From a virus, in IMG/VR virus record IMGVR_UViG_3300043775_002158, positions 41,375 to 105,374 of that record: a stretch of DNA of 64,000 bases, one strand, 5' to 3'. Below are positions 1 through 64,000 of the stretch, piece after piece (position 1 is the stretch's first letter; each line of letters opens with the position of its first letter). The position numbers were made by a program, and so were the translations under genes. The notes under the pieces are model-generated. The model had not been told where the DNA came from and ran no database searches. It was given only the letters and a program-made list of their open reading frames with translations.

Positions 1-303
1 ACAACAGATTATGATAAAATAGATGAACCTAATTTGACCGTGAAAAATTGTAATAGTTTTCCATTCGCGTTAGGATGTAAAAATTCATTAATTGGAGACC
101 TTAATGAAAAGTTTTTTGGTAAACGTAGAAAAGATACATATACAAAACTTTTACAAAATTATTTAGACGACGATGCATACTTTAGTGTTGATAATGAAGA
201 AAAAATGATTACAAAAGAAATTTGGGATCAAATAATGAAATCTAAAATTGTAAAAGAAACGGTAAAAAAAGTTTTAAAAGAATACATTAATAAGAAAAAA
301 TAA
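1..303 (+). CDS. hypothetical protein, 5'-truncated by window edge
   Basis: The reading frame is open from base 1, so only the C-terminal 100 or so residues are seen. The visible part is charged and has a lysine-rich helical end (KKVLKEYINKKK). The first possible internal start would be a TTG at 34, but the frame continues upstream, so the true start lies outside the window. It is followed at once by a late-type promoter motif and a small RNA gene. No family is recognised. Confidence 0.6.
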   Translation, partial: TTDYDKIDEPNLTVKNCNSFPFALGCKNSLIGDLNEKFFGKRRKDTYTKLLQNYLDDDAYFSVDNEEKMITKEIWDQIMKSKIVKETVKKVLKEYINKKK

Positions 304-305
304 CA

Positions 306-313
306 TATTTATA
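306..313 (+). promoter_or_regulatory. late-type promoter motif TATTTATA for small RNA
   Basis: TATTTATA matches the motif found before structural operons across the window. It sits 2 nt before the first stem of the small RNA at 316, the same geometry as in front of start codons elsewhere. Confidence 0.5.
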
Positions 314-315
314 TT

Positions 316-416
316 CAGAGTTTGGCGGTTTGGTCGCCGTTAAATGATAACTCTGTAAACGAAAAGGAGGTATTCTAAATCTCGACAAAGGGTCTTCGGA
401 CCTTTTGTTGTTTTAT
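316..416 (+). ncRNA. small RNA with anti-Shine-Dalgarno complement
   Basis: There is no reading frame here. The sequence shows a 5' stem CAGAGTT (316-322)/AACTCTG (349-355) enclosing a GGCG/CGCC hairpin, then a single-stranded linker containing AAAGGAGGT (363-371), then a UUCG-capped terminator. AAAGGAGGT is the exact complement of the conserved 16S rRNA 3' end (ACCUCCUUU), yet no start codon follows within a usable distance. Own promoter motif plus own terminator make an independent ~100-nt RNA gene likely. Pairing with the ribosome is inference. Confidence 0.55.
385..416 (+). terminator. rho-independent terminator with UUCG loop
   Basis: Ten-pair stem ACAAAGGGTC (385-394)/GACCTTTTGT (399-408) with one G-U pair, a TTCG loop, then a T-rich tail. 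It ends the small RNA. Confidence 0.8.
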
Positions 417-417
417 A

Positions 418-446
418 GAAAAACCCATCTAAATGATGGGTTTTAT
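418..446 (-). terminator. terminator downstream of tmRNA
   Basis: Perfect stem AAAACCCATC (420-429)/GATGGGTTTT (435-444) with a 5-nt loop, lying about 30 nt past the 3' end of the minus-strand tmRNA. It may act in both directions, since the plus-strand small RNA also ends here. Confidence 0.65.
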
Positions 447-477
447 CTTAGGTCGAAAACTCAAAAAAGTCGAAGTG

Positions 478-875
478 TGGAGACGAAGGGAGTCGAACCC
501 TTGTCTTTCCTGTTCAACAATAAATGACTACACGTTTATTCAATTGGTTCTCAATTGACAAATAGAAGGTTAATTACAGGAAACCAACAATACTGTCCCT
601 AACCGGATTTTCATGAGCCGTCAAGTTTGCTCCAACACTCTTGGGTGGTGTTACACCGTAAGGACTTCTGTTCCAAGGTTATATGTCCGTCGACCCGTGC
701 GTAGAGGCTAATCTAATTAGGCTGCTACTTTAGAAGTTGCAAGTAAACCTGCAATTTCCATTGTGTTGTAAACGTTGTCGTTTAATTTTCTTCACCGTGG
801 ATTAAAGTCATAGATGAATTCTGACTACGTGCCATTTACCCCTGATACCTGAAATCAAATCCAAGGCGTCCCCAG
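478..875 (-). ncRNA. ssrA: tmRNA (transfer-messenger RNA)
   Basis: The two ends form a tRNA-like acceptor: 5' GGGGACG (875-869) pairs with CGTCTCC (485-479), including a G-U third pair, the alanine identity element; discriminator A, no encoded CCA. The 3' side has a T arm (GGGTTCGACTCCC). Near the 5' end are GGATTTGATTTCAGG and GGCACGTAGTCAGAATT, close to Bacteroidota tmRNAs. After GAAAATTAAAC a resume codon GAC (779-777) opens a tag DNVYNTMEIAGLLATSKVAA, stop TAA at 719-717. The tag ends in VAA as Clp-directed tags do, but at 20 encoded residues it is about twice the usual Bacteroidota length. Length ~398 nt is normal. Confidence 0.9.
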
Positions 876-888
876 TAAATACAATACA

Positions 889-896
889 AATATAGA
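889..896 (-). promoter_or_regulatory. host-type -7 box upstream of tmRNA
   Basis: TATATTTG on the minus strand fits the Bacteroidota -7 consensus TAnnTTTG and ends 13 nt before tmRNA G1. No good -33 TTTG is seen at the expected distance, so the promoter is likely weak or the -33 is degenerate. Confidence 0.5.
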
Positions 897-897
897 C

Positions 898-928
898 AAA
901 AAAGGGTTAAAAAACTAATTTTAACCCT
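898..928 (-). terminator. terminator of the lysine-rich small gene
   Basis: Stem AGGGTTAAAA/TTTTAACCCT (903-928), followed on the minus strand by a short T-run. It separates the 953-1162 gene from the tmRNA promoter. Confidence 0.65.
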
Positions 929-952
929 AATAATCTATTGAAAAGAAAAAAA

Positions 953-1162
953 CTACTTTGCTTTAGTTTTTTTAACTTTCGGAGCTTTTGCTTCTTTAGG
1001 TGCTTTTGGTTTTTTAACCTTAGCTTTAACTTCCGCAACAACTTCTTTAACAACTTCAATTTCATGTTTTACCTCAACTTGAAGTTCTTCCATTGCTACA
1101 GTTTTTTCCGCTACAGAACCACTACCTAAAAGTTTTTTAATTAAATCAATAATTTTTTTCAT
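953..1162 (-). CDS. small lysine/alanine-rich protein, H1-like tail
   Basis: 69 residues. Residues 1-12 form an amphipathic helix (MKKIIDLIKKLL), the middle is a Val/Glu-rich helix and the last 22 are Lys/Ala/Pro repeats (KKPKAPKEAKAPKVKK) like histone H1 tails. Such tails bind nucleic acid without sequence specificity; a DNA- or RNA-binding role is inferred. A TATTTATA-like sequence lies upstream and a terminator follows, so it is probably a single-gene unit. No named family is recognised. Confidence 0.65.
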   Translation of the reverse strand: MKKIIDLIKKLLGSGSVAEKTVAMEELQVEVKHEIEVVKEVVAEVKAKVKKPKAPKEAKAPKVKKTKAK

Positions 1163-1193
1163 AAAATAACATTTTATATAAATATATGGAAAA

Positions 1194-1886
1194 TTAAGAA
1201 ATTACTAAAGGGAGATTTTTATCAAATAACGCCTCAAAAAATAGTTTATTCTTTTCCCATTGTTTATTGGTCATACCTACCGATTTATGTGTGACCCCAA
1301 ATTTGGTAGTTAGACCAATCTTAACCCCTTCTAATTGATTTTCAACACAGAACGAAATATCATAAAAATGGAACCCTTCAAACTGTTCATTAAATTCTTT
1401 CTTTAGGAGACTTTTACGGACTATAAAGAATAAACCGTCCACAATTACAACATCCTTAAGAACATCGTTAAAAACACCCTTAGAATAGTGATTAACGTGT
1501 CTTTTACCCTCATGGATATGACCAACCACTCCAAACATATTTTCACGGTTTTGCCACCACATTCCACTTGTTAATTTATCTGTTCCAGCAATACCAATAA
1601 TTCCGTATTCAGGATGTTTCTCAAATAACTTAACAATCTTAGGTGTCATATTGGGTGTCTCCAAAATAAGATCATCGTGCATGAAAACAACGATATCATT
1701 AACACTTTCTTTTAACCCTTTGTTATAGACTTGGGTTAATGACATTTGACCGTCATTTTCATACATCAATATTTCTGTATTCGGATGAGAAAACATTCTT
1801 TTCACATGATCGTAATATGTGGGATCAATCTTTCTCGTGGATATTACAACACTTACCATTTCATTATTCTTCGACATATATTGCAT
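1194..1886 (-). CDS. family 2-like glycosyltransferase
   Basis: 230 residues. The N-terminus has the nucleotide-sugar-binding pattern of GT-A enzymes (VSVVISTRK near residue 12) and an acidic metal-binding site (VVFMHDDLIL, about residues 66-75) in the DxD position. Trp/Tyr/His-rich segments follow, as in acceptor sites. The start overlaps the stop of the metallophosphoesterase upstream by 23 nt; a second ATG nine bases in is possible. It is one of four glycosyltransferases here, suggesting modification of virion, DNA or host surface. The acceptor is unknown. Confidence 0.75.
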   Translation of the reverse strand: MQYMSKNNEMVSVVISTRKIDPTYYDHVKRMFSHPNTEILMYENDGQMSLTQVYNKGLKESVNDIVVFMHDDLILETPNMTPKIVKLFEKHPEYGIIGIAGTDKLTSGMWWQNRENMFGVVGHIHEGKRHVNHYSKGVFNDVLKDVVIVDGLFFIVRKSLLKKEFNEQFEGFHFYDISFCVENQLEGVKIGLTTKFGVTHKSVGMTNKQWEKNKLFFEALFDKNLPLVIS

Positions 1887-2613
1887 TTATTTTTCCGTTA
1901 ATTTCAACTAAGTCAATAACGATTGGTTTATTTGTTGGTTCATATCCTGTAGTACAAATTGCGGCATTTACAAATAAAGTTTTATTCCCATATTGAACAC
2001 CATAACCTTCGTGAATGTGACCAAACACATTTACCAATGGATTTATTTCACCAATTCTATTTATTAAACATTCACATCCAACGTGAGTATTTGGTTGTCT
2101 CCAATTATTAACTAAATCACCGTATCCATTTGGTGGGGTGTGTGTAATTAATACATCGGTATCCTCAGGAATCCTATTCCATTTTTCCTGTAATTCAGTT
2201 CCTAATCTTGGTAAGTTAAATGCCCAATCATAGAACCAAGGTTGCCAAGGACTACCATAAAATTTAATAGGTCTTGAGAACTCAGGTGTTTCAATAGTAA
2301 AAGAACTATCCTCCAAATAAGTTATATCTGATTGTGATAAATTTTCAGGAGACATTAGAGGACTTAACCAATCATACATATTTTTATAAGAAGGTTTATT
2401 GATCCTTTCAAAACAATAATCATGATTGCCGGATATGAATATTTTTTGATTCCATCCACCTAAGTTTTGAAACCATTTTATAAAATCTTTAACATCTTTT
2501 TCACCACCTTTATTTGATAAATCTCCAGCATGAATTAGTATATCACCCTTTGGTAAGGGATGTTCCATATCATGATGAAGGCTGTGGGTATCAGATATAC
2601 ATACTAATCTCAT
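1864..2613 (-). CDS. calcineurin-like metallophosphoesterase
   Basis: 249 residues with the full metal-ligand set: SDTH (7-10), GDL (30-32), GNHD (62-65), a later THTPP and GHIH near residue 198. This layout resembles the MPPED/UPF0046 group of phosphodiesterases. The substrate cannot be read from the sequence; cyclic nucleotides or phosphodiester ends are typical for the family. First gene of a two-gene unit with the glycosyltransferase, preceded by a host-type promoter, so likely an early function. Confidence 0.85.
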   Translation of the reverse strand: MRLVCISDTHSLHHDMEHPLPKGDILIHAGDLSNKGGEKDVKDFIKWFQNLGGWNQKIFISGNHDYCFERINKPSYKNMYDWLSPLMSPENLSQSDITYLEDSSFTIETPEFSRPIKFYGSPWQPWFYDWAFNLPRLGTELQEKWNRIPEDTDVLITHTPPNGYGDLVNNWRQPNTHVGCECLINRIGEINPLVNVFGHIHEGYGVQYGNKTLFVNAAICTTGYEPTNKPIVIDLVEINGKINAIYVEE

Positions 2614-2617
2614 AAAA

Positions 2618-2648
2618 CAAATATACTAATTATTTTCGAATATACATA
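2618..2648 (-). promoter_or_regulatory. host-type promoter of metallophosphoesterase
   Basis: Minus-strand TATATTTG (2625-2618) with TATG, one mismatch from TTTG, 19 nt upstream. The start codon is only 4 nt past the -7 box, so the message would be nearly leaderless. Confidence 0.5.
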
Positions 2649-2674
2649 AAAAAAGTCAGAATTTCTTCTGACTT
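2645..2674 (-). terminator. terminator of the large structured RNA
   Basis: Stem AAGTCAGAA (2653-2661)/TTCTGACTT (2666-2674) with a 4-nt loop, followed on the minus strand by a run of seven T. It marks the 3' end of the gene-free region. Confidence 0.8.
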
Positions 2675-3600
2675 AATTTTGTATAGGCCGTATGGTTTTA
2701 CATACATTCACCACCACTTTGTTTTTCTAAACAAAGAAAATAAAACTCTGAGAATACAAGTTTTAACAATCGACTTAGGAACATTATTTGTTTCTTTCCC
2801 TTTCCACAACCTTTTGAGTTGTACCGATCAATGACGGTCAATTAGATTAACCAATCCTAAAGTCATCAGATACTCTTTTATTACTTATTACTCAACAAAT
2901 CTGCCGACCTGTTTCAACCTTGCGGGTTTAGAGAACTTTCTTAAAAATCATATTGGGATTGAGTCCCTTTATGGCCGTGAACCCCTCACGACTAAGTAGT
3001 CACCTGTCTCCAATGACTGACGAACACTTTTTCTTTTTATGTATGATTTTTATACCAAAATAAAAATTTAGTTTTCCGAATTGAGAAAGTAGTGGTTCGT
3101 CACCTAGCCAAGTTATCTTTTGAACAACTCGATACTAAACTACTCTCTGAAGTGTCCCCACCTCCATATTTTTGGTTTCCTTCGAGATTAAACCCTTGGT
3201 AGGATTTATTCAAGGACACTAACAGCACCACCTGTTTTTTGTCATACCTTCCATCTTACGATGCTACGGTTTTAAGACCACCATTGTATTGAATTACGCA
3301 ATAATAAAGTCGGATAACTATACTTCTTACATTAATTCTATGGATTATTCTTATTGATGTTCCCATCTCAACCAAACAACTCGGATTGCTTGGTCATCCA
3401 ACCCTTTCGCTACGGAGTTACCCTCACTACTTCAGGTTAAATGATATTCCACTTGTCTACTCGAGATCTCTTTCGAAATCCGCAACTTACCCCAACCAAG
3501 GGTTTGTCACTTTATCCCACTTTCGTGGTTTATTTTATTGACTATAGACGGCCAATATTTTTATTCAAAGAACATTATCTTTTGGGTTATTCACCCTTCT
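2645..3600 (-). ncRNA. large ornate structured RNA candidate (GOLLD/ROOL-like class)
   Basis: About 950 nt with no credible gene, bounded by a canonical host-type promoter and a strong terminator on one strand. GGCCGT (3553-3548) can pair with ACGGCC (2692-2687), closing a ~865-nt domain. Local helices include CCAC-GAAA-GTGG (GNRA loop, near 3520), AGTGTCC/GGACACT (3220-3214 with 3157-3151), CGTGA/TCACG (2990-2976), GGGA/TCCC (2967-2955), AGTCA/TGACT near 3010 and CTTTGTTT/AAACAAAG near 2730. Base composition is richer in GC than the flanking UTRs. Length, phage setting and nearness to tRNAs fit GOLLD or ROOL RNAs, but I could not match a covariance model, so the class is inferred. Confidence 0.6.
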
Positions 3601-3604
3601 TTTA

Positions 3605-3635
3605 CAAAGATAAGAAATGTTTTCTAATATTCAAA
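3605..3635 (-). promoter_or_regulatory. host-type promoter of the large structured RNA
   Basis: Minus-strand TTTG (3635-3632), 19-nt spacer, TATCTTTG (3612-3605): a textbook Bacteroidota sigma-A promoter. Initiation would fall near 3600, just before a GGGT/ACCC 5' hairpin. Confidence 0.7.
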
Positions 3636-3652
3636 ATATTTTTCAAAGTTTT

Positions 3653-4168
3653 TTATATTAATTTATTTCTTTTCCCGTTATTTCTTTCTCCAAAAAATAC
3701 ACTTGTTTGAGTTAATTTTTTATGTTCAGTTCTTAAAAAATCTAAACAATAGTAATTAAGTCGTAAAAATTCATATGAATCTTTGTTCCAATCGCCATTA
3801 TCAAAAACAATAATTGATTCTTTTTTTTTATTTTTATGTATAAACTTAACAAACTCAAATCTTGGTAAAAAACGAGGGTCATTATCAACTAAAAAAACAT
3901 CGGAAATTTTTACCAAATGTAAGAAAACTTTATCATTTATAATATTCACATCCATTAAATTAAGATTAACGTTTGTAATATTATTTTCTTTTATTTTATC
4001 TAATATTTTATCATACCATATAATATCGTTTTCAAATGAATTAACAATATTAAAATGATTTGAAAAAAATAATGTAGAAAATCCTGAACCTATTTCCAAT
4101 ATTGTTTTATTGATAAAATCTTGTTCATTTGTCCATTTAATAAAACCCTCGGAAAGTGCTGGTAACAT
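3653..4168 (-). CDS. class I SAM-dependent methyltransferase-like protein
   Basis: 171 residues. Motif I of Rossmann methyltransferases is clear (ILEIGSGFSTLFF, about residues 24-36), followed by an acidic strand end (VNSFENDI) and a later VFLVDNDP and IVFDNGDW. The protein is short and lacks an evident substrate-recognition domain, so it may be a minimal methyltransferase or a derived SAM-binding protein. Its start codon overlaps the stop of the 68-residue gene upstream, so the two are translationally coupled. The target is unknown. Confidence 0.65.
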   Translation of the reverse strand: MLPALSEGFIKWTNEQDFINKTILEIGSGFSTLFFSNHFNIVNSFENDIIWYDKILDKIKENNITNVNLNLMDVNIINDKVFLHLVKISDVFLVDNDPRFLPRFEFVKFIHKNKKKESIIVFDNGDWNKDSYEFLRLNYYCLDFLRTEHKKLTQTSVFFGERNNGKRNKLI

Positions 4169-4374
4169 TATTTTGAAACTTTTTTAGATTTTTTAATCTC
4201 ATATGACCCACCTTGATCATGACCAACCTCAACATTCTCTTTTGGTGATTCAGTCACAACACCTTTCCATTCTGTTTTAGTGGTATATTTCCAAGTATTA
4301 CCCGCCATTTGATTGGCTTGAATATCGGATACTCTAATGACGTTTCCTGTTTTAGTATTTTTTAAACACTTCAT
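4168..4374 (-). CDS. hypothetical protein, 68 aa
   Basis: Begins MKCLKNTKTGNVIRVSD, a pattern seen in small phage proteins with a short beta-hairpin start, and ends in a Lys/Ser-rich tail. It is coupled to the methyltransferase-like gene by a one-base overlap. No family is recognised and there is no signal peptide or membrane segment. Confidence 0.6.
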   Translation of the reverse strand: MKCLKNTKTGNVIRVSDIQANQMAGNTWKYTTKTEWKGVVTESPKENVEVGHDQGGSYEIKKSKKVSK

Positions 4375-4410
4375 ATTTTCTATTTTTAATAATATAAGAA
4401 TTTTTTTTTA

Positions 4411-4535
4411 AAAAACAAAATAATCAATAGGAACAGTTCCTTCACTTCTGTCTTGTAACTCCGTACCACTCAGCACTATTGATATTTGATGGATGAAAAA
4501 CATCTATTCTTCTTGCGGACTTCCATCGGAGTCCC
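4411..4535 (-). ncRNA. structured 3'UTR or small RNA after radical SAM gene
   Basis: The 167-base gap holds nested helices on the minus strand: GGACT/AGTCC hairpin (4530-4513), GATG/CATC, and an eight-pair stem ATCAATAG/CTATTGAT (4483-4476 with 4430-4423) enclosing GGAAC/GTTCC, then a T-rich tract. It reads as the processed or terminated end of the upstream transcript, or as a short RNA gene; no promoter of its own is evident. Confidence 0.4.
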
Positions 4536-4541
4536 ATATCT

Positions 4542-5744
4542 TTATTTAATCTCACTAATTGGTAATTCACCATTCTTCACAAAAAGATCTTTCATATGAT
4601 CAACCGAACATGTATTAAAACAATAAACCATTTTATCCTCATCTTTTTTAGCATTTTCCCATCTACTTGCAAAAACCACTTCCAAATAATCACTATCTAA
4701 AATTTCTTGTAAAGAATAATTGTTTAAATTGATTTTATCTCTACCATAGTTATTTATTTCATTTCTGATTTGTAAAGTTTCATTATTTTGGAAATCACTA
4801 TTGTGCATAGTACCAACAAAACAACACGGCATAACGTTTCCTTTACAATCAACATATATCTCCATACCAGCTTGATGACAGGATTTACAATTTACTGCCT
4901 TACCTTTAAATCTTTCAGGAAATTCCAAATTCTTTAAATTATTATTTATTACATCGTCCCATTTTTTATCAATTGATTCTTTAGTTGGTTTATCATTTGG
5001 TAACCAAATTTTATCTTCACTGATTTCAAATTTTTTAACTGATTTGTTTAATCTAAATTGTTCAGTTGCAGGTTCTATTCTATAAATAAAATTTCCTTCT
5101 TCATCGTAAACCATTAAATCTTGATAAACATCTGGTACGTGTGTTTCAAACCCAAAAGGTCTTTTTGGTGAAAAGGTAACACCAATTTCTTGTGCTAATT
5201 TTTCAGCCTCACCCAATTGATGTTCATTATGTTTGAAAATTAAAAAGTCCCATATTCCCATACCTCCTGATTTGACATATGATTTCATATTTTTCATCAC
5301 ACTATCCCATTTTACATTTCTTCTATAAATGTGATTAGTGTCTTCTAATCCGTCTACAGAAAAAACTACATATCTACTATTAGTACAAGGTATTGAAAGT
5401 AGTTTACCCATTTTCGCCCAAAACTTTACATCCCTAATTGATCCGTTAGTGTTTATTTGAATTTTAGCATTTGAATTTTTTACAACATATTCTAAAATTT
5501 CATAAGCGTCTTTTGCCATCATCGGATCTCCGTTTGTACCACAGAATATCCAACTTTTACTTTTTTGAACAAAGTCTAATGGGAACCAATTTTTAAAACT
5601 TTCTAAAGAAACACTACCTAAATCTAATTCAGGGTTTACCTTCAAAGAATGATTAATATATCTCGGACAAAGTGGACAAGCAGCATTACAACGATTAGAT
5701 AATTCAACATGAACTAAATAAGTATTTTCATAATTCCATGTCAT
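4542..5744 (-). CDS. radical SAM protein with SPASM-like C-terminus
   Basis: 400 residues. The [4Fe-4S] cluster motif CNAACPLC gives Cys19, Cys23 and Cys26, the radical SAM CxxxCxxC signature. A GGxP-like GTNGDPMM and an INTNGS strand follow. The C-terminal part has further cysteines (CKSC, CKGNVMPCCF, CFNTC) placed like a SPASM auxiliary-cluster domain, typical of peptide- or sugar-modifying maturases. No obvious precursor peptide lies next to it. It sits upstream of the methyltransferase-like gene in a minus-strand accessory cluster with a glycosyltransferase. Substrate unknown. Confidence 0.85.
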   Translation of the reverse strand: MTWNYENTYLVHVELSNRCNAACPLCPRYINHSLKVNPELDLGSVSLESFKNWFPLDFVQKSKSWIFCGTNGDPMMAKDAYEILEYVVKNSNAKIQINTNGSIRDVKFWAKMGKLLSIPCTNSRYVVFSVDGLEDTNHIYRRNVKWDSVMKNMKSYVKSGGMGIWDFLIFKHNEHQLGEAEKLAQEIGVTFSPKRPFGFETHVPDVYQDLMVYDEEGNFIYRIEPATEQFRLNKSVKKFEISEDKIWLPNDKPTKESIDKKWDDVINNNLKNLEFPERFKGKAVNCKSCHQAGMEIYVDCKGNVMPCCFVGTMHNSDFQNNETLQIRNEINNYGRDKINLNNYSLQEILDSDYLEVVFASRWENAKKDEDKMVYCFNTCSVDHMKDLFVKNGELPISEIK

Positions 5745-5746
5745 AA

Positions 5747-6019
5747 TTAATATATTACATTTTTATCTTCTTCCGTTAATAAATTTGGACCGAGATCAAA
5801 ATTACTTTGTCTTCTTCTTGCCTCTTCAGCCTCTCTATACCAACGAATCCATGTTAACGATACGTCAATCGGTGCTAATACCCAAGCCATCATTATTACC
5901 ATAATAGTATCTAACTCAGGTGAACCTCCTGTTGGGTCGTTAGAATACCTTTTGTCCAAATTTTTAAACAACTGATATAAACAATAAATAACACAAATAA
6001 CATAATAACCTACAAACAT
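5747..6019 (-). CDS. small membrane protein, 90 aa
   Basis: The longer frame reaches back into tRNA-Glu, so I take the internal ATG at 6019, just past the tRNA 3' end. The N-terminus is a membrane helix (MFVGYYVICVIYCLYQLF), a second hydrophobic stretch is MVIMMAWVLAPI, and the tail is charged (YREAEEARRRQ). Its stop is 2 nt from the radical SAM start, which suggests co-transcription. No family is recognised. Confidence 0.6.
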   Translation of the reverse strand: MFVGYYVICVIYCLYQLFKNLDKRYSNDPTGGSPELDTIMVIMMAWVLAPIDVSLTWIRWYREAEEARRRQSNFDLGPNLLTEEDKNVIY

Positions 6020-6033
6020 AATTTTAAATTTAG

Positions 6034-6105
6034 TATTCCCGACGGGATTCGAACCCGTATTACCTCCGTGAAAGGGAGGTGACCTAACCATTAGTCGACA
6101 AGAAC
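6034..6105 (-). tRNA. tRNA-Glu(TTC)
   Basis: Full cloverleaf: acceptor GTTCTTG/CGGGAAT rich in G-U pairs, D arm GAC/GTC, anticodon stem CCTCC/GGAGG with loop CTTTCAC (anticodon TTC), T arm ACGGG-TTCGAAT-CCCGT, discriminator A, no encoded CCA. Last tRNA of the cluster. Confidence 0.9.
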
Positions 6106-6222
6106 AGATCCCGTTTTTTTTCTACATTTAGCCCAAACACCAGTAGATCAGTATTTTGGGTTTTGACGCGAGAAGTCTACAAGGTTTCCCCATTAGACCG
6201 TTACCACGGGCAAACTCTACAG
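6106..6222 (-). other. structured spacer between tRNA-Ser and tRNA-Glu
   Basis: 117 nt without a tRNA or gene. It has a CCGT-GGTA-ACGG hairpin and approximately complementary ends (TTTGCCC/GGGCTAAA). There is no T-arm, so it is not a tRNA; possibly a processing spacer or remnant. Confidence 0.3.
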
Positions 6223-6310
6223 CGGAGAGAGTAGGATTCGAACCCACGGGCCAGTTTCCCGGCCTCCTGATTTCAAGTCAGGTGCAATAGACCAACTCTA
6301 CCATCTCTCC
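6223..6310 (-). tRNA. tRNA-Ser(TGA)
   Basis: Type II tRNA with long variable arm. Acceptor GGAGAGA/TCTCTCC, anticodon stem CCTGA/TCAGG with loop CTTGAAA (anticodon TGA), T arm GTGGG-TTCGAAT-CCTAC, discriminator G as usual for serine. Confidence 0.93.
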
Positions 6311-6504
6311 GTTGACACCTTTATTTATCCAACTCACAGGTGTCTTAGCTGTCCCCTTTCGGGTTAGGAATAATCATTTCGTCCTCACGAGGTCGGGGTG
6401 ATGTCCCCTGACGTTCTTCCTATACGTCAATGTACGTTTCCATATGGTTGTCAAACCATTTCTCATCATATTGGACATACTATTCGGTGACTAACCGAAT
6501 CGTG
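6311..6504 (-). other. structured 194-nt spacer between tRNA-Asp and tRNA-Ser
   Basis: No gene or tRNA. Helices visible on the minus strand: ATGGTT/AACCAT hairpin, CCC-GAAA-GGG with a GNRA loop, CCTC/GAGG, and GACACC/GGTGTC just before tRNA-Ser. The density of perfect stems suggests a folded RNA, either processed spacer or separate ncRNA. Confidence 0.35.
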
Positions 6505-6578
6505 CGGAATGTACGGGACTCGAACCCGTGGGCTTCTCCGTGACAGGGAGACATGATAACCAACTTCACTAACACTCC
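6505..6578 (-). tRNA. tRNA-Asp(GTC)
   Basis: Acceptor GGAGTGT/ACATTCC, anticodon stem TCTCC/GGAGA with loop CTGTCAC (anticodon GTC), T arm ACGGG-TTCGAGT-CCCGT, discriminator G, the aspartate identity base. Confidence 0.93.
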
Positions 6579-6584
6579 GTTTTG

Positions 6585-6660
6585 TGGGTGAGTTTGGATT
6601 CGAACCAAAGACCTAAAGTTTATGAGACTTTTGCTCTAAAACCAGCTGAGCTACACACCC
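6585..6660 (-). tRNA. tRNA with CAT anticodon (elongator Met or Ile2)
   Basis: Acceptor GGGTGTG/CTCACCC with one T-T mismatch, D arm AGCTCAGCTGGTTTTAGAGC, anticodon stem AAAGT/ACTTT with loop CTCATAA, T arm TTTGG-TTCGAAT-CCAAA, discriminator A. Sequence alone does not separate Met from lysidine-modified Ile. Confidence 0.88.
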
Positions 6661-6752
6661 TATTAGTCTTTTCCTTACCTCTTAATAACCACATTGCCAT
6701 CCCGGTGTTACTGCCGGGTGCTTACCACTTGCGTGGAGTGATTATCACGTTG
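6661..6752 (-). other. structured 92-nt spacer between tRNA-Asn and tRNA-CAT
   Basis: Holds CCAC-GCAA-GTGG (GNRA tetraloop), GTGA/TCAC and CCCGG/CCGGG hairpins on the minus strand; no tRNA T arm and no reading frame worth calling. Confidence 0.35.
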
Positions 6753-6825
6753 CGCTCCCTGAGGGTCACGATCCCCCGACTTCAAAATTAACAGTTTTGC
6801 GCTCTACCAACTGAGCTAAGGAAGC
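6753..6825 (-). tRNA. tRNA-Asn(GTT) with atypical T loop
   Basis: Acceptor GCTTCCT/AGGGAGC, anticodon stem CAAAA/TTTTG with loop CTGTTAA (anticodon GTT), discriminator G. The T loop is ATCGTGA instead of TTCRANN, so positions 54 and 58 are A and T, the reverse of the normal T54-A58 pair. Confidence 0.85.
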
Positions 6826-7087
6826 GTGTTTGATTCCAACCCAACTTAAGTTGCACCATCCGTGTCATGCACTGGTTAACAAAGTCCTCGTTGAGTTAGT
6901 TTCAAAAAGTTACAGGTTTTTCGTACCATCTATGTACATCATAACAGACATAGTCTGTGGTTACTTTTCGCTTAATGGTTAATTACTCCAACTTATAGTA
7001 ACTCTACTCTCACCGTTCTACATCTAGATTCAAACGGATAGTTGAGATTCATAGACAGTGGGGTCACACCACCGTCGTCACCTGTTG
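6826..7087 (-). other. 262-nt gene-free spacer between tRNA-Thr and tRNA-Asn
   Basis: No tRNA or gene found. Hairpins seen include CCGTT/AACGG, CAGAC-TAT-GTCTG and the palindrome AACTTAAGTT. Likely a folded part of the primary tRNA transcript; no known RNA family is recognised. Confidence 0.3.
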
Positions 7088-7160
7088 AGCCCAAACTCAG
7101 ACTCGAACTGAGGACCTAATCATTACAAATGACTTGCTCTACCAACTGAGCTATCCGGGC
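7088..7160 (-). tRNA. tRNA-Thr(TGT)
   Basis: Acceptor GCCCGGA/TTTGGGC, D arm AGCTCAGTTGGTAGAGC, anticodon stem AGTCA/TGATT with loop TTTGTAA (anticodon TGT), T arm CTCAG-TTCGAGT-CTGAG, discriminator T. First tRNA behind the cluster promoter. Confidence 0.92.
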
Positions 7161-7200
7161 TTATTTTCTACCATTTTATGTCAAAGAACCACTTATTTTA

Positions 7201-7231
7201 CAAAGGTAATAAATATATATGAATATACAAA
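7201..7231 (-). promoter_or_regulatory. host-type promoter of the tRNA cluster
   Basis: Minus-strand TTTG (7231-7228), 19-nt spacer, TACCTTTG (7208-7201), about 40 nt before tRNA-Thr. Matches the Bacteroidota TTTG-N19-TAnnTTTG consensus. Confidence 0.7.
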
Positions 7232-7282
7232 ATTATCTTAAAAATATTTTATAATCAATTATGAATCAATGTGATAAGAACT

Positions 7283-7291
7283 GATATTTAT
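7283..7291 (+). promoter_or_regulatory. late-type promoter motif GATATTTAT
   Basis: Ends 4 nt before the ATG at 7296 and starts the long plus-strand envelope operon. Confidence 0.55.
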
Positions 7292-7295
7292 CAAT

Positions 7296-7811
7296 ATGAC
7301 AAAAATAAAAGGACTCTCTCTCCTTTTATGTACTTTGTTCTTGGCATTCTCTTCATTTGCTCAGGACACACAAAAAGTGTACATATCTGGCGTTGAGAAC
7401 AAAATTAAAATCGGACGTATGACGTCTAACCGAAACTTAGCTTTCGGAGTTAAAAACATTTTTGAAGAAATTTTACAGGATAAGGACTTCACAATCGTAG
7501 AGGTACGTAGTGAGGCTGACGTTTTATTAAACGTTGATTTATTATTTTTTGACGTTAATAAAACTAAAAGAAACGTTTCAGTATTCCATTCTAATGTTGA
7601 AGAAACATTGGTAATAATGAAAGGTACTATTACCGACAAATCAGGAAAAAAATTAAAAGAGGTGGTGGCCGAAGAATCAAGTTCAGAAATTTCTACATCA
7701 ACGTTAATCACTGACGAAGGAAGTGGACAAATAAACCAACAAGCATTGTCTTCCGCAATTAAGAAGACATGTGTTTTACTTGTAGATAAAATATTTTTAA
7801 ATAAGAAATGA
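7296..7811 (+). CDS. secreted protein, possibly CsgG/LPP20-like fold
   Basis: 171 residues with a classic Bacteroidota signal peptide (hydrophobic core then SFAQ, cleavage near residue 22). The mature part alternates strands and helices: ISGVENKIKIG, a helix with FEEIL, DFTIVEV, then ADVLLNVDLLFFDV, as in periplasmic components that sense or assemble outer-membrane pores. Similarity to CsgG-type folds is structural impression only. First gene of the operon; ATGA overlap with the next gene means coupled translation. Confidence 0.65.
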   Translation: MTKIKGLSLLLCTLFLAFSSFAQDTQKVYISGVENKIKIGRMTSNRNLAFGVKNIFEEILQDKDFTIVEVRSEADVLLNVDLLFFDVNKTKRNVSVFHSNVEETLVIMKGTITDKSGKKLKEVVAEESSSEISTSTLITDEGSGQINQQALSSAIKKTCVLLVDKIFLNKK

Positions 7812-9457
7812 AAAAACTAACATTATTAATGGGATTATTTTTATTAATGTCCCTATCATCATTTGCCCAATTAACAATTAACCAATCTATAACTCCAACT
7901 ACAGGTTTAAAAGTGGGAGATACATTAACGGTTAAATATACAATTAATAGAGGGGCAACAACACCTCGTTATTTTTGGTTAAGATACTCTTTTAATAATA
8001 AAGCATTGTCAATGGTGTCAAATAGTACCACTTTTACACAAGGCAGTTCAACACAAACATTTTATACAGGTTGGGATAATTACAAATTTACACCGGCAGC
8101 AAATATTGTGGATACACAATTATATGCACAATATCAAGTTACACCTTGGGGATATGAGGTAAATTCTGATTGGAATGTTGGACAATTAACAATTCAAAGA
8201 GCCGACGCTTCAATTAATGGTGACATTGCCACACAAAAATTTGTATTAAAAGACCAAAACACATATAATAATATTCATAAATTAGATTTGGCATATTCAA
8301 TTAATGCAACAGATGAGTATATTTCACCAATTACAAGAAGTTCAACAAACATATCTTTAACCAATGTGGTAGGTAACACATCTCAATTCAAAGTTAGAGT
8401 ATTATTTCCACAAGGATATACAATTTCCGACCACAATGTTCAATTGATGAGATTAAAAACAGATGGTAGTGGTGATATTGATTGGTCACAACAACCAATC
8501 GCACAAAAAGCATTGGATGCAAGTGGTGAGGTAATATTCACATCGGGTGTTAAAGTCGGTGATAGTGTTGGTGTATTTGTATCTCCCGCTTCCCAAAAGA
8601 CTTGGATGAACAACGTAATCACAGTTTCAGATGCATATAAAGCATTCTTAGGACACTCTCAAACTGATATTAGTGGAACGGCAAACTTCTTTACAAGACC
8701 TGTTTTAGAAAGAAAAATAGGTAATGTAACAAAAAACGATATGACATTTAACGAATCTGACTCATATAATTTATTTGCACACGTAATTGGACAAGATGTA
8801 TCGGTAAACGCATTTATCCCAACATCAACTTCAACTTCTTGGAGATGGCATAGTGGTTTATTGAATCAAAGTTGGTTAGATGGTGTTACTAAGAATAGAG
8901 TATACATTACGGCTCCATCACAAACTGTTGATGCAGTATTTGCGTGGGGTGGTGATTTAAACTGGTCACACTCATCTCATCCTGACACAATTGCAACTAA
9001 AATTACACAAGGTAATTTCACAAACTCAATAAACGATAACAAATATCAATCATTCTCAGTAAAGTCGATGTCATATACTCAACCTACATTTGAAAAGGTA
9101 ACTTTAGGAATTAACTCTACTTTGGAAAATGGTAAAGTTGTATTAACTACTACATTGACAAAAGAAGGATTGGCAGGTTTACAAGTTATAATGAATTATG
9201 ACGAAAGTAGATTGACGTTGGATAATGTAATATTTGATGCGGGAAGTACGATTACAAACTTCTCAACTCATAAAGATGGTAGATTGACATTTGGATCTAT
9301 TGATCAATTAAAAACATCAAGAATTAAAGTAGGAACACCGTATAAATTAATTTTCACTCCTAAAGTTCAATTAACAAATACTGCCGGTTTATTCTTCTTT
9401 GTATTGGCGGATGCGGTTGATGGATTGGGTAAGAAAGTTGATTTGACAATAGAATAA
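7808..9457 (+). CDS. secreted cohesin/dockerin-like modular protein
   Basis: 549 residues, signal peptide ending SSFAQ near residue 21. N-terminal beta-sandwich region, then a segment beginning VTVSDAYKAF, a GDLNWSHSSHP motif and a C-terminal beta-sandwich (GLQVIMNYDESRLTLDNV) resembling cohesin. The next gene carries the same C-terminal arrangement, so they are paralogues. Cohesin-like domains bind partners or calcium on cell surfaces; an exported adhesin or outer-membrane-associated scaffold is inferred. It is unusual for a phage to export such a protein. Confidence 0.7.
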   Translation: MKKLTLLMGLFLLMSLSSFAQLTINQSITPTTGLKVGDTLTVKYTINRGATTPRYFWLRYSFNNKALSMVSNSTTFTQGSSTQTFYTGWDNYKFTPAANIVDTQLYAQYQVTPWGYEVNSDWNVGQLTIQRADASINGDIATQKFVLKDQNTYNNIHKLDLAYSINATDEYISPITRSSTNISLTNVVGNTSQFKVRVLFPQGYTISDHNVQLMRLKTDGSGDIDWSQQPIAQKALDASGEVIFTSGVKVGDSVGVFVSPASQKTWMNNVITVSDAYKAFLGHSQTDISGTANFFTRPVLERKIGNVTKNDMTFNESDSYNLFAHVIGQDVSVNAFIPTSTSTSWRWHSGLLNQSWLDGVTKNRVYITAPSQTVDAVFAWGGDLNWSHSSHPDTIATKITQGNFTNSINDNKYQSFSVKSMSYTQPTFEKVTLGINSTLENGKVVLTTTLTKEGLAGLQVIMNYDESRLTLDNVIFDAGSTITNFSTHKDGRLTFGSIDQLKTSRIKVGTPYKLIFTPKVQLTNTAGLFFFVLADAVDGLGKKVDLTIE

Positions 9458-9460
9458 TTT

Positions 9461-12049
9461 ATGAAGAAACTATTAGTAGTATTATTTTTATTTATATCAT
9501 TTTTAGGGTTTGGTCAGTCGGTTTTGGCACCAGACCCTAAGTCATTTATTGTTAATACCACAGGACAAGATGCAAGTGGGTTTGAGTTAACTGGATTTAA
9601 TTCAACCGCAACTTTATTAGCATCGGTGAGTTTAGTATCACCACCAGCAGGAACAACATTCTATTTAAACACTTACACAGGTCTAACCGCAGCAAGTGGT
9701 TTCAATATGATTGGTAATAAAACTAAATTGGTGTTTACCGGAACAATGGCAAATATCAATACGGCATTGGCATCATTAAAAATTAACACAGGTTCTATTT
9801 CGGGTGATATTGTCATATCAGTCGCAGCAACTATAAATCCAACTGGTTTCTTTTACAATGGAACAAACGGACACTTTTATAGACCAATATCAACAGGAAC
9901 AAGCTATACGGGTGCAAGAGCAGCGGCATTAAATACTACATTTAAAGGACAGACTGGATATTTAGTAACAATAACTTCGGCAGATGAAGATGCGTTTGTA
10001 TTTAATAATGTACCACAAACAAACATTTGGTTTGCACTAACGGATGAAGAAACAGAAGGCCAATGGAAAATTGATGCTGGTCCTGAAAAGGGAACTTTAA
10101 TCAAAACATCAAACGGACAAACTGCGGGTAATATACAAGGACAGTACAATAACTGGGCACCTGGTGAACCAAACAATAGTGGTAACGAAGATTATGCGGT
10201 AACAAAATGGAACGGTTCTCAATGGAATGATTTACCGAATGGATTTAGTTGCCCTTATGTAATTGAATATGGAACTTGGACCAATCCTGATGATGCAACA
10301 TTTACCGAATTTTATACTAACAGTGTAGTTCATTCAAACGGAGAAACAATAAAAGCATTATTCAATTTTACATTTGGTGGAGCAACTGATAAAAGTAAAT
10401 TTTCAGCAAGATTATTTAATAGAAGCGATGCGACATCAACATGGGTAGCCGGTGGTTCTTATAAATCATTAAGTGGATTGGGTAAAGTATATCTTTCAAA
10501 TCAAATAGATACTGCAAAGATATTTTCAACCGCAATTCAATTAACGCCGGGTACAAATGATATGACACAATTTAGTTCTGCTGATATTGGTAAGGTCTAT
10601 AAACTAACAACAACTGGAGCAAGTGGTGGTGGATGGGGAACGGACATTTATACAAGTGACTCTTATATACCCGCTATGGCAGTTCACGCAGGAGTTTTAA
10701 CAATCGGACAAACAAAAGAAATTTATATTAAAATAGTTGAGGGAAAAAGTAGTTATTTAGGTTCAACCCGTAATGGAATCACAACGTCAGAATGGGGTGG
10801 ATGGGGATTGAGTTATCAATTTGTATCTCAACCATCTTCATACAAGGCAATATCATCACCTGGCCAAGTTGAATGGTGTGTGATATATGACTACGATGCA
10901 TCAAATCAAAGATATAGAGTTGGGATTGATAAGAGAGAATTTGATGGAACCAACGTATCACCAAATAATGTATCATCACTAAAATTATTTGATTTGTGGG
11001 ATGGAAATGTAACATTTGATAGTGAAGACATATATTGGGCAAATTATTGGATTAATACACCAACCCAATTTAATTTTACGGGTTCATCATTTTCATCATT
11101 TATAAGACAAGGCAATGGATTTTACGGAGTAAGTAGTGAGTTTACCTTTTCACAATTAGGTACATACAAACAACACAAAATGGAATTAAATGAATATGAT
11201 AATGTACAATTAAAAACATTATATAATAACATTGTAACAGTATCGGATGTTTATTTGGCATTTAAGGAATTATCTAATAAGGGTTTATTTGGTAATCAAA
11301 GTGGTAATGAATTTGGATATGGTATTCAATATATAAATGCAGATGTGGATGATAATGGTGTATTCAATGAAGTGGATACATATAAATTATTACAAAATTT
11401 AACGGGTGTAAATGATTTAGTTAGCAGTTATACTTTGGATAATACTATAAAAGTAATTCCAGACTCAATCTATAATTTAATTGGTAAATCAACATGGAGT
11501 TCATTTACATCATACAAAGGTAAATCATATTCATTTAGTTTATTGGATAATGTGTTGAATTACAATTACAATTTATCTGTGAGTTGGAAAGGTGATGTGA
11601 ATTTATCACATTCAGCAACACCTCCTTCAAATGGTATAACAACAATGTCGGTTAGAACATCAATGAGTACACCGATATCAAACGAAATAAATTCATCAAT
11701 TATGTCCGAAATTGTGGGAGATAGTGTTTATGTATATATTACAATAGACCCATTACAACAAGAATTGGTGGGGACACAGTTTAAGTTAAATTACGATAAT
11801 GATTTATTAAAGTTTAATAATGTAATATATAAAACAAAAGGATTACCAACTAACTATGCGACGGACAAAGGGAATTATATTAATTTAGGTTCTCTAATAA
11901 CGGATGGTGGAACTTTAGATAATACCACTGAATATAAATTATCATTTACAACAAAAACAAAGTTGGAGAATATATTCGGTTTAATTTCGGTTGGGTTAAT
12001 GGATGCAGTAAACAAAAGTGGTAGAACATTAAAAGTAATAATGAAATAA
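9461..12049 (+). CDS. secreted C-type lectin and cohesin/dockerin-like protein
   Basis: 862 residues with signal peptide (GFGQS near 20). Residues about 130-272 form a C-type lectin domain with the calcium- and sugar-binding EPN (236-238) and WND (255-257) motifs. A middle beta region follows, then VTVSDVYLAF, a dockerin-like calcium loop (ADVDDNGVFNEVD), GDVNLSHS and a cohesin-like C-terminal domain shared with the preceding protein. EPN predicts mannose-type specificity in animal lectins. A surface glycan-binding role is inferred. Confidence 0.8.
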   Translation: MKKLLVVLFLFISFLGFGQSVLAPDPKSFIVNTTGQDASGFELTGFNSTATLLASVSLVSPPAGTTFYLNTYTGLTAASGFNMIGNKTKLVFTGTMANINTALASLKINTGSISGDIVISVAATINPTGFFYNGTNGHFYRPISTGTSYTGARAAALNTTFKGQTGYLVTITSADEDAFVFNNVPQTNIWFALTDEETEGQWKIDAGPEKGTLIKTSNGQTAGNIQGQYNNWAPGEPNNSGNEDYAVTKWNGSQWNDLPNGFSCPYVIEYGTWTNPDDATFTEFYTNSVVHSNGETIKALFNFTFGGATDKSKFSARLFNRSDATSTWVAGGSYKSLSGLGKVYLSNQIDTAKIFSTAIQLTPGTNDMTQFSSADIGKVYKLTTTGASGGGWGTDIYTSDSYIPAMAVHAGVLTIGQTKEIYIKIVEGKSSYLGSTRNGITTSEWGGWGLSYQFVSQPSSYKAISSPGQVEWCVIYDYDASNQRYRVGIDKREFDGTNVSPNNVSSLKLFDLWDGNVTFDSEDIYWANYWINTPTQFNFTGSSFSSFIRQGNGFYGVSSEFTFSQLGTYKQHKMELNEYDNVQLKTLYNNIVTVSDVYLAFKELSNKGLFGNQSGNEFGYGIQYINADVDDNGVFNEVDTYKLLQNLTGVNDLVSSYTLDNTIKVIPDSIYNLIGKSTWSSFTSYKGKSYSFSLLDNVLNYNYNLSVSWKGDVNLSHSATPPSNGITTMSVRTSMSTPISNEINSSIMSEIVGDSVYVYITIDPLQQELVGTQFKLNYDNDLLKFNNVIYKTKGLPTNYATDKGNYINLGSLITDGGTLDNTTEYKLSFTTKTKLENIFGLISVGLMDAVNKSGRTLKVIMK

Positions 12050-12072
12050 AAACAAATTAAAAAACAAAAATT

Positions 12073-12756
12073 ATGGCAGACAGAAACGGAGACGGAGTTG
12101 TTTATCATCGCTCAGATTGTGGTGATAATTATGTAAGATGGTATGGGTTCGGTGGAGATGGACCTTGTTCGGCGTGTGATACGTGGGGACTTACCAATAA
12201 AGCAATAAGATATATTCATGACCACCCTGAAATAAATCATAGACTTGAAGATGTGGTAGGTAGAGAGTGGGATGAAGAGGTTATGCCAGTATTAACAGAG
12301 GTTTATGAAGAAGTAAAAGAAGGTGTAATAGACGCATATAATTGGGTGGACGCAAACGCTTGTAATATAGCTGTAACAGCAGCAATCTCGGCGGGAGTTG
12401 TTTACGCATTCACACCAGAACCGGCAAACCCAACAGCGGTGGCAACATCAACTACTTTATCGGCAATGGCATCAACTATTACTAATATGGCAGTTAAAGT
12501 TGCGGTAGTAGGAGAAATGAGTGAAATTATAACAAATGGATTTTTACTAATACCATTTGTAAGTGATAGTATTGACCACACTCTATTATACAATATAATT
12601 TCAAATTGTTTAGCTAAAAGTTTAGATTCTGCGGAGTTATGGGCAACACCAGCCGGTGTTGGTATTGCGATTGGAGCAGCAATTGCACCTGTTATTGCGG
12701 ATTTGATATGTAAAAAAACTTGTCCTGAAGGATTTACTAAAGCATTTGGTGCGTAA
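12073..12756 (+). CDS. unknown protein with hydrophobic C-terminal half
   Basis: 227 residues, no signal peptide. The N-terminus is Gly/Asp-rich with a CSAC motif and further cysteines, perhaps metal-binding. Residues from about 95 contain long hydrophobic stretches (AVTAAISAGVVYAF, VGIAIGAAIAPVIADLI) that could insert in membranes, and the end has another Cys pair. It overlaps the next gene by TAATG. It could be a membrane-active effector or holin-like component; no family is recognised. Confidence 0.6.
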   Translation: MADRNGDGVVYHRSDCGDNYVRWYGFGGDGPCSACDTWGLTNKAIRYIHDHPEINHRLEDVVGREWDEEVMPVLTEVYEEVKEGVIDAYNWVDANACNIAVTAAISAGVVYAFTPEPANPTAVATSTTLSAMASTITNMAVKVAVVGEMSEIITNGFLLIPFVSDSIDHTLLYNIISNCLAKSLDSAELWATPAGVGIAIGAAIAPVIADLICKKTCPEGFTKAFGA

Positions 12757-13649
12757 TGAAAAAACTAATAACCATATTATTTTTACTTTGTGTAAGTTTT
12801 GTTACAAATGCACAAATACAAAAACCAGATACGTTACAACTATCGGCAAAAGAACTATTTGGAGAAAGTGATGATTGGAACGATGTGGGTATATTACAAT
12901 CCTATGTTAATTTTTCAAAAGATGTCCTATCATCATCAAACCTTTCAATTGGTGTAATTGGAAAACAAGTATCTACAACTCTTAATTTGGGATATAATAA
13001 ATCATCATTGAATGGGAAGTGGGGACACTCATTTGCAGCATCAATAAACCCTATTTGGAATTATTATGGTGTAGGGTATGGTCTTAGTAGAAATACCGAA
13101 AAGAGAACAACTACAATACAAACATTTTATTCTACGGACTTTGATTTCCAAAAAGATATTAACTTATCATTTATTGATGTATTCAGAACAAAAAAATGGG
13201 GAACATTCGGTTATAGTTTAACAGCATCAAAATCATTTTGGGGAACTTATCAGGGTGAGTGGGAAGGGAAATATACGGTTGATGAAAATGGTGATTTTAA
13301 AGATTTAATATATCCAATGATACCGGCATCAAGTGAAATAAGTTATAGAGGTATGATGATGTACACTTATACATTGAAAACAAAGAGAGTAAACATCTCA
13401 CCACAAATATTTGCAATGAGTGATGTATATAAAGTATTTAAAGATGGAACTGAATCAGATTTGGCATATGTAGATGATTTCAATTTGGACTTATATTATG
13501 GTACATCTATTGATTGGAAAATAACTAAAAGATTTGTATTGAATACCAATGTTAGATATAATACAACTTGGGATAAATTAAGTGAATCAGTCGGTTATAA
13601 AAAAAGTAACCCAATAATGTTTATGATAGGAACAAACTTTCAATTTTAA
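12756..13649 (+). CDS. outer-membrane beta-barrel-like protein
   Basis: 297 residues, signal peptide ending TNAQ. The mature part consists of alternating amphipathic strands rich in Tyr, Asn, Gly and aromatic girdles and ends in a terminal strand NPIMFMIGTNFQF with C-terminal Phe, the usual barrel-assembly signature. Its C-terminal third (ISPQIFAMSDV ... DWKITKRFVLNTNVRYN) is clearly related to the protein at 18733. An exported porin-like or receptor-modifying protein is inferred. Confidence 0.7.
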   Translation: MKKLITILFLLCVSFVTNAQIQKPDTLQLSAKELFGESDDWNDVGILQSYVNFSKDVLSSSNLSIGVIGKQVSTTLNLGYNKSSLNGKWGHSFAASINPIWNYYGVGYGLSRNTEKRTTTIQTFYSTDFDFQKDINLSFIDVFRTKKWGTFGYSLTASKSFWGTYQGEWEGKYTVDENGDFKDLIYPMIPASSEISYRGMMMYTYTLKTKRVNISPQIFAMSDVYKVFKDGTESDLAYVDDFNLDLYYGTSIDWKITKRFVLNTNVRYNTTWDKLSESVGYKKSNPIMFMIGTNFQF

Positions 13650-14023
13650 TGAGTAAAAAAGATTTAATATCATTCATAGTAATTTATTTATTAACCACAT
13701 TTGTAATATTATTTAGTGGTTGTAGAAAAACGCAGACTATTCCAACACCACCACCGATAAATAAAGAATTTTTTAATTCACCCGAAAACAACGTTAAAAA
13801 TGGGGATATTATTAATTTTAATTTAACTACAGTTGGTGTTTATACTTTGACAATGATTGATACGGTTCAAAATCAAGTTGTGACCAGAGAAAGATTTACG
13901 GGTAAAATTGGTTTAAACTCACTTAAAATATTTACAAAAACTTTACCGACAAAATACCTAAGTGTCGTTTTAAAGGATCAAAATAATCAACAGATAGGTA
14001 AAACAAGAATAATAATAAATTAA
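13649..14023 (+). CDS. lipoprotein with sorting-domain-like fold
   Basis: 124 residues. Lipobox FSGC at residues 22-25, mature start CRKTQTIPTPPP. The rest resembles the beta-sandwich of type IX secretion sorting domains (VYTLTMIDTVQNQ ... GLNSLKIFTKTLP) but lacks a typical C-terminal Lys-rich signal. It is a clear paralogue of the next gene. Start overlaps the previous stop by one base (TAATG). Confidence 0.7.
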   Translation: MSKKDLISFIVIYLLTTFVILFSGCRKTQTIPTPPPINKEFFNSPENNVKNGDIINFNLTTVGVYTLTMIDTVQNQVVTRERFTGKIGLNSLKIFTKTLPTKYLSVVLKDQNNQQIGKTRIIIN

Positions 14024-14036
14024 AAAATAACAAAAA

Positions 14037-14405
14037 ATGAAAAAAGTATCTCTCGTACTCTTCGGTTTGATTCTACTTGCTGGATGTAGAAAATCAGATT
14101 TTCCAACGCCACCTCAATCAGTTAGCGACGATTTAAAAATTGCTAGTTTATCAGGATTAAAATTACAAACTGCATTTGTAACAAGTGAAGTTTCAATGAA
14201 CATAAAAAGTGAGACATCTCAGACTGTAACTATCAGAATCTTTGATATTGCAAATAGAGTAGTGTCTAAATCAACAAGCGACGTAAAGTCAGGTGATAAT
14301 ATATTGAAGATATACACTTCATCATTACCGTCATCAGGTTATAGAATAGCAATTTACGATCGTGCCGGTAATATGTTAGGTATTACGGACTTTAATAAAA
14401 TTTAA
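14037..14405 (+). CDS. lipoprotein, paralogue of the preceding gene
   Basis: 122 residues. Lipobox LAGC at 14-17, mature start CRKSDFPTPP nearly identical in plan to the upstream lipoprotein, then a beta-sandwich (VTIRIFDIANRVVSKS, GDNILKIYTSSLP, GYRIAIYDRAGN) like type IX sorting domains. Probably a tandem duplication that has diverged. Likely anchored in the envelope; role unknown. Confidence 0.7.
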   Translation: MKKVSLVLFGLILLAGCRKSDFPTPPQSVSDDLKIASLSGLKLQTAFVTSEVSMNIKSETSQTVTIRIFDIANRVVSKSTSDVKSGDNILKIYTSSLPSSGYRIAIYDRAGNMLGITDFNKI

Positions 14406-14435
14406 GATAATTATAGTATATAAAAACACAAAATT

Positions 14436-14744
14436 ATGGCAGAAGAACAACAAGAACAATCAACCGGTGGTTCAATTAAGAATATACTTATCGGTTTAGT
14501 AAGTACCATCACATTAGGTGTGGGTGGTTGGTTTACAACAAAATTAACGGGTGGTGACGAAAAAGAAACTCCGGCACAACAAGCTGCACCTGTAATCAAC
14601 ATTACAAACTCTAATCAACAATCACAAGCTGCAGGAGGTAAGACTGTTATTATTAAAGAAAAGTCAACAACACCAGCACCGGCACCAAAACCAAAACCTA
14701 AAAAAGATGGTGACGAATTTAAAGAAGAGACACCAAAATGGTAG
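14436..14744 (+). CDS. small single-pass membrane protein with Pro/Lys tail
   Basis: 102 residues: short acidic/Gln N-terminus, one membrane helix (NILIGLVSTITLGVGGWF), then an Ala/Gln linker and a Pro-Ala-Lys tail (PAPAPKPKPKKDGDEF) fit to span periplasm or cytoplasm. It overlaps the 37-residue gene at its stop. In this position a lysis or envelope-spanning role is possible but unproved. Confidence 0.6.
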   Translation: MAEEQQEQSTGGSIKNILIGLVSTITLGVGGWFTTKLTGGDEKETPAQQAAPVINITNSNQQSQAAGGKTVIIKEKSTTPAPAPKPKPKKDGDEFKEETPKW

Positions 14745-14851
14745 GTTTGGGTTTAGAGGTTGAAACTGCAACCTTAATTTTTACGATTATAATAATTGGG
14801 ATGTCGATAAAGACATCCTTGGAATTGACAAAAAAAGAAAAAAATGGCTGA
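14738..14851 (+). CDS. 37-aa single-helix membrane peptide nested between two genes
   Basis: A short frame whose ATG overlaps the stop of the gene before it (ATGGTAG) and whose TGA overlaps the ATG of the next (ATGGCTGA). It encodes one membrane helix (TLIFTIIIIGMSI) and a basic end (LTKKEKNG). Double coupling, and the lack of any other use for these 93 intergenic bases, supports a real gene. Could be a small holin or regulator of its neighbours. Confidence 0.5.
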   Translation: MVGLGLEVETATLIFTIIIIGMSIKTSLELTKKEKNG

Positions 14852-15452
14852 TCAACAACCACCAAGTGGATTTAAAGAATTATTAGCAAATATGATGAAA
14901 CGTAGATGGTTCATCACTGCAATTGTATTAGGGGGATTTATGATAATCATAATGGGAATATTTGGGGCAATCCTAAATAAATCCGCTATTGAAGGAGAAT
15001 GGAAAGAACTTCTACTATTGTTATTGGGTGCATTTATCGGTAGTTACGGTAAAATAATCGACTATTGGTTTAGTGATACTGATAAGGATAAAATGTTAGT
15101 TCAGAAAATGGATGAAGAAGATGGTGTATCGTTGAGTAATACTAACGATGGTCCAAATACTCCAATCGTACCAATGTCAATAGCACCATTAGTGTTATCA
15201 GAATCAACCGAACAAATAACCGAACAATTAGTTGAAACACCAAAAGTAGAAAAGAAGGGTGTTGAAATCGATGAAGATGGTGACGGTGTTATGGATGGTT
15301 TAGATTTCGATGGTGATGGTAAAATCGATGAATATTTCGCACACAGACAATGTGAACACGTTTGGGGTGACTTAGACGGTGACGGAACAGAGGAGTGTTT
15401 GAAGTGTGGTAAAGTTAAGGATGAATACGCAGAAATGCATATGGAAGGATAA
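14844..15452 (+). CDS. membrane protein with calcium-loop repeats
   Basis: 202 residues. Two membrane helices near 23-42 (FITAIVLGGFMIIIMGIFGAI is split by charged ends) and 55-68 (LLLLLLGAFIGSYG), then an acidic soluble tail with three DxDxDG-type loops (DEDGDGVMDG, DFDGDGKIDE, DLDGDGTEE) like thrombospondin type 3 or dockerin calcium sites, and Cys/His residues (CEHVW ... CLKCG) suggesting a small zinc site. Function unknown. Confidence 0.65.
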   Translation: MADQQPPSGFKELLANMMKRRWFITAIVLGGFMIIIMGIFGAILNKSAIEGEWKELLLLLLGAFIGSYGKIIDYWFSDTDKDKMLVQKMDEEDGVSLSNTNDGPNTPIVPMSIAPLVLSESTEQITEQLVETPKVEKKGVEIDEDGDGVMDGLDFDGDGKIDEYFAHRQCEHVWGDLDGDGTEECLKCGKVKDEYAEMHMEG

Positions 15453-15481
15453 AATAAACAAAAGACAAAAAATAAAAAACT

Positions 15482-15730
15482 ATGAAATTTAAAGAATGGG
15501 CTATTGAACTCTTCAAAGACGAAAGAGGTTCAATTTCAGTAAAACCAGTTATTGCATTTGTAGGGGCGATGTTCCTATGTGTGACTATGATCTTAAATTC
15601 GTTCTCTCACGCGGATTTCGCCCCATCACCTGAATTGGTGAATGCGGTGATGATTATCACGGGAATTGGGATGGGTGCCGATACGATGGATAAATTCTCT
15701 CACAAAAAGAAAGAAGAAACAGAAGGTTAA
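15482..15730 (+). CDS. small two-helix membrane protein, holin-like
   Basis: 82 residues: an amphipathic start (MKFKEWAIELFKDERG), a membrane helix (VIAFVGAMFLCVTMIL), a short loop (APSPE) and a second helix (LVNAVMIITGIGMGA) with a charged C-terminus. The two-helix layout and size fit phage holins; a terminator follows directly. Assignment is by architecture only. Confidence 0.5.
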   Translation: MKFKEWAIELFKDERGSISVKPVIAFVGAMFLCVTMILNSFSHADFAPSPELVNAVMIITGIGMGADTMDKFSHKKKEETEG

Positions 15731-15734
15731 TATG

Positions 15735-15763
15735 AAGGAGGGTTTATCCCTCCTTTTTTTTTT
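15735..15763 (+). terminator. rho-independent terminator
   Basis: AAGGAGGG/CCCTCCTT stem (15735-15755) with 5-nt loop and a run of ten T. Confidence 0.9.
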
Positions 15764-15787
15764 CATATATTTATTAAAAATGAATTT

Positions 15788-15994
15788 ATGAAAAATTTAA
15801 GAGATATTTTAGCTTTAAGGTTTATTCAATTAGTATTTGTATGGGTAAGTTTTGCTCTAACATTTCAGGTGTTTATGATTATAACACATTTTACCAATCC
15901 TGAATTGAGTACAAAAATAGGTAATGAAATTATGTGGAAAATAGACGGTACATTTAAAAATGATCCTGATAATATTTGGTATGAAAAAAAATAA
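15788..15994 (+). CDS. small membrane protein, 68 aa
   Basis: One long hydrophobic helix (FIQLVFVWVSFALTFQVFMI) after a basic start, then a soluble tail. A CATATATTTATT sequence upstream resembles the late motif. It lies 6 nt before the lipase gene, so probably the two are expressed together. No family is recognised. Confidence 0.55.
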   Translation: MKNLRDILALRFIQLVFVWVSFALTFQVFMIITHFTNPELSTKIGNEIMWKIDGTFKNDPDNIWYEKK

Positions 15995-16000
15995 AACAAG

Positions 16001-16744
16001 ATGACAAAAAACGAAATATTATATAATGTCGGTTTAACCGATAAAGTATATTCAGAACAAAAAGATATTGATTTTAAAGCACAAAGGTTAAAATTAATTA
16101 AATGGATTGAAGATAAAAAATCAGACACACAAGGATTTGTTGCAACGAAAGATAATACAATTTATATTGTGTGGAGAGGTAGTTCTTCTAAAAAAGATTT
16201 CCAAAACGACGCCTCTATCGATAAAGTTCCTTTTATTGAAGAAGGTGAGAAAGTTCATATTGGATTTAAAACCTGTTGGGATGCCGTAAAGGATGATACA
16301 TATAAAGCATTAGATATTGCACTTAAAAACTTAGGTCAAGAACATTCAATAGATAATATTGTTGTTTGTGGACACAGTTTAGGTGCGGCAATTTCTACCT
16401 TGTGTGCATATGAAATCTATTCAATTTATAAATCAAATAAAATTATATGTTGTACCATAGGTAGTCCAAGAGTTGGTAATAAAATATTCAAACAAAACTT
16501 TGATAAATCACCAATTGAATCGTTAAGGATTGTTAACAATTTAGATATTGTAACTCGTGCACCAAATATTGGATATCACCACGTTAATACCGAATTACGT
16601 ATTGATAGTGAGGGTAAAGTTAAAAAATGGATGATTGATTGGCAAAGAGTTGGTGAATATCTTAAAGCCGTATTCACAGGTAAGACTGCGAAAGATCATA
16701 TGACAAATAATTACATAAGTGCATTAAATAAATGGAACCCATAA
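16001..16744 (+). CDS. class 3 lipase (alpha/beta hydrolase)
   Basis: 247 residues with the lipase_3 plan: substrate strand IYIVWRGSSS (54-63), nucleophile elbow GHSLG (124-128, Ser126), a GSPRVGN loop (154-160), catalytic Asp182 in NLDIVTR and His in GYHHV (193/194). No signal peptide, so it would act in the cytoplasm or reach the membrane through a holin. Following several small membrane proteins, it could hydrolyse host phospholipid during lysis; this is inferred from context. Confidence 0.85.
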   Translation: MTKNEILYNVGLTDKVYSEQKDIDFKAQRLKLIKWIEDKKSDTQGFVATKDNTIYIVWRGSSSKKDFQNDASIDKVPFIEEGEKVHIGFKTCWDAVKDDTYKALDIALKNLGQEHSIDNIVVCGHSLGAAISTLCAYEIYSIYKSNKIICCTIGSPRVGNKIFKQNFDKSPIESLRIVNNLDIVTRAPNIGYHHVNTELRIDSEGKVKKWMIDWQRVGEYLKAVFTGKTAKDHMTNNYISALNKWNP

Positions 16745-16753
16745 AAAAAATAT

Positions 16754-17473
16754 ATGAAAAAATTATTAATATTATTAAGTGTTTGTTTAGTAAGTCTTGT
16801 TGCAAATAGTCAAACAATAGGTAAAACTAAGACAGAGGACTTCAAGGCGGACTTTGAAAAGAAAAAGGATATAAGTACTTACTTAGATTATGACGGACCT
16901 CAAATACCCGTTCAAATCCTTAAATGTGGTATTTCTGACGAAGTATATGAGATGTATCCAGAATTAAAGGAAAAACGTGTAGGTTTAGGTGTTGCTAATA
17001 TCTCTATGGAATATCTTGAGAACTTAAACAGATTTAAATTTACTGAGGACAAGACAGAAATTAAGAATCGCATGGTAAAACAATTCCAAGCATCTCAAGC
17101 CGGTATTTCTGAGAACAAATTAGATGGTCGTGGTAAAATCAATTTGGCTAAGTATTTTGTAACTATCGAGTGTTATGATTATTCGGTATCTGAAGATGAA
17201 ACTATCAACCTAAAAGACGGTATTAAAGATAATATGGTTACTCGTATTGGTTTACAAGTTAGATTTACTGACGCCGAGACAGGACTAGTATTTGCAGGTT
17301 CAGGTTTAGGTGAAGCTAAGACAACAAGAGAGTTGACTTTATTATCTGATGCAACTATCGACCCAATTAAATTTAATCAATCAACCATCAGTATCTCAAC
17401 TAAAAAGGCGTTAGATATTGCGGTTGCTAACATTCTTGATAGAATGATTAAAAAAGGTATTTTCACAAAATAA
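16754..17473 (+). CDS. CsgG-family-like secreted protein
   Basis: 239 residues, signal peptide ending VANSQ (no lipobox). The mature part follows the CsgG pattern: GLGVANISMEYL, a variable middle, GKINLAKYFVTIECYDYSV (repeat of the aDYli.G strand), VTRIGLQVRFTDAETGLVFAGSG and a final helix ALDIAVANILDRMIKKG. CsgG forms the outer-membrane curli export pore; without the lipid anchor, this could be a soluble relative or pore component. Its start lies 10 nt after the lipase stop. Confidence 0.7.
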   Translation: MKKLLILLSVCLVSLVANSQTIGKTKTEDFKADFEKKKDISTYLDYDGPQIPVQILKCGISDEVYEMYPELKEKRVGLGVANISMEYLENLNRFKFTEDKTEIKNRMVKQFQASQAGISENKLDGRGKINLAKYFVTIECYDYSVSEDETINLKDGIKDNMVTRIGLQVRFTDAETGLVFAGSGLGEAKTTRELTLLSDATIDPIKFNQSTISISTKKALDIAVANILDRMIKKGIFTK

Positions 17474-17706
17474 TGAAATACGAAGTTGTTGATATTCCAC
17501 AACCGGAAAATTGTGAAAAATGTACACCATGTCTTAGACTTAGATTAATGGAAATGGGGTTTATTACGGGAGAAAGAATTGAATTTGGAGAAAGTAGATT
17601 AGGTTTATATATGGTTAATATATTAACCGAAAATGACCATATCTCTTCGGTGGTTGCACTTAGACAAGAAGAATTGGATAGAATATGTTTAAAAGGGGTT
17701 TTATAA
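17473..17706 (+). CDS. FeoA-domain-like small protein
   Basis: 77 residues. The centre fits the FeoA SH3-like domain: LRLMEMGFITGERIEFGES, then a strand LYMVNIL and an LRQEELDRI helix where FeoA proteins have their closing helix. An N-terminal Cys pair (CEKCTPC) is unusual. FeoA domains regulate iron transporters or bind metalloregulators. No FeoB is nearby. TAATG overlap upstream; the end of the gene forms part of a terminator. Confidence 0.65.
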   Translation: MKYEVVDIPQPENCEKCTPCLRLRLMEMGFITGERIEFGESRLGLYMVNILTENDHISSVVALRQEELDRICLKGVL

Positions 17707-17716
17707 CCCCTTTTTT
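17691..17716 (+). terminator. terminator overlapping the FeoA-like stop
   Basis: AAAAGGGGTT/AACCCCTTTT stem with TTAT loop and T-run; the left arm lies in the last codons of the upstream gene, and the late motif follows 1 nt later. Confidence 0.88.
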
Positions 17717-17717
17717 A

Positions 17718-17726
17718 GTATTTATA
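17718..17726 (+). promoter_or_regulatory. late-type promoter motif GTATTTATA
   Basis: Ends 3 nt before the ATG at 17730, directly after a terminator; it decides the start of the PspC-like gene. Confidence 0.6.
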
Positions 17727-17729
17727 TGT

Positions 17730-17909
17730 ATGGAAAAATTTTATAGAACATATGACGATAGAGTCTTTTTTGGTATTTGTAGCGGTTTGGGGGTTAGAAC
17801 CAATATCGATCCTTTAGTTTGGAGATTATTGTTTTTTTTCTTAATTTTTTCACCGGTACCAATAATAACAGGTTATTTATTAACTACAATTTTAACTAAA
17901 AGTGTATGA
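17730..17909 (+). CDS. PspC-domain small membrane protein
   Basis: 59 residues from the ATG just after the late motif; an upstream in-frame ATG at 17685 would place the start inside the preceding gene and terminator, so I reject it. The pattern RTYDDRVFFGICSGLG, NIDPLVWRLLFFF and a second hydrophobic stretch match the PspC membrane domain. PspC senses envelope stress in bacteria; here it may protect membranes while exported proteins build up. ATGA overlap with the next gene. Confidence 0.75.
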   Translation: MEKFYRTYDDRVFFGICSGLGVRTNIDPLVWRLLFFFLIFSPVPIITGYLLTTILTKSV

Positions 17910-18733
17910 AAAAATTTTTATTAATCGTCGGTTTAATTTTAATTTTAACGTTATTTGTTTCAATAATGTTAAACGCTCAAGTAAGTTCTTGGAGAAATAA
18001 TTCACAACAAAGAACAACCGCACCAAGAATTCAACCATCAACTCCACAAAGAAATGACGTTAGTCGATGGAGAACACAAACAGAACCAATTAGACCAGGT
18101 CAACCTATTCCAAATAGACCTTTAGTGAGAAGATGGAGAGGTGGGGGTGTAAATCCATATGGATTAATGTGGGGAAATTGGGGGTGGTATCAACCATACC
18201 CATATATTTGGTACGATGATTATGGATGGAGACATAGAAGTGTAGTTCGTGTTTATGAAAATGGAAAAAGAGATACTGTTAAAAAGGAAACATATTATAC
18301 TTTAGGTATTGGACATACAAATAACAATCAAGCTTCTTTTTGGGGTGCTGTAGGTGGTAATAAAGGATACTTTATTGTTGATTACGTTATGACCTATGAA
18401 ATTGATCGCAACCAATATTTTCCAAATGGTAAAATTAATGAAGTTGATTTTCCGTTAAGTAAAAATGACTTTTTAAAAGAGGGTACATTATATCTTGGTG
18501 GAGGTAAGAGATTCGGTAAATTAGGTGTCCATGGAATGGTTGGATTTGGAAATGAAATTATTAGATACCAAGGTAAAGATGATTTAGGTGGTATTTCATT
18601 TCCTAAATCAAATTCAAATTTTACAACATTTAAATTTGGTATTATAAGAGATTTCAAATTCTTCACATTAAAGTTAGATAGAGACCCAATAAGAAATTAC
18701 AATCAAATATCAATTGGATTGAATAATAAGTAA
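17906..18733 (+). CDS. exported protein with Trp/Pro/Arg-rich N-terminus
   Basis: 275 residues, signal peptide ending LNAQ near 26. Residues 30-110 are rich in Arg, Pro, Trp and Gly (RRWRGGG, WYQPYPYIWYDDYGW). The remainder has alternating strands with aromatic residues (YTLGIGHTN, GTLYLGGGKRF, FTTFKFGIIRDF, FFTLKLDR) as in small outer-membrane barrels. Coupled by overlaps to both neighbours. No family is recognised. Confidence 0.6.
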   Translation: MKKFLLIVGLILILTLFVSIMLNAQVSSWRNNSQQRTTAPRIQPSTPQRNDVSRWRTQTEPIRPGQPIPNRPLVRRWRGGGVNPYGLMWGNWGWYQPYPYIWYDDYGWRHRSVVRVYENGKRDTVKKETYYTLGIGHTNNNQASFWGAVGGNKGYFIVDYVMTYEIDRNQYFPNGKINEVDFPLSKNDFLKEGTLYLGGGKRFGKLGVHGMVGFGNEIIRYQGKDDLGGISFPKSNSNFTTFKFGIIRDFKFFTLKLDRDPIRNYNQISIGLNNK

Positions 18734-20181
18734 TGAAAAAAAATCTAATTGTTTTATTAATTTTATGTTTCATAGGTTTTAAATCATATGGACAAACATT
18801 TACACAAACATTTATTGATAAATGTACAGGTGAAGTTAAAGTTGCAACAACAACTTATATAAGTGGTAATGCATTTGTATCTTTTTATAATCAAAGTAAA
18901 ACATTCACACCTTTAGAAGTCCAAACAGGACAATTACAATTATGGTTACAAACAACTTACGCAACATATAACTCGATGGCCTGTCCAACAAATCAGGTAG
19001 TTCAACAAACAATACAAAATACAGTTACACAGGCGGCGGCAACCGCAGCAAGTAATGCAGCATCTTCGGCGGCAAGTAATGCGGCATCTTCAGCTGCAAG
19101 TAATGCGGCAAGTTCATCGGCATCAACTGCGGCGAGTTCGTCGGCATCAACTGCTGCGAGTTCGTCGGCATCAAGTAGTTCCGCCGCAACATCAAGTTCA
19201 AGTACAACAACATCATCTAGTAGTTCATCTTCATCTAGTAGTTCATCTTCATCTAGTAGTTCATCTTCATCTTCTGAATCAAAGACTGAGAGTAGTTCTT
19301 CATCATCGGAATCAAAATCTGAAACAAAGAGTGAATCAAAATCTGAAAGTAAATCAGAAGAAAAAAAATCAGAAAGTAAATCAGAAGAAAAAAAAGAAGA
19401 GAAAAAGTCAGAGGAAAAGAAAGAGGAAAAGAAAGAGGAAAAGAAAGAGGAAAAGAAAGAGGAGAAGAAGAAGGAAGAAAAAAAAGATAAAAAGGAAGAT
19501 AAGAAAGAAAAAAAGAAAGGAGGAGTATTAAATCCGATGTTAATTGCCTCAGATTATACTGTTGCTCAAAATGCGGATAAAAGTTTTGGTTCTATGTTAG
19601 GGTTGGGTTGGAGTAAATCATCATTAATGGGTGACGAATCTTTTTCAGCAAATGCAATTATATGGAGTAACCTAAAACAATTTGCGTTAGGTGGTGGATA
19701 TACCAAAATGGACTTTAGTGGTGGTAAATTAAATGCCATACATTCTTATGGTGTAACAACCGCATATTTGAATGGTAATTATATGGGTTTACTTGGTTAT
19801 ACTTACATTAAACCACATCCTAAATTTGGAACTTACGGATACAATATAGGTGTTGTAAATTTATTCATTAAAGATGAAAAAGGTAAATTTAATTATAGTG
19901 TTGTAAGTTCAGCTGTTGCATTTTGGACTAAACCATATTCATATTCAAAGAAACTTTCAATATCACCTCAATTATTTGTTATGTCTTCACCATTATCTTA
20001 TAATACAGTTACGGGAGTAAGTATGGTTAATAGACACGCAGGATATTTGGTTGGAGGTTCGTTTGATTATAAATTAAGTAAAAGATTTGGGTTTACTTTT
20101 AATTATAGAATGAACGGATCAACTCAACCATATAGTCCTATTTTACATAACTTCTTGATTGGTAGTAGAATGACATTATAA
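18733..20181 (+). CDS. outer-membrane barrel protein with Ser-rich and Lys/Glu-rich linker
   Basis: 482 residues, signal peptide ending SYGQ. A ~75-residue N-terminal domain with two Cys is followed by Ala/Ser repeats, a poly-Ser tract and a Lys/Glu helix (about residues 95-262 in all), then a beta-barrel region whose C-terminal third parallels the protein at 12756 (ISPQLFVMSS ... DYKLSKRFGFTFNYRMN). The linker could hold the N-terminal domain away from the membrane or cross the cell wall. The repeats are prone to slippage at DNA level. Confidence 0.65.
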   Translation: MKKNLIVLLILCFIGFKSYGQTFTQTFIDKCTGEVKVATTTYISGNAFVSFYNQSKTFTPLEVQTGQLQLWLQTTYATYNSMACPTNQVVQQTIQNTVTQAAATAASNAASSAASNAASSAASNAASSSASTAASSSASTAASSSASSSSAATSSSSTTTSSSSSSSSSSSSSSSSSSSSSESKTESSSSSSESKSETKSESKSESKSEEKKSESKSEEKKEEKKSEEKKEEKKEEKKEEKKEEKKKEEKKDKKEDKKEKKKGGVLNPMLIASDYTVAQNADKSFGSMLGLGWSKSSLMGDESFSANAIIWSNLKQFALGGGYTKMDFSGGKLNAIHSYGVTTAYLNGNYMGLLGYTYIKPHPKFGTYGYNIGVVNLFIKDEKGKFNYSVVSSAVAFWTKPYSYSKKLSISPQLFVMSSPLSYNTVTGVSMVNRHAGYLVGGSFDYKLSKRFGFTFNYRMNGSTQPYSPILHNFLIGSRMTL

Positions 20182-20211
20182 AAAAATCCCCGAAGTATAA
20201 ACCACGGGGAT
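20181..20211 (-). terminator. terminator of the RNA-repair operon
   Basis: ATCCCCG (20186-20192)/CGGGGAT (20205-20211) stem, with a T-run on the minus strand. It sits between convergent operons and may serve both. Confidence 0.8.
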
Positions 20212-20268
20212 ATGACAAAAAATAAATGTACCTCTCTCCTGATACAATATAAATTTATTAAAGTTTTT

Positions 20269-20607
20269 TTATAAAGTCAATTCTTTATGAAGATTTAATA
20301 CCTGACTACAAATTTCATAATCTTCGTTTTCTTCAAAGTAAGGTAATATGTCTCTTTTTAAAACAATCGTTTCACTACGATGAAATTCAAATTCAGTATT
20401 CCAATCCGCATCTTTAAACTTAGCTGAAAGTTTTAAAACTAAAGATTTTTTTCTTGTATTTTTAAACTCTTCAAAAATTTCAATTATTGATTTATAAATG
20501 TCTTCTTTGTTTGGTTCATAAAAACTTTTCCAATCCTTATATACTCCATTGATTATCAATTCTTTATAAGGTTTTTTTCTTCTTTTTGGTTGGTCCAAAT
20601 TTTCCAT
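20269..20607 (-). CDS. hypothetical protein, 112 aa
   Basis: Basic N-terminus (QPKRRKKPYKE) then mixed helices and a strand pair around KDADWNTEFEFHR. Last gene downstream of the cREC-like and ligase genes on the same strand, followed by the operon terminator, so it may be part of the RNA-repair unit. No family is recognised. Confidence 0.6.
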   Translation of the reverse strand: MENLDQPKRRKKPYKELIINGVYKDWKSFYEPNKEDIYKSIIEIFEEFKNTRKKSLVLKLSAKFKDADWNTEFEFHRSETIVLKRDILPYFEENEDYEICSQVLNLHKELTL

Positions 20608-20672
20608 GTAAGTAAGTGTTTAGTTTGTTTAGTAATTATGTAAAAGTAATGATTTTTTTGAATAACCAAAAA

Positions 20673-21161
20673 TTATTCGTCACCAATTGTACGATCCCAT
20701 TTTGCTTTACGTTCTTCGGGGGATAACATGTGTATTTCACTAATAGTGTGGTTAATTTGAACTCTTACACAAGTTTGGGGTAATTTACAATTCATCAAAT
20801 AATTATTAATATAACCCATCATATTTGCCGCACCAATAGGGTTTGCTGAATGTACATATATCTGAGGTAATGGTATTTTTTCATTCATACTTTCACTAAC
20901 CAAATAACGGCAACAATCCATACCTGTCCTTTCATTAATGTTGTTGTAATCCAACATATAATTATTTTTTACATTTGTATAATACTCAACCATCGCACCT
21001 TCACCTAAATCATGATCTAAGGATATTAATTCAAATGTACCTAATCCATGTAATTTTATTTGTGCAACAAATTCGTCATAGTTTCTTACAACAATCCAAT
21101 CTTCATCTACGGGAGTTCTTATATCGTCAAGGTATAATCTTAATCTTTTATTAATTTTCAT
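20673..21161 (-). CDS. cyclic-phosphate-processing receiver-like (cREC) protein
   Basis: 162 residues. LYLDDIRTP (9-17), an RNYDEF segment and SLDHDLGEG (47-55) place acidic residues as in receiver domains, but the downstream pattern HSANPIGAANM is the signature of the cREC group, predicted to process 2',3'-cyclic phosphate RNA ends. It overlaps the RNA ligase gene by 11 nt and lies with a polynucleotide-kinase-like gene, which is the expected company for this family. Confidence 0.75.
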   Translation of the reverse strand: MKINKRLRLYLDDIRTPVDEDWIVVRNYDEFVAQIKLHGLGTFELISLDHDLGEGAMVEYYTNVKNNYMLDYNNINERTGMDCCRYLVSESMNEKIPLPQIYVHSANPIGAANMMGYINNYLMNCKLPQTCVRVQINHTISEIHMLSPEERKAKWDRTIGDE

Positions 21162-22221
21162 CTTTTTTAAATGGTTTTGAATATTTTGGCTTAATTAATT
21201 TCCAAATTATTTCGTCTACTTTCGAATTATTATTATCCCACATTGCAAACATTATTGGATGTAAAACTTTTTGTTGTTTCATTACAAATTCCGCAAATTC
21301 TTTTTTGGATGGTTCGGGGTCTCTATCACCAAATTTTCCATACCTAAAACCATCGTGTAATTTTCCTGCGGTCTCTCTTAATTGAAAACATGAATACCTT
21401 AAATCACTAATTGTTTTTTTAACCCAATCATTAAATTCATCTGGAACTTTTTCAAGTAGTTCATCAAATGGTTTATTATCTTTTAGATATTCCCATATAT
21501 CTTGATTAGATATGTTTGTTAAAATTTTATGAAGACGTTTATATTCTTCACCTTTGATTTTCATACGAAAACCATTCTTAAATTTAATTACATATCCTTC
21601 TCTATCTTTACTTATTTCTTCTTTAAGTAAATCATACGATTCACCCCAAGTCTTGTATGTCATAACAACTTCAAATCCAGAATCTTGTGTCCAAAACAAA
21701 CTACTATCAGGTATTTCTTCACCTGTTTCTGTATGAATGGCACCAAGAACAACTAATTTTTCTTCACCTTTATAATCAACAACAATTCTATTTTCAGGAT
21801 AAATTATTTCAAACAAATATGTGTTATCTTTTCTCCACGATCCAATATCGTGTCTATCAAGAATTTCTTTTCCTTTGATAGCTTGTGGTGAGGTAAATGA
21901 CCCACGAGTTGCCATTATCCATTCACCTTCATAATTAAAAAGAATACCTAATGAACCATCCATCTTTTCGTAAACAACATAATCTTCATTAGGAATATCT
22001 TCTGGTTTATGTTCTTCGTAATTAAAAAATTTCTTAAATGGTCTTGCAACAATGTCACCTTTTGAATTGATAACCAACCCACGACATTGTAAAGTAATAT
22101 CATCCCACAATCTTTCGTATTGAACTTTTGGTGAATAGTTCCATATAGTCAAATCTTTCGTAGGATGTGTTTGTTTGTGTAACAAACCATCATTATAATA
22201 TTTTTCTAATATGTCTAACAT
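21151..22221 (-). CDS. RNA ligase (T4 Rnl1-like)
   Basis: 356 residues. Nucleotidyltransferase motif I is YEKMDGS with nucleophile Lys86; upstream CRGLVI and PFKKFFNYEE match the conserved N-terminal RG and PFxKFFN elements of phage RNA ligases. Motif III-like YLFEIIYPENRIV, motif IV EGYVIKF and motif V FRMKIKGEEY follow in order. A C-terminal helical domain of about 110 residues fits tRNA recognition. It would seal 3'-OH/5'-P breaks, such as those made by host anticodon nucleases. Confidence 0.88.
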   Translation of the reverse strand: MLDILEKYYNDGLLHKQTHPTKDLTIWNYSPKVQYERLWDDITLQCRGLVINSKGDIVARPFKKFFNYEEHKPEDIPNEDYVVYEKMDGSLGILFNYEGEWIMATRGSFTSPQAIKGKEILDRHDIGSWRKDNTYLFEIIYPENRIVVDYKGEEKLVVLGAIHTETGEEIPDSSLFWTQDSGFEVVMTYKTWGESYDLLKEEISKDREGYVIKFKNGFRMKIKGEEYKRLHKILTNISNQDIWEYLKDNKPFDELLEKVPDEFNDWVKKTISDLRYSCFQLRETAGKLHDGFRYGKFGDRDPEPSKKEFAEFVMKQQKVLHPIMFAMWDNNNSKVDEIIWKLIKPKYSKPFKKDEN

Positions 22222-22224
22222 AAA

Positions 22225-22467
22225 TTAGTTTAATCTTTTGTGGAAACCGATGTTGTAGGTATGTTTTAACCAATTGAGTGACAAATATATACCACATATT
22301 TTGTTTTTCCAAATAGAAACGTGAGCATCGGGAAAACAAGTTTCAAAATAAAAATAAATAAAAGGTAAAGGATATAATGACCATTGGTTTTTTTGTAAGT
22401 TAGCGTGGAATTTCATCTTTGGTTTTGGATTTACGGACTCAAAAAACGAAATAATAAATTCACTCAT
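22225..22467 (-). CDS. hypothetical protein in RNA-repair operon, 80 aa
   Basis: Aromatic-rich (YPLPFIYFYFETCF) with no signal peptide. It is packed between kinase and ligase, 3 nt from the ligase start and touching the kinase stop, so it is co-translated with them and may be a small partner or substrate-binding subunit. No family is recognised. Confidence 0.6.
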   Translation of the reverse strand: MSEFIISFFESVNPKPKMKFHANLQKNQWSLYPLPFIYFYFETCFPDAHVSIWKNKICGIYLSLNWLKHTYNIGFHKRLN

Positions 22468-22895
22468 TAAAGTTTAATTTGAAATCTATTTTTCATTTGT
22501 TGAAGTTTATCTTCGGGAACTCCATGAACATTTTCATTCCCGTGTCTATTTTCAACAATTACAGTATGAACTCTGTAATTATATCTTTCTGCCATTTTAA
22601 AATACTCATCCATTTCCCATTCTTGAGTAAACGTATTTGCAACAACTATTCTTGCTCTTTGTTGTCTCATTCTTTCTGAACATCTAAATTGACAATAGTT
22701 ATGTGCTTCCTTTAATTTAGTCGGATCAAAATTGTAATCACCTTCTTTATCTTCAAAAAAATCATCAGCAGATAAAACTTCAGGTTCATCCGTACTTCTA
22801 AGTTGTAATATAATCTTTGCTAATGTTGATTTACCCGAACCTGGTAAACCTCGTAATAATATTAATTCGCCCTGTGTTTCGTTTACACTATCCAT
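22467..22895 (-). CDS. P-loop polynucleotide 5'-kinase-like protein
   Basis: 142 residues. Walker A GLPGSGKST (16-24), a lid/Asp region SADDFFED after 43 and a VVANTFTQEWEM segment match the AAA/Pnkp-like kinase group. No phosphatase domain is attached, which leaves the 3'-end healing to another protein, perhaps the cREC-like partner. With the ligase it forms the heal-and-seal pair for RNA repair. Confidence 0.8.
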   Translation of the reverse strand: MDSVNETQGELILLRGLPGSGKSTLAKIILQLRSTDEPEVLSADDFFEDKEGDYNFDPTKLKEAHNYCQFRCSERMRQQRARIVVANTFTQEWEMDEYFKMAERYNYRVHTVIVENRHGNENVHGVPEDKLQQMKNRFQIKL

Positions 22896-22899
22896 ATGA

Positions 22900-22945
22900 G
22901 AGATTTAGGATTAAAGAATTGGGGTCGGAATAAACCAACCCCGAT
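22900..22945 (-). terminator. possible terminator between lipoprotein and kinase genes
   Basis: GGGGT/ACCCC stem (about 22920-22943) with inner complementary bases, then AATTCTTTAAT on the minus strand. T-run is weak. Confidence 0.4.
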
Positions 22946-22948
22946 TTC

Positions 22949-23158
22949 TTATTTTACTTCTTCAACAGTAGAATGAGAATCACCCTTACCGTTTTCATCT
23001 TGTACTCCACCACCTGCACCACCTTGAACAGGTGCTGATGTTGAATCTACTAAAGGAGCCGCTGTTGAGTCAGTTGTTTGAGTTGCGGTTGACCCTGAAC
23101 CACATGCTGCTAGTGTTAATACAACACCAAGAGCTAAAATAAATGTTACTTTTTTCAT
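22949..23158 (-). CDS. small lipoprotein, 69 aa
   Basis: I use the ATG at 23158, because it opens a lipoprotein signal (MKKVTFILALGVVLTLAAC, lipobox LAAC) and lies just after a -7-like box; an upstream ATG at 23215 would add residues before the signal and run through the promoter. The mature part is Ser/Thr/Gly-rich and unstructured. Likely anchored in the host envelope. Superinfection exclusion is possible but not shown. Confidence 0.7.
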   Translation of the reverse strand: MKKVTFILALGVVLTLAACGSGSTATQTTDSTAAPLVDSTSAPVQGGAGGGVQDENGKGDSHSTVEEVK

Positions 23159-23164
23159 ATATAG

Positions 23165-23196
23165 TAAATATACGAAATTTAAATTAGAAAACCAAA
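23165..23196 (-). promoter_or_regulatory. host-type promoter of the lipoprotein gene
   Basis: Minus-strand TTTG (23196-23193), 20-nt spacer and TATATTTA (23172-23165), one mismatch from TAnnTTTG, 6 nt before the ATG. Confidence 0.5.
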
Positions 23197-23202
23197 TCCA
23201 AT

Positions 23203-23231
23203 AAAAAAACCCCAACGAGATGTCGGGGTTT
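23203..23231 (-). terminator. terminator of three-way-junction RNA and clp transcript
   Basis: AAACCCC (23207-23213)/GGGGTTT (23225-23231) stem followed on the minus strand by seven T. Confidence 0.85.
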
Positions 23232-23300
23232 AAGGTCTTTGGGTGGGTTCAACCCCACTTACTTTTGAAAAAACGAAAAGGTAATCGACAAAGAGAACCT
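23203..23300 (-). ncRNA. small three-way-junction RNA
   Basis: Gene-free stretch that folds on the minus strand: outer helix GGT..CTTTG (from 23299) with CAAAGACC (23241-23234), a CTTTT/AAAAG hairpin and a GTGGG/CCCAC hairpin, then the terminator. A TATTTATA motif ends 8 nt upstream (23317-23308), so it may be transcribed separately from the clp gene. The junction vaguely recalls a tRNA but has no standard T loop or anticodon arm. Confidence 0.45.
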
Positions 23301-23307
23301 ATAGTGA

Positions 23308-23317
23308 TATAAATATA
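23308..23317 (-). promoter_or_regulatory. late-type motif upstream of small RNA
   Basis: Minus-strand TATATTTATA between the clp stop and the small RNA; same octamer as the structural promoters. Confidence 0.4.
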
Positions 23318-23348
23318 TATAACTTTAGTAAAAAGTCAACTATTTATA

Positions 23349-25361
23349 TTATTTTTTTGAAATTAATAAATTTTCGTCCTTATATTTCAAAGTATACTGT
23401 ACATTTTCTAAAATATTACCTTTTAAAATTTCTTCACTTAAGAAATCTTCACAAAGATTTTGTATGATACGTTTTAACGGACGTGCACCATATTCTTCTT
23501 GTGAATTTAATTCGTAAATTCTATTAATAACAGTTTTATCAAAATTAATTTTGTAATTCTTTTCAACTAAACGTTTATTTAATTTACTCATTTCAATTCC
23601 AATAATTTTTCTTAATGTTTCATCATTTAATGCGTTGAATAAGATAATATCATCAATACGATTTAAAAATTCAGGATTGAATTGTTGTTTTAACGCCTTT
23701 TGAATCATTGTCTTTCTAACTTCATATTGTTGTTCTTCACTTGAAGATGTTTTAAATCCAACACCTCCACCTAAATCAGATACACGTTTGGCTCCTACGT
23801 TAGAAGTCATGATAACAATGGTATTTGTGAAATTAATTTTTCTACCAAATGAATCTGTTAAATGTCCTTCATCTAAAATTTGAAGCAGGATATTGAATAC
23901 ATCCTTATGGGCCTTCTCAATCTCATCAAATAAAACAACAGAGAATGGGTTATTTTTAATCTTCTCAGTCAACTGACCTCCTTCATCATAACCAACATAA
24001 CCTGGAGGTGAACCGATTAATTTAGATACATTATGTTTCTCCATATATTCACTCATATCAACACGAATGATTTTATCGGGATCTCCAAATAATGTTTCGG
24101 CAATTGATTTAGCAAGATATGTTTTACCAACACCCGTTGATCCGATAAAGATAAATGAACCAATTGGTTTGTTTGCTTCTTTAATACCAACACGATTTCT
24201 TCTAATTGCCTTAGAGATAGTTTTAACCGCCTCGTCTTGACCAATTACTTTAGAAGTTAATGTTTCTTCTAATTGTAATAATTTTTTAGTTTCTTTCGTA
24301 TCAAGTTTAGTAATAGGAACTCCCGTCATATCACTAATAATGTCATAAACATCATCTAACGAAACGGGTGTTTTATTATCTTTTTGTTTTTCTGTCCATT
24401 TTAATTTTTCATCTTCCAGTTTTGTTGTTACTTTTCTTTCTTCATCACGAAGTTTTGCCGCTTGTTCGTAATTTTGATTTTTTACAACTTGGACTTTCTT
24501 TTCTTTAATAACGTCAATTTCCTTTTTTAATTTTTCAATTACTTCAGGAATTTTAGATGATACTCTTTTTTCAGAACCTAATTCATCTAATACATCAATT
24601 GCCTTATCAGGAAATTGTCTATCAGTAATATAACGTCCTGAAAGTTTAACAATAGTTTCTAATACACCATCTTCGTAACTTACTTTATGAAAGTCTTGGT
24701 ATGATGTTGTTAAGTTTTTAAGAATTTCTAATGTTTCCTCTTCAGTTGGTTCTTGTAAAACTATTTTTTGAAAACGACGAACTAATGCAGCATCTTTTTC
24801 AATGTGTTTTTTAAATTCATCAAATGTTGTTGCACCAATACATTGTAATTCTCCACGTGCTAATGCGGGTTTCAAAATATTTGCGGCGTCCATCGCACCA
24901 CTTGCATTTCCCGCACCAACCATAGTATGTAATTCATCAATAAAGATAATTACGTTTGGTGCTTCTTGTAATTCGTTAATAATTGCTTTAATTCTTTCTT
25001 CAAATTGACCACGATATTTTGTGCCGGCAACTAATGAAGTTAAATCTAAAGACATAATACGTTTGTCTAAAAGATTTGAAGGACAATCTCCTTTATAAAT
25101 CATTAATGCTAATTTCTCAACTAGTGCTGATTTACCCACACCAGCTTCACCAACAATTACTGCGTTGTTTTTCTTTTTACGAGAAAGAATTTGAGCAATT
25201 CTTTTTACCTCTTTATCCCTACCAATTACAGGATCAATTTTACCCTCTTCAGCCATCTTAATAAGATCACGTGAGAAATTGTCTAAGATTGGTGTATTTG
25301 ACCCTTTTCTAACCTTCTTGGGGTTTGTGGTTGGTCCGTCCTCAAAAAAATCTACTGACAT
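23349..25361 (-). CDS. ClpC-like AAA+ unfoldase lacking the N-domain
   Basis: 670 residues with two AAA+ modules: Walker A GEAGVGKS (71-78) and Walker B IIFIDE (138-143) in the first, GSTGVGKT (407-414) and VVLFDE (475-480) in the second, pore loops KYRGQFEE and GYVGYDEGG. Between them a short coiled insert with a UVR-like [12 protein letters not shown] (297-308) marks ClpC rather than ClpB. The tripeptide VGF at 534-536 occupies the ClpP-docking loop. The usual ~145-residue N-domain is missing. It should thread substrates into host ClpP. Confidence 0.85.
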
Positions 25362-25384
25362 AATAATAAGTTTAGTTTACAGTA

Positions 25385-25415
25385 CAAACATAACATAAAT
25401 CGAACTAAAAACAAA
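25385..25415 (-). promoter_or_regulatory. host-type promoter of the clpC-like gene
   Basis: Minus-strand TTTG (25415-25412), 19-nt spacer, TATGTTTG (25392-25385); leader of about 20 nt. Confidence 0.65.
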
Positions 25416-25440
25416 ACGGATGTGTATAAATTTATTTTAA

Positions 25441-25483
25441 TGACAAGTTGTCAATAAAAATTATAAAACTATGTCAAGTTGTC
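25441..25483. promoter_or_regulatory. inverted-repeat operator candidate between clp and hsp20
   Basis: TGACAA-G-TTGTCA (25441-25453) is a perfect palindrome. A second copy, TGTCAAGTTGTC (25472-25483), shares CAAGTTGTC 31 bp away, about three helical turns, on the same face of DNA. Confidence 0.45.
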
Positions 25484-25539
25484 TAAATCTATGTGTTGGC
25501 AAAAATTTTGATGATATAAGGGTATAAAAACAATATATT

Positions 25540-25896
25540 ATGATAACATTATTTAAAGACCCATTTTTTAGAGGAATAGATACGAAGGGATTTCTATCTA
25601 CTCCTGAAACTAACATCGAAAAAGATGATTTGGGATACACAGTATCCATAAGTGTTCCTGGTTTAACAAAGGAAGATCTTAAAATTTCCGTTAAAGAAGG
25701 AGTATTAAAAATTACCTATCAAAAAGAAGAAGGTGATATTACAAGACATTTTATTGGAAGTTTTGTGAAATCATACAATATTCCAGAAGATGTTAAAGAA
25801 AAAGATATCGAGGGTAAGGTGGAAAACGGAGTTCTAACTATTTCATTACCAATTGATAAGAAGAAAAGTTTAGAAAGATTAATTTCTTTGAACTAA
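25540..25896 (+). CDS. small heat-shock protein, Hsp20/alpha-crystallin
   Basis: 118 residues. After a short N-terminus (MITLFKDPFFRGID) comes the alpha-crystallin domain: ETNIEKDDLGYTVSISVPGLTKEDL, VLKITYQ, FVKSYNIPEDV, IEGKVENGVLTISLPI. The N-terminus is shorter than in most Hsp20s, so large oligomers may not form. T4-like phages carry related proteins. Divergent from the clpC-like gene with a shared palindromic region, suggesting joint stress-like control. Confidence 0.88.
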   Translation: MITLFKDPFFRGIDTKGFLSTPETNIEKDDLGYTVSISVPGLTKEDLKISVKEGVLKITYQKEEGDITRHFIGSFVKSYNIPEDVKEKDIEGKVENGVLTISLPIDKKKSLERLISLN

Positions 25897-25964
25897 AATA
25901 TTTCCTCTAAAATTTTTTTTTACGAATATATTTTTGTAGATTTATAATATAAAATTTATACACC

Positions 25965-26216
25965 ATGTCAGTAAAAAAAGAAAAAATCAACGGTAAGATG
26001 ATTGAAGTATCAATCAAATCAACAAGTTTAAACAAAGCAACTTACGATGCTTTAAAAGAAAACTTGAGAGTATCTTTCGTAAATGGTAGCATTTACGAAT
26101 ACCAAGGAGTTCCATCTAAAACTTTTACACAGTTTAGATTGGCTAAGTCACAAGGTAAGTTCTTAAACGAGAGTATCGTTAAAGCTTACAAATACAAAAA
26201 AGTTAGAACTATCTAA
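25965..26216 (+). CDS. KTSC-domain protein, copy 1
   Basis: 83 residues covering a whole KTSC domain: SLNKATYDALKENLRVSF, NGSIYEYQGVP, a LAKSQGKFLNESI segment and KAYKYKKV. The domain has been linked to RNA or nucleotide metabolism but its activity is unsettled. A diverged second copy follows after a terminator and a late motif, so the two are regulated apart. Confidence 0.8.
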   Translation: MSVKKEKINGKMIEVSIKSTSLNKATYDALKENLRVSFVNGSIYEYQGVPSKTFTQFRLAKSQGKFLNESIVKAYKYKKVRTI

Positions 26217-26224
26217 TTAAACTT

Positions 26225-26252
26225 AAACCCCTCTAAATGAGGGGTTTATTTT
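26225..26252 (+). terminator. rho-independent terminator
   Basis: AAACCCCT/AGGGGTTT stem with T-run, directly followed by the late motif at 26255. Confidence 0.85.
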
Positions 26253-26254
26253 TT

Positions 26255-26263
26255 GATATTTAT
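26255..26263 (+). promoter_or_regulatory. late-type promoter motif GATATTTAT
   Basis: 27 nt before the ATG at 26290 and directly after a terminator. Confidence 0.5.
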
Positions 26264-26289
26264 TATCTATAATCTATAAAACATACATT

Positions 26290-26535
26290 ATGGGAATAAT
26301 ATCAGAAAAAATTGATGGTAAACTTATTACTGTCATTGTACAATCATCCAATCTTAAAGAAGCCACTTACAATACCGAAACTGAAGATTTGACCATTATA
26401 TTCAATAACGGAAGTATTTATGAGTATAATAAAGTCCCTTGGTCTAAGTTCACCAAATTTAGGTTAGCCGAATCACAAGGAAAACACTTTAACGAAAACA
26501 TCGCTAAAGTACATAAGTACACAAAAAAAGGATGA
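26290..26535 (+). CDS. KTSC-domain protein, copy 2
   Basis: 81 residues, about half identical to copy 1 through the domain (NLKEATYNTETEDLTIIF, NGSIYEYNKVP, RLAESQGKHFNENI). ATGA overlap with the nucleotidyltransferase gene indicates coupled translation. Confidence 0.8.
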   Translation: MGIISEKIDGKLITVIVQSSNLKEATYNTETEDLTIIFNNGSIYEYNKVPWSKFTKFRLAESQGKHFNENIAKVHKYTKKG

Positions 26536-27284
26536 GTTTATTTGAAGAACTTATTGAGGGTAAAAAGAAAGACAAACAAATTGTAAAATCTTTCGAGACA
26601 AAGGAAACTTTATCTAATCAAATATTTGATGAGGTAAAAGGTCATTTTGTTATGCGTGACGAAATTAAGAAAAGACTTTTAGAGATTTCAAATGATTTTA
26701 TTGAAAGTTTAGGCGTTGAATTTTTTATACATGATATAGTTCTTACGGGATCTTTGGCAAATTACAATTGGTCTCAATACTCCGATGTTGATTTACATAT
26801 TCTTATTGACTTTGAAGAATCCAAATATGAAATGGATATTTTAAAGGAATTTTTTGATGCAAAGAAAAACGTTTGGAACGAAAAACACGACATTAAAATA
26901 AAAGGGTATGATGTTGAGGTATATGTGCAAGACGTAAATGAGGAACATATATCATCAGGAGTTTATTCTATATTACATAATAAATGGGTTGTTGAACCTA
27001 AAAAAGATAATCCAAATATAGACGATAGAAAGATCTTAGAAAAGGGAGAAGAGTTCGGAAAAAGAATAGATCACCTAATACAAAATCCAAAAGAGATTAC
27101 AATTGATCAACTCGAAGATCTTAGAAAGAAAATAAAAGAATTTAGACAGAGTGGTTTAGAATCGGGAGGAGAGTATTCTTACGAAAACCTAACATTCAAA
27201 TTATTAAGAAGAAACGGATACATCCAAAAACTTTTAAAGCTAAAAACACAACTTAAGGACAGGAAATTGTCTATAACACAATAA
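26532..27284 (+). CDS. nucleotidyltransferase-fold protein
   Basis: 250 residues. GSLANYNWSQYSDVDLHI (73-90) gives the GS...DxD signature of the polymerase-beta superfamily; a third acidic residue is available in YDVEVYV. A C-terminal helical region (FRQSGL ... KLLRRNGYIQKLL) follows. Such enzymes add nucleotides to RNA, proteins or antibiotics; next to KTSC genes an RNA- or protein-nucleotidylating role is plausible but open. Confidence 0.75.
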   Translation: MSLFEELIEGKKKDKQIVKSFETKETLSNQIFDEVKGHFVMRDEIKKRLLEISNDFIESLGVEFFIHDIVLTGSLANYNWSQYSDVDLHILIDFEESKYEMDILKEFFDAKKNVWNEKHDIKIKGYDVEVYVQDVNEEHISSGVYSILHNKWVVEPKKDNPNIDDRKILEKGEEFGKRIDHLIQNPKEITIDQLEDLRKKIKEFRQSGLESGGEYSYENLTFKLLRRNGYIQKLLKLKTQLKDRKLSITQ

Positions 27285-27311
27285 TTATACCTAATTTTTC
27301 TATATATCTAT

Positions 27312-27320
27312 GTATTTATA
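27312..27320 (+). promoter_or_regulatory. late-type promoter motif GTATTTATA
   Basis: Starts the head-gene operon; 35 nt before ATG 27356. Confidence 0.5.
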
Positions 27321-27355
27321 GGATAAGAATAAGTATATCTTAACAATTTTATAAA

Positions 27356-28339
27356 ATGGCAGAATTAAAACCACTAGGAAGTGAAAAATTAAACGGGGAT
27401 GAAAAATTAAAAAGAATCCTTGAATTAACATACTTCAACAGTAATAAAAATAACGGTCGTTCTTCGAGTAAACCCGAATTAGTGAAAGAATCTAAAAACG
27501 GGGGTGTATATGGTGTCGTTAAAGAAAAAGACGGTTACTATGTAAAGAGAGGATTAAATGAATCATCACTAGATTATATCGGTGGTATGTTCATGAAGAA
27601 CAAGAATAAGTTCTCTTCGTATGCCGAAGCGTTCAAACGACTTGAATTGTTGAAAGGACAGGAAGAACTACAGGAAGCAACAAAATACGTGTTAAAGCAA
27701 AACAAACCTCAACAAGAGGCTCCAATGCCTGAAGCACCAATGGATTTACCTCCAGCACCTGCGGCTGACGCATCAGGTGATGTTCCTCCTCCACCTGCTG
27801 AAGGTGGTGACGCTCCAATGGATGCTCCTACAGATATGCCACCTGCTGAAGGAGGTGAAGATGAGGATGCTGGTAAGAGATCATCTTACATGGCCGAAGC
27901 TCAAAAATACGCTGGTAAATTAGGTCAAGAATTAAGAGATTTACACGATAGAATGGAAAGTGATGACATCAAATACATTTTAAACATGATCATTTCTGCA
28001 GTTGATTTGGATAAATTATCTGATGAAGATATTGAAGATATTTCTAAGAAATTTGAAAGAGAAGAAGAAGAGGGTGGAGTTGGTATGGAAGAACCGACAG
28101 GTGAAGAACCTGCACCGGCTCCTGAAGAAACACCGGCGGATATGAATGAATATGATTCTATGGCCGCTTTAGATGAGTTTGTGAACACACCTATGGATAC
28201 GGACGAAATTGATTTATCAAAATATGCAATTAAGGAAGAAGGAATGGACGAAGAAGAAGTTCAAGAATTAGACTTAGACGAAATGAAAAGTGAAATCAAT
28301 AATGCAATTGGAACGACGTTAAGCAAATATTTTAAATAA
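27356..28339 (+). CDS. acidic virion structural protein, 327 aa
   Basis: The N-terminus LKPLGSEKLNGDEKLKRILEL is followed by a basic part, a Pro/Ala/Asp-rich linker (residues 120-170) and acidic helices up to a C-terminal IGTTLSKYFK. The pattern of starts and linkers resembles phage head or neck proteins, and it opens the head operon. No exact T4 counterpart is recognised. Confidence 0.6.
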   Translation: MAELKPLGSEKLNGDEKLKRILELTYFNSNKNNGRSSSKPELVKESKNGGVYGVVKEKDGYYVKRGLNESSLDYIGGMFMKNKNKFSSYAEAFKRLELLKGQEELQEATKYVLKQNKPQQEAPMPEAPMDLPPAPAADASGDVPPPPAEGGDAPMDAPTDMPPAEGGEDEDAGKRSSYMAEAQKYAGKLGQELRDLHDRMESDDIKYILNMIISAVDLDKLSDEDIEDISKKFEREEEEGGVGMEEPTGEEPAPAPEETPADMNEYDSMAALDEFVNTPMDTDEIDLSKYAIKEEGMDEEEVQELDLDEMKSEINNAIGTTLSKYFK

Positions 28340-28342
28340 AAA

Positions 28343-28744
28343 ATGCATCTAATATATGTCAATGAAATCGGTTCAGATTACAAAGGTCAAAAACAATACG
28401 AATTCGTATTCAGTGAGACCACTGAAATTGATATGGGCGATTGGTTCGTTATACCTGCTTCGGCTTGCCAACGGTCTAAATCACCTGACATCGAATATGT
28501 TGACGTAGTTGGTTTATTAAAAGATACAGATTTACAATTAGAATTAGTTCAAGACTCCGATCATTTCGGAGTTATTGATGCTGTAGATGGTGTAATTTCA
28601 ATGGCTTGGGAAAAGTTTGACTTTGAGAACACGGAAGAAAGATTGACATTTAAATTTGGTGAACCAATAGAGAATGTAACAAAGAAATTAAAATCAAGAG
28701 GGTTCATCCTCTTAAAAGAAGAAATAAAATTCAAGGAATCATGA
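28343..28744 (+). CDS. hypothetical head-operon protein, 133 aa
   Basis: Compact alpha/beta protein (MHLIYVNEIGSDYKGQKQYEF). Conserved-looking but not assigned. Sits 4 nt after its neighbour and overlaps the next gene by ATGA, so it is probably a structural or assembly factor. Confidence 0.6.
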   Translation: MHLIYVNEIGSDYKGQKQYEFVFSETTEIDMGDWFVIPASACQRSKSPDIEYVDVVGLLKDTDLQLELVQDSDHFGVIDAVDGVISMAWEKFDFENTEERLTFKFGEPIENVTKKLKSRGFILLKEEIKFKES

Positions 28745-30360
28745 AAAGAACAGAATTAGTAGAGAAATTAATTAAAGAAGGTTTCTCAGAAAAAACATTA
28801 GTTAAATTCAGTGATAGCCAACTTAAACAATTGGCATCAAGAATATTATCAGAAGAAGATGTTATGATATCTAAACAAGACCCTCAATATCAACAAAAAG
28901 TCGATAGCGCAAAAAAACAAAATAAAACTATTGAAGCTTACGAAGAACTTAAGGGTAATCAATCTAAAATTGATAAAAACCATAATGGTAAAATTGATGC
29001 TGACGACTTTGCAATATTAAACAAAGAAAAAAAGGGTGATGTTAAAGAAGGTTTATTTGGTGGTAAACATAAAAAAGTTGACACGATTAAACACGATGGT
29101 TATGAGATGGATGTATTCTCAAAAGGAAAAGACAAAGTTTATGGACATCCAAGAAAAGAAGGTTCAAAAAATCAAAATGATAAAGAACGTTTAGTTTATG
29201 GTGATTTAGAAAGTTTGAAGAAATCCGCGAGTTTGATGGGTAAAGGTGAAAAAAATATAAATTTCCCAAAATCTAAAAAAATTAGTAATCCAGATTATAA
29301 AGCAACAGTTGTTGATATTAATGAAGTTGATATGGGTTTAACTATTAAAGGTTCAAAATCAAGTAGTTCAACGGTATTTGGTGGAACTCCTAAAAAGAAA
29401 TCTACACCTAAGAAAAAAGAAGTTGATGAGACTGAAGAAACTGAAGTGGACGAATCTTTACATGGTATTATGATAGGTGCGACTAAAGAAAAATTAAAAA
29501 AGGATTTAGGTAGAGACCCTAAAGATCATGAAGTTGAAAAAGAACTTGGTAAATTTGTTGATAGTTGGAAAAAAGATAACGAATCAAAAGAAAAAAAGGG
29601 AAAAAATCCATACAAACCAGGAAAACCTCCTAGTCCAGATTTTAATGGTTACAATAAGAAAAAAGAAAAGAAAGAAGGTGAAGTAGAAGAGGGCGATTAC
29701 CACAATGAAAGAAGTAGAAAAGCGTTAGAGAAATCTAAAGAAGATTTTCCGCAACTTAAGAATATTAAAAAATGTGATGATTGTGGAAAGGTAGAATCTA
29801 AATGTAAGTGTAAAAAAGAAGAGGTGGATGAGTTATTACGTTTCTACGATGATGATGGGAATCCAATAAAAAATAAAAAAGGTGAACAAGACGCTGTTTC
29901 TACAAAGGACAAAAACTTTAAGAAAAAAACTAAAAGTAAAAAATGTTCAGATTGTGGAAAAGATGATAAAGATTGTAAATGTGATCATTCTCATTTAGAT
30001 GAGAATCGTAAAATAAAAAATTGGGTTAAAGGTTTGGTAGAGAACAAAGAATTTCATAGCTTTACGTCTAAAAACGAAATTATGGAACTTATCCAATCTA
30101 AACTTAATGAATCTGATACAATGGTTCAACATGGTCCTAAAGTAAAAAAAGGACATAATGGTATTCCTGAGTTTATGTCATATGATGCTATTGTAAGTGC
30201 GGAACCAAAAACTGCACCATCAAAACCGGCACCATCAACTAAACCTGGCACAAAACCAACTCCAACAAGAAGAGAAGACCCAAGAAAAACTCCTTTTCAA
30301 CCTGGACCTGGAACAAACCCTAAACCAAAGGCTAAAATAGCTGAGGAGAAAAAAAAGTAA
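28741..30360 (+). CDS. Lys-rich head-region protein with EF-hand loop and Cys knuckles
   Basis: 539 residues, largely charged and low-complexity. It has one canonical EF-hand loop (DKNHNGKIDADD, near 80) and two copies of a Cys-rich knuckle, CDDCGKVESKCKC and CSDCGKDDKDCKC, that could bind zinc. An ILSEED near residue 40 and other [LI]xE sites fit T4-type prohead protease cleavage. An internal capsid or scaffold role is inferred. Confidence 0.55.
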   Translation: MKRTELVEKLIKEGFSEKTLVKFSDSQLKQLASRILSEEDVMISKQDPQYQQKVDSAKKQNKTIEAYEELKGNQSKIDKNHNGKIDADDFAILNKEKKGDVKEGLFGGKHKKVDTIKHDGYEMDVFSKGKDKVYGHPRKEGSKNQNDKERLVYGDLESLKKSASLMGKGEKNINFPKSKKISNPDYKATVVDINEVDMGLTIKGSKSSSSTVFGGTPKKKSTPKKKEVDETEETEVDESLHGIMIGATKEKLKKDLGRDPKDHEVEKELGKFVDSWKKDNESKEKKGKNPYKPGKPPSPDFNGYNKKKEKKEGEVEEGDYHNERSRKALEKSKEDFPQLKNIKKCDDCGKVESKCKCKKEEVDELLRFYDDDGNPIKNKKGEQDAVSTKDKNFKKKTKSKKCSDCGKDDKDCKCDHSHLDENRKIKNWVKGLVENKEFHSFTSKNEIMELIQSKLNESDTMVQHGPKVKKGHNGIPEFMSYDAIVSAEPKTAPSKPAPSTKPGTKPTPTRREDPRKTPFQPGPGTNPKPKAKIAEEKKK

Positions 30361-30366
30361 GTTAAA

Positions 30367-31767
30367 ATGCAATTTTCTAAGAAAAAACTCTTATCTTTAA
30401 TTCAAGAAAATTTGAATGAAATGCCAATGGATTTTGATAGTCAGGATAGACCTGACCAAGGACTACAAGATGACTTAGCAGCGGGCGAAACTCCGTTGAA
30501 AAAAATACCTTTTCCTAAGACGGGGGACGAACCTAACAAGAATTTCCAAGAACTATTAGCTTCAGAAAGATATAGACAAGTTGTTGCTAAAATGAGACAA
30601 TACACCGGCGCGAACACTCCTATGAGGGGTATGCAAGGTTTATCTCCTTTGATGCAACAAATGATGAGTGCACATAATCAAATCTTACAATTTGAACAAA
30701 ATCACAGAAGAGAATTAGAGGAGTTATCTGTTGAGTTAGTAATGAAGGAATTAGGTATTCCTGAAGGATCGGTTCAATATGATGCACGTATTATCGGTAT
30801 GGGTGAGTTTAACCCTGAAGACTTCAATCACGATGAGGAAGAACAAGGTGGTGAAGAAGAAGGTGGTGAAGAAGAAATGAATTTTGGTAATGAAATTGAA
30901 ATCGTTAATGATTTAGAGAAACTTGACTTAGAAAAAGCAAAAAGAAGATTTATTAACACAATTATACAAGGTGCGTCTAAAAGAGGTCATTACATGTATC
31001 ATTATGTTGAAGATAGAGTTAGACAAATTGTTGGTAACGATAGAATTATCGGTCTTTACGGCATTATGATGTCAGTAAATGATGCTTTATATTGGCAATT
31101 ACCTAACGAAACTATGAAATCAATGGGACAATCTGGTGGTAATATTGCGGGTAGAGAAGATGTTGATAGACAAACAGACCCACCAACAGTTAAAGCGAGA
31201 GCGGTAAACTTTCCAGTTTTAATACACGAATTGATTAAAGGAACTTTGGAGTTAGTTGCAATACAAGGAAGACCAAGAGATGAAGAGGGTAATGAAGAAG
31301 ATTTCACAGATATTGAAGGTTCGGAAGATACTCTTGAAAAAGAAATGTGGGATTTACGTTTAGGGCCAGCAATTTGGGACAGAATTAGATCAACATTCCC
31401 TGAAGATGTGTTAACAGATGAAACTAAAGGAATTATCCAATTAATGGTGTTCCAACATATTTTTAAGAAACCAGCAAAAGAATTTTTAGTATTCATGAAA
31501 GAAATTGTTTCTAAATCTGAAAACGGAAATCGTTTAATGGAAACATTGGTTCGTGCGATTGAAGAGGACATTAACAATTACGATTATGAACAAACGATGG
31601 CGGAATTTGATGAAGATTTAACTGACATCACAGATGAAACTGATAACGATGAATTAAAAGATTTTATATCGGGTATTCCTGGTATTTCATTATCCAACGA
31701 TGACGAAGAAGACGATGATGATGACAGTCTATTTGATGAATTAGGTTTAGATAGACCTACGAAATAA
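30367..31767 (+). CDS. virion protein upstream of terminase, 466 aa
   Basis: Begins MQFSKKKLLSLIQENLNEM with two [LI]xE sites near the N-terminus, then helical central domain and an acidic C-terminus ending in an Asp/Glu tract. The position just before terminase and the size would fit a neck or small-terminase-region protein, but no family match is recognised. A terminator follows. Confidence 0.55.
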   Translation: MQFSKKKLLSLIQENLNEMPMDFDSQDRPDQGLQDDLAAGETPLKKIPFPKTGDEPNKNFQELLASERYRQVVAKMRQYTGANTPMRGMQGLSPLMQQMMSAHNQILQFEQNHRRELEELSVELVMKELGIPEGSVQYDARIIGMGEFNPEDFNHDEEEQGGEEEGGEEEMNFGNEIEIVNDLEKLDLEKAKRRFINTIIQGASKRGHYMYHYVEDRVRQIVGNDRIIGLYGIMMSVNDALYWQLPNETMKSMGQSGGNIAGREDVDRQTDPPTVKARAVNFPVLIHELIKGTLELVAIQGRPRDEEGNEEDFTDIEGSEDTLEKEMWDLRLGPAIWDRIRSTFPEDVLTDETKGIIQLMVFQHIFKKPAKEFLVFMKEIVSKSENGNRLMETLVRAIEEDINNYDYEQTMAEFDEDLTDITDETDNDELKDFISGIPGISLSNDDEEDDDDDSLFDELGLDRPTK

Positions 31768-31770
31768 TAC

Positions 31771-31800
31771 AAAGGTGGTTTACAATAACCACCTTTTTTT
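31771..31800 (+). terminator. rho-independent terminator before terminase
   Basis: AAAGGTGGTT/AACCACCTTT stem and T-run; the late motif begins at the next base. Confidence 0.9.
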
Positions 31801-31809
31801 GTATTTATA
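31801..31809 (+). promoter_or_regulatory. late-type promoter motif GTATTTATA
   Basis: Ends 5 nt before the terminase ATG, abutting a terminator. Confidence 0.6.
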
Positions 31810-31814
31810 CATAT

Positions 31815-33593
31815 ATGAATAGTAGAGCAGAACAATTAATGGAGTATGCTAAGATCATAAAAGATACCCCATATGCACTTAGAACGTATTTACAAACATT
31901 CGATAATACACAGAAGAAATATGTCCCTATGGATTTGTTCGAAGATCAAATTCAATTGATTAAGGACTACGAAGAATATAACGAAAATATTACAAGAAAA
32001 TATAGACAGGCAGGGGTTACCACTGTAACTGCCGCGTGGTTATCAAAAAAATTACAATTAGCGAAACCCGATAACCCTGAGAGAGTTCTACTTATTGCAA
32101 ACAAACGAGATACGGCGGTGGAGATGGCAAATAAGGTTAGACATTTTTTAGAACAATGGCCTGATTGGTTAAATGTTGGGTTCTCACCTGATAAAAACTC
32201 AGAGAGTAGATTTAGATTAAATAATGGTTGTGAGGTTAAGGCGGTTGCAACATCTCCAGATGCCCTTCGTGGTTATACACCTACCATACTTGTATTTGAT
32301 GAGGCAGCATATATTGAAGCGGGAGATGATTTTTGGGCAGCATCTATGGCGTCCCTATCAACAGGAGGTAAAATTATTCTTATTTCCACACCAAATGGTT
32401 ACGACCCAATTTATTACGGTGTTTATGATCAAGCGTTACGGGGTATTAATGATTTTCATATAACAGATTTAAGATGGTTTAAAGACCCTCGTTATACCAA
32501 AGATTTACGTTGGATTAAATGTCAGGATATTTGTCACTATATGTTGAACAGAGAACAATATAATGACGATGAAGTTGTTTTATATGACTTTGATATGAAA
32601 GAGTATAATAAACTAATTGAGGATGGTTATAAACCATTTTCATCTTGGTTTGAGTCAATGTCAAAGAAATTTAAATACGATAGACGTAAAATTGCTCAGG
32701 AGTTGGAATGTGATTTCTTAGGTTCAGGAGATGGTGTCATTCCTGGTGATATTCAAGAAAATATCGCTAAGAACATGATTAGAGAACCTATTGAGAAATA
32801 CATGCAAGCCACATTTTGGCAATGGAAAGAACCAATCATTGGTCATCGTTATATTATGGGTGTGGATGTTAGTAGAGGAGATAGTGAAGATTTTTCCGCA
32901 ATATCAATCATAGATTTTGACGATAGAGAACAGGTTGCAGAATATATTGGTAAGATACCTCCTGACGACTTAGCCGCTGTCGCATACAAATGGGCCGTCT
33001 TATACGGTAATGCGTTTATTGTAACGGATATTACAGGTGGAATGGGAGTTGCAACATCGAGAAAGTTAACAGAACTAAATTACAAAAATGTTTACATTGA
33101 GGGTGTTAATACTCAAAACATTTGGGACTATAATGCTAAGGCCATGGATAAAATACCGGGTCTTAACTTTAATAACAAAAGAACTCAAATTGTTGCCGCA
33201 TTTGAAGAACAACTTAGAAAAGGATTTATTGTTAGATCTGCAAGATTATTAAACGAACTTAATACGTTTGTTTATATGAACGGTAGACCTGATCACATGA
33301 AAGGATCTCACGATGATGCTATTATGGGTATGTCGATGGCGTTATATGCGGCGGATGTATCATTTAATTTATTACAAAAAAATGAAAATGCGAACAAAGC
33401 AATGTTAGATTCTTGGACTATGAGTGAAAGATCATATGAGACAAGTAAATCATTTTATTCATACGGTACTGCGTTTGATCAAATAGGTTCTATGGGGATG
33501 GATAATAATAATTTATATTATCAAGATAAAAATATGAATGTCAGTAAACAAACATATCAAGAGAATTCTTGGTTATTTGGTAGACGTAGATAA
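31815..33593 (+). CDS. terminase large subunit (T4 gp17-like)
   Basis: 592 residues. ATPase domain: adenine/Walker A region RQAGVTT (64-70), Walker B LVFDEA (159-164), coupling motif ISTPNG. Nuclease domain: MGVDVSRGD near 350, VTDITGG and the final acidic HDDAIMG. The Walker A is deviant: T4 has RQLGKTT, here the lysine position is Val. A Lys or Arg just before (RKYR) could substitute, as in other deviant terminases. It would cut and pump DNA into proheads. Confidence 0.93.
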   Translation: MNSRAEQLMEYAKIIKDTPYALRTYLQTFDNTQKKYVPMDLFEDQIQLIKDYEEYNENITRKYRQAGVTTVTAAWLSKKLQLAKPDNPERVLLIANKRDTAVEMANKVRHFLEQWPDWLNVGFSPDKNSESRFRLNNGCEVKAVATSPDALRGYTPTILVFDEAAYIEAGDDFWAASMASLSTGGKIILISTPNGYDPIYYGVYDQALRGINDFHITDLRWFKDPRYTKDLRWIKCQDICHYMLNREQYNDDEVVLYDFDMKEYNKLIEDGYKPFSSWFESMSKKFKYDRRKIAQELECDFLGSGDGVIPGDIQENIAKNMIREPIEKYMQATFWQWKEPIIGHRYIMGVDVSRGDSEDFSAISIIDFDDREQVAEYIGKIPPDDLAAVAYKWAVLYGNAFIVTDITGGMGVATSRKLTELNYKNVYIEGVNTQNIWDYNAKAMDKIPGLNFNNKRTQIVAAFEEQLRKGFIVRSARLLNELNTFVYMNGRPDHMKGSHDDAIMGMSMALYAADVSFNLLQKNENANKAMLDSWTMSERSYETSKSFYSYGTAFDQIGSMGMDNNNLYYQDKNMNVSKQTYQENSWLFGRRR

Positions 33594-33634
33594 TGTTTAG
33601 TTTATCATTATTTTAGTTTATATTATAAAGAAAA

Positions 33635-33643
33635 GTATTTATA
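33635..33643 (+). promoter_or_regulatory. late-type promoter motif GTATTTATA
   Basis: Ends 4 nt before the portal ATG at 33648. Confidence 0.6.
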
Positions 33644-33647
33644 TAGA

Positions 33648-35486
33648 ATGGCAAATCAAAATTTAACTGTATTTCAGAAATTAACAAAGATGTTTGGTTA
33701 TCCGGGTAAACCTCAGGTAACACAGGCACCTTCATTTAATTTCAGTAAAGATGAATTATTAAAAACAGATAACAGAGAAGATTATGAGAAAGCAATGTTA
33801 CAGGCTCAACAAAGTCAATACATTGCCGATAAGTGGACTAAGTTAGATCAATCTCTTTATAACCAATCGGTTTATTATGAACCAAATAGATTGGCTGCTT
33901 ATTATGATTATGAAGCAATGGAGTTTACTCCTGAAATATCGGCGGCATTAGACATATACGCAGAAGAGTCTACTACAATGTCAGAAAAGGGTCAGATTTT
34001 AACGATCTATTCTGAATCAGATAGAATTAAAGAAATATTGGAAGATCTGTTTAATAACAGATTAGATGTTAATACTAACTTACAAATGTGGACAAGAGGT
34101 GTTTGTAAGTATGGTGATAACTTTGTTTATTTAAAGTTAGATCCTGAAAAGGGTATTGTTGGATGTCAACAATTACCAAATATTGAAATTGAAAGATTGG
34201 AAGGTGCTGCTGGTAAAACTACAACACAAAATAGAGATTTAAAAGTTCCATCAAGAGAATTACGTTTTCAATGGAAAAATAAAGATTTAGAATTTCAGGC
34301 ATGGGAGATTGCACATTTTAGATTATTAGGTGATGATAGAAAACTTCCTTACGGAACTTCTATGTTAGATAAGATTAGAAGAATTTGGAAACAACTTTTA
34401 CTTGCAGAAGATGCGATGTTAATTTACAGAACATCAAGAGCACCTGAGAGACGTGTATTTAAAGTGTTTGTTGGTAATATGGATGATAAGGATATTGAAT
34501 CTTATGTACAACGTGTTGCGAATAAATTTAGAAGAGATCAAATTTCCGATCCAAAAAATGGTCAGGTTGATATGAGATATAATCAAATGGCTGTGGATCA
34601 GGATTATTTTATTCCTGTTCGTGACCCATCACAATCTAATCCAATTGAAACATTACCAGGAGCACAAAACTTAGGAGAGATTGCCGATATTGAATATATC
34701 CAAAAGAAAATGTTGGCAGCTTTACGTATTCCTAAAGCTTTCTTAGGATTTGAAGAAGTTGTAGGTGAAGGTAAAAGTTTAGCGTTAATGGATATTCGTT
34801 TTGCTAGAACAATTAACAGAATTCAAAAATCTGTTATTCAAGAATTAAACAAAATTGCATTAATCCAATTATACCTTTTAGGTATGGAAGATGAGTTGAA
34901 TAACTTTACATTATCCTTAACTAACCCATCAGCACAATCTGATTTATTACGTATTGAACAATGGAAAGAAAAAGTAACCCTTTATAAAGATGCGACGTCG
35001 GATCAGTCTCAAGTAGGTATCTTGCCAGTATCACATACATGGGCTAAGAAAAACATTCTTGGATTTAGTGATTCTGAAGTTATGTTGGATTTACAACAAC
35101 AACGTTTAGAACGTGCATTAGGATTTGAATTGACAAACACTCAAAATGTAATTAAACGTTCAGGTGTATTTGATGAAGTAGATGCTAAGTATGGTATTCC
35201 AGAAGAAGATAGAGAAAAGGCAATGGAAGCCGCAGGTGGGGCTGAAGGCGGAATGGATATGGGTGGTGGAGGAATGGATATGGGAGGTGGTGCACCACCG
35301 CCATCAGGTGGAGGAGGAGAAGCACCATTAAGTGAATCAACATTACAAAAAAAATCTAAAAAATCTAAGATTTTAAGTATGTTGGGTGAAGAAAAAGAAG
35401 ATTTTAATATTCTGTTTGATATGGAAAGAGCACAACAGAATATTTATGAAATAGAGACGAAAATAAATGATATGTTAAACGATTAA
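33648..35486 (+). CDS. portal protein (T4 gp20-like)
   Basis: 612 residues. The order wing-stem-crown is recognisable: NRLAAYYDYEAME, ISAALDIYAEEST, then GDNFVYLKL, PYGTSMLDKIRR, a stem with RAPERRVFKV and the conserved ADIEYIQKKML and PKAFLGFEE. The C-terminus has Gly/Met repeats (GGMDMGGGGMDMGG) and an LSES site consistent with protease trimming. Directly after terminase as in T4-like phages. Confidence 0.9.
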   Translation: MANQNLTVFQKLTKMFGYPGKPQVTQAPSFNFSKDELLKTDNREDYEKAMLQAQQSQYIADKWTKLDQSLYNQSVYYEPNRLAAYYDYEAMEFTPEISAALDIYAEESTTMSEKGQILTIYSESDRIKEILEDLFNNRLDVNTNLQMWTRGVCKYGDNFVYLKLDPEKGIVGCQQLPNIEIERLEGAAGKTTTQNRDLKVPSRELRFQWKNKDLEFQAWEIAHFRLLGDDRKLPYGTSMLDKIRRIWKQLLLAEDAMLIYRTSRAPERRVFKVFVGNMDDKDIESYVQRVANKFRRDQISDPKNGQVDMRYNQMAVDQDYFIPVRDPSQSNPIETLPGAQNLGEIADIEYIQKKMLAALRIPKAFLGFEEVVGEGKSLALMDIRFARTINRIQKSVIQELNKIALIQLYLLGMEDELNNFTLSLTNPSAQSDLLRIEQWKEKVTLYKDATSDQSQVGILPVSHTWAKKNILGFSDSEVMLDLQQQRLERALGFELTNTQNVIKRSGVFDEVDAKYGIPEEDREKAMEAAGGAEGGMDMGGGGMDMGGGAPPPSGGGGEAPLSESTLQKKSKKSKILSMLGEEKEDFNILFDMERAQQNIYEIETKINDMLND

Positions 35487-35488
35487 AA

Positions 35489-36226
35489 ATGAACAATTTC
35501 GGAATTATTAAAACCAAATTATTAAATAAATTAACTGAATCTTACGCTAATGAAAATAAAGCTGAGATTAAAAATATATTAACCACAATTAAAGAAAACA
35601 AAGATTTTAAAGAAATGTATTTGTTTTATGAAGAAATTGAAGGTAAGCACATTTCAGATAAAGAAACTGCAAAGTTGTATGTTGAGGGTTTAAGTACAAT
35701 CTTAATTCAAAGTAATGAAAATTTAAAGACGTTCTGTGAATCATTAGATAAAACTTTAGATAATAATGAAGTTGTTTCAAATGAATTATATCAAGCGTTA
35801 GACACTTTAACTGAAAGTGATAAACTAAGTAATATTGAAAAGAAAGTTATTGCTAAGAAAAAATTAGTAGAACACTTAACAACTAAGAAAGAAATTACTG
35901 AATCAAAAGATACAACATTAGTACCAAACGAAACATTATTAAATGCTGTATTGGCAAATAATTTTAATGTTTTATATTCTAACACATTATCTGAATCACA
36001 AAAAGAAGAATTAAAGAATATTCTTTCTATTCCTTATGAAGATTTATTAACAAAAACAAGTGAATTAAAAGAATCAATTAATAATCAAGTATCAACACTT
36101 TTAAGTGAATCAAATGAAACAGATTTAATAAATAAATTAAAAGCTGTTAAAGATGAAGTAAATCAAATGTTTCCGTCGAGATACAATTACTACAGATTAA
36201 ACGAATTAAAAAATGGACTTAACTAA
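35489..36226 (+). CDS. helical prohead-core-like protein, 245 aa
   Basis: Lys/Glu-rich helical protein with repeated LTES, ITES and LSES sites that match the [LI]xE rule of gp21-type proteases, as expected for a prohead core protein that is degraded. It begins 2 nt after the portal stop. Its last codons overlap the end of rpsU on the other strand and carry a bidirectional terminator. Confidence 0.55.
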   Translation: MNNFGIIKTKLLNKLTESYANENKAEIKNILTTIKENKDFKEMYLFYEEIEGKHISDKETAKLYVEGLSTILIQSNENLKTFCESLDKTLDNNEVVSNELYQALDTLTESDKLSNIEKKVIAKKKLVEHLTTKKEITESKDTTLVPNETLLNAVLANNFNVLYSNTLSESQKEELKNILSIPYEDLLTKTSELKESINNQVSTLLSESNETDLINKLKAVKDEVNQMFPSRYNYYRLNELKNGLN

Positions 36227-36240
36227 GTCCATTTCTTTTT
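36209..36240. terminator. bidirectional terminator inside overlapping gene ends
   Basis: AAATGGACTTA/TAAGTCCATTT stem (36211-36234), T-run on both sides. It ends the portal operon and rpsU, and its bases code the last residues of both genes. Confidence 0.8.
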
Positions 36241-36410
36241 TGTTGTATATAAACCGCTTTTAATTTTTGAGTTCTTTTCTTAACTGATGGTTTAACAAAT
36301 ACTTGTCTATCCCTTAATTGTTGAACTTGTTTTACTTTTTGAACTTTATGTTTGTAAGTTCTAAGTGCAGTCTCAATACTTTTTTCTTTTGATAGGTCTA
36401 CTATAATCAT
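36219..36410 (-). CDS. rpsU: ribosomal protein bS21
   Basis: 63 residues matching bS21 along its length: MIIVDLSKEKSIETALRTYK, then LRDRQVFVKPSVKKR and a basic helical tail with KAVYIQQ. The RQxFxKPSVxxR core is the Bacteroidota type. In Bacteroidota bS21 helps bury the anti-Shine-Dalgarno, and phage copies can replace the host protein on the 30S subunit. It is alone on the minus strand within the head operon, with two promoter types in front, and has no SD of its own. Confidence 0.9.
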   Translation of the reverse strand: MIIVDLSKEKSIETALRTYKHKVQKVKQVQQLRDRQVFVKPSVKKRTQKLKAVYIQQKRNGLS

Positions 36411-36414
36411 ATAT

Positions 36415-36435
36415 TATAAATATAACACAAATATA
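36415..36435 (-). promoter_or_regulatory. dual promoter of rpsU
   Basis: Minus strand: host-type -7 box TATATTTG (36435-36428) followed by TATTTATA (36422-36415) 4 nt before the ATG. This would permit both early and late expression. Confidence 0.5.
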
Positions 36436-36512
36436 TGAAATTATTTTTGGTTATTCCAACTATTTTATTTATTTTTTATAAACACCATAATAAATAATAA
36501 TATGAAATATTA

Positions 36513-36938
36513 ATGAAAACAGGTAAGTATATCCCATTAGGGACTTACAATGATGTAAAGATCGGTTATGGTACCGTAGATTTTAAGAATCTTAAAACCA
36601 TTTATTTGAAATTGAATTCATGGGTTCAGGCTGAAAATGAGACTGATGATTTTGATCATATGATCCATAAATCAAGACGAAAAGTTAAAGAAATAATTTA
36701 TAATCTTAAAAATCCTTATTTTAAACAACAATCTATTGTTGATTTAGATATTAGAACAAAGGGAATTAAATTAGAAAAAAGATCTTTTATGAACTTGGAA
36801 ATCACATTATATGTTGATAAACAGTTCGATGTTAAATCAAAAGAAATTAAAAATAACGTAAAAGATATTTTGTCAATTGTAATAGAAGACGGACTTTCTG
36901 ATAAAAATCTATTCAATTTCTACAAATCCAAAAAATAA
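36513..36938 (+). CDS. prohead core candidate, 141 aa
   Basis: Alpha/beta protein (KYIPLGTYNDVKIGYGTVDF ... NLEITLYVDKQF). It lies between portal and protease, where T4 has its small prohead core genes 67 and 68, and is of similar size to gp68. The match is positional; sequence similarity could not be judged. Confidence 0.45.
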   Translation: MKTGKYIPLGTYNDVKIGYGTVDFKNLKTIYLKLNSWVQAENETDDFDHMIHKSRRKVKEIIYNLKNPYFKQQSIVDLDIRTKGIKLEKRSFMNLEITLYVDKQFDVKSKEIKNNVKDILSIVIEDGLSDKNLFNFYKSKK

Positions 36939-36951
36939 TAGGGATATCGAT

Positions 36952-36960
36952 GTATTTATA
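36952..36960 (+). promoter_or_regulatory. late-type promoter motif GTATTTATA
   Basis: 16 nt before the protease ATG at 36977. Confidence 0.55.
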
Positions 36961-36976
36961 GTAATAAAATCTATAA

Positions 36977-37660
36977 ATGAAGATATTAGGACCCAAAGAA
37001 CTTGGAACAGGAATTTTAATAGAATACGACGCAGGACACGTATCTCCAGACGAGAATAAAAAAATTATACAGGAAATGAAAGGTGTGGACTTCTCAGAAG
37101 ACCTAATCCTTTATGCTGTTTTACAAAAATTCGATACTCCAAATAAGAACGGAAGGATTTATCCTGAAATGTTACTTAAGAGAGAAAACGAAAAATATCA
37201 AACACTAATTAAGAAGGGAGGAGCTTTAAATGAATTAAATCACCCTTCATCTTCACTAATCGATTTAGATCGAGTATCACATTCAATTTTAGAAACTTGG
37301 TGGGACGGTAAAATATTAATGGGTAAGATCAAATTATTCACTTCTCCTGGATGGAAGAAGATGGGTATCGTTTCAACCAAAGGAGACCAAGCGGCAATGT
37401 TATTAATGAACGGAGCAACTTTAGGTATCTCTTCACGTGGTGTAGGATCACTTAAACAAGTTAAAGGTGAGAACATCGTACAAGATGATTTCGAGTTAGT
37501 TTGTTTTGATTTAGTGTCATCACCATCAACCCCTGGTGCTTATATTTTTAAAGACCCATCAGAAAGAGACCAATATCAAGAGTCTGAAATTAAAAAACCA
37601 ACACTTGATAGTAGAATGTCAAAACTTATGGGCAATTTAGATACATTTCTATCTAAATAA
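36977..37660 (+). CDS. prohead core protease (T4 gp21-like)
   Basis: 227 residues with the herpes/T4 protease plan: NKNGRIYPEMLL near 57, LNELNHPS with His89, and GISSRGVGS around Ser152-153, which supply the His/Ser catalytic pair. Lies directly before scaffold and capsid genes as in T4. It would cut scaffold, capsid and core proteins at [LI]xE sites. Confidence 0.88.
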   Translation: MKILGPKELGTGILIEYDAGHVSPDENKKIIQEMKGVDFSEDLILYAVLQKFDTPNKNGRIYPEMLLKRENEKYQTLIKKGGALNELNHPSSSLIDLDRVSHSILETWWDGKILMGKIKLFTSPGWKKMGIVSTKGDQAAMLLMNGATLGISSRGVGSLKQVKGENIVQDDFELVCFDLVSSPSTPGAYIFKDPSERDQYQESEIKKPTLDSRMSKLMGNLDTFLSK

Positions 37661-37692
37661 TAAACTTTATAGGGGCAGTAATATTAAAAAAC

Positions 37693-37712
37693 ACGATTTT
37701 TTACTAAATCGT
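37693..37712 (+). terminator. weak hairpin upstream of scaffold promoter
   Basis: ACGATTT/AAATCGT stem, no long T-run; partial terminator or pause. Confidence 0.35.
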
Positions 37713-37713
37713 A

Positions 37714-37722
37714 GTATTTATA
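37714..37722 (+). promoter_or_regulatory. late-type promoter motif GTATTTATA
   Basis: 27 nt before the scaffold ATG at 37750. Confidence 0.55.
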
Positions 37723-37749
37723 AGATAATAAAAACAATTAATTTTCACA

Positions 37750-39036
37750 ATGAGCGAAAAATCAATTTTAGAACAAGCGTTACTTCAAGTACAAAATCTT
37801 GAAGAAGCAGTTAAGCAAAATGCAAAAGGTATACTTGCTTCAACAATGAAGGAAGAACTTAAAGATTTGCTAAAAGAATCATTGGAAGAAGAGGAAGAAG
37901 ATGAAGTTATGGAACAACCAGAAACTGAAACTGATCCTGAAGGAGAGGAAGAACAAGATGTAACAGCTGACGACGAGTCTGCAGATGATGAATCTGAAGA
38001 TGAAGTTGATGCAGATGTTGATGCAGATACAGACCTCGATAATTTAGACTCAACAGATGACGTTGATTCAGATGTTGACGCTGACGTTGACATGGATGAT
38101 ATGAGTACCGATATGGATACTGATATGGAATCTATGGATGACGAAGGTTCAATGGATGATGAAGACGTTATGGATATGACAAGTGCTTCAGACGATGAAG
38201 TTCTTAAAGTATTCAAAGCTATGAAACCAGAAGATGGTATTGTAGTTAAAAAAGACGGTAACAATGTTGAATTCGGTGACGGTGAAGATGAATACATTAT
38301 CAAATTAGATGGTGAAGATTCTGATATCGATGCTGGTATGGACATGGGTACTGATGTTGATTCTGACCTTGAAATGGATGAAATGGATATGGAAGCTGAT
38401 GCTGAAGTTGAAGAAAATTGGAATGAAGAAGAAATGCCTTCTGACAACCAAGAAGAAACTATCTATGAAATCGAATTAGACGAGGAAGAAGAGGAAGAAG
38501 AATCTGAAGTTTCTGAAGAAGAAGAAGATTCTAAAAAAGTTGAAGCTACTGAAGCTGCACGTACAAAATCAAACGTTCATGGAAACAAGAACGGTATGAG
38601 TAGAGCTGGTTTACCATCTAAAACAAAGTATAAAGCAGGTTCATCTATTAACGAAGAAGTTGAAACATTGAAAAAACAAAATGCTGAATATAAAAAGGCG
38701 TTAGTATTATTCAAGGATAAACTAAATGAAGTTGCGGTATTCAATGCAAACTTAGCTTACGCTACACGTTTGTTTACTGAACATTCAACTACTAAACAAG
38801 AGAAATTGAATATATTAAAGAGATTTGATACAGTTTCTACTATGAATGAATCTAAAGGTTTATTCAACACAATCAAAACTGAATTAGGTTCAAAAACTAC
38901 GGTTACCGAATCAGTTGCGACAAAAATCTCTAACACTCCATCAACATCTTCTTCTACAGAGGTATTATCTGAGTCAAAAGCTTACGAGAACCCACAATTC
39001 AGTAGAATTAAGGAAATGATGAGAAAAATAAAATAA
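37750..39036 (+). CDS. prohead scaffold protein (T4 gp22-like position)
   Basis: 428 residues. Helical N-terminus (LEQALLQVQNLEEAVKQ), a very acidic Asp/Glu/Met/Ser region (about 45-265) and a helical C-terminal third ending FSRIKEMMRKIK, the segment expected to contact capsid. LSES and IKE sites suit the neighbouring protease. Not alignable by eye to gp22, but order, charge and size support scaffold. Confidence 0.75.
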   Translation: MSEKSILEQALLQVQNLEEAVKQNAKGILASTMKEELKDLLKESLEEEEEDEVMEQPETETDPEGEEEQDVTADDESADDESEDEVDADVDADTDLDNLDSTDDVDSDVDADVDMDDMSTDMDTDMESMDDEGSMDDEDVMDMTSASDDEVLKVFKAMKPEDGIVVKKDGNNVEFGDGEDEYIIKLDGEDSDIDAGMDMGTDVDSDLEMDEMDMEADAEVEENWNEEEMPSDNQEETIYEIELDEEEEEEESEVSEEEEDSKKVEATEAARTKSNVHGNKNGMSRAGLPSKTKYKAGSSINEEVETLKKQNAEYKKALVLFKDKLNEVAVFNANLAYATRLFTEHSTTKQEKLNILKRFDTVSTMNESKGLFNTIKTELGSKTTVTESVATKISNTPSTSSSTEVLSESKAYENPQFSRIKEMMRKIK

Positions 39037-39060
39037 AACAAAAACAAAATACAATTCAAA

Positions 39061-40827
39061 ATGGGAGCATTATTAGAATCAGGTATGGTTGGTAACATCG
39101 GTTTAAAACACCTTAGAGTTATCAAGGAAGATACCATCAAAAAATGGGACGAATTAGGCTTTTTAGAAGGTCTTGACGGTCACCAAAAAGATAACATCGC
39201 GCAATTATATGAAAACCAAGCGTCTTACTTAATCAACGAAGCAGCAGTAGCTGATGCGTCTGGTTCTTTCGAGACTGTAGTTTTCCCTATCATTCGTCGT
39301 GTATTCTCTAAATTATTAGCTAACGACATCGTGTCTGTACAAGCTATGAACTTACCAATCGGTAAATTATTCTATTTCATTCCTAAAATTCAGGAAAGAG
39401 ATGGTAACGGTCACTACTCTCCTTATGGTGGAGCAAACAACGATTTAGGTTTACCACAGAACGCACAATCAGGTTATACTGCTGGAAAGAGAAGTTTATA
39501 TGATCGTTTTTACGAAGCTAGTGATGATTTAGATCAAGGTCTTTTTGATTATTCAAAAGGAGCTTTCTCTGTTCAATCATTAACTGTTAACGGTTTTGCA
39601 ACTTTCTCTAACGGTGAAGTTACTACAAGTACATCGGCTATCGTGACTGGTACAACTAAATCTTATGTGATTTTAGAATTATCAGGTTTCACACAAGCTG
39701 GAGCTGGTAAATTGAAAGGACCAGATGGTAATGAAATGGATTCTGAAGAATTCTTGGCTTCATTACAAGTGTTCACTTCGGACGCTAACTTGTTAAATCA
39801 CTTAGGTGCTACAACAGGTACTTCATTACCAATCAACATCGTAACTCAAAAGTACGGTAAAGGTATTGTAGAATATGGTGCAAAAACAACTAATGCTACA
39901 CAAAACTATTATGATATTTGTGATTCTGATGGTAAAATCTATGTTCAAGTTGATTTACAAGTATATAGTGCAACTTCGGGTTATAGTGATTACGAAGTAA
40001 CAGGTTCTACATTAGCAAAAAGTGAATTCAACGCATCTTACCGCAAGTATGAGACATTAGAATTTGAAGAGCAAATTGGTGAAGTATCTTTTGATTTAGA
40101 GTCAGTAACAGTTTCTGTAACTGAAAGAAAATTAAGAGCTAGCTGGTCTCCAGAATTAGCACAAGATGTTAGTGCATTCCACAACATCGATGCTGAAGCT
40201 GAATTGACAGCTTTATTATCAGAGCAAATCGCTGCTGAAGTTGACCGTGAAATCTTACGTGATTTACGTAAAGGTGCTGCATGGACTGCTAAATGGGATT
40301 ACAATGAGTGGAAATACGGTGGAACTGGTGGTGCAACTTTACAAGGTTACACTCAGAAAGATTGGAACCAAACTTTGGTTACAAAAATCAACCAAATTTC
40401 AGCTCAAATCCACAAAACTACGTTAAGAGGTGGTGCTAACTGGATCGTTGTTTCTTCAGAAGTTTCTGCAGTATTCGATGATTTAGAGTATTTCCACGTT
40501 TCTAACGCAGAACCAGAACAAGATCAATATAACATGGGTATCGAGAAAATCGGTACAGTAGGTGGTCGTTACCAAGTGTATCGTGATCCTTACTTCCCAG
40601 CAAACAAGATCTTGATTGGTCATAAAGGTAAGTCTTTGTTAGATGCAGGTTATGTATACGCACCATATGTGCCATTACAATTAACTCCTACAATGTACAA
40701 TCCATTTAACATGACTCCAATCAAAGGTATCATGACACGTTACGCAAAGAAAATGGTGAACAACCGTTACTTCGGTGTAATCGATGTAAAAGGTATCCAA
40801 GTGTTTGGTTTAGATACATTAAGATAA
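39061..40827 (+). CDS. major capsid protein (T4 gp23-like)
   Basis: 588 residues. The start LKHLRVIKEDTIKKWDELGFLEG and FETVVFPIIRRVFSKLLANDIVSVQ correspond to gp23 (pre-sequence, then the PxxRRxxxxLIAxxxVGVQ core). A predicted maturation cut is after Glu60 (YLINE-AAVAD), matching FLTE-AE in T4. An insertion around 165-310 with Thr/Ser-rich strands may be an Ig-like or surface domain. The A/C-rich leader has no SD, as for highly expressed Bacteroidota genes. Confidence 0.93.
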   Translation: MGALLESGMVGNIGLKHLRVIKEDTIKKWDELGFLEGLDGHQKDNIAQLYENQASYLINEAAVADASGSFETVVFPIIRRVFSKLLANDIVSVQAMNLPIGKLFYFIPKIQERDGNGHYSPYGGANNDLGLPQNAQSGYTAGKRSLYDRFYEASDDLDQGLFDYSKGAFSVQSLTVNGFATFSNGEVTTSTSAIVTGTTKSYVILELSGFTQAGAGKLKGPDGNEMDSEEFLASLQVFTSDANLLNHLGATTGTSLPINIVTQKYGKGIVEYGAKTTNATQNYYDICDSDGKIYVQVDLQVYSATSGYSDYEVTGSTLAKSEFNASYRKYETLEFEEQIGEVSFDLESVTVSVTERKLRASWSPELAQDVSAFHNIDAEAELTALLSEQIAAEVDREILRDLRKGAAWTAKWDYNEWKYGGTGGATLQGYTQKDWNQTLVTKINQISAQIHKTTLRGGANWIVVSSEVSAVFDDLEYFHVSNAEPEQDQYNMGIEKIGTVGGRYQVYRDPYFPANKILIGHKGKSLLDAGYVYAPYVPLQLTPTMYNPFNMTPIKGIMTRYAKKMVNNRYFGVIDVKGIQVFGLDTLR

Positions 40828-40845
40828 TCTTAATATTATCAATAG

Positions 40846-40875
40846 AAAAACCCTCGAGAAATCGGGGGTTTTTTA
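40846..40875 (+). terminator. terminator after capsid gene
   Basis: AAAACCC...CG/CG...GGGTTTT hairpin with T-run about 25 nt past the capsid stop. Confidence 0.85.
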
Positions 40876-40877
40876 TT

Positions 40878-40909
40878 TTTGGTATATTCTAAATAAAGTT
40901 GTATATTTG
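40878..40909 (+). promoter_or_regulatory. host-type promoter of 98-aa gene
   Basis: TTTG (40878-40881), 20-nt spacer, TATATTTG (40902-40909), ATG at 40914. Confidence 0.6.
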
Positions 40910-40913
40910 TAAT

Positions 40914-41210
40914 ATGGAATACGAAAACCTACGATTAGACATTCTAACCAAACTCATAGATGAGAGGGGAATTGTGTGTAAAAATAAGAAAGACGTAATG
41001 ATTGAACATCTCAAAATGGATGATGAGGGGAAATATGTACGTGAAACTACCTATGAAAAGTGGGAAGGACGTTTTTTAGTGGGTATAGACCTTAAAAACG
41101 GACCTCATTTAATACAGATGGGTAAGTTAGTAGAAAAGAAAGAGGCGTCCCCTAAGGGTCTCTATGCGTCAGATAGAGTATATTTTATTTCTGGTCAAAA
41201 ATTAATTTAA
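40914..41210 (+). CDS. hypothetical protein, 98 aa
   Basis: The ATG at 40914 is preferred to one at 40899, which overlaps the -7 box. Charged alpha/beta protein (EYENLRLDILTKLIDERG, then WEGRFLVGIDLKNGPH). Host-type promoter suggests early or middle expression, unlike the surrounding structural genes. No family is recognised. Confidence 0.6.
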   Translation: MEYENLRLDILTKLIDERGIVCKNKKDVMIEHLKMDDEGKYVRETTYEKWEGRFLVGIDLKNGPHLIQMGKLVEKKEASPKGLYASDRVYFISGQKLI

Positions 41211-41211
41211 A

Positions 41212-41964
41212 TTACCAAGTTCTACAAGCCCAATATCTTGGTTTCCAACGAGGACCCGGATTTGAACAATTGTGTCTCGCTCTAAATGATTTACGTCTTT
41301 TTGGGTTATTTTTCTTAATAACCATTCTTTTACCTTTTGCAGATTTACCGCCAAAACCAAAGTTTACTTTAACGACTTTACCTTTGTCGTTTTTAACATA
41401 AACTTTAAATTTCTTAATGTCTCCTTGCATGATTTTACCAAGTTGAACTTTACGTCCTTGATATTCCGCTTCATTTAAAAGACCTAAATCATATTCATAT
41501 TTAGTATTTTGTACTGAACCGTTTTCATCTTCGTAAATTAATACGGGGGTTTGTTCATTATATTCGAAAAGTCTTTCGAATTGATCTTCAGATATTTGAA
41601 TTATTGTTCTCTTTTCCATATTTTCATCAAATTTAGTCATCGTTGGTTTATTACCCTTACCTACTTTAGGGTCTTTTTTTTCTGCTCTTCTTTTTTGTGA
41701 AGTCATTGATTTCTTTTCTTTTTTACTATATGAAGATGCAACTTTTGGGGTTTCTTTTGATACTTTTTTAGATGGTCTACATTTTGGATATGATTTACCA
41801 TCGGCATCTTTTCTACCACAAGGAGGATGTTTACCATCTACTTTTTTACTAACATCTACCCATTTTTCTTTGAACCATCTTCTAAGGTCTTCTTTTAAAA
41901 CCTCACCTGATTTAATTGATTCTTCTATATATTCTTTATCTTCCTTTGAAACAATTATTCTCAT
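41212..41964 (-). CDS. virion protein with DUF5872-like and CRTW C-terminal motifs
   Basis: 250 residues. N-terminal IIVSKEDKEYIEESI, then a Cys/Lys segment (KWVDVSKKVDGKHPPCGR, KSYPKCRP) of the type found in large-virus structural proteins, a second IIQISEDQFERLF tag, a basic middle and the C-terminal signature FRARHNCSNPG..KPRYWACRTW seen in marine T4-like phage virions. Several ISE and LKE sites suit prohead protease. Probably an internal virion protein. Confidence 0.6.
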   Translation of the reverse strand: MRIIVSKEDKEYIEESIKSGEVLKEDLRRWFKEKWVDVSKKVDGKHPPCGRKDADGKSYPKCRPSKKVSKETPKVASSYSKKEKKSMTSQKRRAEKKDPKVGKGNKPTMTKFDENMEKRTIIQISEDQFERLFEYNEQTPVLIYEDENGSVQNTKYEYDLGLLNEAEYQGRKVQLGKIMQGDIKKFKVYVKNDKGKVVKVNFGFGGKSAKGKRMVIKKNNPKRRKSFRARHNCSNPGPRWKPRYWACRTW

Positions 41965-41965
41965 A

Positions 41966-42244
41966 TTATTTAATTTTATTTACCTCATTAACAAATTTAT
42001 GACACTTATCGGATACCTTACCCTTATCGTGGTCTGTAATGGATAACTTTACATTATCATAATGAACCGTCATATCGGGATGATGATTTTGTTTGTTGGC
42101 AATTTTCATTACCTCATTCACAAATGTCATAACCTCCTTATAATCTTTAAAATAAAATGTTTTAATTAGTTTACCACTTACTTCCTCCCAATTACTACTA
42201 TTCATAATTTTATTTTTTTGGTCTTCGGTTATTATTATTCTCAT
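41966..42244 (-). CDS. pterin-4a-carbinolamine dehydratase with extra N-terminal tag
   Basis: 92 residues. NWEEVSGKLIKTFYFKDYKEVMTF and the catalytic block NHHPDMTVHYDNVKLSIT-DHDKG (His54, His55, His72) define the PCD/DCoH family, which recycles tetrahydrobiopterin and also serves as a dimerisation partner. The first ~15 residues (MRIIITEDQKNKIM) are additional and carry an ITE site, resembling the tags on neighbouring virion proteins. Confidence 0.85.
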   Translation of the reverse strand: MRIIITEDQKNKIMNSSNWEEVSGKLIKTFYFKDYKEVMTFVNEVMKIANKQNHHPDMTVHYDNVKLSITDHDKGKVSDKCHKFVNEVNKIK

Positions 42245-42245
42245 G

Positions 42246-43007
42246 TTATAATTTAGTATCTTTTAAGAATTTATTGTGAGAATCTTTATATGATTTTTGA
42301 CTTTCGTCGTTAATATCTTTAGTATACTGCCAATTCCAATACAAATCATCGTTTGTTTTAAAACCGTAAAATGAATGAACTTGTTTTTGTAAATCAACAA
42401 CATTACTTCCATTCCAATTATGCCCCGTACAAATGTATCCAGACTCAACATCCTTTACTATATTAGATTCATTTTGTGTTGTATGTCTATTTTCAATCCA
42501 ATTAAGTCTTTCAATTAGATTTTGATAATACATATTTGCCTGTCCCCATCTAATCGAACTAAAAAATACAACCGTATCAGATTCAAATAGTTCTTTAGAT
42601 ATTTTCCAAAGTTCATCTGATTTGTTATTGATACTAGCCCAACATCTGTGATGACCTGAAGGATTTTTATCCTTATCATCGAGTTTGGATTTCAATACTC
42701 CACATGAATCTCCGTCTTTTCTTGATACATTACCTTCACAAGGAAATATCTTAAGTTCAGGTACATCTATTAAAACAGATTTGTCACCCAATTCTTCGTT
42801 AAGATACATTGCAATCATTTTAGATTTTGGTATATCAATATCATTTTCGTCCCAATTATGTCTATTAGAACAACTTAATAGTAAAACTTTTTTCTTCTTT
42901 TTAAGAACGTCCAATGTTTTCTTTATAGATTTCCAAGCATCAGATTGTACCATCTCCTCAGAAATCATCATTTCCCTAATCCTTTGTATGTTCTCTTGTA
43001 AGTTCAT
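42246..43007 (-). CDS. flavodoxin-like NAD(P)H-dependent reductase with N-terminal tag
   Basis: 253 residues. After a helical tag (MNLQENIQRIREMMISEE) comes a flavodoxin-type Rossmann fold: VLLLSCSNRHNWDENDI at the FMN-phosphate loop position, then VVFFSSIRWGQANMYYQNLIERLNW, the region contacting flavin in FMN reductases. A GHHRCW insert is unusual. It overlaps nothing but abuts both neighbours, so it is in the same transcript as PCD. Confidence 0.7.
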   Translation of the reverse strand: MNLQENIQRIREMMISEEMVQSDAWKSIKKTLDVLKKKKKVLLLSCSNRHNWDENDIDIPKSKMIAMYLNEELGDKSVLIDVPELKIFPCEGNVSRKDGDSCGVLKSKLDDKDKNPSGHHRCWASINNKSDELWKISKELFESDTVVFFSSIRWGQANMYYQNLIERLNWIENRHTTQNESNIVKDVESGYICTGHNWNGSNVVDLQKQVHSFYGFKTNDDLYWNWQYTKDINDESQKSYKDSHNKFLKDTKL

Positions 43008-43664
43008 CTATTTACATTTTTTCCATCCACCGCCTTTCGCCTTATAATCTTTTGCCGCGAACCCATTTGCGTAGGCTGAAGGGTAGACGTCAAATTTGGC
43101 TTTAGCTTTAGCTTTAGATGCTGCCCACTTTGCGGGATCTGTTGGACAGTTCTTACTTTCGTCTATTTCTTCTTCGGTAGTTTCATTTTTAGGCGTTTTA
43201 CCTTGCTTCTTCATATTGATAGCAATTGCTGCTTGTTGTGCGGGACTACTTGCTTCGTTTGTTGGAACACAGTTTGGTACCATTTTTCCGTTTTTCTTCT
43301 TACCACCAACTTGTTTATAACCATCCCAACATTTTTCATTAAGTTCTCCTTCTTCGTTCAAACTAAATTGATCCATGTCAGCGGTAACATCTTGACTATC
43401 TTTACGTTTTGTTTCATTCATAAAGAAATCAAAAACTTGATCCATATTGTTTTTAGCTTCGGATACGTGATCGTCAGCCCAATCATGACCATTTTGTATA
43501 ATTTGATCTAACTCTTGTGGATCCATTTTCATTAACATTTCACATTGTCTGTGAATTTGTTGTAAATTACTGAAAAACATATAGTTTTCAGTCATTTTAT
43601 TTTCATTTATAATCTTAGTAATATATTTTCTAAGATCGTTTTCTTTTAGTCTAATTACTTTCAT
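43008..43664 (-). CDS. virion-associated protein with multiple terminal motifs
   Basis: 218 residues. Starts MKVIRLKENDLRKYITKII (LKE and INE sites), later has ELNEKCWDGYKQVGGKK..MVPNCVP, a Cys motif common in T4-like environmental phage structural proteins, and ends in a KWAASKAKAKAKFDVYPSAY segment with GGGWKKCK, typical of the DUF5872-like virion motif. First gene of a minus-strand operon behind a late motif. Confidence 0.6.
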   Translation of the reverse strand: MKVIRLKENDLRKYITKIINENKMTENYMFFSNLQQIHRQCEMLMKMDPQELDQIIQNGHDWADDHVSEAKNNMDQVFDFFMNETKRKDSQDVTADMDQFSLNEEGELNEKCWDGYKQVGGKKKNGKMVPNCVPTNEASSPAQQAAIAINMKKQGKTPKNETTEEEIDESKNCPTDPAKWAASKAKAKAKFDVYPSAYANGFAAKDYKAKGGGWKKCK

Positions 43665-43668
43665 AATA

Positions 43669-43677
43669 TATAAATAG
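43669..43677 (-). promoter_or_regulatory. late-type promoter motif CTATTTATA
   Basis: Minus strand, ends 4 nt before the ATG at 43664; opens the 41212-43664 operon. Confidence 0.6.
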
Positions 43678-43679
43678 TT

Positions 43680-45101
43680 TTATTTTTCTGAGACAATCTC
43701 AAATTTAATATGTTCGTTATAGAATATTTCTTCGGTGTGAGTTTTGGCTTTGATTTCGATAAAGTATTCTCTTGGAATATAAACTGAAGTATCAAAATGG
43801 AATGAATTTTCATTAGTTTTATCTAATAAAGTCCAGTCATGTACATTTACATTTGTGGTACCTTCTTTAATAAACATTCTAAAATAAACTTCATTAAATA
43901 AGTTGGATTTTTGAACATCTATCGATTTAATGGTTACAACCACTTTTCTCAATTCACCTCTTACAATCTTTTCGTTTTGTTTTATACCAAAGTATTGTAT
44001 TTTATATCTTTGTAATTCCGTTTGATTTTCTCCAATTGTATATTGTGCGGTAAATGGTTTAGGAACAAATTTTTGTTTCACGTTGGAAATATCAATTCCG
44101 TCAATCGAAAGGTTTGTCCATTCATCATAAAAAAATCTCTTACCATCACATAAATTACCATCAATACCTAATTTTACTTTGTAAACTCCCTTTTTAACTC
44201 TTGTAACTTCTTGTTGATTACCTAAACCTTCGATAACATTGTTATTAGAATCTAAAATATTAACTATTGGCATAGTGTCTAAATTGTAGAAATTAGTACC
44301 TTTAGTAACATATAGATATAAGTAATTATAAACACCCGCAGCAAAATTTGTTCTATTATCGTCAATTCTATCATTTACAAATGTCTCGACGTAAGGCTCA
44401 AAAAATGTTTGTGTATATTTTGTAAAGAACGAAACTGACTTATCATATTCAGGTGTGAGATCTTGATAAGGTAAAGAAAACGCCAATCCAAATCCTTTAA
44501 TTTGACTCAATTTGGTACCAAAATTTAATACTTCATTTCTTAATCTTTGGTTAATATAACTTGTTAAATCAAAATCAATATTTTCGTTTCCATTATCAAA
44601 ATGTATTGTTCCAACTATAGTTGGGTTTTCAGCATAAATTCCTGATGTTGTCCAAGCATCTACAGTCGTTCTATTAAACCAATTTGAGGGGTTTTGATCA
44701 AAAACTGTATCATCATCCACCGTATCTGACGGAGCATTGACATAATCAAATCCAACTCCTTCATCCCATTCTTCAGTAATTTCAAATAATATTAGATCAA
44801 AAGAGGTTGCTCTTTGTCTACCAGTACTTCTACCTTGACCTTTAAATCCCTCATCACCAAATATACAATTTGTTAGGTGCAATGTATGTGATACAGTATT
44901 ACCACTAACACCAATATCTGTAAGAGTCAATTCGCCATTACTTAATTTTCCAATTAAATCTGTAAAATCAACCTTAAATATAAATTTAGAAAAAGTGCTA
45001 TTACCGTAATAAATCTCCGTAGTTGGATTTTTAGCGGTATTTGTGGTTGAACCCTTTATAATAGTATTGTTCTTTTCAAAATAGGAACGTAAATATGACA
45101 T
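43680..45101 (-). CDS. virion structural protein, 473 aa
   Basis: Beta-rich protein (TFSKFIFKVDFTDLIGKL, LTLTDIGVSGNTVSHTLHL) with no catalytic motif. It lies next to the baseplate genes and is preceded by a late motif, so a baseplate wedge, tail fibre or neck role is likely. C-terminal segments with regularly spaced strands resemble Ig-like domains. No family is recognised. Confidence 0.55.
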   Translation of the reverse strand: MSYLRSYFEKNNTIIKGSTTNTAKNPTTEIYYGNSTFSKFIFKVDFTDLIGKLSNGELTLTDIGVSGNTVSHTLHLTNCIFGDEGFKGQGRSTGRQRATSFDLILFEITEEWDEGVGFDYVNAPSDTVDDDTVFDQNPSNWFNRTTVDAWTTSGIYAENPTIVGTIHFDNGNENIDFDLTSYINQRLRNEVLNFGTKLSQIKGFGLAFSLPYQDLTPEYDKSVSFFTKYTQTFFEPYVETFVNDRIDDNRTNFAAGVYNYLYLYVTKGTNFYNLDTMPIVNILDSNNNVIEGLGNQQEVTRVKKGVYKVKLGIDGNLCDGKRFFYDEWTNLSIDGIDISNVKQKFVPKPFTAQYTIGENQTELQRYKIQYFGIKQNEKIVRGELRKVVVTIKSIDVQKSNLFNEVYFRMFIKEGTTNVNVHDWTLLDKTNENSFHFDTSVYIPREYFIEIKAKTHTEEIFYNEHIKFEIVSEK

Positions 45102-45112
45102 CTCTTTTTTAT

Positions 45113-45122
45113 TATAAATATC
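45113..45122 (-). promoter_or_regulatory. late-type promoter motif GATATTTATA
   Basis: Minus strand, 11 nt before the ATG at 45101. Confidence 0.55.
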
Positions 45123-45125
45123 AAA

Positions 45126-46640
45126 TTAGTTGATTCTAATCGATTTATTTAAAATGTCATTCTCAATGGTCTTAAAAAGTTCCTTAAGTTCATTACCATG
45201 ATCGTAGTCGTATTGTCCCGATATTGGCATTAATGGGTTATGTCTATGGGTGAAAATAACTTCTATCATTTTACTAAGTAATTTTAATAGATTTTCACCC
45301 CTTACCGTTGAAAAGGTTGAAGGTTCAATTTTTTCAATATAATCTTGTTGAGATAACTCATAACCATTTAAATCAACAAATGGTACTGGATTAGAGGATT
45401 CGTTCGTACCTAAATCAGTTGATAATAGATAAAGTTTATCCACTAACATAGCTCCGAATGTTTGTTCGGCGCTATTATTATCGATTTTAGCAACCTTCTC
45501 AATCGAATTAACGGGGTTAACTTCCGCCTTCGCTCTTGTTGCTGACCATATTAAACCAGCACCAGGACCAATTCTTAATACGTTAATTCCATTCAAAATA
45601 GTTTGTTTATTATTTAATTCATCCGTAGTTGATAAAGATCTTTTAAAATTAGTGTATGGTCTAAAAAAGAACGGATGTATATCATCTGAAGGATATTGAG
45701 TGTTTAATTCATTTAATCCCTTATCGTGTATTAAAAATATTTTATCTCTTATTTCTCTATAAATGTCGGATATGTCTGTTACGGTTACTTGATAAGTAGG
45801 TGTTGTATTTGTGTTGTCGGTATTAATTAACTTAATTAAAGAAGATTGAACCTCGGTATTTTCGGTAAAGTAATTTGTTTTAAACAGATCACCTAACGCT
45901 CCATTTACTTTATAGACATACAAACTAATAGTATAACCCGTCGCACCATTTACAAAACTATTTACATCATATTCAATAATATAATTTAAATCTTTATTTT
46001 CACTTAAATTTTCGGTAGTTAAAACCTCCTCTAAGTTCATTTTTTTAGGGAATTTTTTTAAATAAATCCTTGATGACTTTTTAGCCATTAAAGGATAATC
46101 TAACATAGTTTGTCTATTGACAGTACTAGCTGCTTCTTTGGATAATAATTTACCTCCCCTCAACTGTAATCCATTTTCCGTAAAAAGAACATCAGAACCA
46201 CTCTTACCATATATTGCAAAATCTTTTTCTTTTGCAAATGTATTTTCAGATTTTTTATTTATATATTCTCCTGTTGAATTTCTAATATTTGCTTTATGTT
46301 TAACATTTGTACCGTAAGTGGTGTTCGCTATTTGTTGTGAAAATGTTTGTCCGTTATAATCATACATCGTTGTAAATGGACCAGCAATGTATTCAACGTT
46401 TACCGTATCTTTATCAGTATTGTATTGTATTATTTTTACAGATTGATTAATCTCAGGAATAAAATTGACGTTAGAAGGTAAGAAAGGATTGGCAATAAAT
46501 AAATCTCTATCACTCCATGGTTCATAGTCAATTGCACCTTCTTTCTGTCCCGTATATTCGTTATAACGACTAACCCTTATTCTACCAATACCTAAAGGGT
46601 CAACATTATCAATACATTTACCAATATCTATTATTTTCAT
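45126..46640 (-). CDS. baseplate hub/spike OB-domain protein (gp5-like N-terminus)
   Basis: 504 residues. The N-terminus KIIDIGKCIDNVDPLGIGRIRVSRYN ... YEPWSDRDLFIANPFLP and INQSVKII is the OB-fold pattern of T4 gp5 and related spike proteins (D.p.~GRi.vr). No lysozyme domain is seen. The C-terminal part ends with HRHNPLMPISGQYDYDHG, a His-rich segment that could bind metal at a spike tip. Overlaps the small gene upstream by ATGA. Confidence 0.7.
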   Translation of the reverse strand: MKIIDIGKCIDNVDPLGIGRIRVSRYNEYTGQKEGAIDYEPWSDRDLFIANPFLPSNVNFIPEINQSVKIIQYNTDKDTVNVEYIAGPFTTMYDYNGQTFSQQIANTTYGTNVKHKANIRNSTGEYINKKSENTFAKEKDFAIYGKSGSDVLFTENGLQLRGGKLLSKEAASTVNRQTMLDYPLMAKKSSRIYLKKFPKKMNLEEVLTTENLSENKDLNYIIEYDVNSFVNGATGYTISLYVYKVNGALGDLFKTNYFTENTEVQSSLIKLINTDNTNTTPTYQVTVTDISDIYREIRDKIFLIHDKGLNELNTQYPSDDIHPFFFRPYTNFKRSLSTTDELNNKQTILNGINVLRIGPGAGLIWSATRAKAEVNPVNSIEKVAKIDNNSAEQTFGAMLVDKLYLLSTDLGTNESSNPVPFVDLNGYELSQQDYIEKIEPSTFSTVRGENLLKLLSKMIEVIFTHRHNPLMPISGQYDYDHGNELKELFKTIENDILNKSIRIN

Positions 46641-46840
46641 TTCCCTGTATATCTTTTTTCTATTTCTTTATTAACCTTATTATATAAACTTTCAACACCA
46701 TCTAAATGTCTAGTTAAATCAATAATTAATTCTTTAGTTTTTTCAAATTCCTCATTTAATTCATCTGCAACAATCATTAAATCTTTATTAGATTTATTTT
46801 CAACATCGTTTGCAATTTCAATTAATTTTTGACTTTCCAT
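46637..46840 (-). CDS. small coiled-coil protein, 67 aa
   Basis: Two heptad helices (LMIVADELNEEFEKTKELI, LDGVESLYNKVNKEIEKRY) predict a coiled coil. Overlaps the spike gene, so it may be a chaperone or small baseplate subunit. No family is recognised. Confidence 0.55.
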   Translation of the reverse strand: MESQKLIEIANDVENKSNKDLMIVADELNEEFEKTKELIIDLTRHLDGVESLYNKVNKEIEKRYTGK

Positions 46841-46843
46841 ATC

Positions 46844-48778
46844 TTAATGTTTCATTAATGCACCAACAGGTACACCTGACGCTTTAGGTATTGATATAAA
46901 TGGTGTTTTTGCTAAATTATCGGCAAGTCCCTCAATGGCTGCTGAATGTGATAATAGATGATAATTAGGTTCTCCATTTACATCTCCTGTTGGGATACCC
47001 ATTGCCTCCATTTTTTCATTAACATCCATAGATGTTTTAACGGCACTAAAACCAGGTAATTTATCTGCAATTAATAAAAGGACGTTTGGTATATTCAAAC
47101 CCCCCGACGCACTTAATGCACCGTCAATTGCAGCACCAATTGCACCAATTAAATCCGCACAGTTATTTATTCCAGTTTCAATTATTCTTTTTAATAATGC
47201 AATCAACGCAGCAATTACTATATAATATCTTCTAAACTTATCTCTTAATATTTTTTGTATTATTCTTTTTAAAAAATTCTTAAGATCGGCTTTAACTCTT
47301 TTCCAAAACTCACGTAAAAATTTCCAAAACAATTGGTTAATTGTACATAAGAAAATCTTTTTCAATAATTTCATTATTGTTTTTACATCGAATATCAATT
47401 GTTTTGCTCCCGCTGTAAATAATTTATAAATTATTACAAATGGTAAAAACATTTTAGGTGATATTACACTCATTATTAAAGCCTTAGGTATGTTGAAGAT
47501 AAAAGATAAATTTATGGATAATTGAAAACTAGGTAAATCGATCGCAAAATTAGATTGTTCGTATGCATCTGACGCGGCTTTATTTAATGCTCCATCTATC
47601 CATGTTCTTTGATCTGTCTTATCTTCTAAATAAATGAAGTCCTCAATATGAACCGTATTGTAAGGAACCTCATAGTTATTACAATCCACAAATTTTAAAA
47701 CTTTTCTTCTTCTTGCATCTTCAGAATCTATATCAATTCCTTCAACATCGTCAAAATCAAAATAAAATTCATCGGGTTCTTCATTTTCATGAAATAGATT
47801 TGTTGGAGTTTGTCCACTCAATTGTTCAGTTTGGTTATTACAAAAAGCGAACAATTTATTTAACATTCTTTCCAAGTTATTAATTGCCTCATCTAATGAA
47901 GGGGTAAAATCTAAAGGATTTTCCATTCCTGTTGCAGATCCTCCGACTTTTACACCGGTTTTATCCGCGCTGACACTGGCGGCTTTTAAAGTAAGTAACA
48001 TCGCTTTCTTTACAATTTCATTTAAATCTGGCATTTCTATATTTGAATAATAATCATTAAAGAAATCTTCTACTTTAATAATACCATATTGTCCAAGACC
48101 CGGACCCTGTGTTAATCCACTTATTTGAAATGTTTGATCACTTGTACTCCAAGTTGATGTAAATAATGTTTTATTACTTGGTGTTTCATATTCAAATGTT
48201 CCTCCTGTAAATGAATTATATAGTCCTGTATTTACTTGAACTTTATTACCCCCCGTTCTTTTGGGGTTTTCATACATTATTGCACCATAATCACTTTTTG
48301 GTGGAACTCTAAACATATTTAAAAAATCAATCTCTTTTGGTGAAATAACTACAGAGTCCATATCGGCACCTGTAAGAAATCGATCAGTACCACATATTCC
48401 TCCATTTGCAAAAAACGCACTTTTAACGCAATCCATTAAAATTTGTTTTGCGGAATTAGATGTGACTTCTACAGAATCAATAACGTGTTGTCTTAATCTT
48501 TGAGTAGATTGAAATCTACTTGAGTCATTAACTCTTCTACCTGCTTCTAAAAATTTATTTACTACACTAATAACTTCCTCAAAAATATTTTTTTGATTTT
48601 GTTTTTTCTTTTTTTTGTTTGCTAACTTAGATTTAAACTGTTCTAATTTAGCATCTAAATTTGGTAATTTAGGGGCATGTTTTTTAATAAAGTCATCAGA
48701 ATTAATTTCCATTTTAACTGACGCACTATCAACACTTTTCTGAATTAAATCAATTTTGGTCTTTAATTTATCAAACAT
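46844..48778 (-). CDS. large baseplate-region structural protein, 644 aa
   Basis: Coiled N-terminus (LKTKIDLIQKSVDS), a central region with Gly/Asn-rich strands, and a C-terminal third with several hydrophobic or amphipathic helices (YIVIAALIALLKRI; IPNVLLLIADKLP; basic WKRVKADLKNFLKRIIQKIL). Such helices could allow membrane contact on injection. It is in the baseplate operon between spike and sigma factor. Assignment to a T4 gene is not possible by eye. Confidence 0.55.
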   Translation of the reverse strand: MFDKLKTKIDLIQKSVDSASVKMEINSDDFIKKHAPKLPNLDAKLEQFKSKLANKKKKKQNQKNIFEEVISVVNKFLEAGRRVNDSSRFQSTQRLRQHVIDSVEVTSNSAKQILMDCVKSAFFANGGICGTDRFLTGADMDSVVISPKEIDFLNMFRVPPKSDYGAIMYENPKRTGGNKVQVNTGLYNSFTGGTFEYETPSNKTLFTSTWSTSDQTFQISGLTQGPGLGQYGIIKVEDFFNDYYSNIEMPDLNEIVKKAMLLTLKAASVSADKTGVKVGGSATGMENPLDFTPSLDEAINNLERMLNKLFAFCNNQTEQLSGQTPTNLFHENEEPDEFYFDFDDVEGIDIDSEDARRRKVLKFVDCNNYEVPYNTVHIEDFIYLEDKTDQRTWIDGALNKAASDAYEQSNFAIDLPSFQLSINLSFIFNIPKALIMSVISPKMFLPFVIIYKLFTAGAKQLIFDVKTIMKLLKKIFLCTINQLFWKFLREFWKRVKADLKNFLKRIIQKILRDKFRRYYIVIAALIALLKRIIETGINNCADLIGAIGAAIDGALSASGGLNIPNVLLLIADKLPGFSAVKTSMDVNEKMEAMGIPTGDVNGEPNYHLLSHSAAIEGLADNLAKTPFISIPKASGVPVGALMKH

Positions 48779-49155
48779 TATAATGAATAGTTAGTTGATT
48801 TATTATCATTTCCGTCATTAACCAATCTATCCAAAATCTCACGATCTTCGTCAGATAAAGTCAATTTACCCATAGAACCTCCACCACCCGGTCCCGCTGT
48901 AGTTTGTTTAAGTAAAACACTTTGTAATTTAACTAATGAAATTTTCTTTTCCGTACAATCGTTAAGGATTTTCTGTTGTTCTTTAATAACAGGACCAATT
49001 GTACTCATGTCTTCAGCGTCCTTCATAAAACTCATCATTTTTCTTAAAATGGTTGAGGCGGTATTTCTATTCTCAACGACATCGTTGTAGATCTCCTGCA
49101 TTAAGGCTAACGCCGAATCAACATCTAATGTAATATTGTTTCTTTGTGTTCTCAT
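48778..49155 (-). CDS. helical baseplate-operon protein, 125 aa
   Basis: Helical throughout (VDSALALMQEIYNDVVENR) with a Gly-rich loop (TAGPGGGGSMG) near 92. Ends one base inside the next start. First gene of the baseplate operon behind a late motif. No family is recognised. Confidence 0.55.
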   Translation of the reverse strand: MRTQRNNITLDVDSALALMQEIYNDVVENRNTASTILRKMMSFMKDAEDMSTIGPVIKEQQKILNDCTEKKISLVKLQSVLLKQTTAGPGGGGSMGKLTLSDEDREILDRLVNDGNDNKSTNYSL

Positions 49156-49158
49156 ATC

Positions 49159-49167
49159 AATAAATAG
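49159..49167 (-). promoter_or_regulatory. late-type promoter motif CTATTTATT
   Basis: Minus strand, 3 nt before the ATG at 49155. Confidence 0.5.
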
Positions 49168-49169
49168 AT

Positions 49170-49871
49170 TTATTCTAAAAACCCACCCAAAATACCGTCA
49201 TATAATTTCTTATAACGTTTTAGGGAGACTCTAATCTCTTTTGTTGATAATGAGGTCATTTCTCTTAAAGAGAGTAAAATAAGGTTCTTATTGAATTTAT
49301 TACCATCTCCTACTTGGAAAATCTTATCAAAATTCCCAAATATCTCTAATAATGCATATCCTAATTTTCTTTCATTATCTGAAATATTTTTCTCTTTCTC
49401 AATAAAATTTTCTAAATCAATTGTAAGTTTTGTAATAACAGAACTATAATCAATAATATGTTCGTCAATTATAAAGGACAATTTTGGATCATCTTCAAAA
49501 TCTGATGAAATATCATCATATGATACTTGTCTGTTCTGTTCTTTAGTATCTTTCTGTATTGCTCCCATAAGGTAGTTTTTACAGATTGTACCAAAATAAG
49601 AATAAGCTTTAGTATTTTTTGTGTGATCAAACTTGTTGATCTTGGTTATAAGAAAAGACATGGTATCCGTATGAATTTCTTCAAATTCCATATCTTTTCT
49701 ATAAAGTTTATAACGTCGAATAATTGATTCGACCATTATAATTAGGGGTTCTCGTAAATATTCGTTGAATATCTTATTTTTTTCTGCTTCATCAGTACTT
49801 TCTAAGTAATTGACTACCGCCTTCTCTTGATCCTCCCCAAAATAAATTTTTTGGGTTCTTGGTCTTGGCAT
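49170..49871 (-). CDS. late sigma factor (T4 gp55-like, sigma-70 region 2)
   Basis: 233 residues. Region 2 is recognisable: YLREPLIIMVESIIRRYKLY, then DMEFEEIHTDTMSFLITKINKFD (core-binding 2.2-like) and KAYSYFGTICKNYLMGAI (2.3/2.4, -10 recognition). Region 4 is absent or highly diverged, as in T4 gp55, which reads only a -10 element. The TATTTATA motif before structural operons has no -35 partner, which agrees with such a factor. Confidence 0.8.
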   Translation of the reverse strand: MPRPRTQKIYFGEDQEKAVVNYLESTDEAEKNKIFNEYLREPLIIMVESIIRRYKLYRKDMEFEEIHTDTMSFLITKINKFDHTKNTKAYSYFGTICKNYLMGAIQKDTKEQNRQVSYDDISSDFEDDPKLSFIIDEHIIDYSSVITKLTIDLENFIEKEKNISDNERKLGYALLEIFGNFDKIFQVGDGNKFNKNLILLSLREMTSLSTKEIRVSLKRYKKLYDGILGGFLE

Positions 49872-50650
49872 TAAGCTACTTCATAATTTACGTCTCGTTT
49901 ATTTTTAAAGAAAAATTCTTTCTTTGCGGTCTCCAACCAAAACTTAGCTTCATCTTCAGAAAGTTTATTTGCTTCATCATTTTTATATGACCAAAATAAT
50001 GAATCTTCTCTGAAGTTTAAGTGTTGATATCCTACACGTGGAACTGTCATAATTTTAACATTATTATGTGTTAATCTTAATAAAAACTCATAACCAAATG
50101 TTAGTTTAATATTCTCCTTTAATGAACCGTTGTCTTTAATAACTTGAGTCTTATATAATCCTCCACTAATTTGGTAGTTTTGGAAATCTAATAAAACCTC
50201 ATTATCTAACATACCTTGTTTTTCGGTAAATCCATAAGCCCATGTAGATTCATTTGTAAAACTTACAAAATTTCCCTCAACATTAATATCCTTAACAACT
50301 GGTAAAAAAACATCAACATCTTCATATTTTTTAGCATACTCATTCGTGGATTTTAACCAAATAGATTTGTATTCATCATCCATTTCTAAAATACTAAACC
50401 ATTCGGTATTACATTTTTCAATACCTAAATTAATTTGAGAACAAAAATCAGTTTTACCATTATTAGAAATAATTTCAATTTCTAAAACTTCTGAAAGATT
50501 GATTAATTCTGAGGTTAATGTAGTTGGAGCCACGATAAACAATTTAACATCATTATGAAATTGTTCAACTGATTTAATAGAATTATCTAACATTTCTTTA
50601 TAAATGCCATCTATTTTATGTACAGGTAAAATTACTGTTATATTTTTCAT
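49871..50650 (-). CDS. family 2 glycosyltransferase
   Basis: 259 residues, GT-A fold: ITVILPVHKIDG at the N-terminus, LFIVAPTT, and the metal site WFSILEMDDEYK near 112-123. Overlaps the sigma-factor start by one base. It follows a GT4-like gene, so the two may build a short glycan on virion protein or DNA. No signal peptide. Confidence 0.75.
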   Translation of the reverse strand: MKNITVILPVHKIDGIYKEMLDNSIKSVEQFHNDVKLFIVAPTTLTSELINLSEVLEIEIISNNGKTDFCSQINLGIEKCNTEWFSILEMDDEYKSIWLKSTNEYAKKYEDVDVFLPVVKDINVEGNFVSFTNESTWAYGFTEKQGMLDNEVLLDFQNYQISGGLYKTQVIKDNGSLKENIKLTFGYEFLLRLTHNNVKIMTVPRVGYQHLNFREDSLFWSYKNDEANKLSEDEAKFWLETAKKEFFFKNKRDVNYEVA

Positions 50651-50651
50651 A

Positions 50652-51707
50652 TTATTCTTCTTCTTTTTTTAAGTTTTCTAATGCCTTAGATAAAGTTTCA
50701 ATCCTTTTATTAGTAAATGAATTGAAAATAGATAAGATATTATTTTTAGTTATTTCAGTATCATATGGTAATAAAGTATCTTTCATTTTTTGTTTTACTT
50801 CTTCTGTTAATTCAACACCGTCTAACCAAGCCAAAACGTAAGTACCTAAAATGTCAACTAATTTAGTTTCGTCATATGTCCACATACCATTTTCTGTCAA
50901 CCAATCAGGTTCAGTATTTGGTATTTTACCAATAACAGGTACATTTGATTTCATAGATTCTAAAGGGAATGTACCAAAAGTAGATTCATCATCAACCCAT
51001 AAAGAAACCATACAATCTTTTAATGATTCTGAAAATTCTTCATAAGACATTTGTACCATATCTTTAAAAGTAATCCAACGTAAATGTGGATATTTGATAT
51101 AGAATTCGGAAATTAATTTTCTATGTTTAACTCTATCTCTACAACTAATTGCAATATAAGGTTTAATGATGTCATCACTATGTTTAAAATTATCACCAAT
51201 AATTGGAGGAATAATGTGAACTAAAGATTCAGGAAACAATTCTTGAACATATTTTTTACTTGATTCAGTGGTTACGATTACACGATCAAATCCATAATCA
51301 CTCCAACGACTACCTACTGGTAATGTCTCAAAAATATATTCTTTTTGTTGTATTAACATTACTTTAGTACATCTAATATTTGACAATTGTTGTAAGACAT
51401 TTGAATAATATTCGGGAACCACAATTACATCATCAATTAAGATATTAATTTTATCTTCTTTAATTGATACGACATCTAAAACATTATATTTTTCACCTAA
51501 CCATTCAGGTGTCGTATATGTTTTATCTTCAACTAAAATTTTTGGATTACTTCCATTTTCTTTTAGAGTTAAAGCAATATCGTAAATGTGTTTTACTGCA
51601 GCTCTAGCGTTATTTTTAGTATCATACGTTAAAAAATATATAACGTTTTCTTTTGTTTCTAACCTTCCTAAGGCTGATTCAATTTTTTCTATGTTTTCTT
51701 TACTCAT
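50652..51707 (-). CDS. GT4/GT-B-like glycosyltransferase
   Basis: 351 residues, two Rossmann-like halves: VIYFLTYDTKNNARAA at the start and IAISCRDRVKHRKLISEF opening the second; the donor-binding region is FGTFPLESMKSNVPVIG, matching the E-x7-E/PLE motif of GT-B enzymes. Only 1 nt separates it from the GT2 gene. Donor and acceptor unknown. Confidence 0.75.
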   Translation of the reverse strand: MSKENIEKIESALGRLETKENVIYFLTYDTKNNARAAVKHIYDIALTLKENGSNPKILVEDKTYTTPEWLGEKYNVLDVVSIKEDKINILIDDVIVVPEYYSNVLQQLSNIRCTKVMLIQQKEYIFETLPVGSRWSDYGFDRVIVTTESSKKYVQELFPESLVHIIPPIIGDNFKHSDDIIKPYIAISCRDRVKHRKLISEFYIKYPHLRWITFKDMVQMSYEEFSESLKDCMVSLWVDDESTFGTFPLESMKSNVPVIGKIPNTEPDWLTENGMWTYDETKLVDILGTYVLAWLDGVELTEEVKQKMKDTLLPYDTEITKNNILSIFNSFTNKRIETLSKALENLKKEEE

Positions 51708-51984
51708 CTTCGTCTTCTATTAAAATTTGATTTTTTATTAATGTGTTAAATGCTATTTTGAAAGATACTGATGTTCCTTCTTGTGCAAATTTCCCCAATT
51801 CTTCGTCAACTTCGTCAATTTCACCTAAAACTCTATCCAAACACATTTTAATCACTTCGTATTTGAATATGTTTACTTCAGTTACTTCTGTTCCGTCTTC
51901 GTCAGGGACTGTTCCTCCTGTTCTACATTTTTCTGTGATTCCGTCAAGGTCAATGTAGTAGGATTTTCCAAAGATTTCAACCAT
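51700..51984 (-). CDS. hypothetical protein, 94 aa, overlapping upstream gene
   Basis: Begins MVEIFGKSYYIDLDGITEKC and is acidic and helical after residue 35. Overlaps the 3' end of the 228-aa gene by 103 nt and the GT gene by 8 nt. Both frames look coding, since the start here is well conserved in character and the overlap end of the other is low-complexity. Function unknown. Confidence 0.6.
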   Translation of the reverse strand: MVEIFGKSYYIDLDGITEKCRTGGTVPDEDGTEVTEVNIFKYEVIKMCLDRVLGEIDEVDEELGKFAQEGTSVSFKIAFNTLIKNQILIEDEDE

Positions 51985-52568
51985 AAGTTTTGTATTTCAA
52001 TTAATTTAGATATTTCTTTATCATAAGTAAAGAATTGATTATAAGTGGTGTTGAATTTAATTCCAGTTTTATTCTCGGGAACTAAGTCTATAATCTTTTT
52101 GTTATCAGTGATCCACATATCACATTGATTCCAATTAGATTCAATATCTTTAGTTCTAATAAATTTTATATTATTACCAAGAAAACCATTTTTAGATAAA
52201 AAGAATAATGTCGCAGGTTTTGCTTTACCCATTTCATCTAAACCCACTAATGTAAAATTATGCTCGGGATTATCATACAAAATTTTGTGTAACTCGGTAA
52301 AGGTAGTTGAGTAACTTAATCCGGCGTGACCAAATATTTCAATAGGATATTCAATAAATAAAAAGTTTTCAAACTCTTCTTGTGATTGAAATTTGTGAGA
52401 ATTTAAAAGATTATCATTTTGAATAGGTTCGGTAACAGCATATTCAAATGTATTTTCTTCTTCACCTTCAATTATAATGTCACTATTAAAATATGATTCA
52501 TTATAATGATAATCAAATTTTTGAATTGTATTTCTTAAAACCCCATCAATACTAATGTATATTTCCAT
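51882..52568 (-). CDS. HAD-like or related protein, 228 aa
   Basis: The ATG at 52568 is preferred over one at 52583 that overlaps a TATATTTT box. The start MEIYISIDGVLRNT recalls a degenerate HAD motif I and WITDNKKIIDLVP could be motif IV, but the canonical DxD is incomplete. The last ~34 residues lie over the next gene and are Gln/Glu/Thr-rich. Low-confidence family call. Confidence 0.5.
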   Translation of the reverse strand: MEIYISIDGVLRNTIQKFDYHYNESYFNSDIIIEGEEENTFEYAVTEPIQNDNLLNSHKFQSQEEFENFLFIEYPIEIFGHAGLSYSTTFTELHKILYDNPEHNFTLVGLDEMGKAKPATLFFLSKNGFLGNNIKFIRTKDIESNWNQCDMWITDNKKIIDLVPENKTGIKFNTTYNQFFTYDKEISKLIEIQNLWLKSLENPTTLTLTESQKNVEQEEQSLTKTEQK

Positions 52569-52605
52569 TAGAAAAATATACAACGAATTGAGTTATAAGT
52601 AAATA

Positions 52606-53334
52606 CTATTCGTATCTATTTAAAATTTCTCCGATGATTGGGTTTCTTACAATATCTTCCATACCGAATTCAAAGATTCCAATTCCCTTAACATCTTGTA
52701 ATCTTTTCTTCGCATCGTATAAACCAGATTTTGTTTTATCTCTGAATTTATCTGATTGTTCAAGATCACCTGAAATAAAGAATTTAGAATTAAATCCAAT
52801 ACGAGTTAATAATAACTTAATCTGTGATGGTGTGGCATTTTGAGCCTCTTCAAAAACAAGGATAGTATTATCTACGTTCCAACCTCTCATATAAGCAAGT
52901 GCCGCAACTTCAATATAACCTTGATCTTTTAATTCTTCTCTCGCCTCTTTACCTATAATTTTATTTAATAGATAATATGATGGATAAATGTATGGATCTA
53001 ATTTCTCTTCTAAACCCCCTGGAAGTGATCCTAATTTCTCTTCAGCTTCAACTGCGGGTCTAACTATGATAATCTTCTCATACTTGTTAGAATCGTCATA
53101 TAATAGGTCTACTGCACGTTTCATTGCTATGTAGGACTTACCCACACCTGCAGGACCGAAACATAATGTAATTTGATTTTCTCCAAGAATATTCCAATAG
53201 GTTTCTTGGTTTTTAGTGAGGAACTTTTCTTTAGGACGTTTGATGATTTGTCTTATCCTATCTTTATGTGATATTTTTTTCTCTTCTATTAATACGGGTG
53301 GTTGGATTGTTTTGGTTCTAGTTTTATATGCCAA
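52606..53334 (-). CDS. phoH: PhoH-like ATPase
   Basis: 242 residues with TTG start (no early ATG). Walker A GPAGVGKS (60-67), IIIVRPAVEAEEKLGSLPG, Walker B ILVFEEAQNA and the FISGDLEQSD segment are typical of PhoH, common in T4-like and marine phages and probably an RNA helicase or ATPase. A late-type motif lies ~35 nt upstream. Confidence 0.88.
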   Translation of the reverse strand: MAYKTRTKTIQPPVLIEEKKISHKDRIRQIIKRPKEKFLTKNQETYWNILGENQITLCFGPAGVGKSYIAMKRAVDLLYDDSNKYEKIIIVRPAVEAEEKLGSLPGGLEEKLDPYIYPSYYLLNKIIGKEAREELKDQGYIEVAALAYMRGWNVDNTILVFEEAQNATPSQIKLLLTRIGFNSKFFISGDLEQSDKFRDKTKSGLYDAKKRLQDVKGIGIFEFGMEDIVRNPIIGEILNRYE

Positions 53335-53367
53335 AATTGTTAGTTTTAAAAGTTCTGTTTATTGTTT

Positions 53368-53377
53368 ATAAATATCA
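53368..53377 (-). promoter_or_regulatory. late-type motif upstream of phoH
   Basis: Minus-strand GATATTTATA in the phoH-dut gap, ~33 nt before the TTG start. Confidence 0.4.
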
Positions 53378-54010
53378 CTATTTTCCCGTAGATCCAAATC
53401 CACCAGATCCTCTTTCAGTATCAGATAATTCAGGAACCTCAGTCATATATATGGTAGGATAAGGTAATATAATAATTTGAGCACCCCTTTCACCAATTTT
53501 GTATTTAATTGAGTCTAAACCTTGAGTTTTCTTAAATGTTGCTTGTAATTCACCTCTATATCCACTATCAATAACACCTACACAATTTGATAGTATTAAA
53601 TCTTGGTTACGTACAGATGAACGTGGAAAAACTAACCCAACATAACCTTTAGGAATTTCCATTGCAATACCAAAACCGTACGATACACTAAGTGATGTGT
53701 TTTCAATTTCTTTTGTAATTGTTAAATCCATACCAGCATCACCAACTTTTGAATATGATGGGATTACCGCATTTGTGTCTAATTTTTTAACCTTAACTAA
53801 AACGCCACCACCCGTCATCGTTGGTTGAGTGTTAATTATATTTTCTTCAGTAACAGGTTGAATTGGTTGTAATTCTTCTTGTAATTTTGTCAACAATTCA
53901 TTTAATTCCGACATGAAATTTAAATCTAAATCATCTTCATTATCGGTTCCGATTGTTTTTTCAAAATCTTCTAATTTTTTTAAATATTCTTCAGCTTCTT
54001 TTTGGTCCAT
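53378..54010 (-). CDS. dut: dUTPase with N-terminal extension
   Basis: 210 residues. All five trimeric dUTPase motifs are present: GDAGMDL, FPRSSVRNQ, GVIDSGYRGE, GERGAQIIILPY and RGSGGFGSTGK. Family members are ~150 residues; here ~72 extra N-terminal residues form an acidic coiled helix (KKLEDFEKTIGTDNED ... LLTKLQEEL). The extension might mediate complex formation. It hydrolyses dUTP to keep uracil out of phage DNA. Confidence 0.92.
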   Translation of the reverse strand: MDQKEAEEYLKKLEDFEKTIGTDNEDDLDLNFMSELNELLTKLQEELQPIQPVTEENIINTQPTMTGGGVLVKVKKLDTNAVIPSYSKVGDAGMDLTITKEIENTSLSVSYGFGIAMEIPKGYVGLVFPRSSVRNQDLILSNCVGVIDSGYRGELQATFKKTQGLDSIKYKIGERGAQIIILPYPTIYMTEVPELSDTERGSGGFGSTGK

Positions 54011-54011
54011 T

Positions 54012-54227
54012 TTATTTATTTTTCTTTTCTTCTAACCATTTATCTAACGCCTTAATTCTTTGTTTAAGGTTGTCATCTTGTGGACGTAAACATATTTCCA
54101 CAAATAAATCGGTAATTCTTACCAATTCTTCAAGAGTAACAGAAACACCAACTGATGTTACATATTCCAACGCCATTTTACTTTGTGATTGACGCATGAT
54201 TTGTATTTCACGACTATAAAATTCCAT
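54012..54227 (-). CDS. hypothetical protein, 71 aa
   Basis: Short helical protein (VTLEELVRITDLFVEICLRP) with Lys-rich end. Packed 1 nt before dut. Its style (RQSQSKMALEYVTSVGVSV) is common in T4-like phages with Bacteroidota hosts, but no name is known. Confidence 0.6.
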   Translation of the reverse strand: MEFYSREIQIMRQSQSKMALEYVTSVGVSVTLEELVRITDLFVEICLRPQDDNLKQRIKALDKWLEEKKNK

Positions 54228-54247
54228 ATCAGTTGGTGTTTAAATTG

Positions 54248-54484
54248 TTATTTTGATTTGTAATACTCTGGAGTGTTCTTTGAATCGATGATACATTCAA
54301 TTGCCATTTTTGCAACTGAAATACTTTCACTAGATCGAACGTCTCCTGCTCTGTATTTCGATGCAACAATCGTCGCCTCTTCTACAGTCTCAGCTTCAAT
54401 AATGTATTTTAATTTTTGAAGACGAGGGTTTCCTGCTCTGTCCATTTGTTCGGTCTCATAACCGATTGTAACTAAATAATGCAT
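54248..54484 (-). CDS. hypothetical protein, 78 aa, DUF4494-like
   Basis: LVTIGYETEQMD, then KYIIEAETVEEATIVASKY and ISVAKMAIECII: a strand-strand-helix-strand order like the small DUF4494 family seen in Bacteroidota and their phages. No known function. Confidence 0.5.
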   Translation of the reverse strand: MHYLVTIGYETEQMDRAGNPRLQKLKYIIEAETVEEATIVASKYRAGDVRSSESISVAKMAIECIIDSKNTPEYYKSK

Positions 54485-54490
54485 GTTGTT

Positions 54491-55711
54491 TTATTTTATT
54501 ATTGATTTAAAAAATTCTACTCTATCTTTACATACTTTTTTTAATGAGTATGTGTCTTTAACTGTTTCATATAAACGATTACCCAAGTCTTCAATCATAT
54601 TAGGATTCTCAACTAAACGTTTCATATGTTTTGCCCAATCTTTATGGTTCTTCTTAGATCCTACTAATAATGCGTTTCCCTTATCGTTGAACTTACCTTC
54701 ATCAACTGCAGAAATTAAATCGATTGTAAATGGATCGACATCACTTGCAATAATTGCCTTCTTAAAGAATCCCGCTTCAATTACTTTTAATTGTGATTTG
54801 TTTGCGTTAAATACGGACTCAACTAATGGAGCTAATGAAACATCAAACGTGTTATAGTTTGTTGCATAACTATTAATATCTTTTGTCCATCTTCTTCTAT
54901 ATGGTTCATTTATGTCGTTATAATCTCCTTGGGTAAATGTTCCTAAATAAGATTTATATTCAGGACTTAATACTTTAAAATCATCTGTGAAAAATCCTTC
55001 GTATTTATACCAAACAGTTTCCATTGGTTGAATCGGTCTTTGTTCTTGTTTACCATTTTGATCAATAACAGTAACACTGCCTCTTGTATCAAATCCACAC
55101 AAAACAAATTGAACTTTATCTTTAAATAAATTGTGAGTTGATGAAATACCATTTGACATTAACTCTAAATCGTGTAAATGTGATGATCCTCCTAACCAAC
55201 CAAATCTTACTTTATCTGATTGGACAGGTTTATTTTGAAACTGTGGTTCATCTTCATTTACCGCATTTGGAAAAACAACAACATTATTAATTTTTAATCT
55301 TTCCTTAATTGTTTGAGCAAATATTGAAGTGGTTGTTGAAACATAATCAACGGTTTTTAACATGTCGATTTTCATCTCACCAATTTTATTCATTTTAATT
55401 GCGTGATACATCGGATGTCTTTGATCAACGAACCATAAATCGTCAATATCCATTACGGTAATAATACCTTTTGATTTTAACCATTTAATTCTATTAATGT
55501 TATGTTCGTGATTTGTTTGATGAATAAAAGTATGAAAAACTACAATATCGTAGTTTAAAAAATAATCATCTCTATCTTCCGCATTGTACGAAATATCTAC
55601 GTGAATATCTTCCGAGTGTTTATCTGAAATGAACACAAATGGATCCATTACTCTAAACTTACCTACACCATGTTTATCCGATGGGATTGCTAAAATTCTA
55701 ATTTTTGACAT
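54491..55711 (-). CDS. glycosyltransferase, GT4-like
   Basis: 406 residues: ILAIPSDKHGVGKFRVMDPF at the N-terminus, VVFHTFIHQTNHEHNINRIKWLK, VVVFPNAVNE, then RFGWLGGSSHLHDLELM opening the second half and VIEAGFFKKAIIASDVDPF as the donor motif. GT-B fold. Fourth glycosyltransferase in the window. Acceptor unknown. Confidence 0.78.
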   Translation of the reverse strand: MSKIRILAIPSDKHGVGKFRVMDPFVFISDKHSEDIHVDISYNAEDRDDYFLNYDIVVFHTFIHQTNHEHNINRIKWLKSKGIITVMDIDDLWFVDQRHPMYHAIKMNKIGEMKIDMLKTVDYVSTTTSIFAQTIKERLKINNVVVFPNAVNEDEPQFQNKPVQSDKVRFGWLGGSSHLHDLELMSNGISSTHNLFKDKVQFVLCGFDTRGSVTVIDQNGKQEQRPIQPMETVWYKYEGFFTDDFKVLSPEYKSYLGTFTQGDYNDINEPYRRRWTKDINSYATNYNTFDVSLAPLVESVFNANKSQLKVIEAGFFKKAIIASDVDPFTIDLISAVDEGKFNDKGNALLVGSKKNHKDWAKHMKRLVENPNMIEDLGNRLYETVKDTYSLKKVCKDRVEFFKSIIK

Positions 55712-55763
55712 TTAAATTAACTTATATGTCTAAAATATAACTAAAAAATTTGAGAAAACAAAA

Positions 55764-56345
55764 TTACTTCGCTTTATTTACACCTGTAATTTTACCCTTA
55801 AAAATAGAATCTCCCACCTTTAATACTAAATTCTCATTAATAGATGATGTTGTAGATGCACTAAGGATTTGATTTAATTTTTCATCCATTACTTTACGAA
55901 CTGTGTTTTCAATAAGAACGGCAATTGCGTTCATATCAATATTACCACCAGACGATTGTCTTTGTTGTGGTTGTGATTTTTTTGATGAAACTCCCTCTTG
56001 TTCCATTAAACGTTTTGCACCTTTAACAAAGTCCATATCTAAAGTTTCGTTTAAAGATATAGATTGCATTTGTTCTATTGGGTGGTCGATCATCGCTTGT
56101 TTAATTGCAGGAGATAATTTTGAGTTCATTATTTTATCGACATTCATATTACCACCGACAGGTCTTGTATTAGTTTGTTGTGGAAGTTGTGATTCCATCA
56201 ATTCAGATGGGTCAGATAATAACATTTCACTATTAACATGACCTCTTTCGAAGTTTCCTCCATCTACTTTATTCATTACTTTCTTAGCTTGAACTAATTT
56301 TTTCATTAAATCGTTTTGTGATATTGCTCCTTGACCTTGTGACAT
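55764..56345 (-). CDS. hypothetical virion protein, 193 aa
   Basis: Gln/Asn/Ser-rich, with helix-forming N-terminus (NDLMKKLVQAKKVMNKVDGG), a middle MDFVKGAKRLMEQEG and C-terminal strands NLVLKVGDSIFKGKITGV. Probably a structural protein of the operon 55764-59055. No family is recognised. Confidence 0.5.
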   Translation of the reverse strand: MSQGQGAISQNDLMKKLVQAKKVMNKVDGGNFERGHVNSEMLLSDPSELMESQLPQQTNTRPVGGNMNVDKIMNSKLSPAIKQAMIDHPIEQMQSISLNETLDMDFVKGAKRLMEQEGVSSKKSQPQQRQSSGGNIDMNAIAVLIENTVRKVMDEKLNQILSASTTSSINENLVLKVGDSIFKGKITGVNKAK

Positions 56346-56378
56346 ACTATTAAATATTTTATACTATAATATACTTTT

Positions 56379-57125
56379 TTAAGAAAACATTAAATGCTTA
56401 ATCTTTTTAATACTTTCCTGTAAATTTTTATTTTCCTCATCTTCCTCAGGATTTGGTTCTGGTTTTTCTGCTGACTTTGGTTGAGGTAATTCTTTTGGTT
56501 TTTCTGAGTCAGGTTCAACCCCCGTTGGTTCAGAAGGTTTTGGTTCTTCTTTTGGTGGGGTTACTAACTTCTCAGGTTTTGTTTTAGGTTTTGGTTGTGG
56601 TAATTCTGTCGTCTTCGGTTCTTGCGGAGCAACAGGTTCAACTTTTGGAGTTGGTTCTATTGGAGTAGTCACCGAAGGTTTTGATTTTAAAATTCTTGGT
56701 TTTTTAACTTCAGGTTTGTTAGTCCAATCTGTCGTCACATATGTTACTGTCATCGACTTATCATCACCTTCTTTATAATCAGGTCTTTTTTGATCGAACT
56801 TTTTATCACTTACTTTTAAATTACCCATACGACTAACCATAAAAGTTCTCCATCCTGTTTTATCAAATCCTTTTTTAGAAACCGATGGTGGTTGAACATA
56901 TGCACGAACAACTAAATTACCTCGTTTACTTAATCCTAATGCCACCGCTTCGGCATCAATTCTATTACCTTGTTTAACACTATCTTTTGCAGGTTTTTTA
57001 GGACCCGTATAGAAAAAAGAAATCTTATTCCTATTTTTGATTGCATCAACAATGGGTTTAGTTTTAGATGTCTTTAAAATATTTTGTTCTTCAAGTATGT
57101 CGAAGATTGTGTTAATAAAACTCAT
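56379..57125 (-). CDS. WYL-like domain protein with Pro-rich tail
   Basis: 248 residues. About 25-115 fit a WYL-type beta sandwich: NRNKISFFYTG, NRIDAEAVALGLSKRGNLVV, RAYVQPP and WRTFMVSRMGNLKV, with the R...R positions of ligand-binding WYL domains. There is no helix-turn-helix. A Pro/Lys/Glu linker of ~100 residues leads to the tail NLQESIKKIKHLMFS, similar to tags in other virion proteins here. A virion-linked sensor or structural protein is possible. Confidence 0.5.
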   Translation of the reverse strand: MSFINTIFDILEEQNILKTSKTKPIVDAIKNRNKISFFYTGPKKPAKDSVKQGNRIDAEAVALGLSKRGNLVVRAYVQPPSVSKKGFDKTGWRTFMVSRMGNLKVSDKKFDQKRPDYKEGDDKSMTVTYVTTDWTNKPEVKKPRILKSKPSVTTPIEPTPKVEPVAPQEPKTTELPQPKPKTKPEKLVTPPKEEPKPSEPTGVEPDSEKPKELPQPKSAEKPEPNPEEDEENKNLQESIKKIKHLMFS

Positions 57126-57817
57126 TATGTTGTTGGGTGTCTATTATATTCTTTTTTAGATCCGTAAGTATTTTTTACGACGTTTTCAGTTCTTCTAAGT
57201 ATATCTGTTTTAGAACCAACGGTTCCATTTTCATCTTTAGGTCCTTTACCATTTTCATCACCGTCAGAAATGGCGTCTGGATTTGAACTATTATATTGAT
57301 TTCTCTTATTAAATTTATTTTTAACTAAATTCTCAGTTCTTTTTAATACGTCAGTTCTTGTCCCAACTTCACCAGTTTCACCTAACTGTCCTTTACCTAA
57401 TTCATCACCATTAGAAATCGCATTAGGATTATTAACACCATATTGATTATTTCTACCATACGTGTTTTTACTAATTAATAAATTTCTATTTGCAATATCT
57501 ACAGATGTTCCTATTGCAACATTATCATCTTTTTGACCTCTACCTTTTTCATCTCCGTCAGCTAATGCATTTGGATTTGTTAAACTGTATTGATTATTTT
57601 CGTTATAAGTGTTTCTACCTAAACTTGAAATTCTATTTTGTATATCGGTTGATGATCCAACTTTACCATCATCACCTATTTGACCTTTACCTTTTTCATC
57701 TCCATCAGATAATGAATTTATATTTCTACTATTGTATAGATTTTTTTCGTTATAAGAATTTCTTGTTAAGGATTCTTTTCTAAACTGTTCTGATATTTGA
57801 TCTAATTTTGTTGCCAT
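57125..57817 (-). CDS. repeat protein, four ~47-aa units
   Basis: 230 residues made of four repeats: each has NxYNxxNLY-type Asn/Tyr, S.GDEKGKGQ and S.TDI..R.. segments, about 47 residues apart. Repeats are diverged, so they are not recent DNA duplications. Asn/Gly/Asp loops suggest calcium- or solvent-exposed structure. It lies between virion-type genes; possible tail-tip or decoration protein. Confidence 0.6.
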   Translation of the reverse strand: MATKLDQISEQFRKESLTRNSYNEKNLYNSRNINSLSDGDEKGKGQIGDDGKVGSSTDIQNRISSLGRNTYNENNQYSLTNPNALADGDEKGRGQKDDNVAIGTSVDIANRNLLISKNTYGRNNQYGVNNPNAISNGDELGKGQLGETGEVGTRTDVLKRTENLVKNKFNKRNQYNSSNPDAISDGDENGKGPKDENGTVGSKTDILRRTENVVKNTYGSKKEYNRHPTT

Positions 57818-57818
57818 A

Positions 57819-58310
57819 TTATAACATTAATTTTTTTATTCTATTAACTTGTTCAAATAAACCTGTTAATTTTATTGATGCCACTGAATTTTTTTCTGAA
57901 TTAGAATTAAATTTAAATGACGGTAACCAACTTGATTTTTTTGTATGTTTTGTTAAGAAACTATTTTTTCTTTCTCCCGTTGTACTTGAAATATCATCAG
58001 CCTGTTTTCTACCTTCTTTTCTATTTTGAATTAAATCTCTCTCACCCTGAAGATATTGTTTTGACCACGTATCCATTAAATCACCACCAGCCAAGTCATA
58101 CCTAATTTTATCAGCAACTTTATCCATACCTTGTATGTCATGAATAATACGTTTAAGTTGACCATATGTTACTTTTTTATCGGTTAAAAGTTTTTTTGCT
58201 CTCATTACCCCATGCACATTTTGACCGTTAAGACCTGTAACCGTGTGGTTGATCTTATCTAAAATGTTCTGTGGTAAATCAAAGTCCCTATTTTTTAACT
58301 CTTTATTCAT
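57819..58310 (-). CDS. hypothetical structural protein, 163 aa
   Basis: Helical (LPQNILDKINHTVTGL, DKVADKIRYDLAGGDLMDTW), basic middle, ending in TGLFEQVNRIKKLML, close to the tail of the 56379 protein and the end of the scaffold. Overlaps the upstream gene by 8 nt. Shared terminal motif suggests common virion targeting. Confidence 0.55.
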   Translation of the reverse strand: MNKELKNRDFDLPQNILDKINHTVTGLNGQNVHGVMRAKKLLTDKKVTYGQLKRIIHDIQGMDKVADKIRYDLAGGDLMDTWSKQYLQGERDLIQNRKEGRKQADDISSTTGERKNSFLTKHTKKSSWLPSFKFNSNSEKNSVASIKLTGLFEQVNRIKKLML

Positions 58311-59055
58311 TATCGTCTTTAAGTCCTTTCAAAATATGGTCTGGTTTAAGACCATAAGTTTTCATACTATTTTTAAGTGATTTTATTTGTTTTGCAACTA
58401 TTGGGTTTATTTCAACCTCTTCTACTTCCTCTTCTTTTGACAATACATCATTATCTTTTCCTTTTTGTTTTAAAAGATTATCTATGTATTCTTCCATGAA
58501 TTTTTTAGGATTTTCAACTAATCTAACCTTGTCTTCAGGTAAACTTGGGTCATATCCCATTTGTCCTAATCTATCTTCCAATTCCTTCGGATCGGTTACA
58601 CCTAATTCAATGAATTTCTTTTTAGCTTCTTCATAACTTGCGTCGTCCATTATGGTATCTTCTGCACCCAAAGCTTTACTCATATCAGATTCACCCCAAT
58701 ATCTTCTATAACCCATACCTAATCTTGGTGATATTGAAGATTGACCAGCTCCCGTTAATGCAAATTCATCACTAGTAGAATTTGATGTTGTCCCTTTTGA
58801 ATTAAGATTTGCTGGTTTTTTACCTTTAGCAAAATTACCCGCAGCATCTACGATTTCACCCACCTCTTCCTCTTTCTCTACTTTATCAGGGATTTCATCA
58901 TAATCTGTTTTATCGGAGAACTCCTTAGCCCATTTGGACCATTTCTTCTTTTCTTTTTTGGGTTTACCCTTCTCATTCGCCTTAGCGTAGAAGAATCTTT
59001 GTTGTGCTTTTGAAGCAAATTTCTCCTCAATTACCTGTTTTATAAAATTATTCAT
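58303..59055 (-). CDS. hypothetical structural protein, 250 aa
   Basis: N-terminus NNFIKQVIEEKFASKAQQRFFYAKANE with KGKPKKEKKKWSKWA, Ser/Thr-Gly centre (GLTGAG-like stretch), Trp/Tyr-rich GMGYRRYWGESDM and an acidic helical end. SKAQQRFF resembles DUF-type motifs in phage capsid-associated proteins. First gene of the minus operon behind a late motif. Confidence 0.55.
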   Translation of the reverse strand: MNNFIKQVIEEKFASKAQQRFFYAKANEKGKPKKEKKKWSKWAKEFSDKTDYDEIPDKVEKEEEVGEIVDAAGNFAKGKKPANLNSKGTTSNSTSDEFALTGAGQSSISPRLGMGYRRYWGESDMSKALGAEDTIMDDASYEEAKKKFIELGVTDPKELEDRLGQMGYDPSLPEDKVRLVENPKKFMEEYIDNLLKQKGKDNDVLSKEEEVEEVEINPIVAKQIKSLKNSMKTYGLKPDHILKGLKDDNE

Positions 59056-59070
59056 CTAAATAGACTTTTA

Positions 59071-59080
59071 TATAAATATC
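59071..59080 (-). promoter_or_regulatory. late-type promoter motif GATATTTATA
   Basis: Minus strand, 15 nt before the ATG at 59055. Confidence 0.55.
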
Positions 59081-59093
59081 AAATGTTATGAAA

Positions 59094-59103
59094 GATATTT
59101 ATA
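59094..59103 (+). promoter_or_regulatory. late-type promoter motif GATATTTATA
   Basis: Ends 5 nt before the ATG at 59109, which it helps identify as the true start of the fibre gene. Confidence 0.55.
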
Positions 59104-59108
59104 TTATA

Positions 59109-60941
59109 ATGAATAGACAGAATATTTTAAACTATTATGGATCTAAATTGGATTTGAAGTTAGATTCATCGGAACTTTATGACTATCAATTAACCACAAA
59201 TGAGGTTGATTATGATACAGATGTGTTAGATTTATCTACCCCAATCACATATAGTGCTCTTACAATTGACTCAAGTTGTTTAACAACAAATTTAAATGAT
59301 CAGAAACCGTGGGTTGTTCCGGTTGATAGTCGTTACACAGGAGATACTTGTGATTTTACGGTTAGAAGAAGAACTGAAAAGGGTTGGACCTTAGATTTTA
59401 TCTTTAATAGAGATGAGGTTAATTGGTCAGGAGGAACGGTATTTTATTACCTCGGAGTTGATGGTGATAATATCTATACAAATTATTTAGATAATAATTT
59501 ATCATTTCAATTTACAAATGATGGTAGGGTAAAATGGGTTGCTTATCACTATTCAGGATATTGTGCACTAACTGGATACACGGAAACACATAGTCTTTTA
59601 AATGGGCAAACACCTGTATTATGTGTTACGGGAGATACAAGTGATTTTAATTTAACAATAGTTTTCAATAGATATAGAGAGTTAATAGGTTGTGATTTAG
59701 ATAATGTGGGAGGTTTTAATGATCTAATACCAGGACCACATGCGGTTCCATATACAGTCGATCCAACAGGATATACTGCGGTTACTTCAACTCAAATCGT
59801 AACGGGATACACAATTACAAATACACTTGAAGATTGGGTTACGGGTGGAACAATAACAACTGAATATGTGGAGGAATTAAATAGAAAATGGTCGAACGAA
59901 AGAGATAAGAGATTAGGGGATTTGAAATTCTATCTAAATGGTAATTTAATTCATACCGAAACCAATTGGGAAGAAATAATTCCATCTTATAGAGATAATC
60001 AAACAATTATACAATCTTGGGGTGGAGGATATAACTACACTTATTTTGGAAATACATCAAAAACATGTGGGTTCAATATTAAATCGGCTTTATATTATGA
60101 AGAACCATTAGATTTTGTTCATGTTAAACATAACTTTAGAACAAGATTAAATGACTTTGATTTTGAAATATGTAATGCGCCTTGTGTTGATGACGTATAT
60201 CAATACGTTCCACCGACCGCGACTCCCACACCAACACCAAGTCCAACTCCGGTTCCAACCGCGACTCCAACAACTGTACCGACGGTTACACCAACACCGA
60301 CAGGACAACCTACGAATACACCAACCCCATTACCGGCAACAGTTACACCAACACCTGGCCCAACATCAACACCGTTTATAACACCAACACCATATCCATT
60401 TACAACACCTCTACCAAGTGGATTTACATTTGATGCTGACTATATAATCGTTTCATATGCATTTACCGATGGTACTGATTTAGATACGAGAACAAGAATT
60501 AGTAGTCCTAATATCGGTCAAAATAGTGCACAAACATATCTTGGTTGGTGTAGATCTGAATTTTTTCCCGATAATGAAGGAACTCCAATATTAACTTGGA
60601 GTGGTGATAATACGGGACAAGGTTTTGAATCTGTGTTTGTCAATTTAATTAGATTTAAAGAATTATATCCATCTGAGACATCACTTACAATTGAAATGAG
60701 TGCAATGTGGTACGGTACTCTTGGAAGTAATCCTGTTATTATGGATGTAATGATGTATAAAGGTGGTACAATATCATTGGTTCAAGAGGCGTATATGTTT
60801 GCAAATGATGGTTATAGTGGAATTTACGGAGTTGCCTCAACGGGTACAACTATTACAACACAATCTCAAGAATGTTTTAGTCAAGAACTTGTTGCGAAAT
60901 TACAATATAATTTAACAACATATAACGGACAATTCATATAA
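59109..60941 (+). CDS. tail fibre/adhesin with Thr-Pro hinge, 610 aa
   Basis: The ATG at 59109 is chosen because the motif just before it occupies the codons of the longer frame from 59088. Residues 1-365 are beta-rich with Trp and Cys; then ~75 residues of Thr-Pro repeats ([15 protein letters not shown]), then a C-terminal beta domain ([17 protein letters not shown] ... LGWCRSEFF). Thr-Pro hinges join domains of phage fibres and bacterial adhesins. Probably host recognition. Confidence 0.7.
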
Positions 60942-60957
60942 ACAAAATATTTAAGGT

Positions 60958-61962
60958 ATGTCTTGGCAGATAAACGGTAAATTCATTTTAGTCCCAAAAA
61001 ACCAAACATCCCCACCAACGGGGACACCTACGCCGACGCCGTCAATTACCAATACACCTTTACCAGCTACAAGTACACCAACACCGGTACCAACAGATAC
61101 ACCAACACCAACGCCAACATCTACCCCTGTTCCACCAACTGCCACTCCAACAATTACACCAACACCAACATCTAATATAGTAACTTCAGGTTTGGTTATT
61201 CAACTCGATGCATATGAGAGTTCAAGTTATTCAGGAGGAACAACTGTTTTTGATATTACAGGTGGATATAACCATACATTAATTGGTGCAACTTATACAG
61301 TTCTTAATGGTATAAAATGTTTTGATTGTACAACAGGAAATAATAGAGTTGCGGTAAATGGAACAGGTCCTCTATTACCTAATACAGGATACACATATGT
61401 TACTTGGACAAGATTAATGACAAATAATACTGGATTTAGAACATTACTTTACACAAACTCACCTAGATATACACCAATTACCATTCCTAATGGAACAAAT
61501 ACATTAGGATATTGGGATACTTCCTTTAAGAGTTCAGGATATGATGTAACGTCTTCGGTTGGAGTTTGGGTTCAGTTTGCTGTAGTTGGAACAAATACAT
61601 CACAAACATTCTATATAAATGGTTCACAAGTAGGAAGTACAATCAATACGGGTTCGGGTGGAAATACACATTGGGGATTGGGTAATAATGATGTTGTTGC
61701 TCAACCTTGGGGACATGTTGCCAACATGTATTTTTACAACAGACAATTAAATCTTGCTGAAATAACGGAACAATACAATTATTTGGCACCAAGATTTGTG
61801 GAACCAACTCCAACACCAACCGTTACACCAACAGCAAGTGTTACTCCAACTCCTACAATAACAAATACACCAAGTCCAACTCCGAATGAGTTTGGTATAA
61901 TAACCGAAAACGGTATTTACATAATTTCAGATGAAAATGGAAACATACTAATACCTGAATAA
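60958..61962 (+). CDS. tail fibre/adhesin with LamG-like lectin domain
   Basis: 334 residues. Thr-Pro hinge at about 20-75 close to the N-terminus, then a concanavalin/LamG-like sandwich (GLVIQLDAYESSSYSG, GYTYVTWTRL, FYINGSQVGSTINTG, GHVANMYFYNRQLNLAEI) to about 285, a second Thr-Pro stretch and a C-terminal FGIITENGIYIISDENGN. LamG domains bind glycans. Follows the previous fibre gene by 16 nt. Confidence 0.75.
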   Translation: MSWQINGKFILVPKNQTSPPTGTPTPTPSITNTPLPATSTPTPVPTDTPTPTPTSTPVPPTATPTITPTPTSNIVTSGLVIQLDAYESSSYSGGTTVFDITGGYNHTLIGATYTVLNGIKCFDCTTGNNRVAVNGTGPLLPNTGYTYVTWTRLMTNNTGFRTLLYTNSPRYTPITIPNGTNTLGYWDTSFKSSGYDVTSSVGVWVQFAVVGTNTSQTFYINGSQVGSTINTGSGGNTHWGLGNNDVVAQPWGHVANMYFYNRQLNLAEITEQYNYLAPRFVEPTPTPTVTPTASVTPTPTITNTPSPTPNEFGIITENGIYIISDENGNILIPE

Positions 61963-61986
61963 AAAATTATAAAAATATAAATAAAA

Positions 61987-62655
61987 ATGGCACTAATAAA
62001 AGTTTCAGAATTAACCAGTACGGGTTCCGTAAAAATTGATGATATATTAATGATATCCTCAACCAGTGGTAGTGGGTACACATCAAATCGAATATCAATT
62101 GAAGACTTGGTATCAAGTCAACCATTTCTTGATTTAGGTTCTTCAGGAACTGCCGGTTCATCGGGGACATCAGGTTCTAACGGTTCTTCGGGTTCGTCAG
62201 GTTCAAACGGTAGTTCAGGGTCATCGGGAACATCAGGTTCTAGTGGTACATCAGGTTCATCAGGAACTAGTCCTGCAAATGTTTTATTAAAAACAACAGG
62301 AACATGGACAGTACCAACCGGTGCTTCTACACAAAGTTTCACCGTAGACATGAACAGCTCATATTCAATGTGGGTAAATGGTAATATTCCTTTTGGTATA
62401 ATTATTTGGAACGCAACCGCAACACTTTCAAATACAAATGTTCCAGTAGTTGGTGCTCAATATGGTTGGTATTATGCAACGGGTAATGCGTTAGTTTTAA
62501 CTTCAATGCCTAACCAATTTACAGGAACAAATGGTAGTATTTTAAATACACCAGGTGATTATGCATCAAATACTTCAAATGTATTTAGTTTTGGTATAAC
62601 AAACAATAGTGGAACATCACAAACAATTAATTACGGTTATATAAAATTATCATAA
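61987..62655 (+). CDS. fibre with collagen-like Gly-Ser repeat
   Basis: 222 residues. N-terminus ALIKVSELTSTGSVKIDDILMIS is the phage tail-attachment type; residues about 50-95 are GSSGSSGTSG-type triplets (collagen-like), then a globular C-terminal beta domain. Triplet repeats trimerise fibres in many phages. TATAAATA lies before the start. Confidence 0.75.
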   Translation: MALIKVSELTSTGSVKIDDILMISSTSGSGYTSNRISIEDLVSSQPFLDLGSSGTAGSSGTSGSNGSSGSSGSNGSSGSSGTSGSSGTSGSSGTSPANVLLKTTGTWTVPTGASTQSFTVDMNSSYSMWVNGNIPFGIIIWNATATLSNTNVPVVGAQYGWYYATGNALVLTSMPNQFTGTNGSILNTPGDYASNTSNVFSFGITNNSGTSQTINYGYIKLS

Positions 62656-62684
62656 TAATAAAACAAAATAGACAGAAAATAAAA

Positions 62685-62693
62685 GTATTTATA
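62685..62693 (+). promoter_or_regulatory. late-type promoter motif GTATTTATA
   Basis: 7 nt before the ATG at 62701. Confidence 0.55.
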
Positions 62694-62700
62694 TAACATA

Positions 62701-64000
62701 ATGGCAACAACAAGACCCTTCGCATACAACACAGGATCCACCATAGATGGAACAACACAAATTGGAAACATCGCAATAGGTGTTTCAGATCAAGATTATT
62801 CACAAGATCCAGGTGGGGTTAAATGGTGGATGGGACCTGATGAAGAGTTAGGTTATGTTATTGCAAACGAGGTACCAACAGGAGACCACCCAACACCTGT
62901 CGATGAAGATTCTTATATTAATTTTTGGAGATCAACAGATTTAACCGAACAATCTTTATTAGATTTATTAAACGTTTTACCAATAACAGATGGTTTAGAA
63001 CCATTTACAAATGGTAGTGATGCTAAAACTTGGTTAAATGATAACGGTTATTTTACAACATATGGTGAAGATTTACCAACACCAACCCCTACACCTACTC
63101 CTTTACCGGCAACTAGTACTCCAACTCCGTTACCGGCTACAGCAACACCTACACCTACTCCTTTACCGGCAACTAGTACTCCAACTCCGTTACCGGCTAC
63201 AGCAACACCTACACCTACTCCTTTACCGGCAACTAGTACTCCAACTCCGTTACCGGCTACAGCAACACCTACACCTACACCAACTGATAATTTAGGTGAT
63301 AATTTATTACAAGAGAATGGTGATAGTTTATTACAAGAAAATGGTGATAATATTTTATTAGAATCTACATCAACAACACCAACTCCTACACCAACTCCTA
63401 CGGAGGTTCCACCTACCGACACACCAACACCGGTACCGACAGATACCCCAACACCTACACCAACGGCAACGGAGGTTCCACCTACCGAAACACCAACTCC
63501 TACACCAACGGCAACGGAGATTCCACCTACCGAAACACCAACTCCTACACCAACTCCAACTCCGACAGCAACAAGTACACCTACACCTACAATTGATTTA
63601 AGTGCAGTAACAACTTATACAATTTCGGGATGTAGTAGTTCAAATGTTTTAGTTGTTGATTTAGGACCAGGATTTATAGTTCCTGGAGATGTATTCTATT
63701 TCACATTCACAGGAGCAACACCAAGTGAGTGTTATACCATTGTTAATAAAATTGATACAGCACCTACAGATGGTGGTAACCCAATATCATCTTATTCTAA
63801 TTGTGCGGATTGTATTGATGGGACAACAACAACTTATACAATTTCAGGATGTACTAATTTGAACGTATTAGTTGCTGATTTAGGACCAGGAGCATTCGCT
63901 GCTGGCGACATATACAACATGACATTTACAGGAGCAACTCCAAGTGGATGTTACAGAATTGTCAATAAGATTGTTGATACCCCAACAGACACAGGAGCAC
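62701..64000 (+). CDS. large tail fibre/adhesin, 3'-truncated by window edge
   Basis: At least 433 residues with no stop before the edge. N-terminal ~125 residues ([28 protein letters not shown]) are of the phage fibre attachment type; then a ~170-residue Thr-Pro-rich hinge coded partly by a 60-bp tandem repeat; then Cys-containing ~74-residue beta repeats ([34 protein letters not shown]), of which two are seen. These repeats occur in environmental phage fibres. Confidence 0.75.
63088..63278 (+). repeat. 60-bp tandem repeat, about 3.2 copies
   Basis: Exact copies of a 60-base unit encoding Thr-Pro-Leu-Pro-Ala hinge; 63121-63180 and 63181-63240 are identical. Each unit adds 20 residues, so copy-number changes keep frame. 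Confidence 0.9.

Follow-up and report, generated by a model that had tools for sequence, protein, structure and literature searches.

A ClpC-type unfoldase lacking the N-domain in a lineage of large Bacteroidota phages that also encodes ClpP and a tmRNA

Introduction

Host adaptors and phosphoarginine work through the N-domain of ClpC. If a virus encodes a ClpC-type unfoldase from which this domain is missing, then it has to be asked which peptidase, if any, such a protein serves and how its substrates are chosen. The window analysed here (viz. the whole stretch of 64,000 nucleotides, to which the coordinates below refer) encodes a protein of this kind, and the lineage to which it belongs is one of large bacteria-killing viruses of Bacteroidota. 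An earlier note had suggested that this protein, together with a phage tmRNA and an Hsp20, forms a phage-controlled proteolysis route that uses host ClpP and ignores host adaptors. The lineage, as described below, has shed the domain by which bacteria regulate ClpC, yet a ClpP and an RNA for tagging are encoded in its own genomes, so that one can test directly whether a virus runs a protease for quality control or host takeover in full and independently of its host.

Results

Anatomy of the unfoldase

Relatives of this clpC gene are encoded in at least 570 stretches of virus contigs. The relatives referred to below are the best 80 of these (77-97% identical), and since the IMG/VR contigs are partly redundant, counts among them are not independent. 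The gene and the main features of its product are as follows.

23349-25361 (-): clpC-type AAA+ unfoldase without an N-domain, open reading frame of 670 aa (Pfam, PDB relatives, AlphaFold model)
25302-25361 (-): N-terminal tail, residues 1-20 (M-S/A-VDFFE...), in place of the Clp_N domain; predicted to be disordered
25128-25151 (-): D1 Walker A, GEAGVGKS; G-D/E-x-GVGK-S/T in 80/80 relatives
25008-25022 (-): D1 pore loop, TKYRG; invariant in 80/80
24924-24950 (-): D1 Walker B, IIFIDELHT (alignment of relatives)
24378-24545 (-): M-domain/UVR insert, residues 273-328, a short ClpC-type coiled coil (Pfam, alignment, model)
24120-24143 (-): D2 Walker A, GSTGVGKT; invariant in 80/80
23988-24011 (-): D2 pore loop, SPPGYVGY (alignment of relatives)
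23913-23939 (-): D2 Walker B, VVLFDEIEK (alignment of relatives)
23754-23762 (-): ClpP-docking tripeptide VGF, residues 534-536, aligned with the VGF of B. subtilis ClpC

The Pfam domains AAA, AAA_lid_9, UVR (residues 279-310, E 8e-6), AAA_2 and ClpB_D2-small are present in the protein, and both AAA+ modules are complete, with the Walker A/B motifs, arginine fingers and pore loops intact. The closest solved proteins are the ClpCs of S. aureus (747 bits) and B. subtilis (731 bits), and the top PDB folds for its AlphaFold model (mean pLDDT 81.5) are the ClpC subunits of ClpC/ClpP complexes. The M-domain is modelled as two helices (273-294 and 298-328), the loop carrying VGF (532-539) is flexible in the predicted model, and the linker between D1 and D2 is 87 residues long as against 88 in most of the cellular ClpCs measured. 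Among the 80 relatives the docking tripeptide is VGF in 75, MGF in 3 and LGF in 2, so that V/M/L-GF is found in all of them; VGF is also found in 59 of 80 cellular ClpCs. The two ATPase modules, the UVR-like insert and the VGF of the docking loop, which the earlier note had read from the letters, are thus confirmed by Pfam, alignment and the 80 relatives, as is its choice of ClpC over ClpB: the score with the ClpB model (804 bits) is below the cut-off of 1232, the M-domain is short and VGF is present, due to which an assignment to ClpB was rejected. Assignments to ClpA and ClpE were likewise rejected based on scores, M-domain length and the docking loop.

Absence of the N-domain

The earlier statement that the N-domain is lacking also holds. 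No match to Clp_N is found by Pfam in the 670-aa protein, its alignment with the S. aureus and B. subtilis ClpCs begins at ClpC residue 153-155, and cellular ClpCs have about 137-183 additional N-terminal residues in comparison to it. A truncation or frameshift artefact was rejected as the cause, because the N-domain is missing from all 80 best relatives in virus contigs, which all start with M-S/A-VD-F/Y-F, and because in each of them the reading frame is closed by a stop no more than 36 codons before the clpC start. A search of 12 lineage records for a Clp_N domain encoded separately gave none; its sensitivity is imperfect, as its control missed B. subtilis. Since the Clp_N double domain is absent, the product of 23349-25361 (-) is, as judged from its sequence, an N-domain-less ClpC-type variant and not a canonical ClpC.

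Gene neighbourhood and phylogeny

The gene order around clpC is the same in the 80 relatives, with matches to the KTSC-domain genes in 80/80, to the large terminase in 77/80 and to a divergent Hsp20 in 52/80 of them.

25540-25896 (+): small heat-shock protein Hsp20, divergent neighbour of clpC (E 8e-17)

The Hsp20 invoked earlier is therefore a real gene, but as it is found next to clpC in just 52 of the 80 relatives, it is not an essential part of the system. It is followed by two tandem KTSC-domain genes (25965-26535, +), both of which as queries give matches in all 80 related loci. Just downstream of clpC, a T4-type RNA ligase (PF09511), a P-loop kinase and a "cyclic-phosphate processing receiver" (cREC_REC) protein are encoded together (20673-22895, -); this group, which is conserved in most relatives, is a possible RNA-repair cassette. 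A secreted-type protein (18733-20181, +) contains in its mid-region very long low-complexity tracts, first of Ala/Ser, then of Ser and then of Glu/Lys.

In phylogenetic trees, the ClpC of this lineage forms a deep clade of its own with a long stem, outside the ClpCs of Bacteroidota and other cellular ClpCs (support 100/99). The unfoldases of the huge phages LR756502 and LR745206, which also lack the N-domain, nest within the Bacteroidota ClpC, and the position of the remaining long-branched huge-phage sequences is unsure. Due to this nesting, the N-domain has probably been lost more than once, the loss in LR756502 and LR745206 appearing from the tree to be independent; an independent loss in huge phages which likewise have a ClpP would point to a strategy adopted repeatedly.

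A ClpP encoded by the lineage

No ClpP is found in the window's own 105-kb record; since this record stops about 40 kb past clpC, the absence is uninformative. Among 19 related records, ClpP is present in 6/6 of those of at least 150 kb and in 0/13 of the shorter ones, and of 15 large records found via ClpP, 5 contain clpC. Taken together, clpC and the phage's own ClpP co-occur in 11/11 lineage records that are long enough for both. The two genes in these 11 records are on opposite strands and 103-124 kb apart, one pair spanning the record ends, and in the other 24 records (14 with clpC, 10 with clpP) the expected site of the partner, as calculated from this spacing, is outside the record, with one case borderline. 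A distance of about 14-16 kb separates clpC from the major capsid gene, which is on the side of clpP, in the records searched, and the window's record agrees with this. Based on this synteny, we infer that clpP is present in the window's own phage too, in the part of its genome past the end of the record. In one related record (G011:C1:87786-89467), the major capsid match is in two pieces, one of them within a large open frame of 834 aa, and the capsid gene there possibly carries an insertion or a frameshift.

The catalytic triad (Ser97, His122 and Asp171) is kept in 80/80 lineage ClpPs, and their best matches are true ClpPs. The score with PF00574 is 185 bits, and that with the PRK14514 ClpP model is 235 bits, which is below the curated cut-off of 361 for the latter. 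In trees, the lineage ClpPs group in one clade, the sister of which is a single huge-phage ClpP (L240). PHROGs ranks head proteases first for this protein; in NCBIfam, the head-maturation S14 proteases score 66-72 bits versus 235 for ClpP, and lineage clpP adjoins SbcC-like and exonuclease genes. In addition, a head protease of another type is encoded in the window, so that ClpP is not needed for this role.

36977-37660 (+): T4-type head-maturation protease, not ClpP (phrog_207, E 4e-40)

Based on the higher ClpP score, the non-capsid neighbours and this T4-type protease, the possibility that the lineage ClpP is a prohead protease was rejected. In the docking pocket, Tyr62 (E. coli numbering) is replaced by His in 80/80 lineage ClpPs, whereas it is Tyr in 15 of 16 Bacteroidota ClpPs, and Leu189 is replaced by Val/Ile. 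Due to the change of Tyr62, the mode of docking may not be the textbook one, and the altered pocket beside a kept VGF loop suggests, at the level of sequence, a matched phage ClpC/ClpP pair. The structure predicted for this ClpP from the lineage alignment has a pLDDT of 35, and no conclusion rests on it.

The phage tmRNA and its tag

The tmRNA that had been noticed earlier, with a tag of its own, is real.

477-873 (-): phage tmRNA (ARAGORN; Rfam RF00023, 77.7 bits versus a cut-off of 47)
717-779 (-): tmRNA tag reading frame, DNVYNTMEIAGLLATSKVAA and stop (ARAGORN; conserved in relatives, pN/pS 0.20)

The tags of the lineage are 20-21 aa long and either resemble GNVYNNMEVAGLLATSKVAA or end in ...NVAVA, their pattern being G/D-N-V-Y-N-x-M-E-V/I-A-G-L-L-A-T-S followed by KVAA or NVAVA. 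Two C-terminal forms, -SKVAA and -S-N/T-V-A/E-VA, are seen in related contigs (L322-L401). As ARAGORN missed or misread the tags of some relatives, these were taken from the alignment. Across 18 distinct 20-aa tag DNAs, from a pattern that matched 67 of 101 loci, pN/pS is 0.20, which indicates purifying selection on the peptide of the tag. The tmRNA, ClpC and ClpP occur together in 6/6 near-complete genomes in which the site of the tmRNA is covered (viz. G002, G032, G033, G034, G035 and G037). SmpB is found in 1 of 20 records; this gene (G002:1118-1519) and the tmRNA are separated by about 5 kb in a 310-kb relative, and the search of the remaining 19 records gave no SmpB. Possibly the SmpB of the host serves the window's phage.

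Possible control by the M-domain

In S. aureus, MecA binds to the N-domain of ClpC, which also stabilises the resting state, and a deltaN-ClpC binds ClpP without MecA but forms inactive head-to-head rods with no proteolysis; when F436A, R443A or a deletion of the M-domain is added, it degrades GFP-SsrA as fast as does MecA-activated ClpC, the SsrA tag being recognised by the ClpC pore and not by the N-domain (PMC12583610, PMC5699869). The architecture of this laboratory form is that of the phage ClpC, in which the residues of the M-domain tip are also kept. Y298, R305 and D306 of the phage protein correspond to F436, R443 and D444 of S. aureus, and the aromatic tip and Arg305/Asp306 are retained in 80/80 relatives; the phage has Tyr at the Phe436 position, as do many Bacteroidota ClpCs, whereas S. 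aureus has Phe. By analogy with deltaN-ClpC, the loss of the N-domain would not suffice to free the protease of restraint, and since the contact residues of the M-domain are kept, an activator or weaker contacts would be needed. However, deltaN-ClpC was engineered in S. aureus, whereas the phage form is natural and fixed across a lineage, and it offers a natural counterpart for the study of pore-based tag recognition and M-domain control.

Discussion

The explanation which we consider probable is that this natural N-domain-less ClpC docks by its VGF onto the ClpP encoded by the lineage, giving a phage-owned ClpCP protease whose substrates are chosen at the pore. The phage ClpC would assemble as a hexameric ATPase, and its VGF loop would dock it onto the phage ClpP. 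Host adaptors and phosphoarginine would be unable to steer it, because they act through the domain that is missing; this part of the earlier proposal is retained. Proteins with an exposed C-terminal tail would probably be the substrates and would enter the pore directly, and the contacts of the M-domain would still have to be loosened for activity. The best candidate for a substrate signal would be the tmRNA tag ending in -VAA or -VAVA, as a small hydrophobic/Ala tail is of the kind that the pore reads; the link is plausible because recognition of SsrA tags falls to the pore and does not involve the N-domain, and by this analogy tmRNA-tagged proteins would be plausible substrates of ClpCP. Against the pairing of the two proteins, the genes clpC and clpP do not form an operon and are separated by a long distance. 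A more elaborate form of the proposal is an orthogonal tag-and-destroy pathway, in which, where host collapse or nuclease defence has stalled ribosomes, the phage tmRNA would attach a degron particular to the phage. This degron would be read and destroyed by none but the N-domain-less ClpC of the phage together with its ClpP, the pocket of which is remodelled, and host adaptors would have no part in it; this pathway in its entirety we regard as unlikely.

If ClpCP (with either ClpP) instead removes specific host or phage proteins, e.g. defence proteins or regulators, directly or via a phage adaptor, then the tmRNA would be unrelated and serve in ribosome rescue only. This possibility, which overlaps with the phage-owned protease and differs from it in the substrates only, accords with the suggestion that a jumbo-phage ClpP acts against the host (PMC7824862), with the presence of SmpB in only 1/20 lineage records and with the M-domain contacts, which would require a releasing partner. 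However, the purifying selection on the tag and the retention of its -VAA/-VAVA ends suggest that a reader of the tag matters, and we view dedicated substrates as a tentative possibility on the less likely side.

The phage unfoldase could also dock on the host ClpP and redirect it, as the earlier note had assumed. VGF is the same tripeptide as in most cellular ClpCs (59/80), ClpP is present in every Bacteroidota genome checked, and the window's own record is without one. However, the lineage has its own ClpP in 11/11 sufficiently long records, and the changes in its docking pocket (Tyr62 to His, Leu189 to Val/Ile) point to a ClpC and a ClpP of the phage that are matched to each other; reliance on host ClpP is thus improbable, and it is possible that both the host and the phage ClpP are used. 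It is similarly hard to credit that the phage ClpC acts on its own as a disaggregase resembling ClpL/ClpB, or as a chaperone of virion assembly, with Hsp20, the ClpP having a separate task, since, despite the Hsp20 adjoining clpC in 52/80 relatives, the nearby virion genes and the ClpL-like head-to-head ring dimers of S. aureus deltaN-ClpC (PMC12583610), the docking tripeptide, which a ClpP-independent disaggregase need not keep, is kept in 80/80, the M-domain is of ClpC and not ClpB length, and 28/80 relatives have no Hsp20.

Comparison with known systems

The ClpCs of bacteria (S. aureus, B. subtilis and Bacteroidota) share D1, the UVR/M-domain, D2, the pore loops and the VGF loop with the phage protein at about 50-56% identity, but they have the N-domain, whereas the phage ClpC is without it and in a separate deep clade. 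The moraphages, large T4-like phages of Bacteroidota, share a "ClpA" family (VOG02072, occurrence 24), with Hsp20 in some; the main text of their description mentions neither ClpP nor tmRNA (PMC12619734), whereas the window's lineage has both. Among alphaproteobacterial jumbo phages, Atu_ph07 encodes ClpX, ClpA, ClpP and ClpS (PMC6102473), and AP-J-162 has six Clp genes, Hsp20 and a tmRNA (PMC11242549). The Clp ATPase of Sinorhizobium phage Phosso, unlike that of the window's phage, keeps an extra N-terminal region. The huge phages LR756502, LR745206, LR756508 and LR756504 encode an N-domain-less Clp unfoldase and a PF00574 match in the same genome, the ClpP of LR745206 being 61% identical to that of the lineage, and overall, of the huge phages outside the lineage that have Clp unfoldases, 6/7 have PF00574 matches. 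The tag of the bacterial tmRNA/SmpB-ClpXP system is Ala-ended, as is that of the phage tmRNA; however, the phage tag is of 20-21 aa, whereas the tags of Bacteroidota hosts are GENNYALAA-like and of 9-10 aa. A literature search for phage-encoded ClpP with tmRNA found no paper joining both. Hence, Clp components of phages are already known and it is their combination here that is new, viz. a lineage-fixed N-domain-less ClpC whose conserved place in the genome links it both to the phage's own ClpP and to a tmRNA, the tag of which is under selection and unlike that of the hosts.
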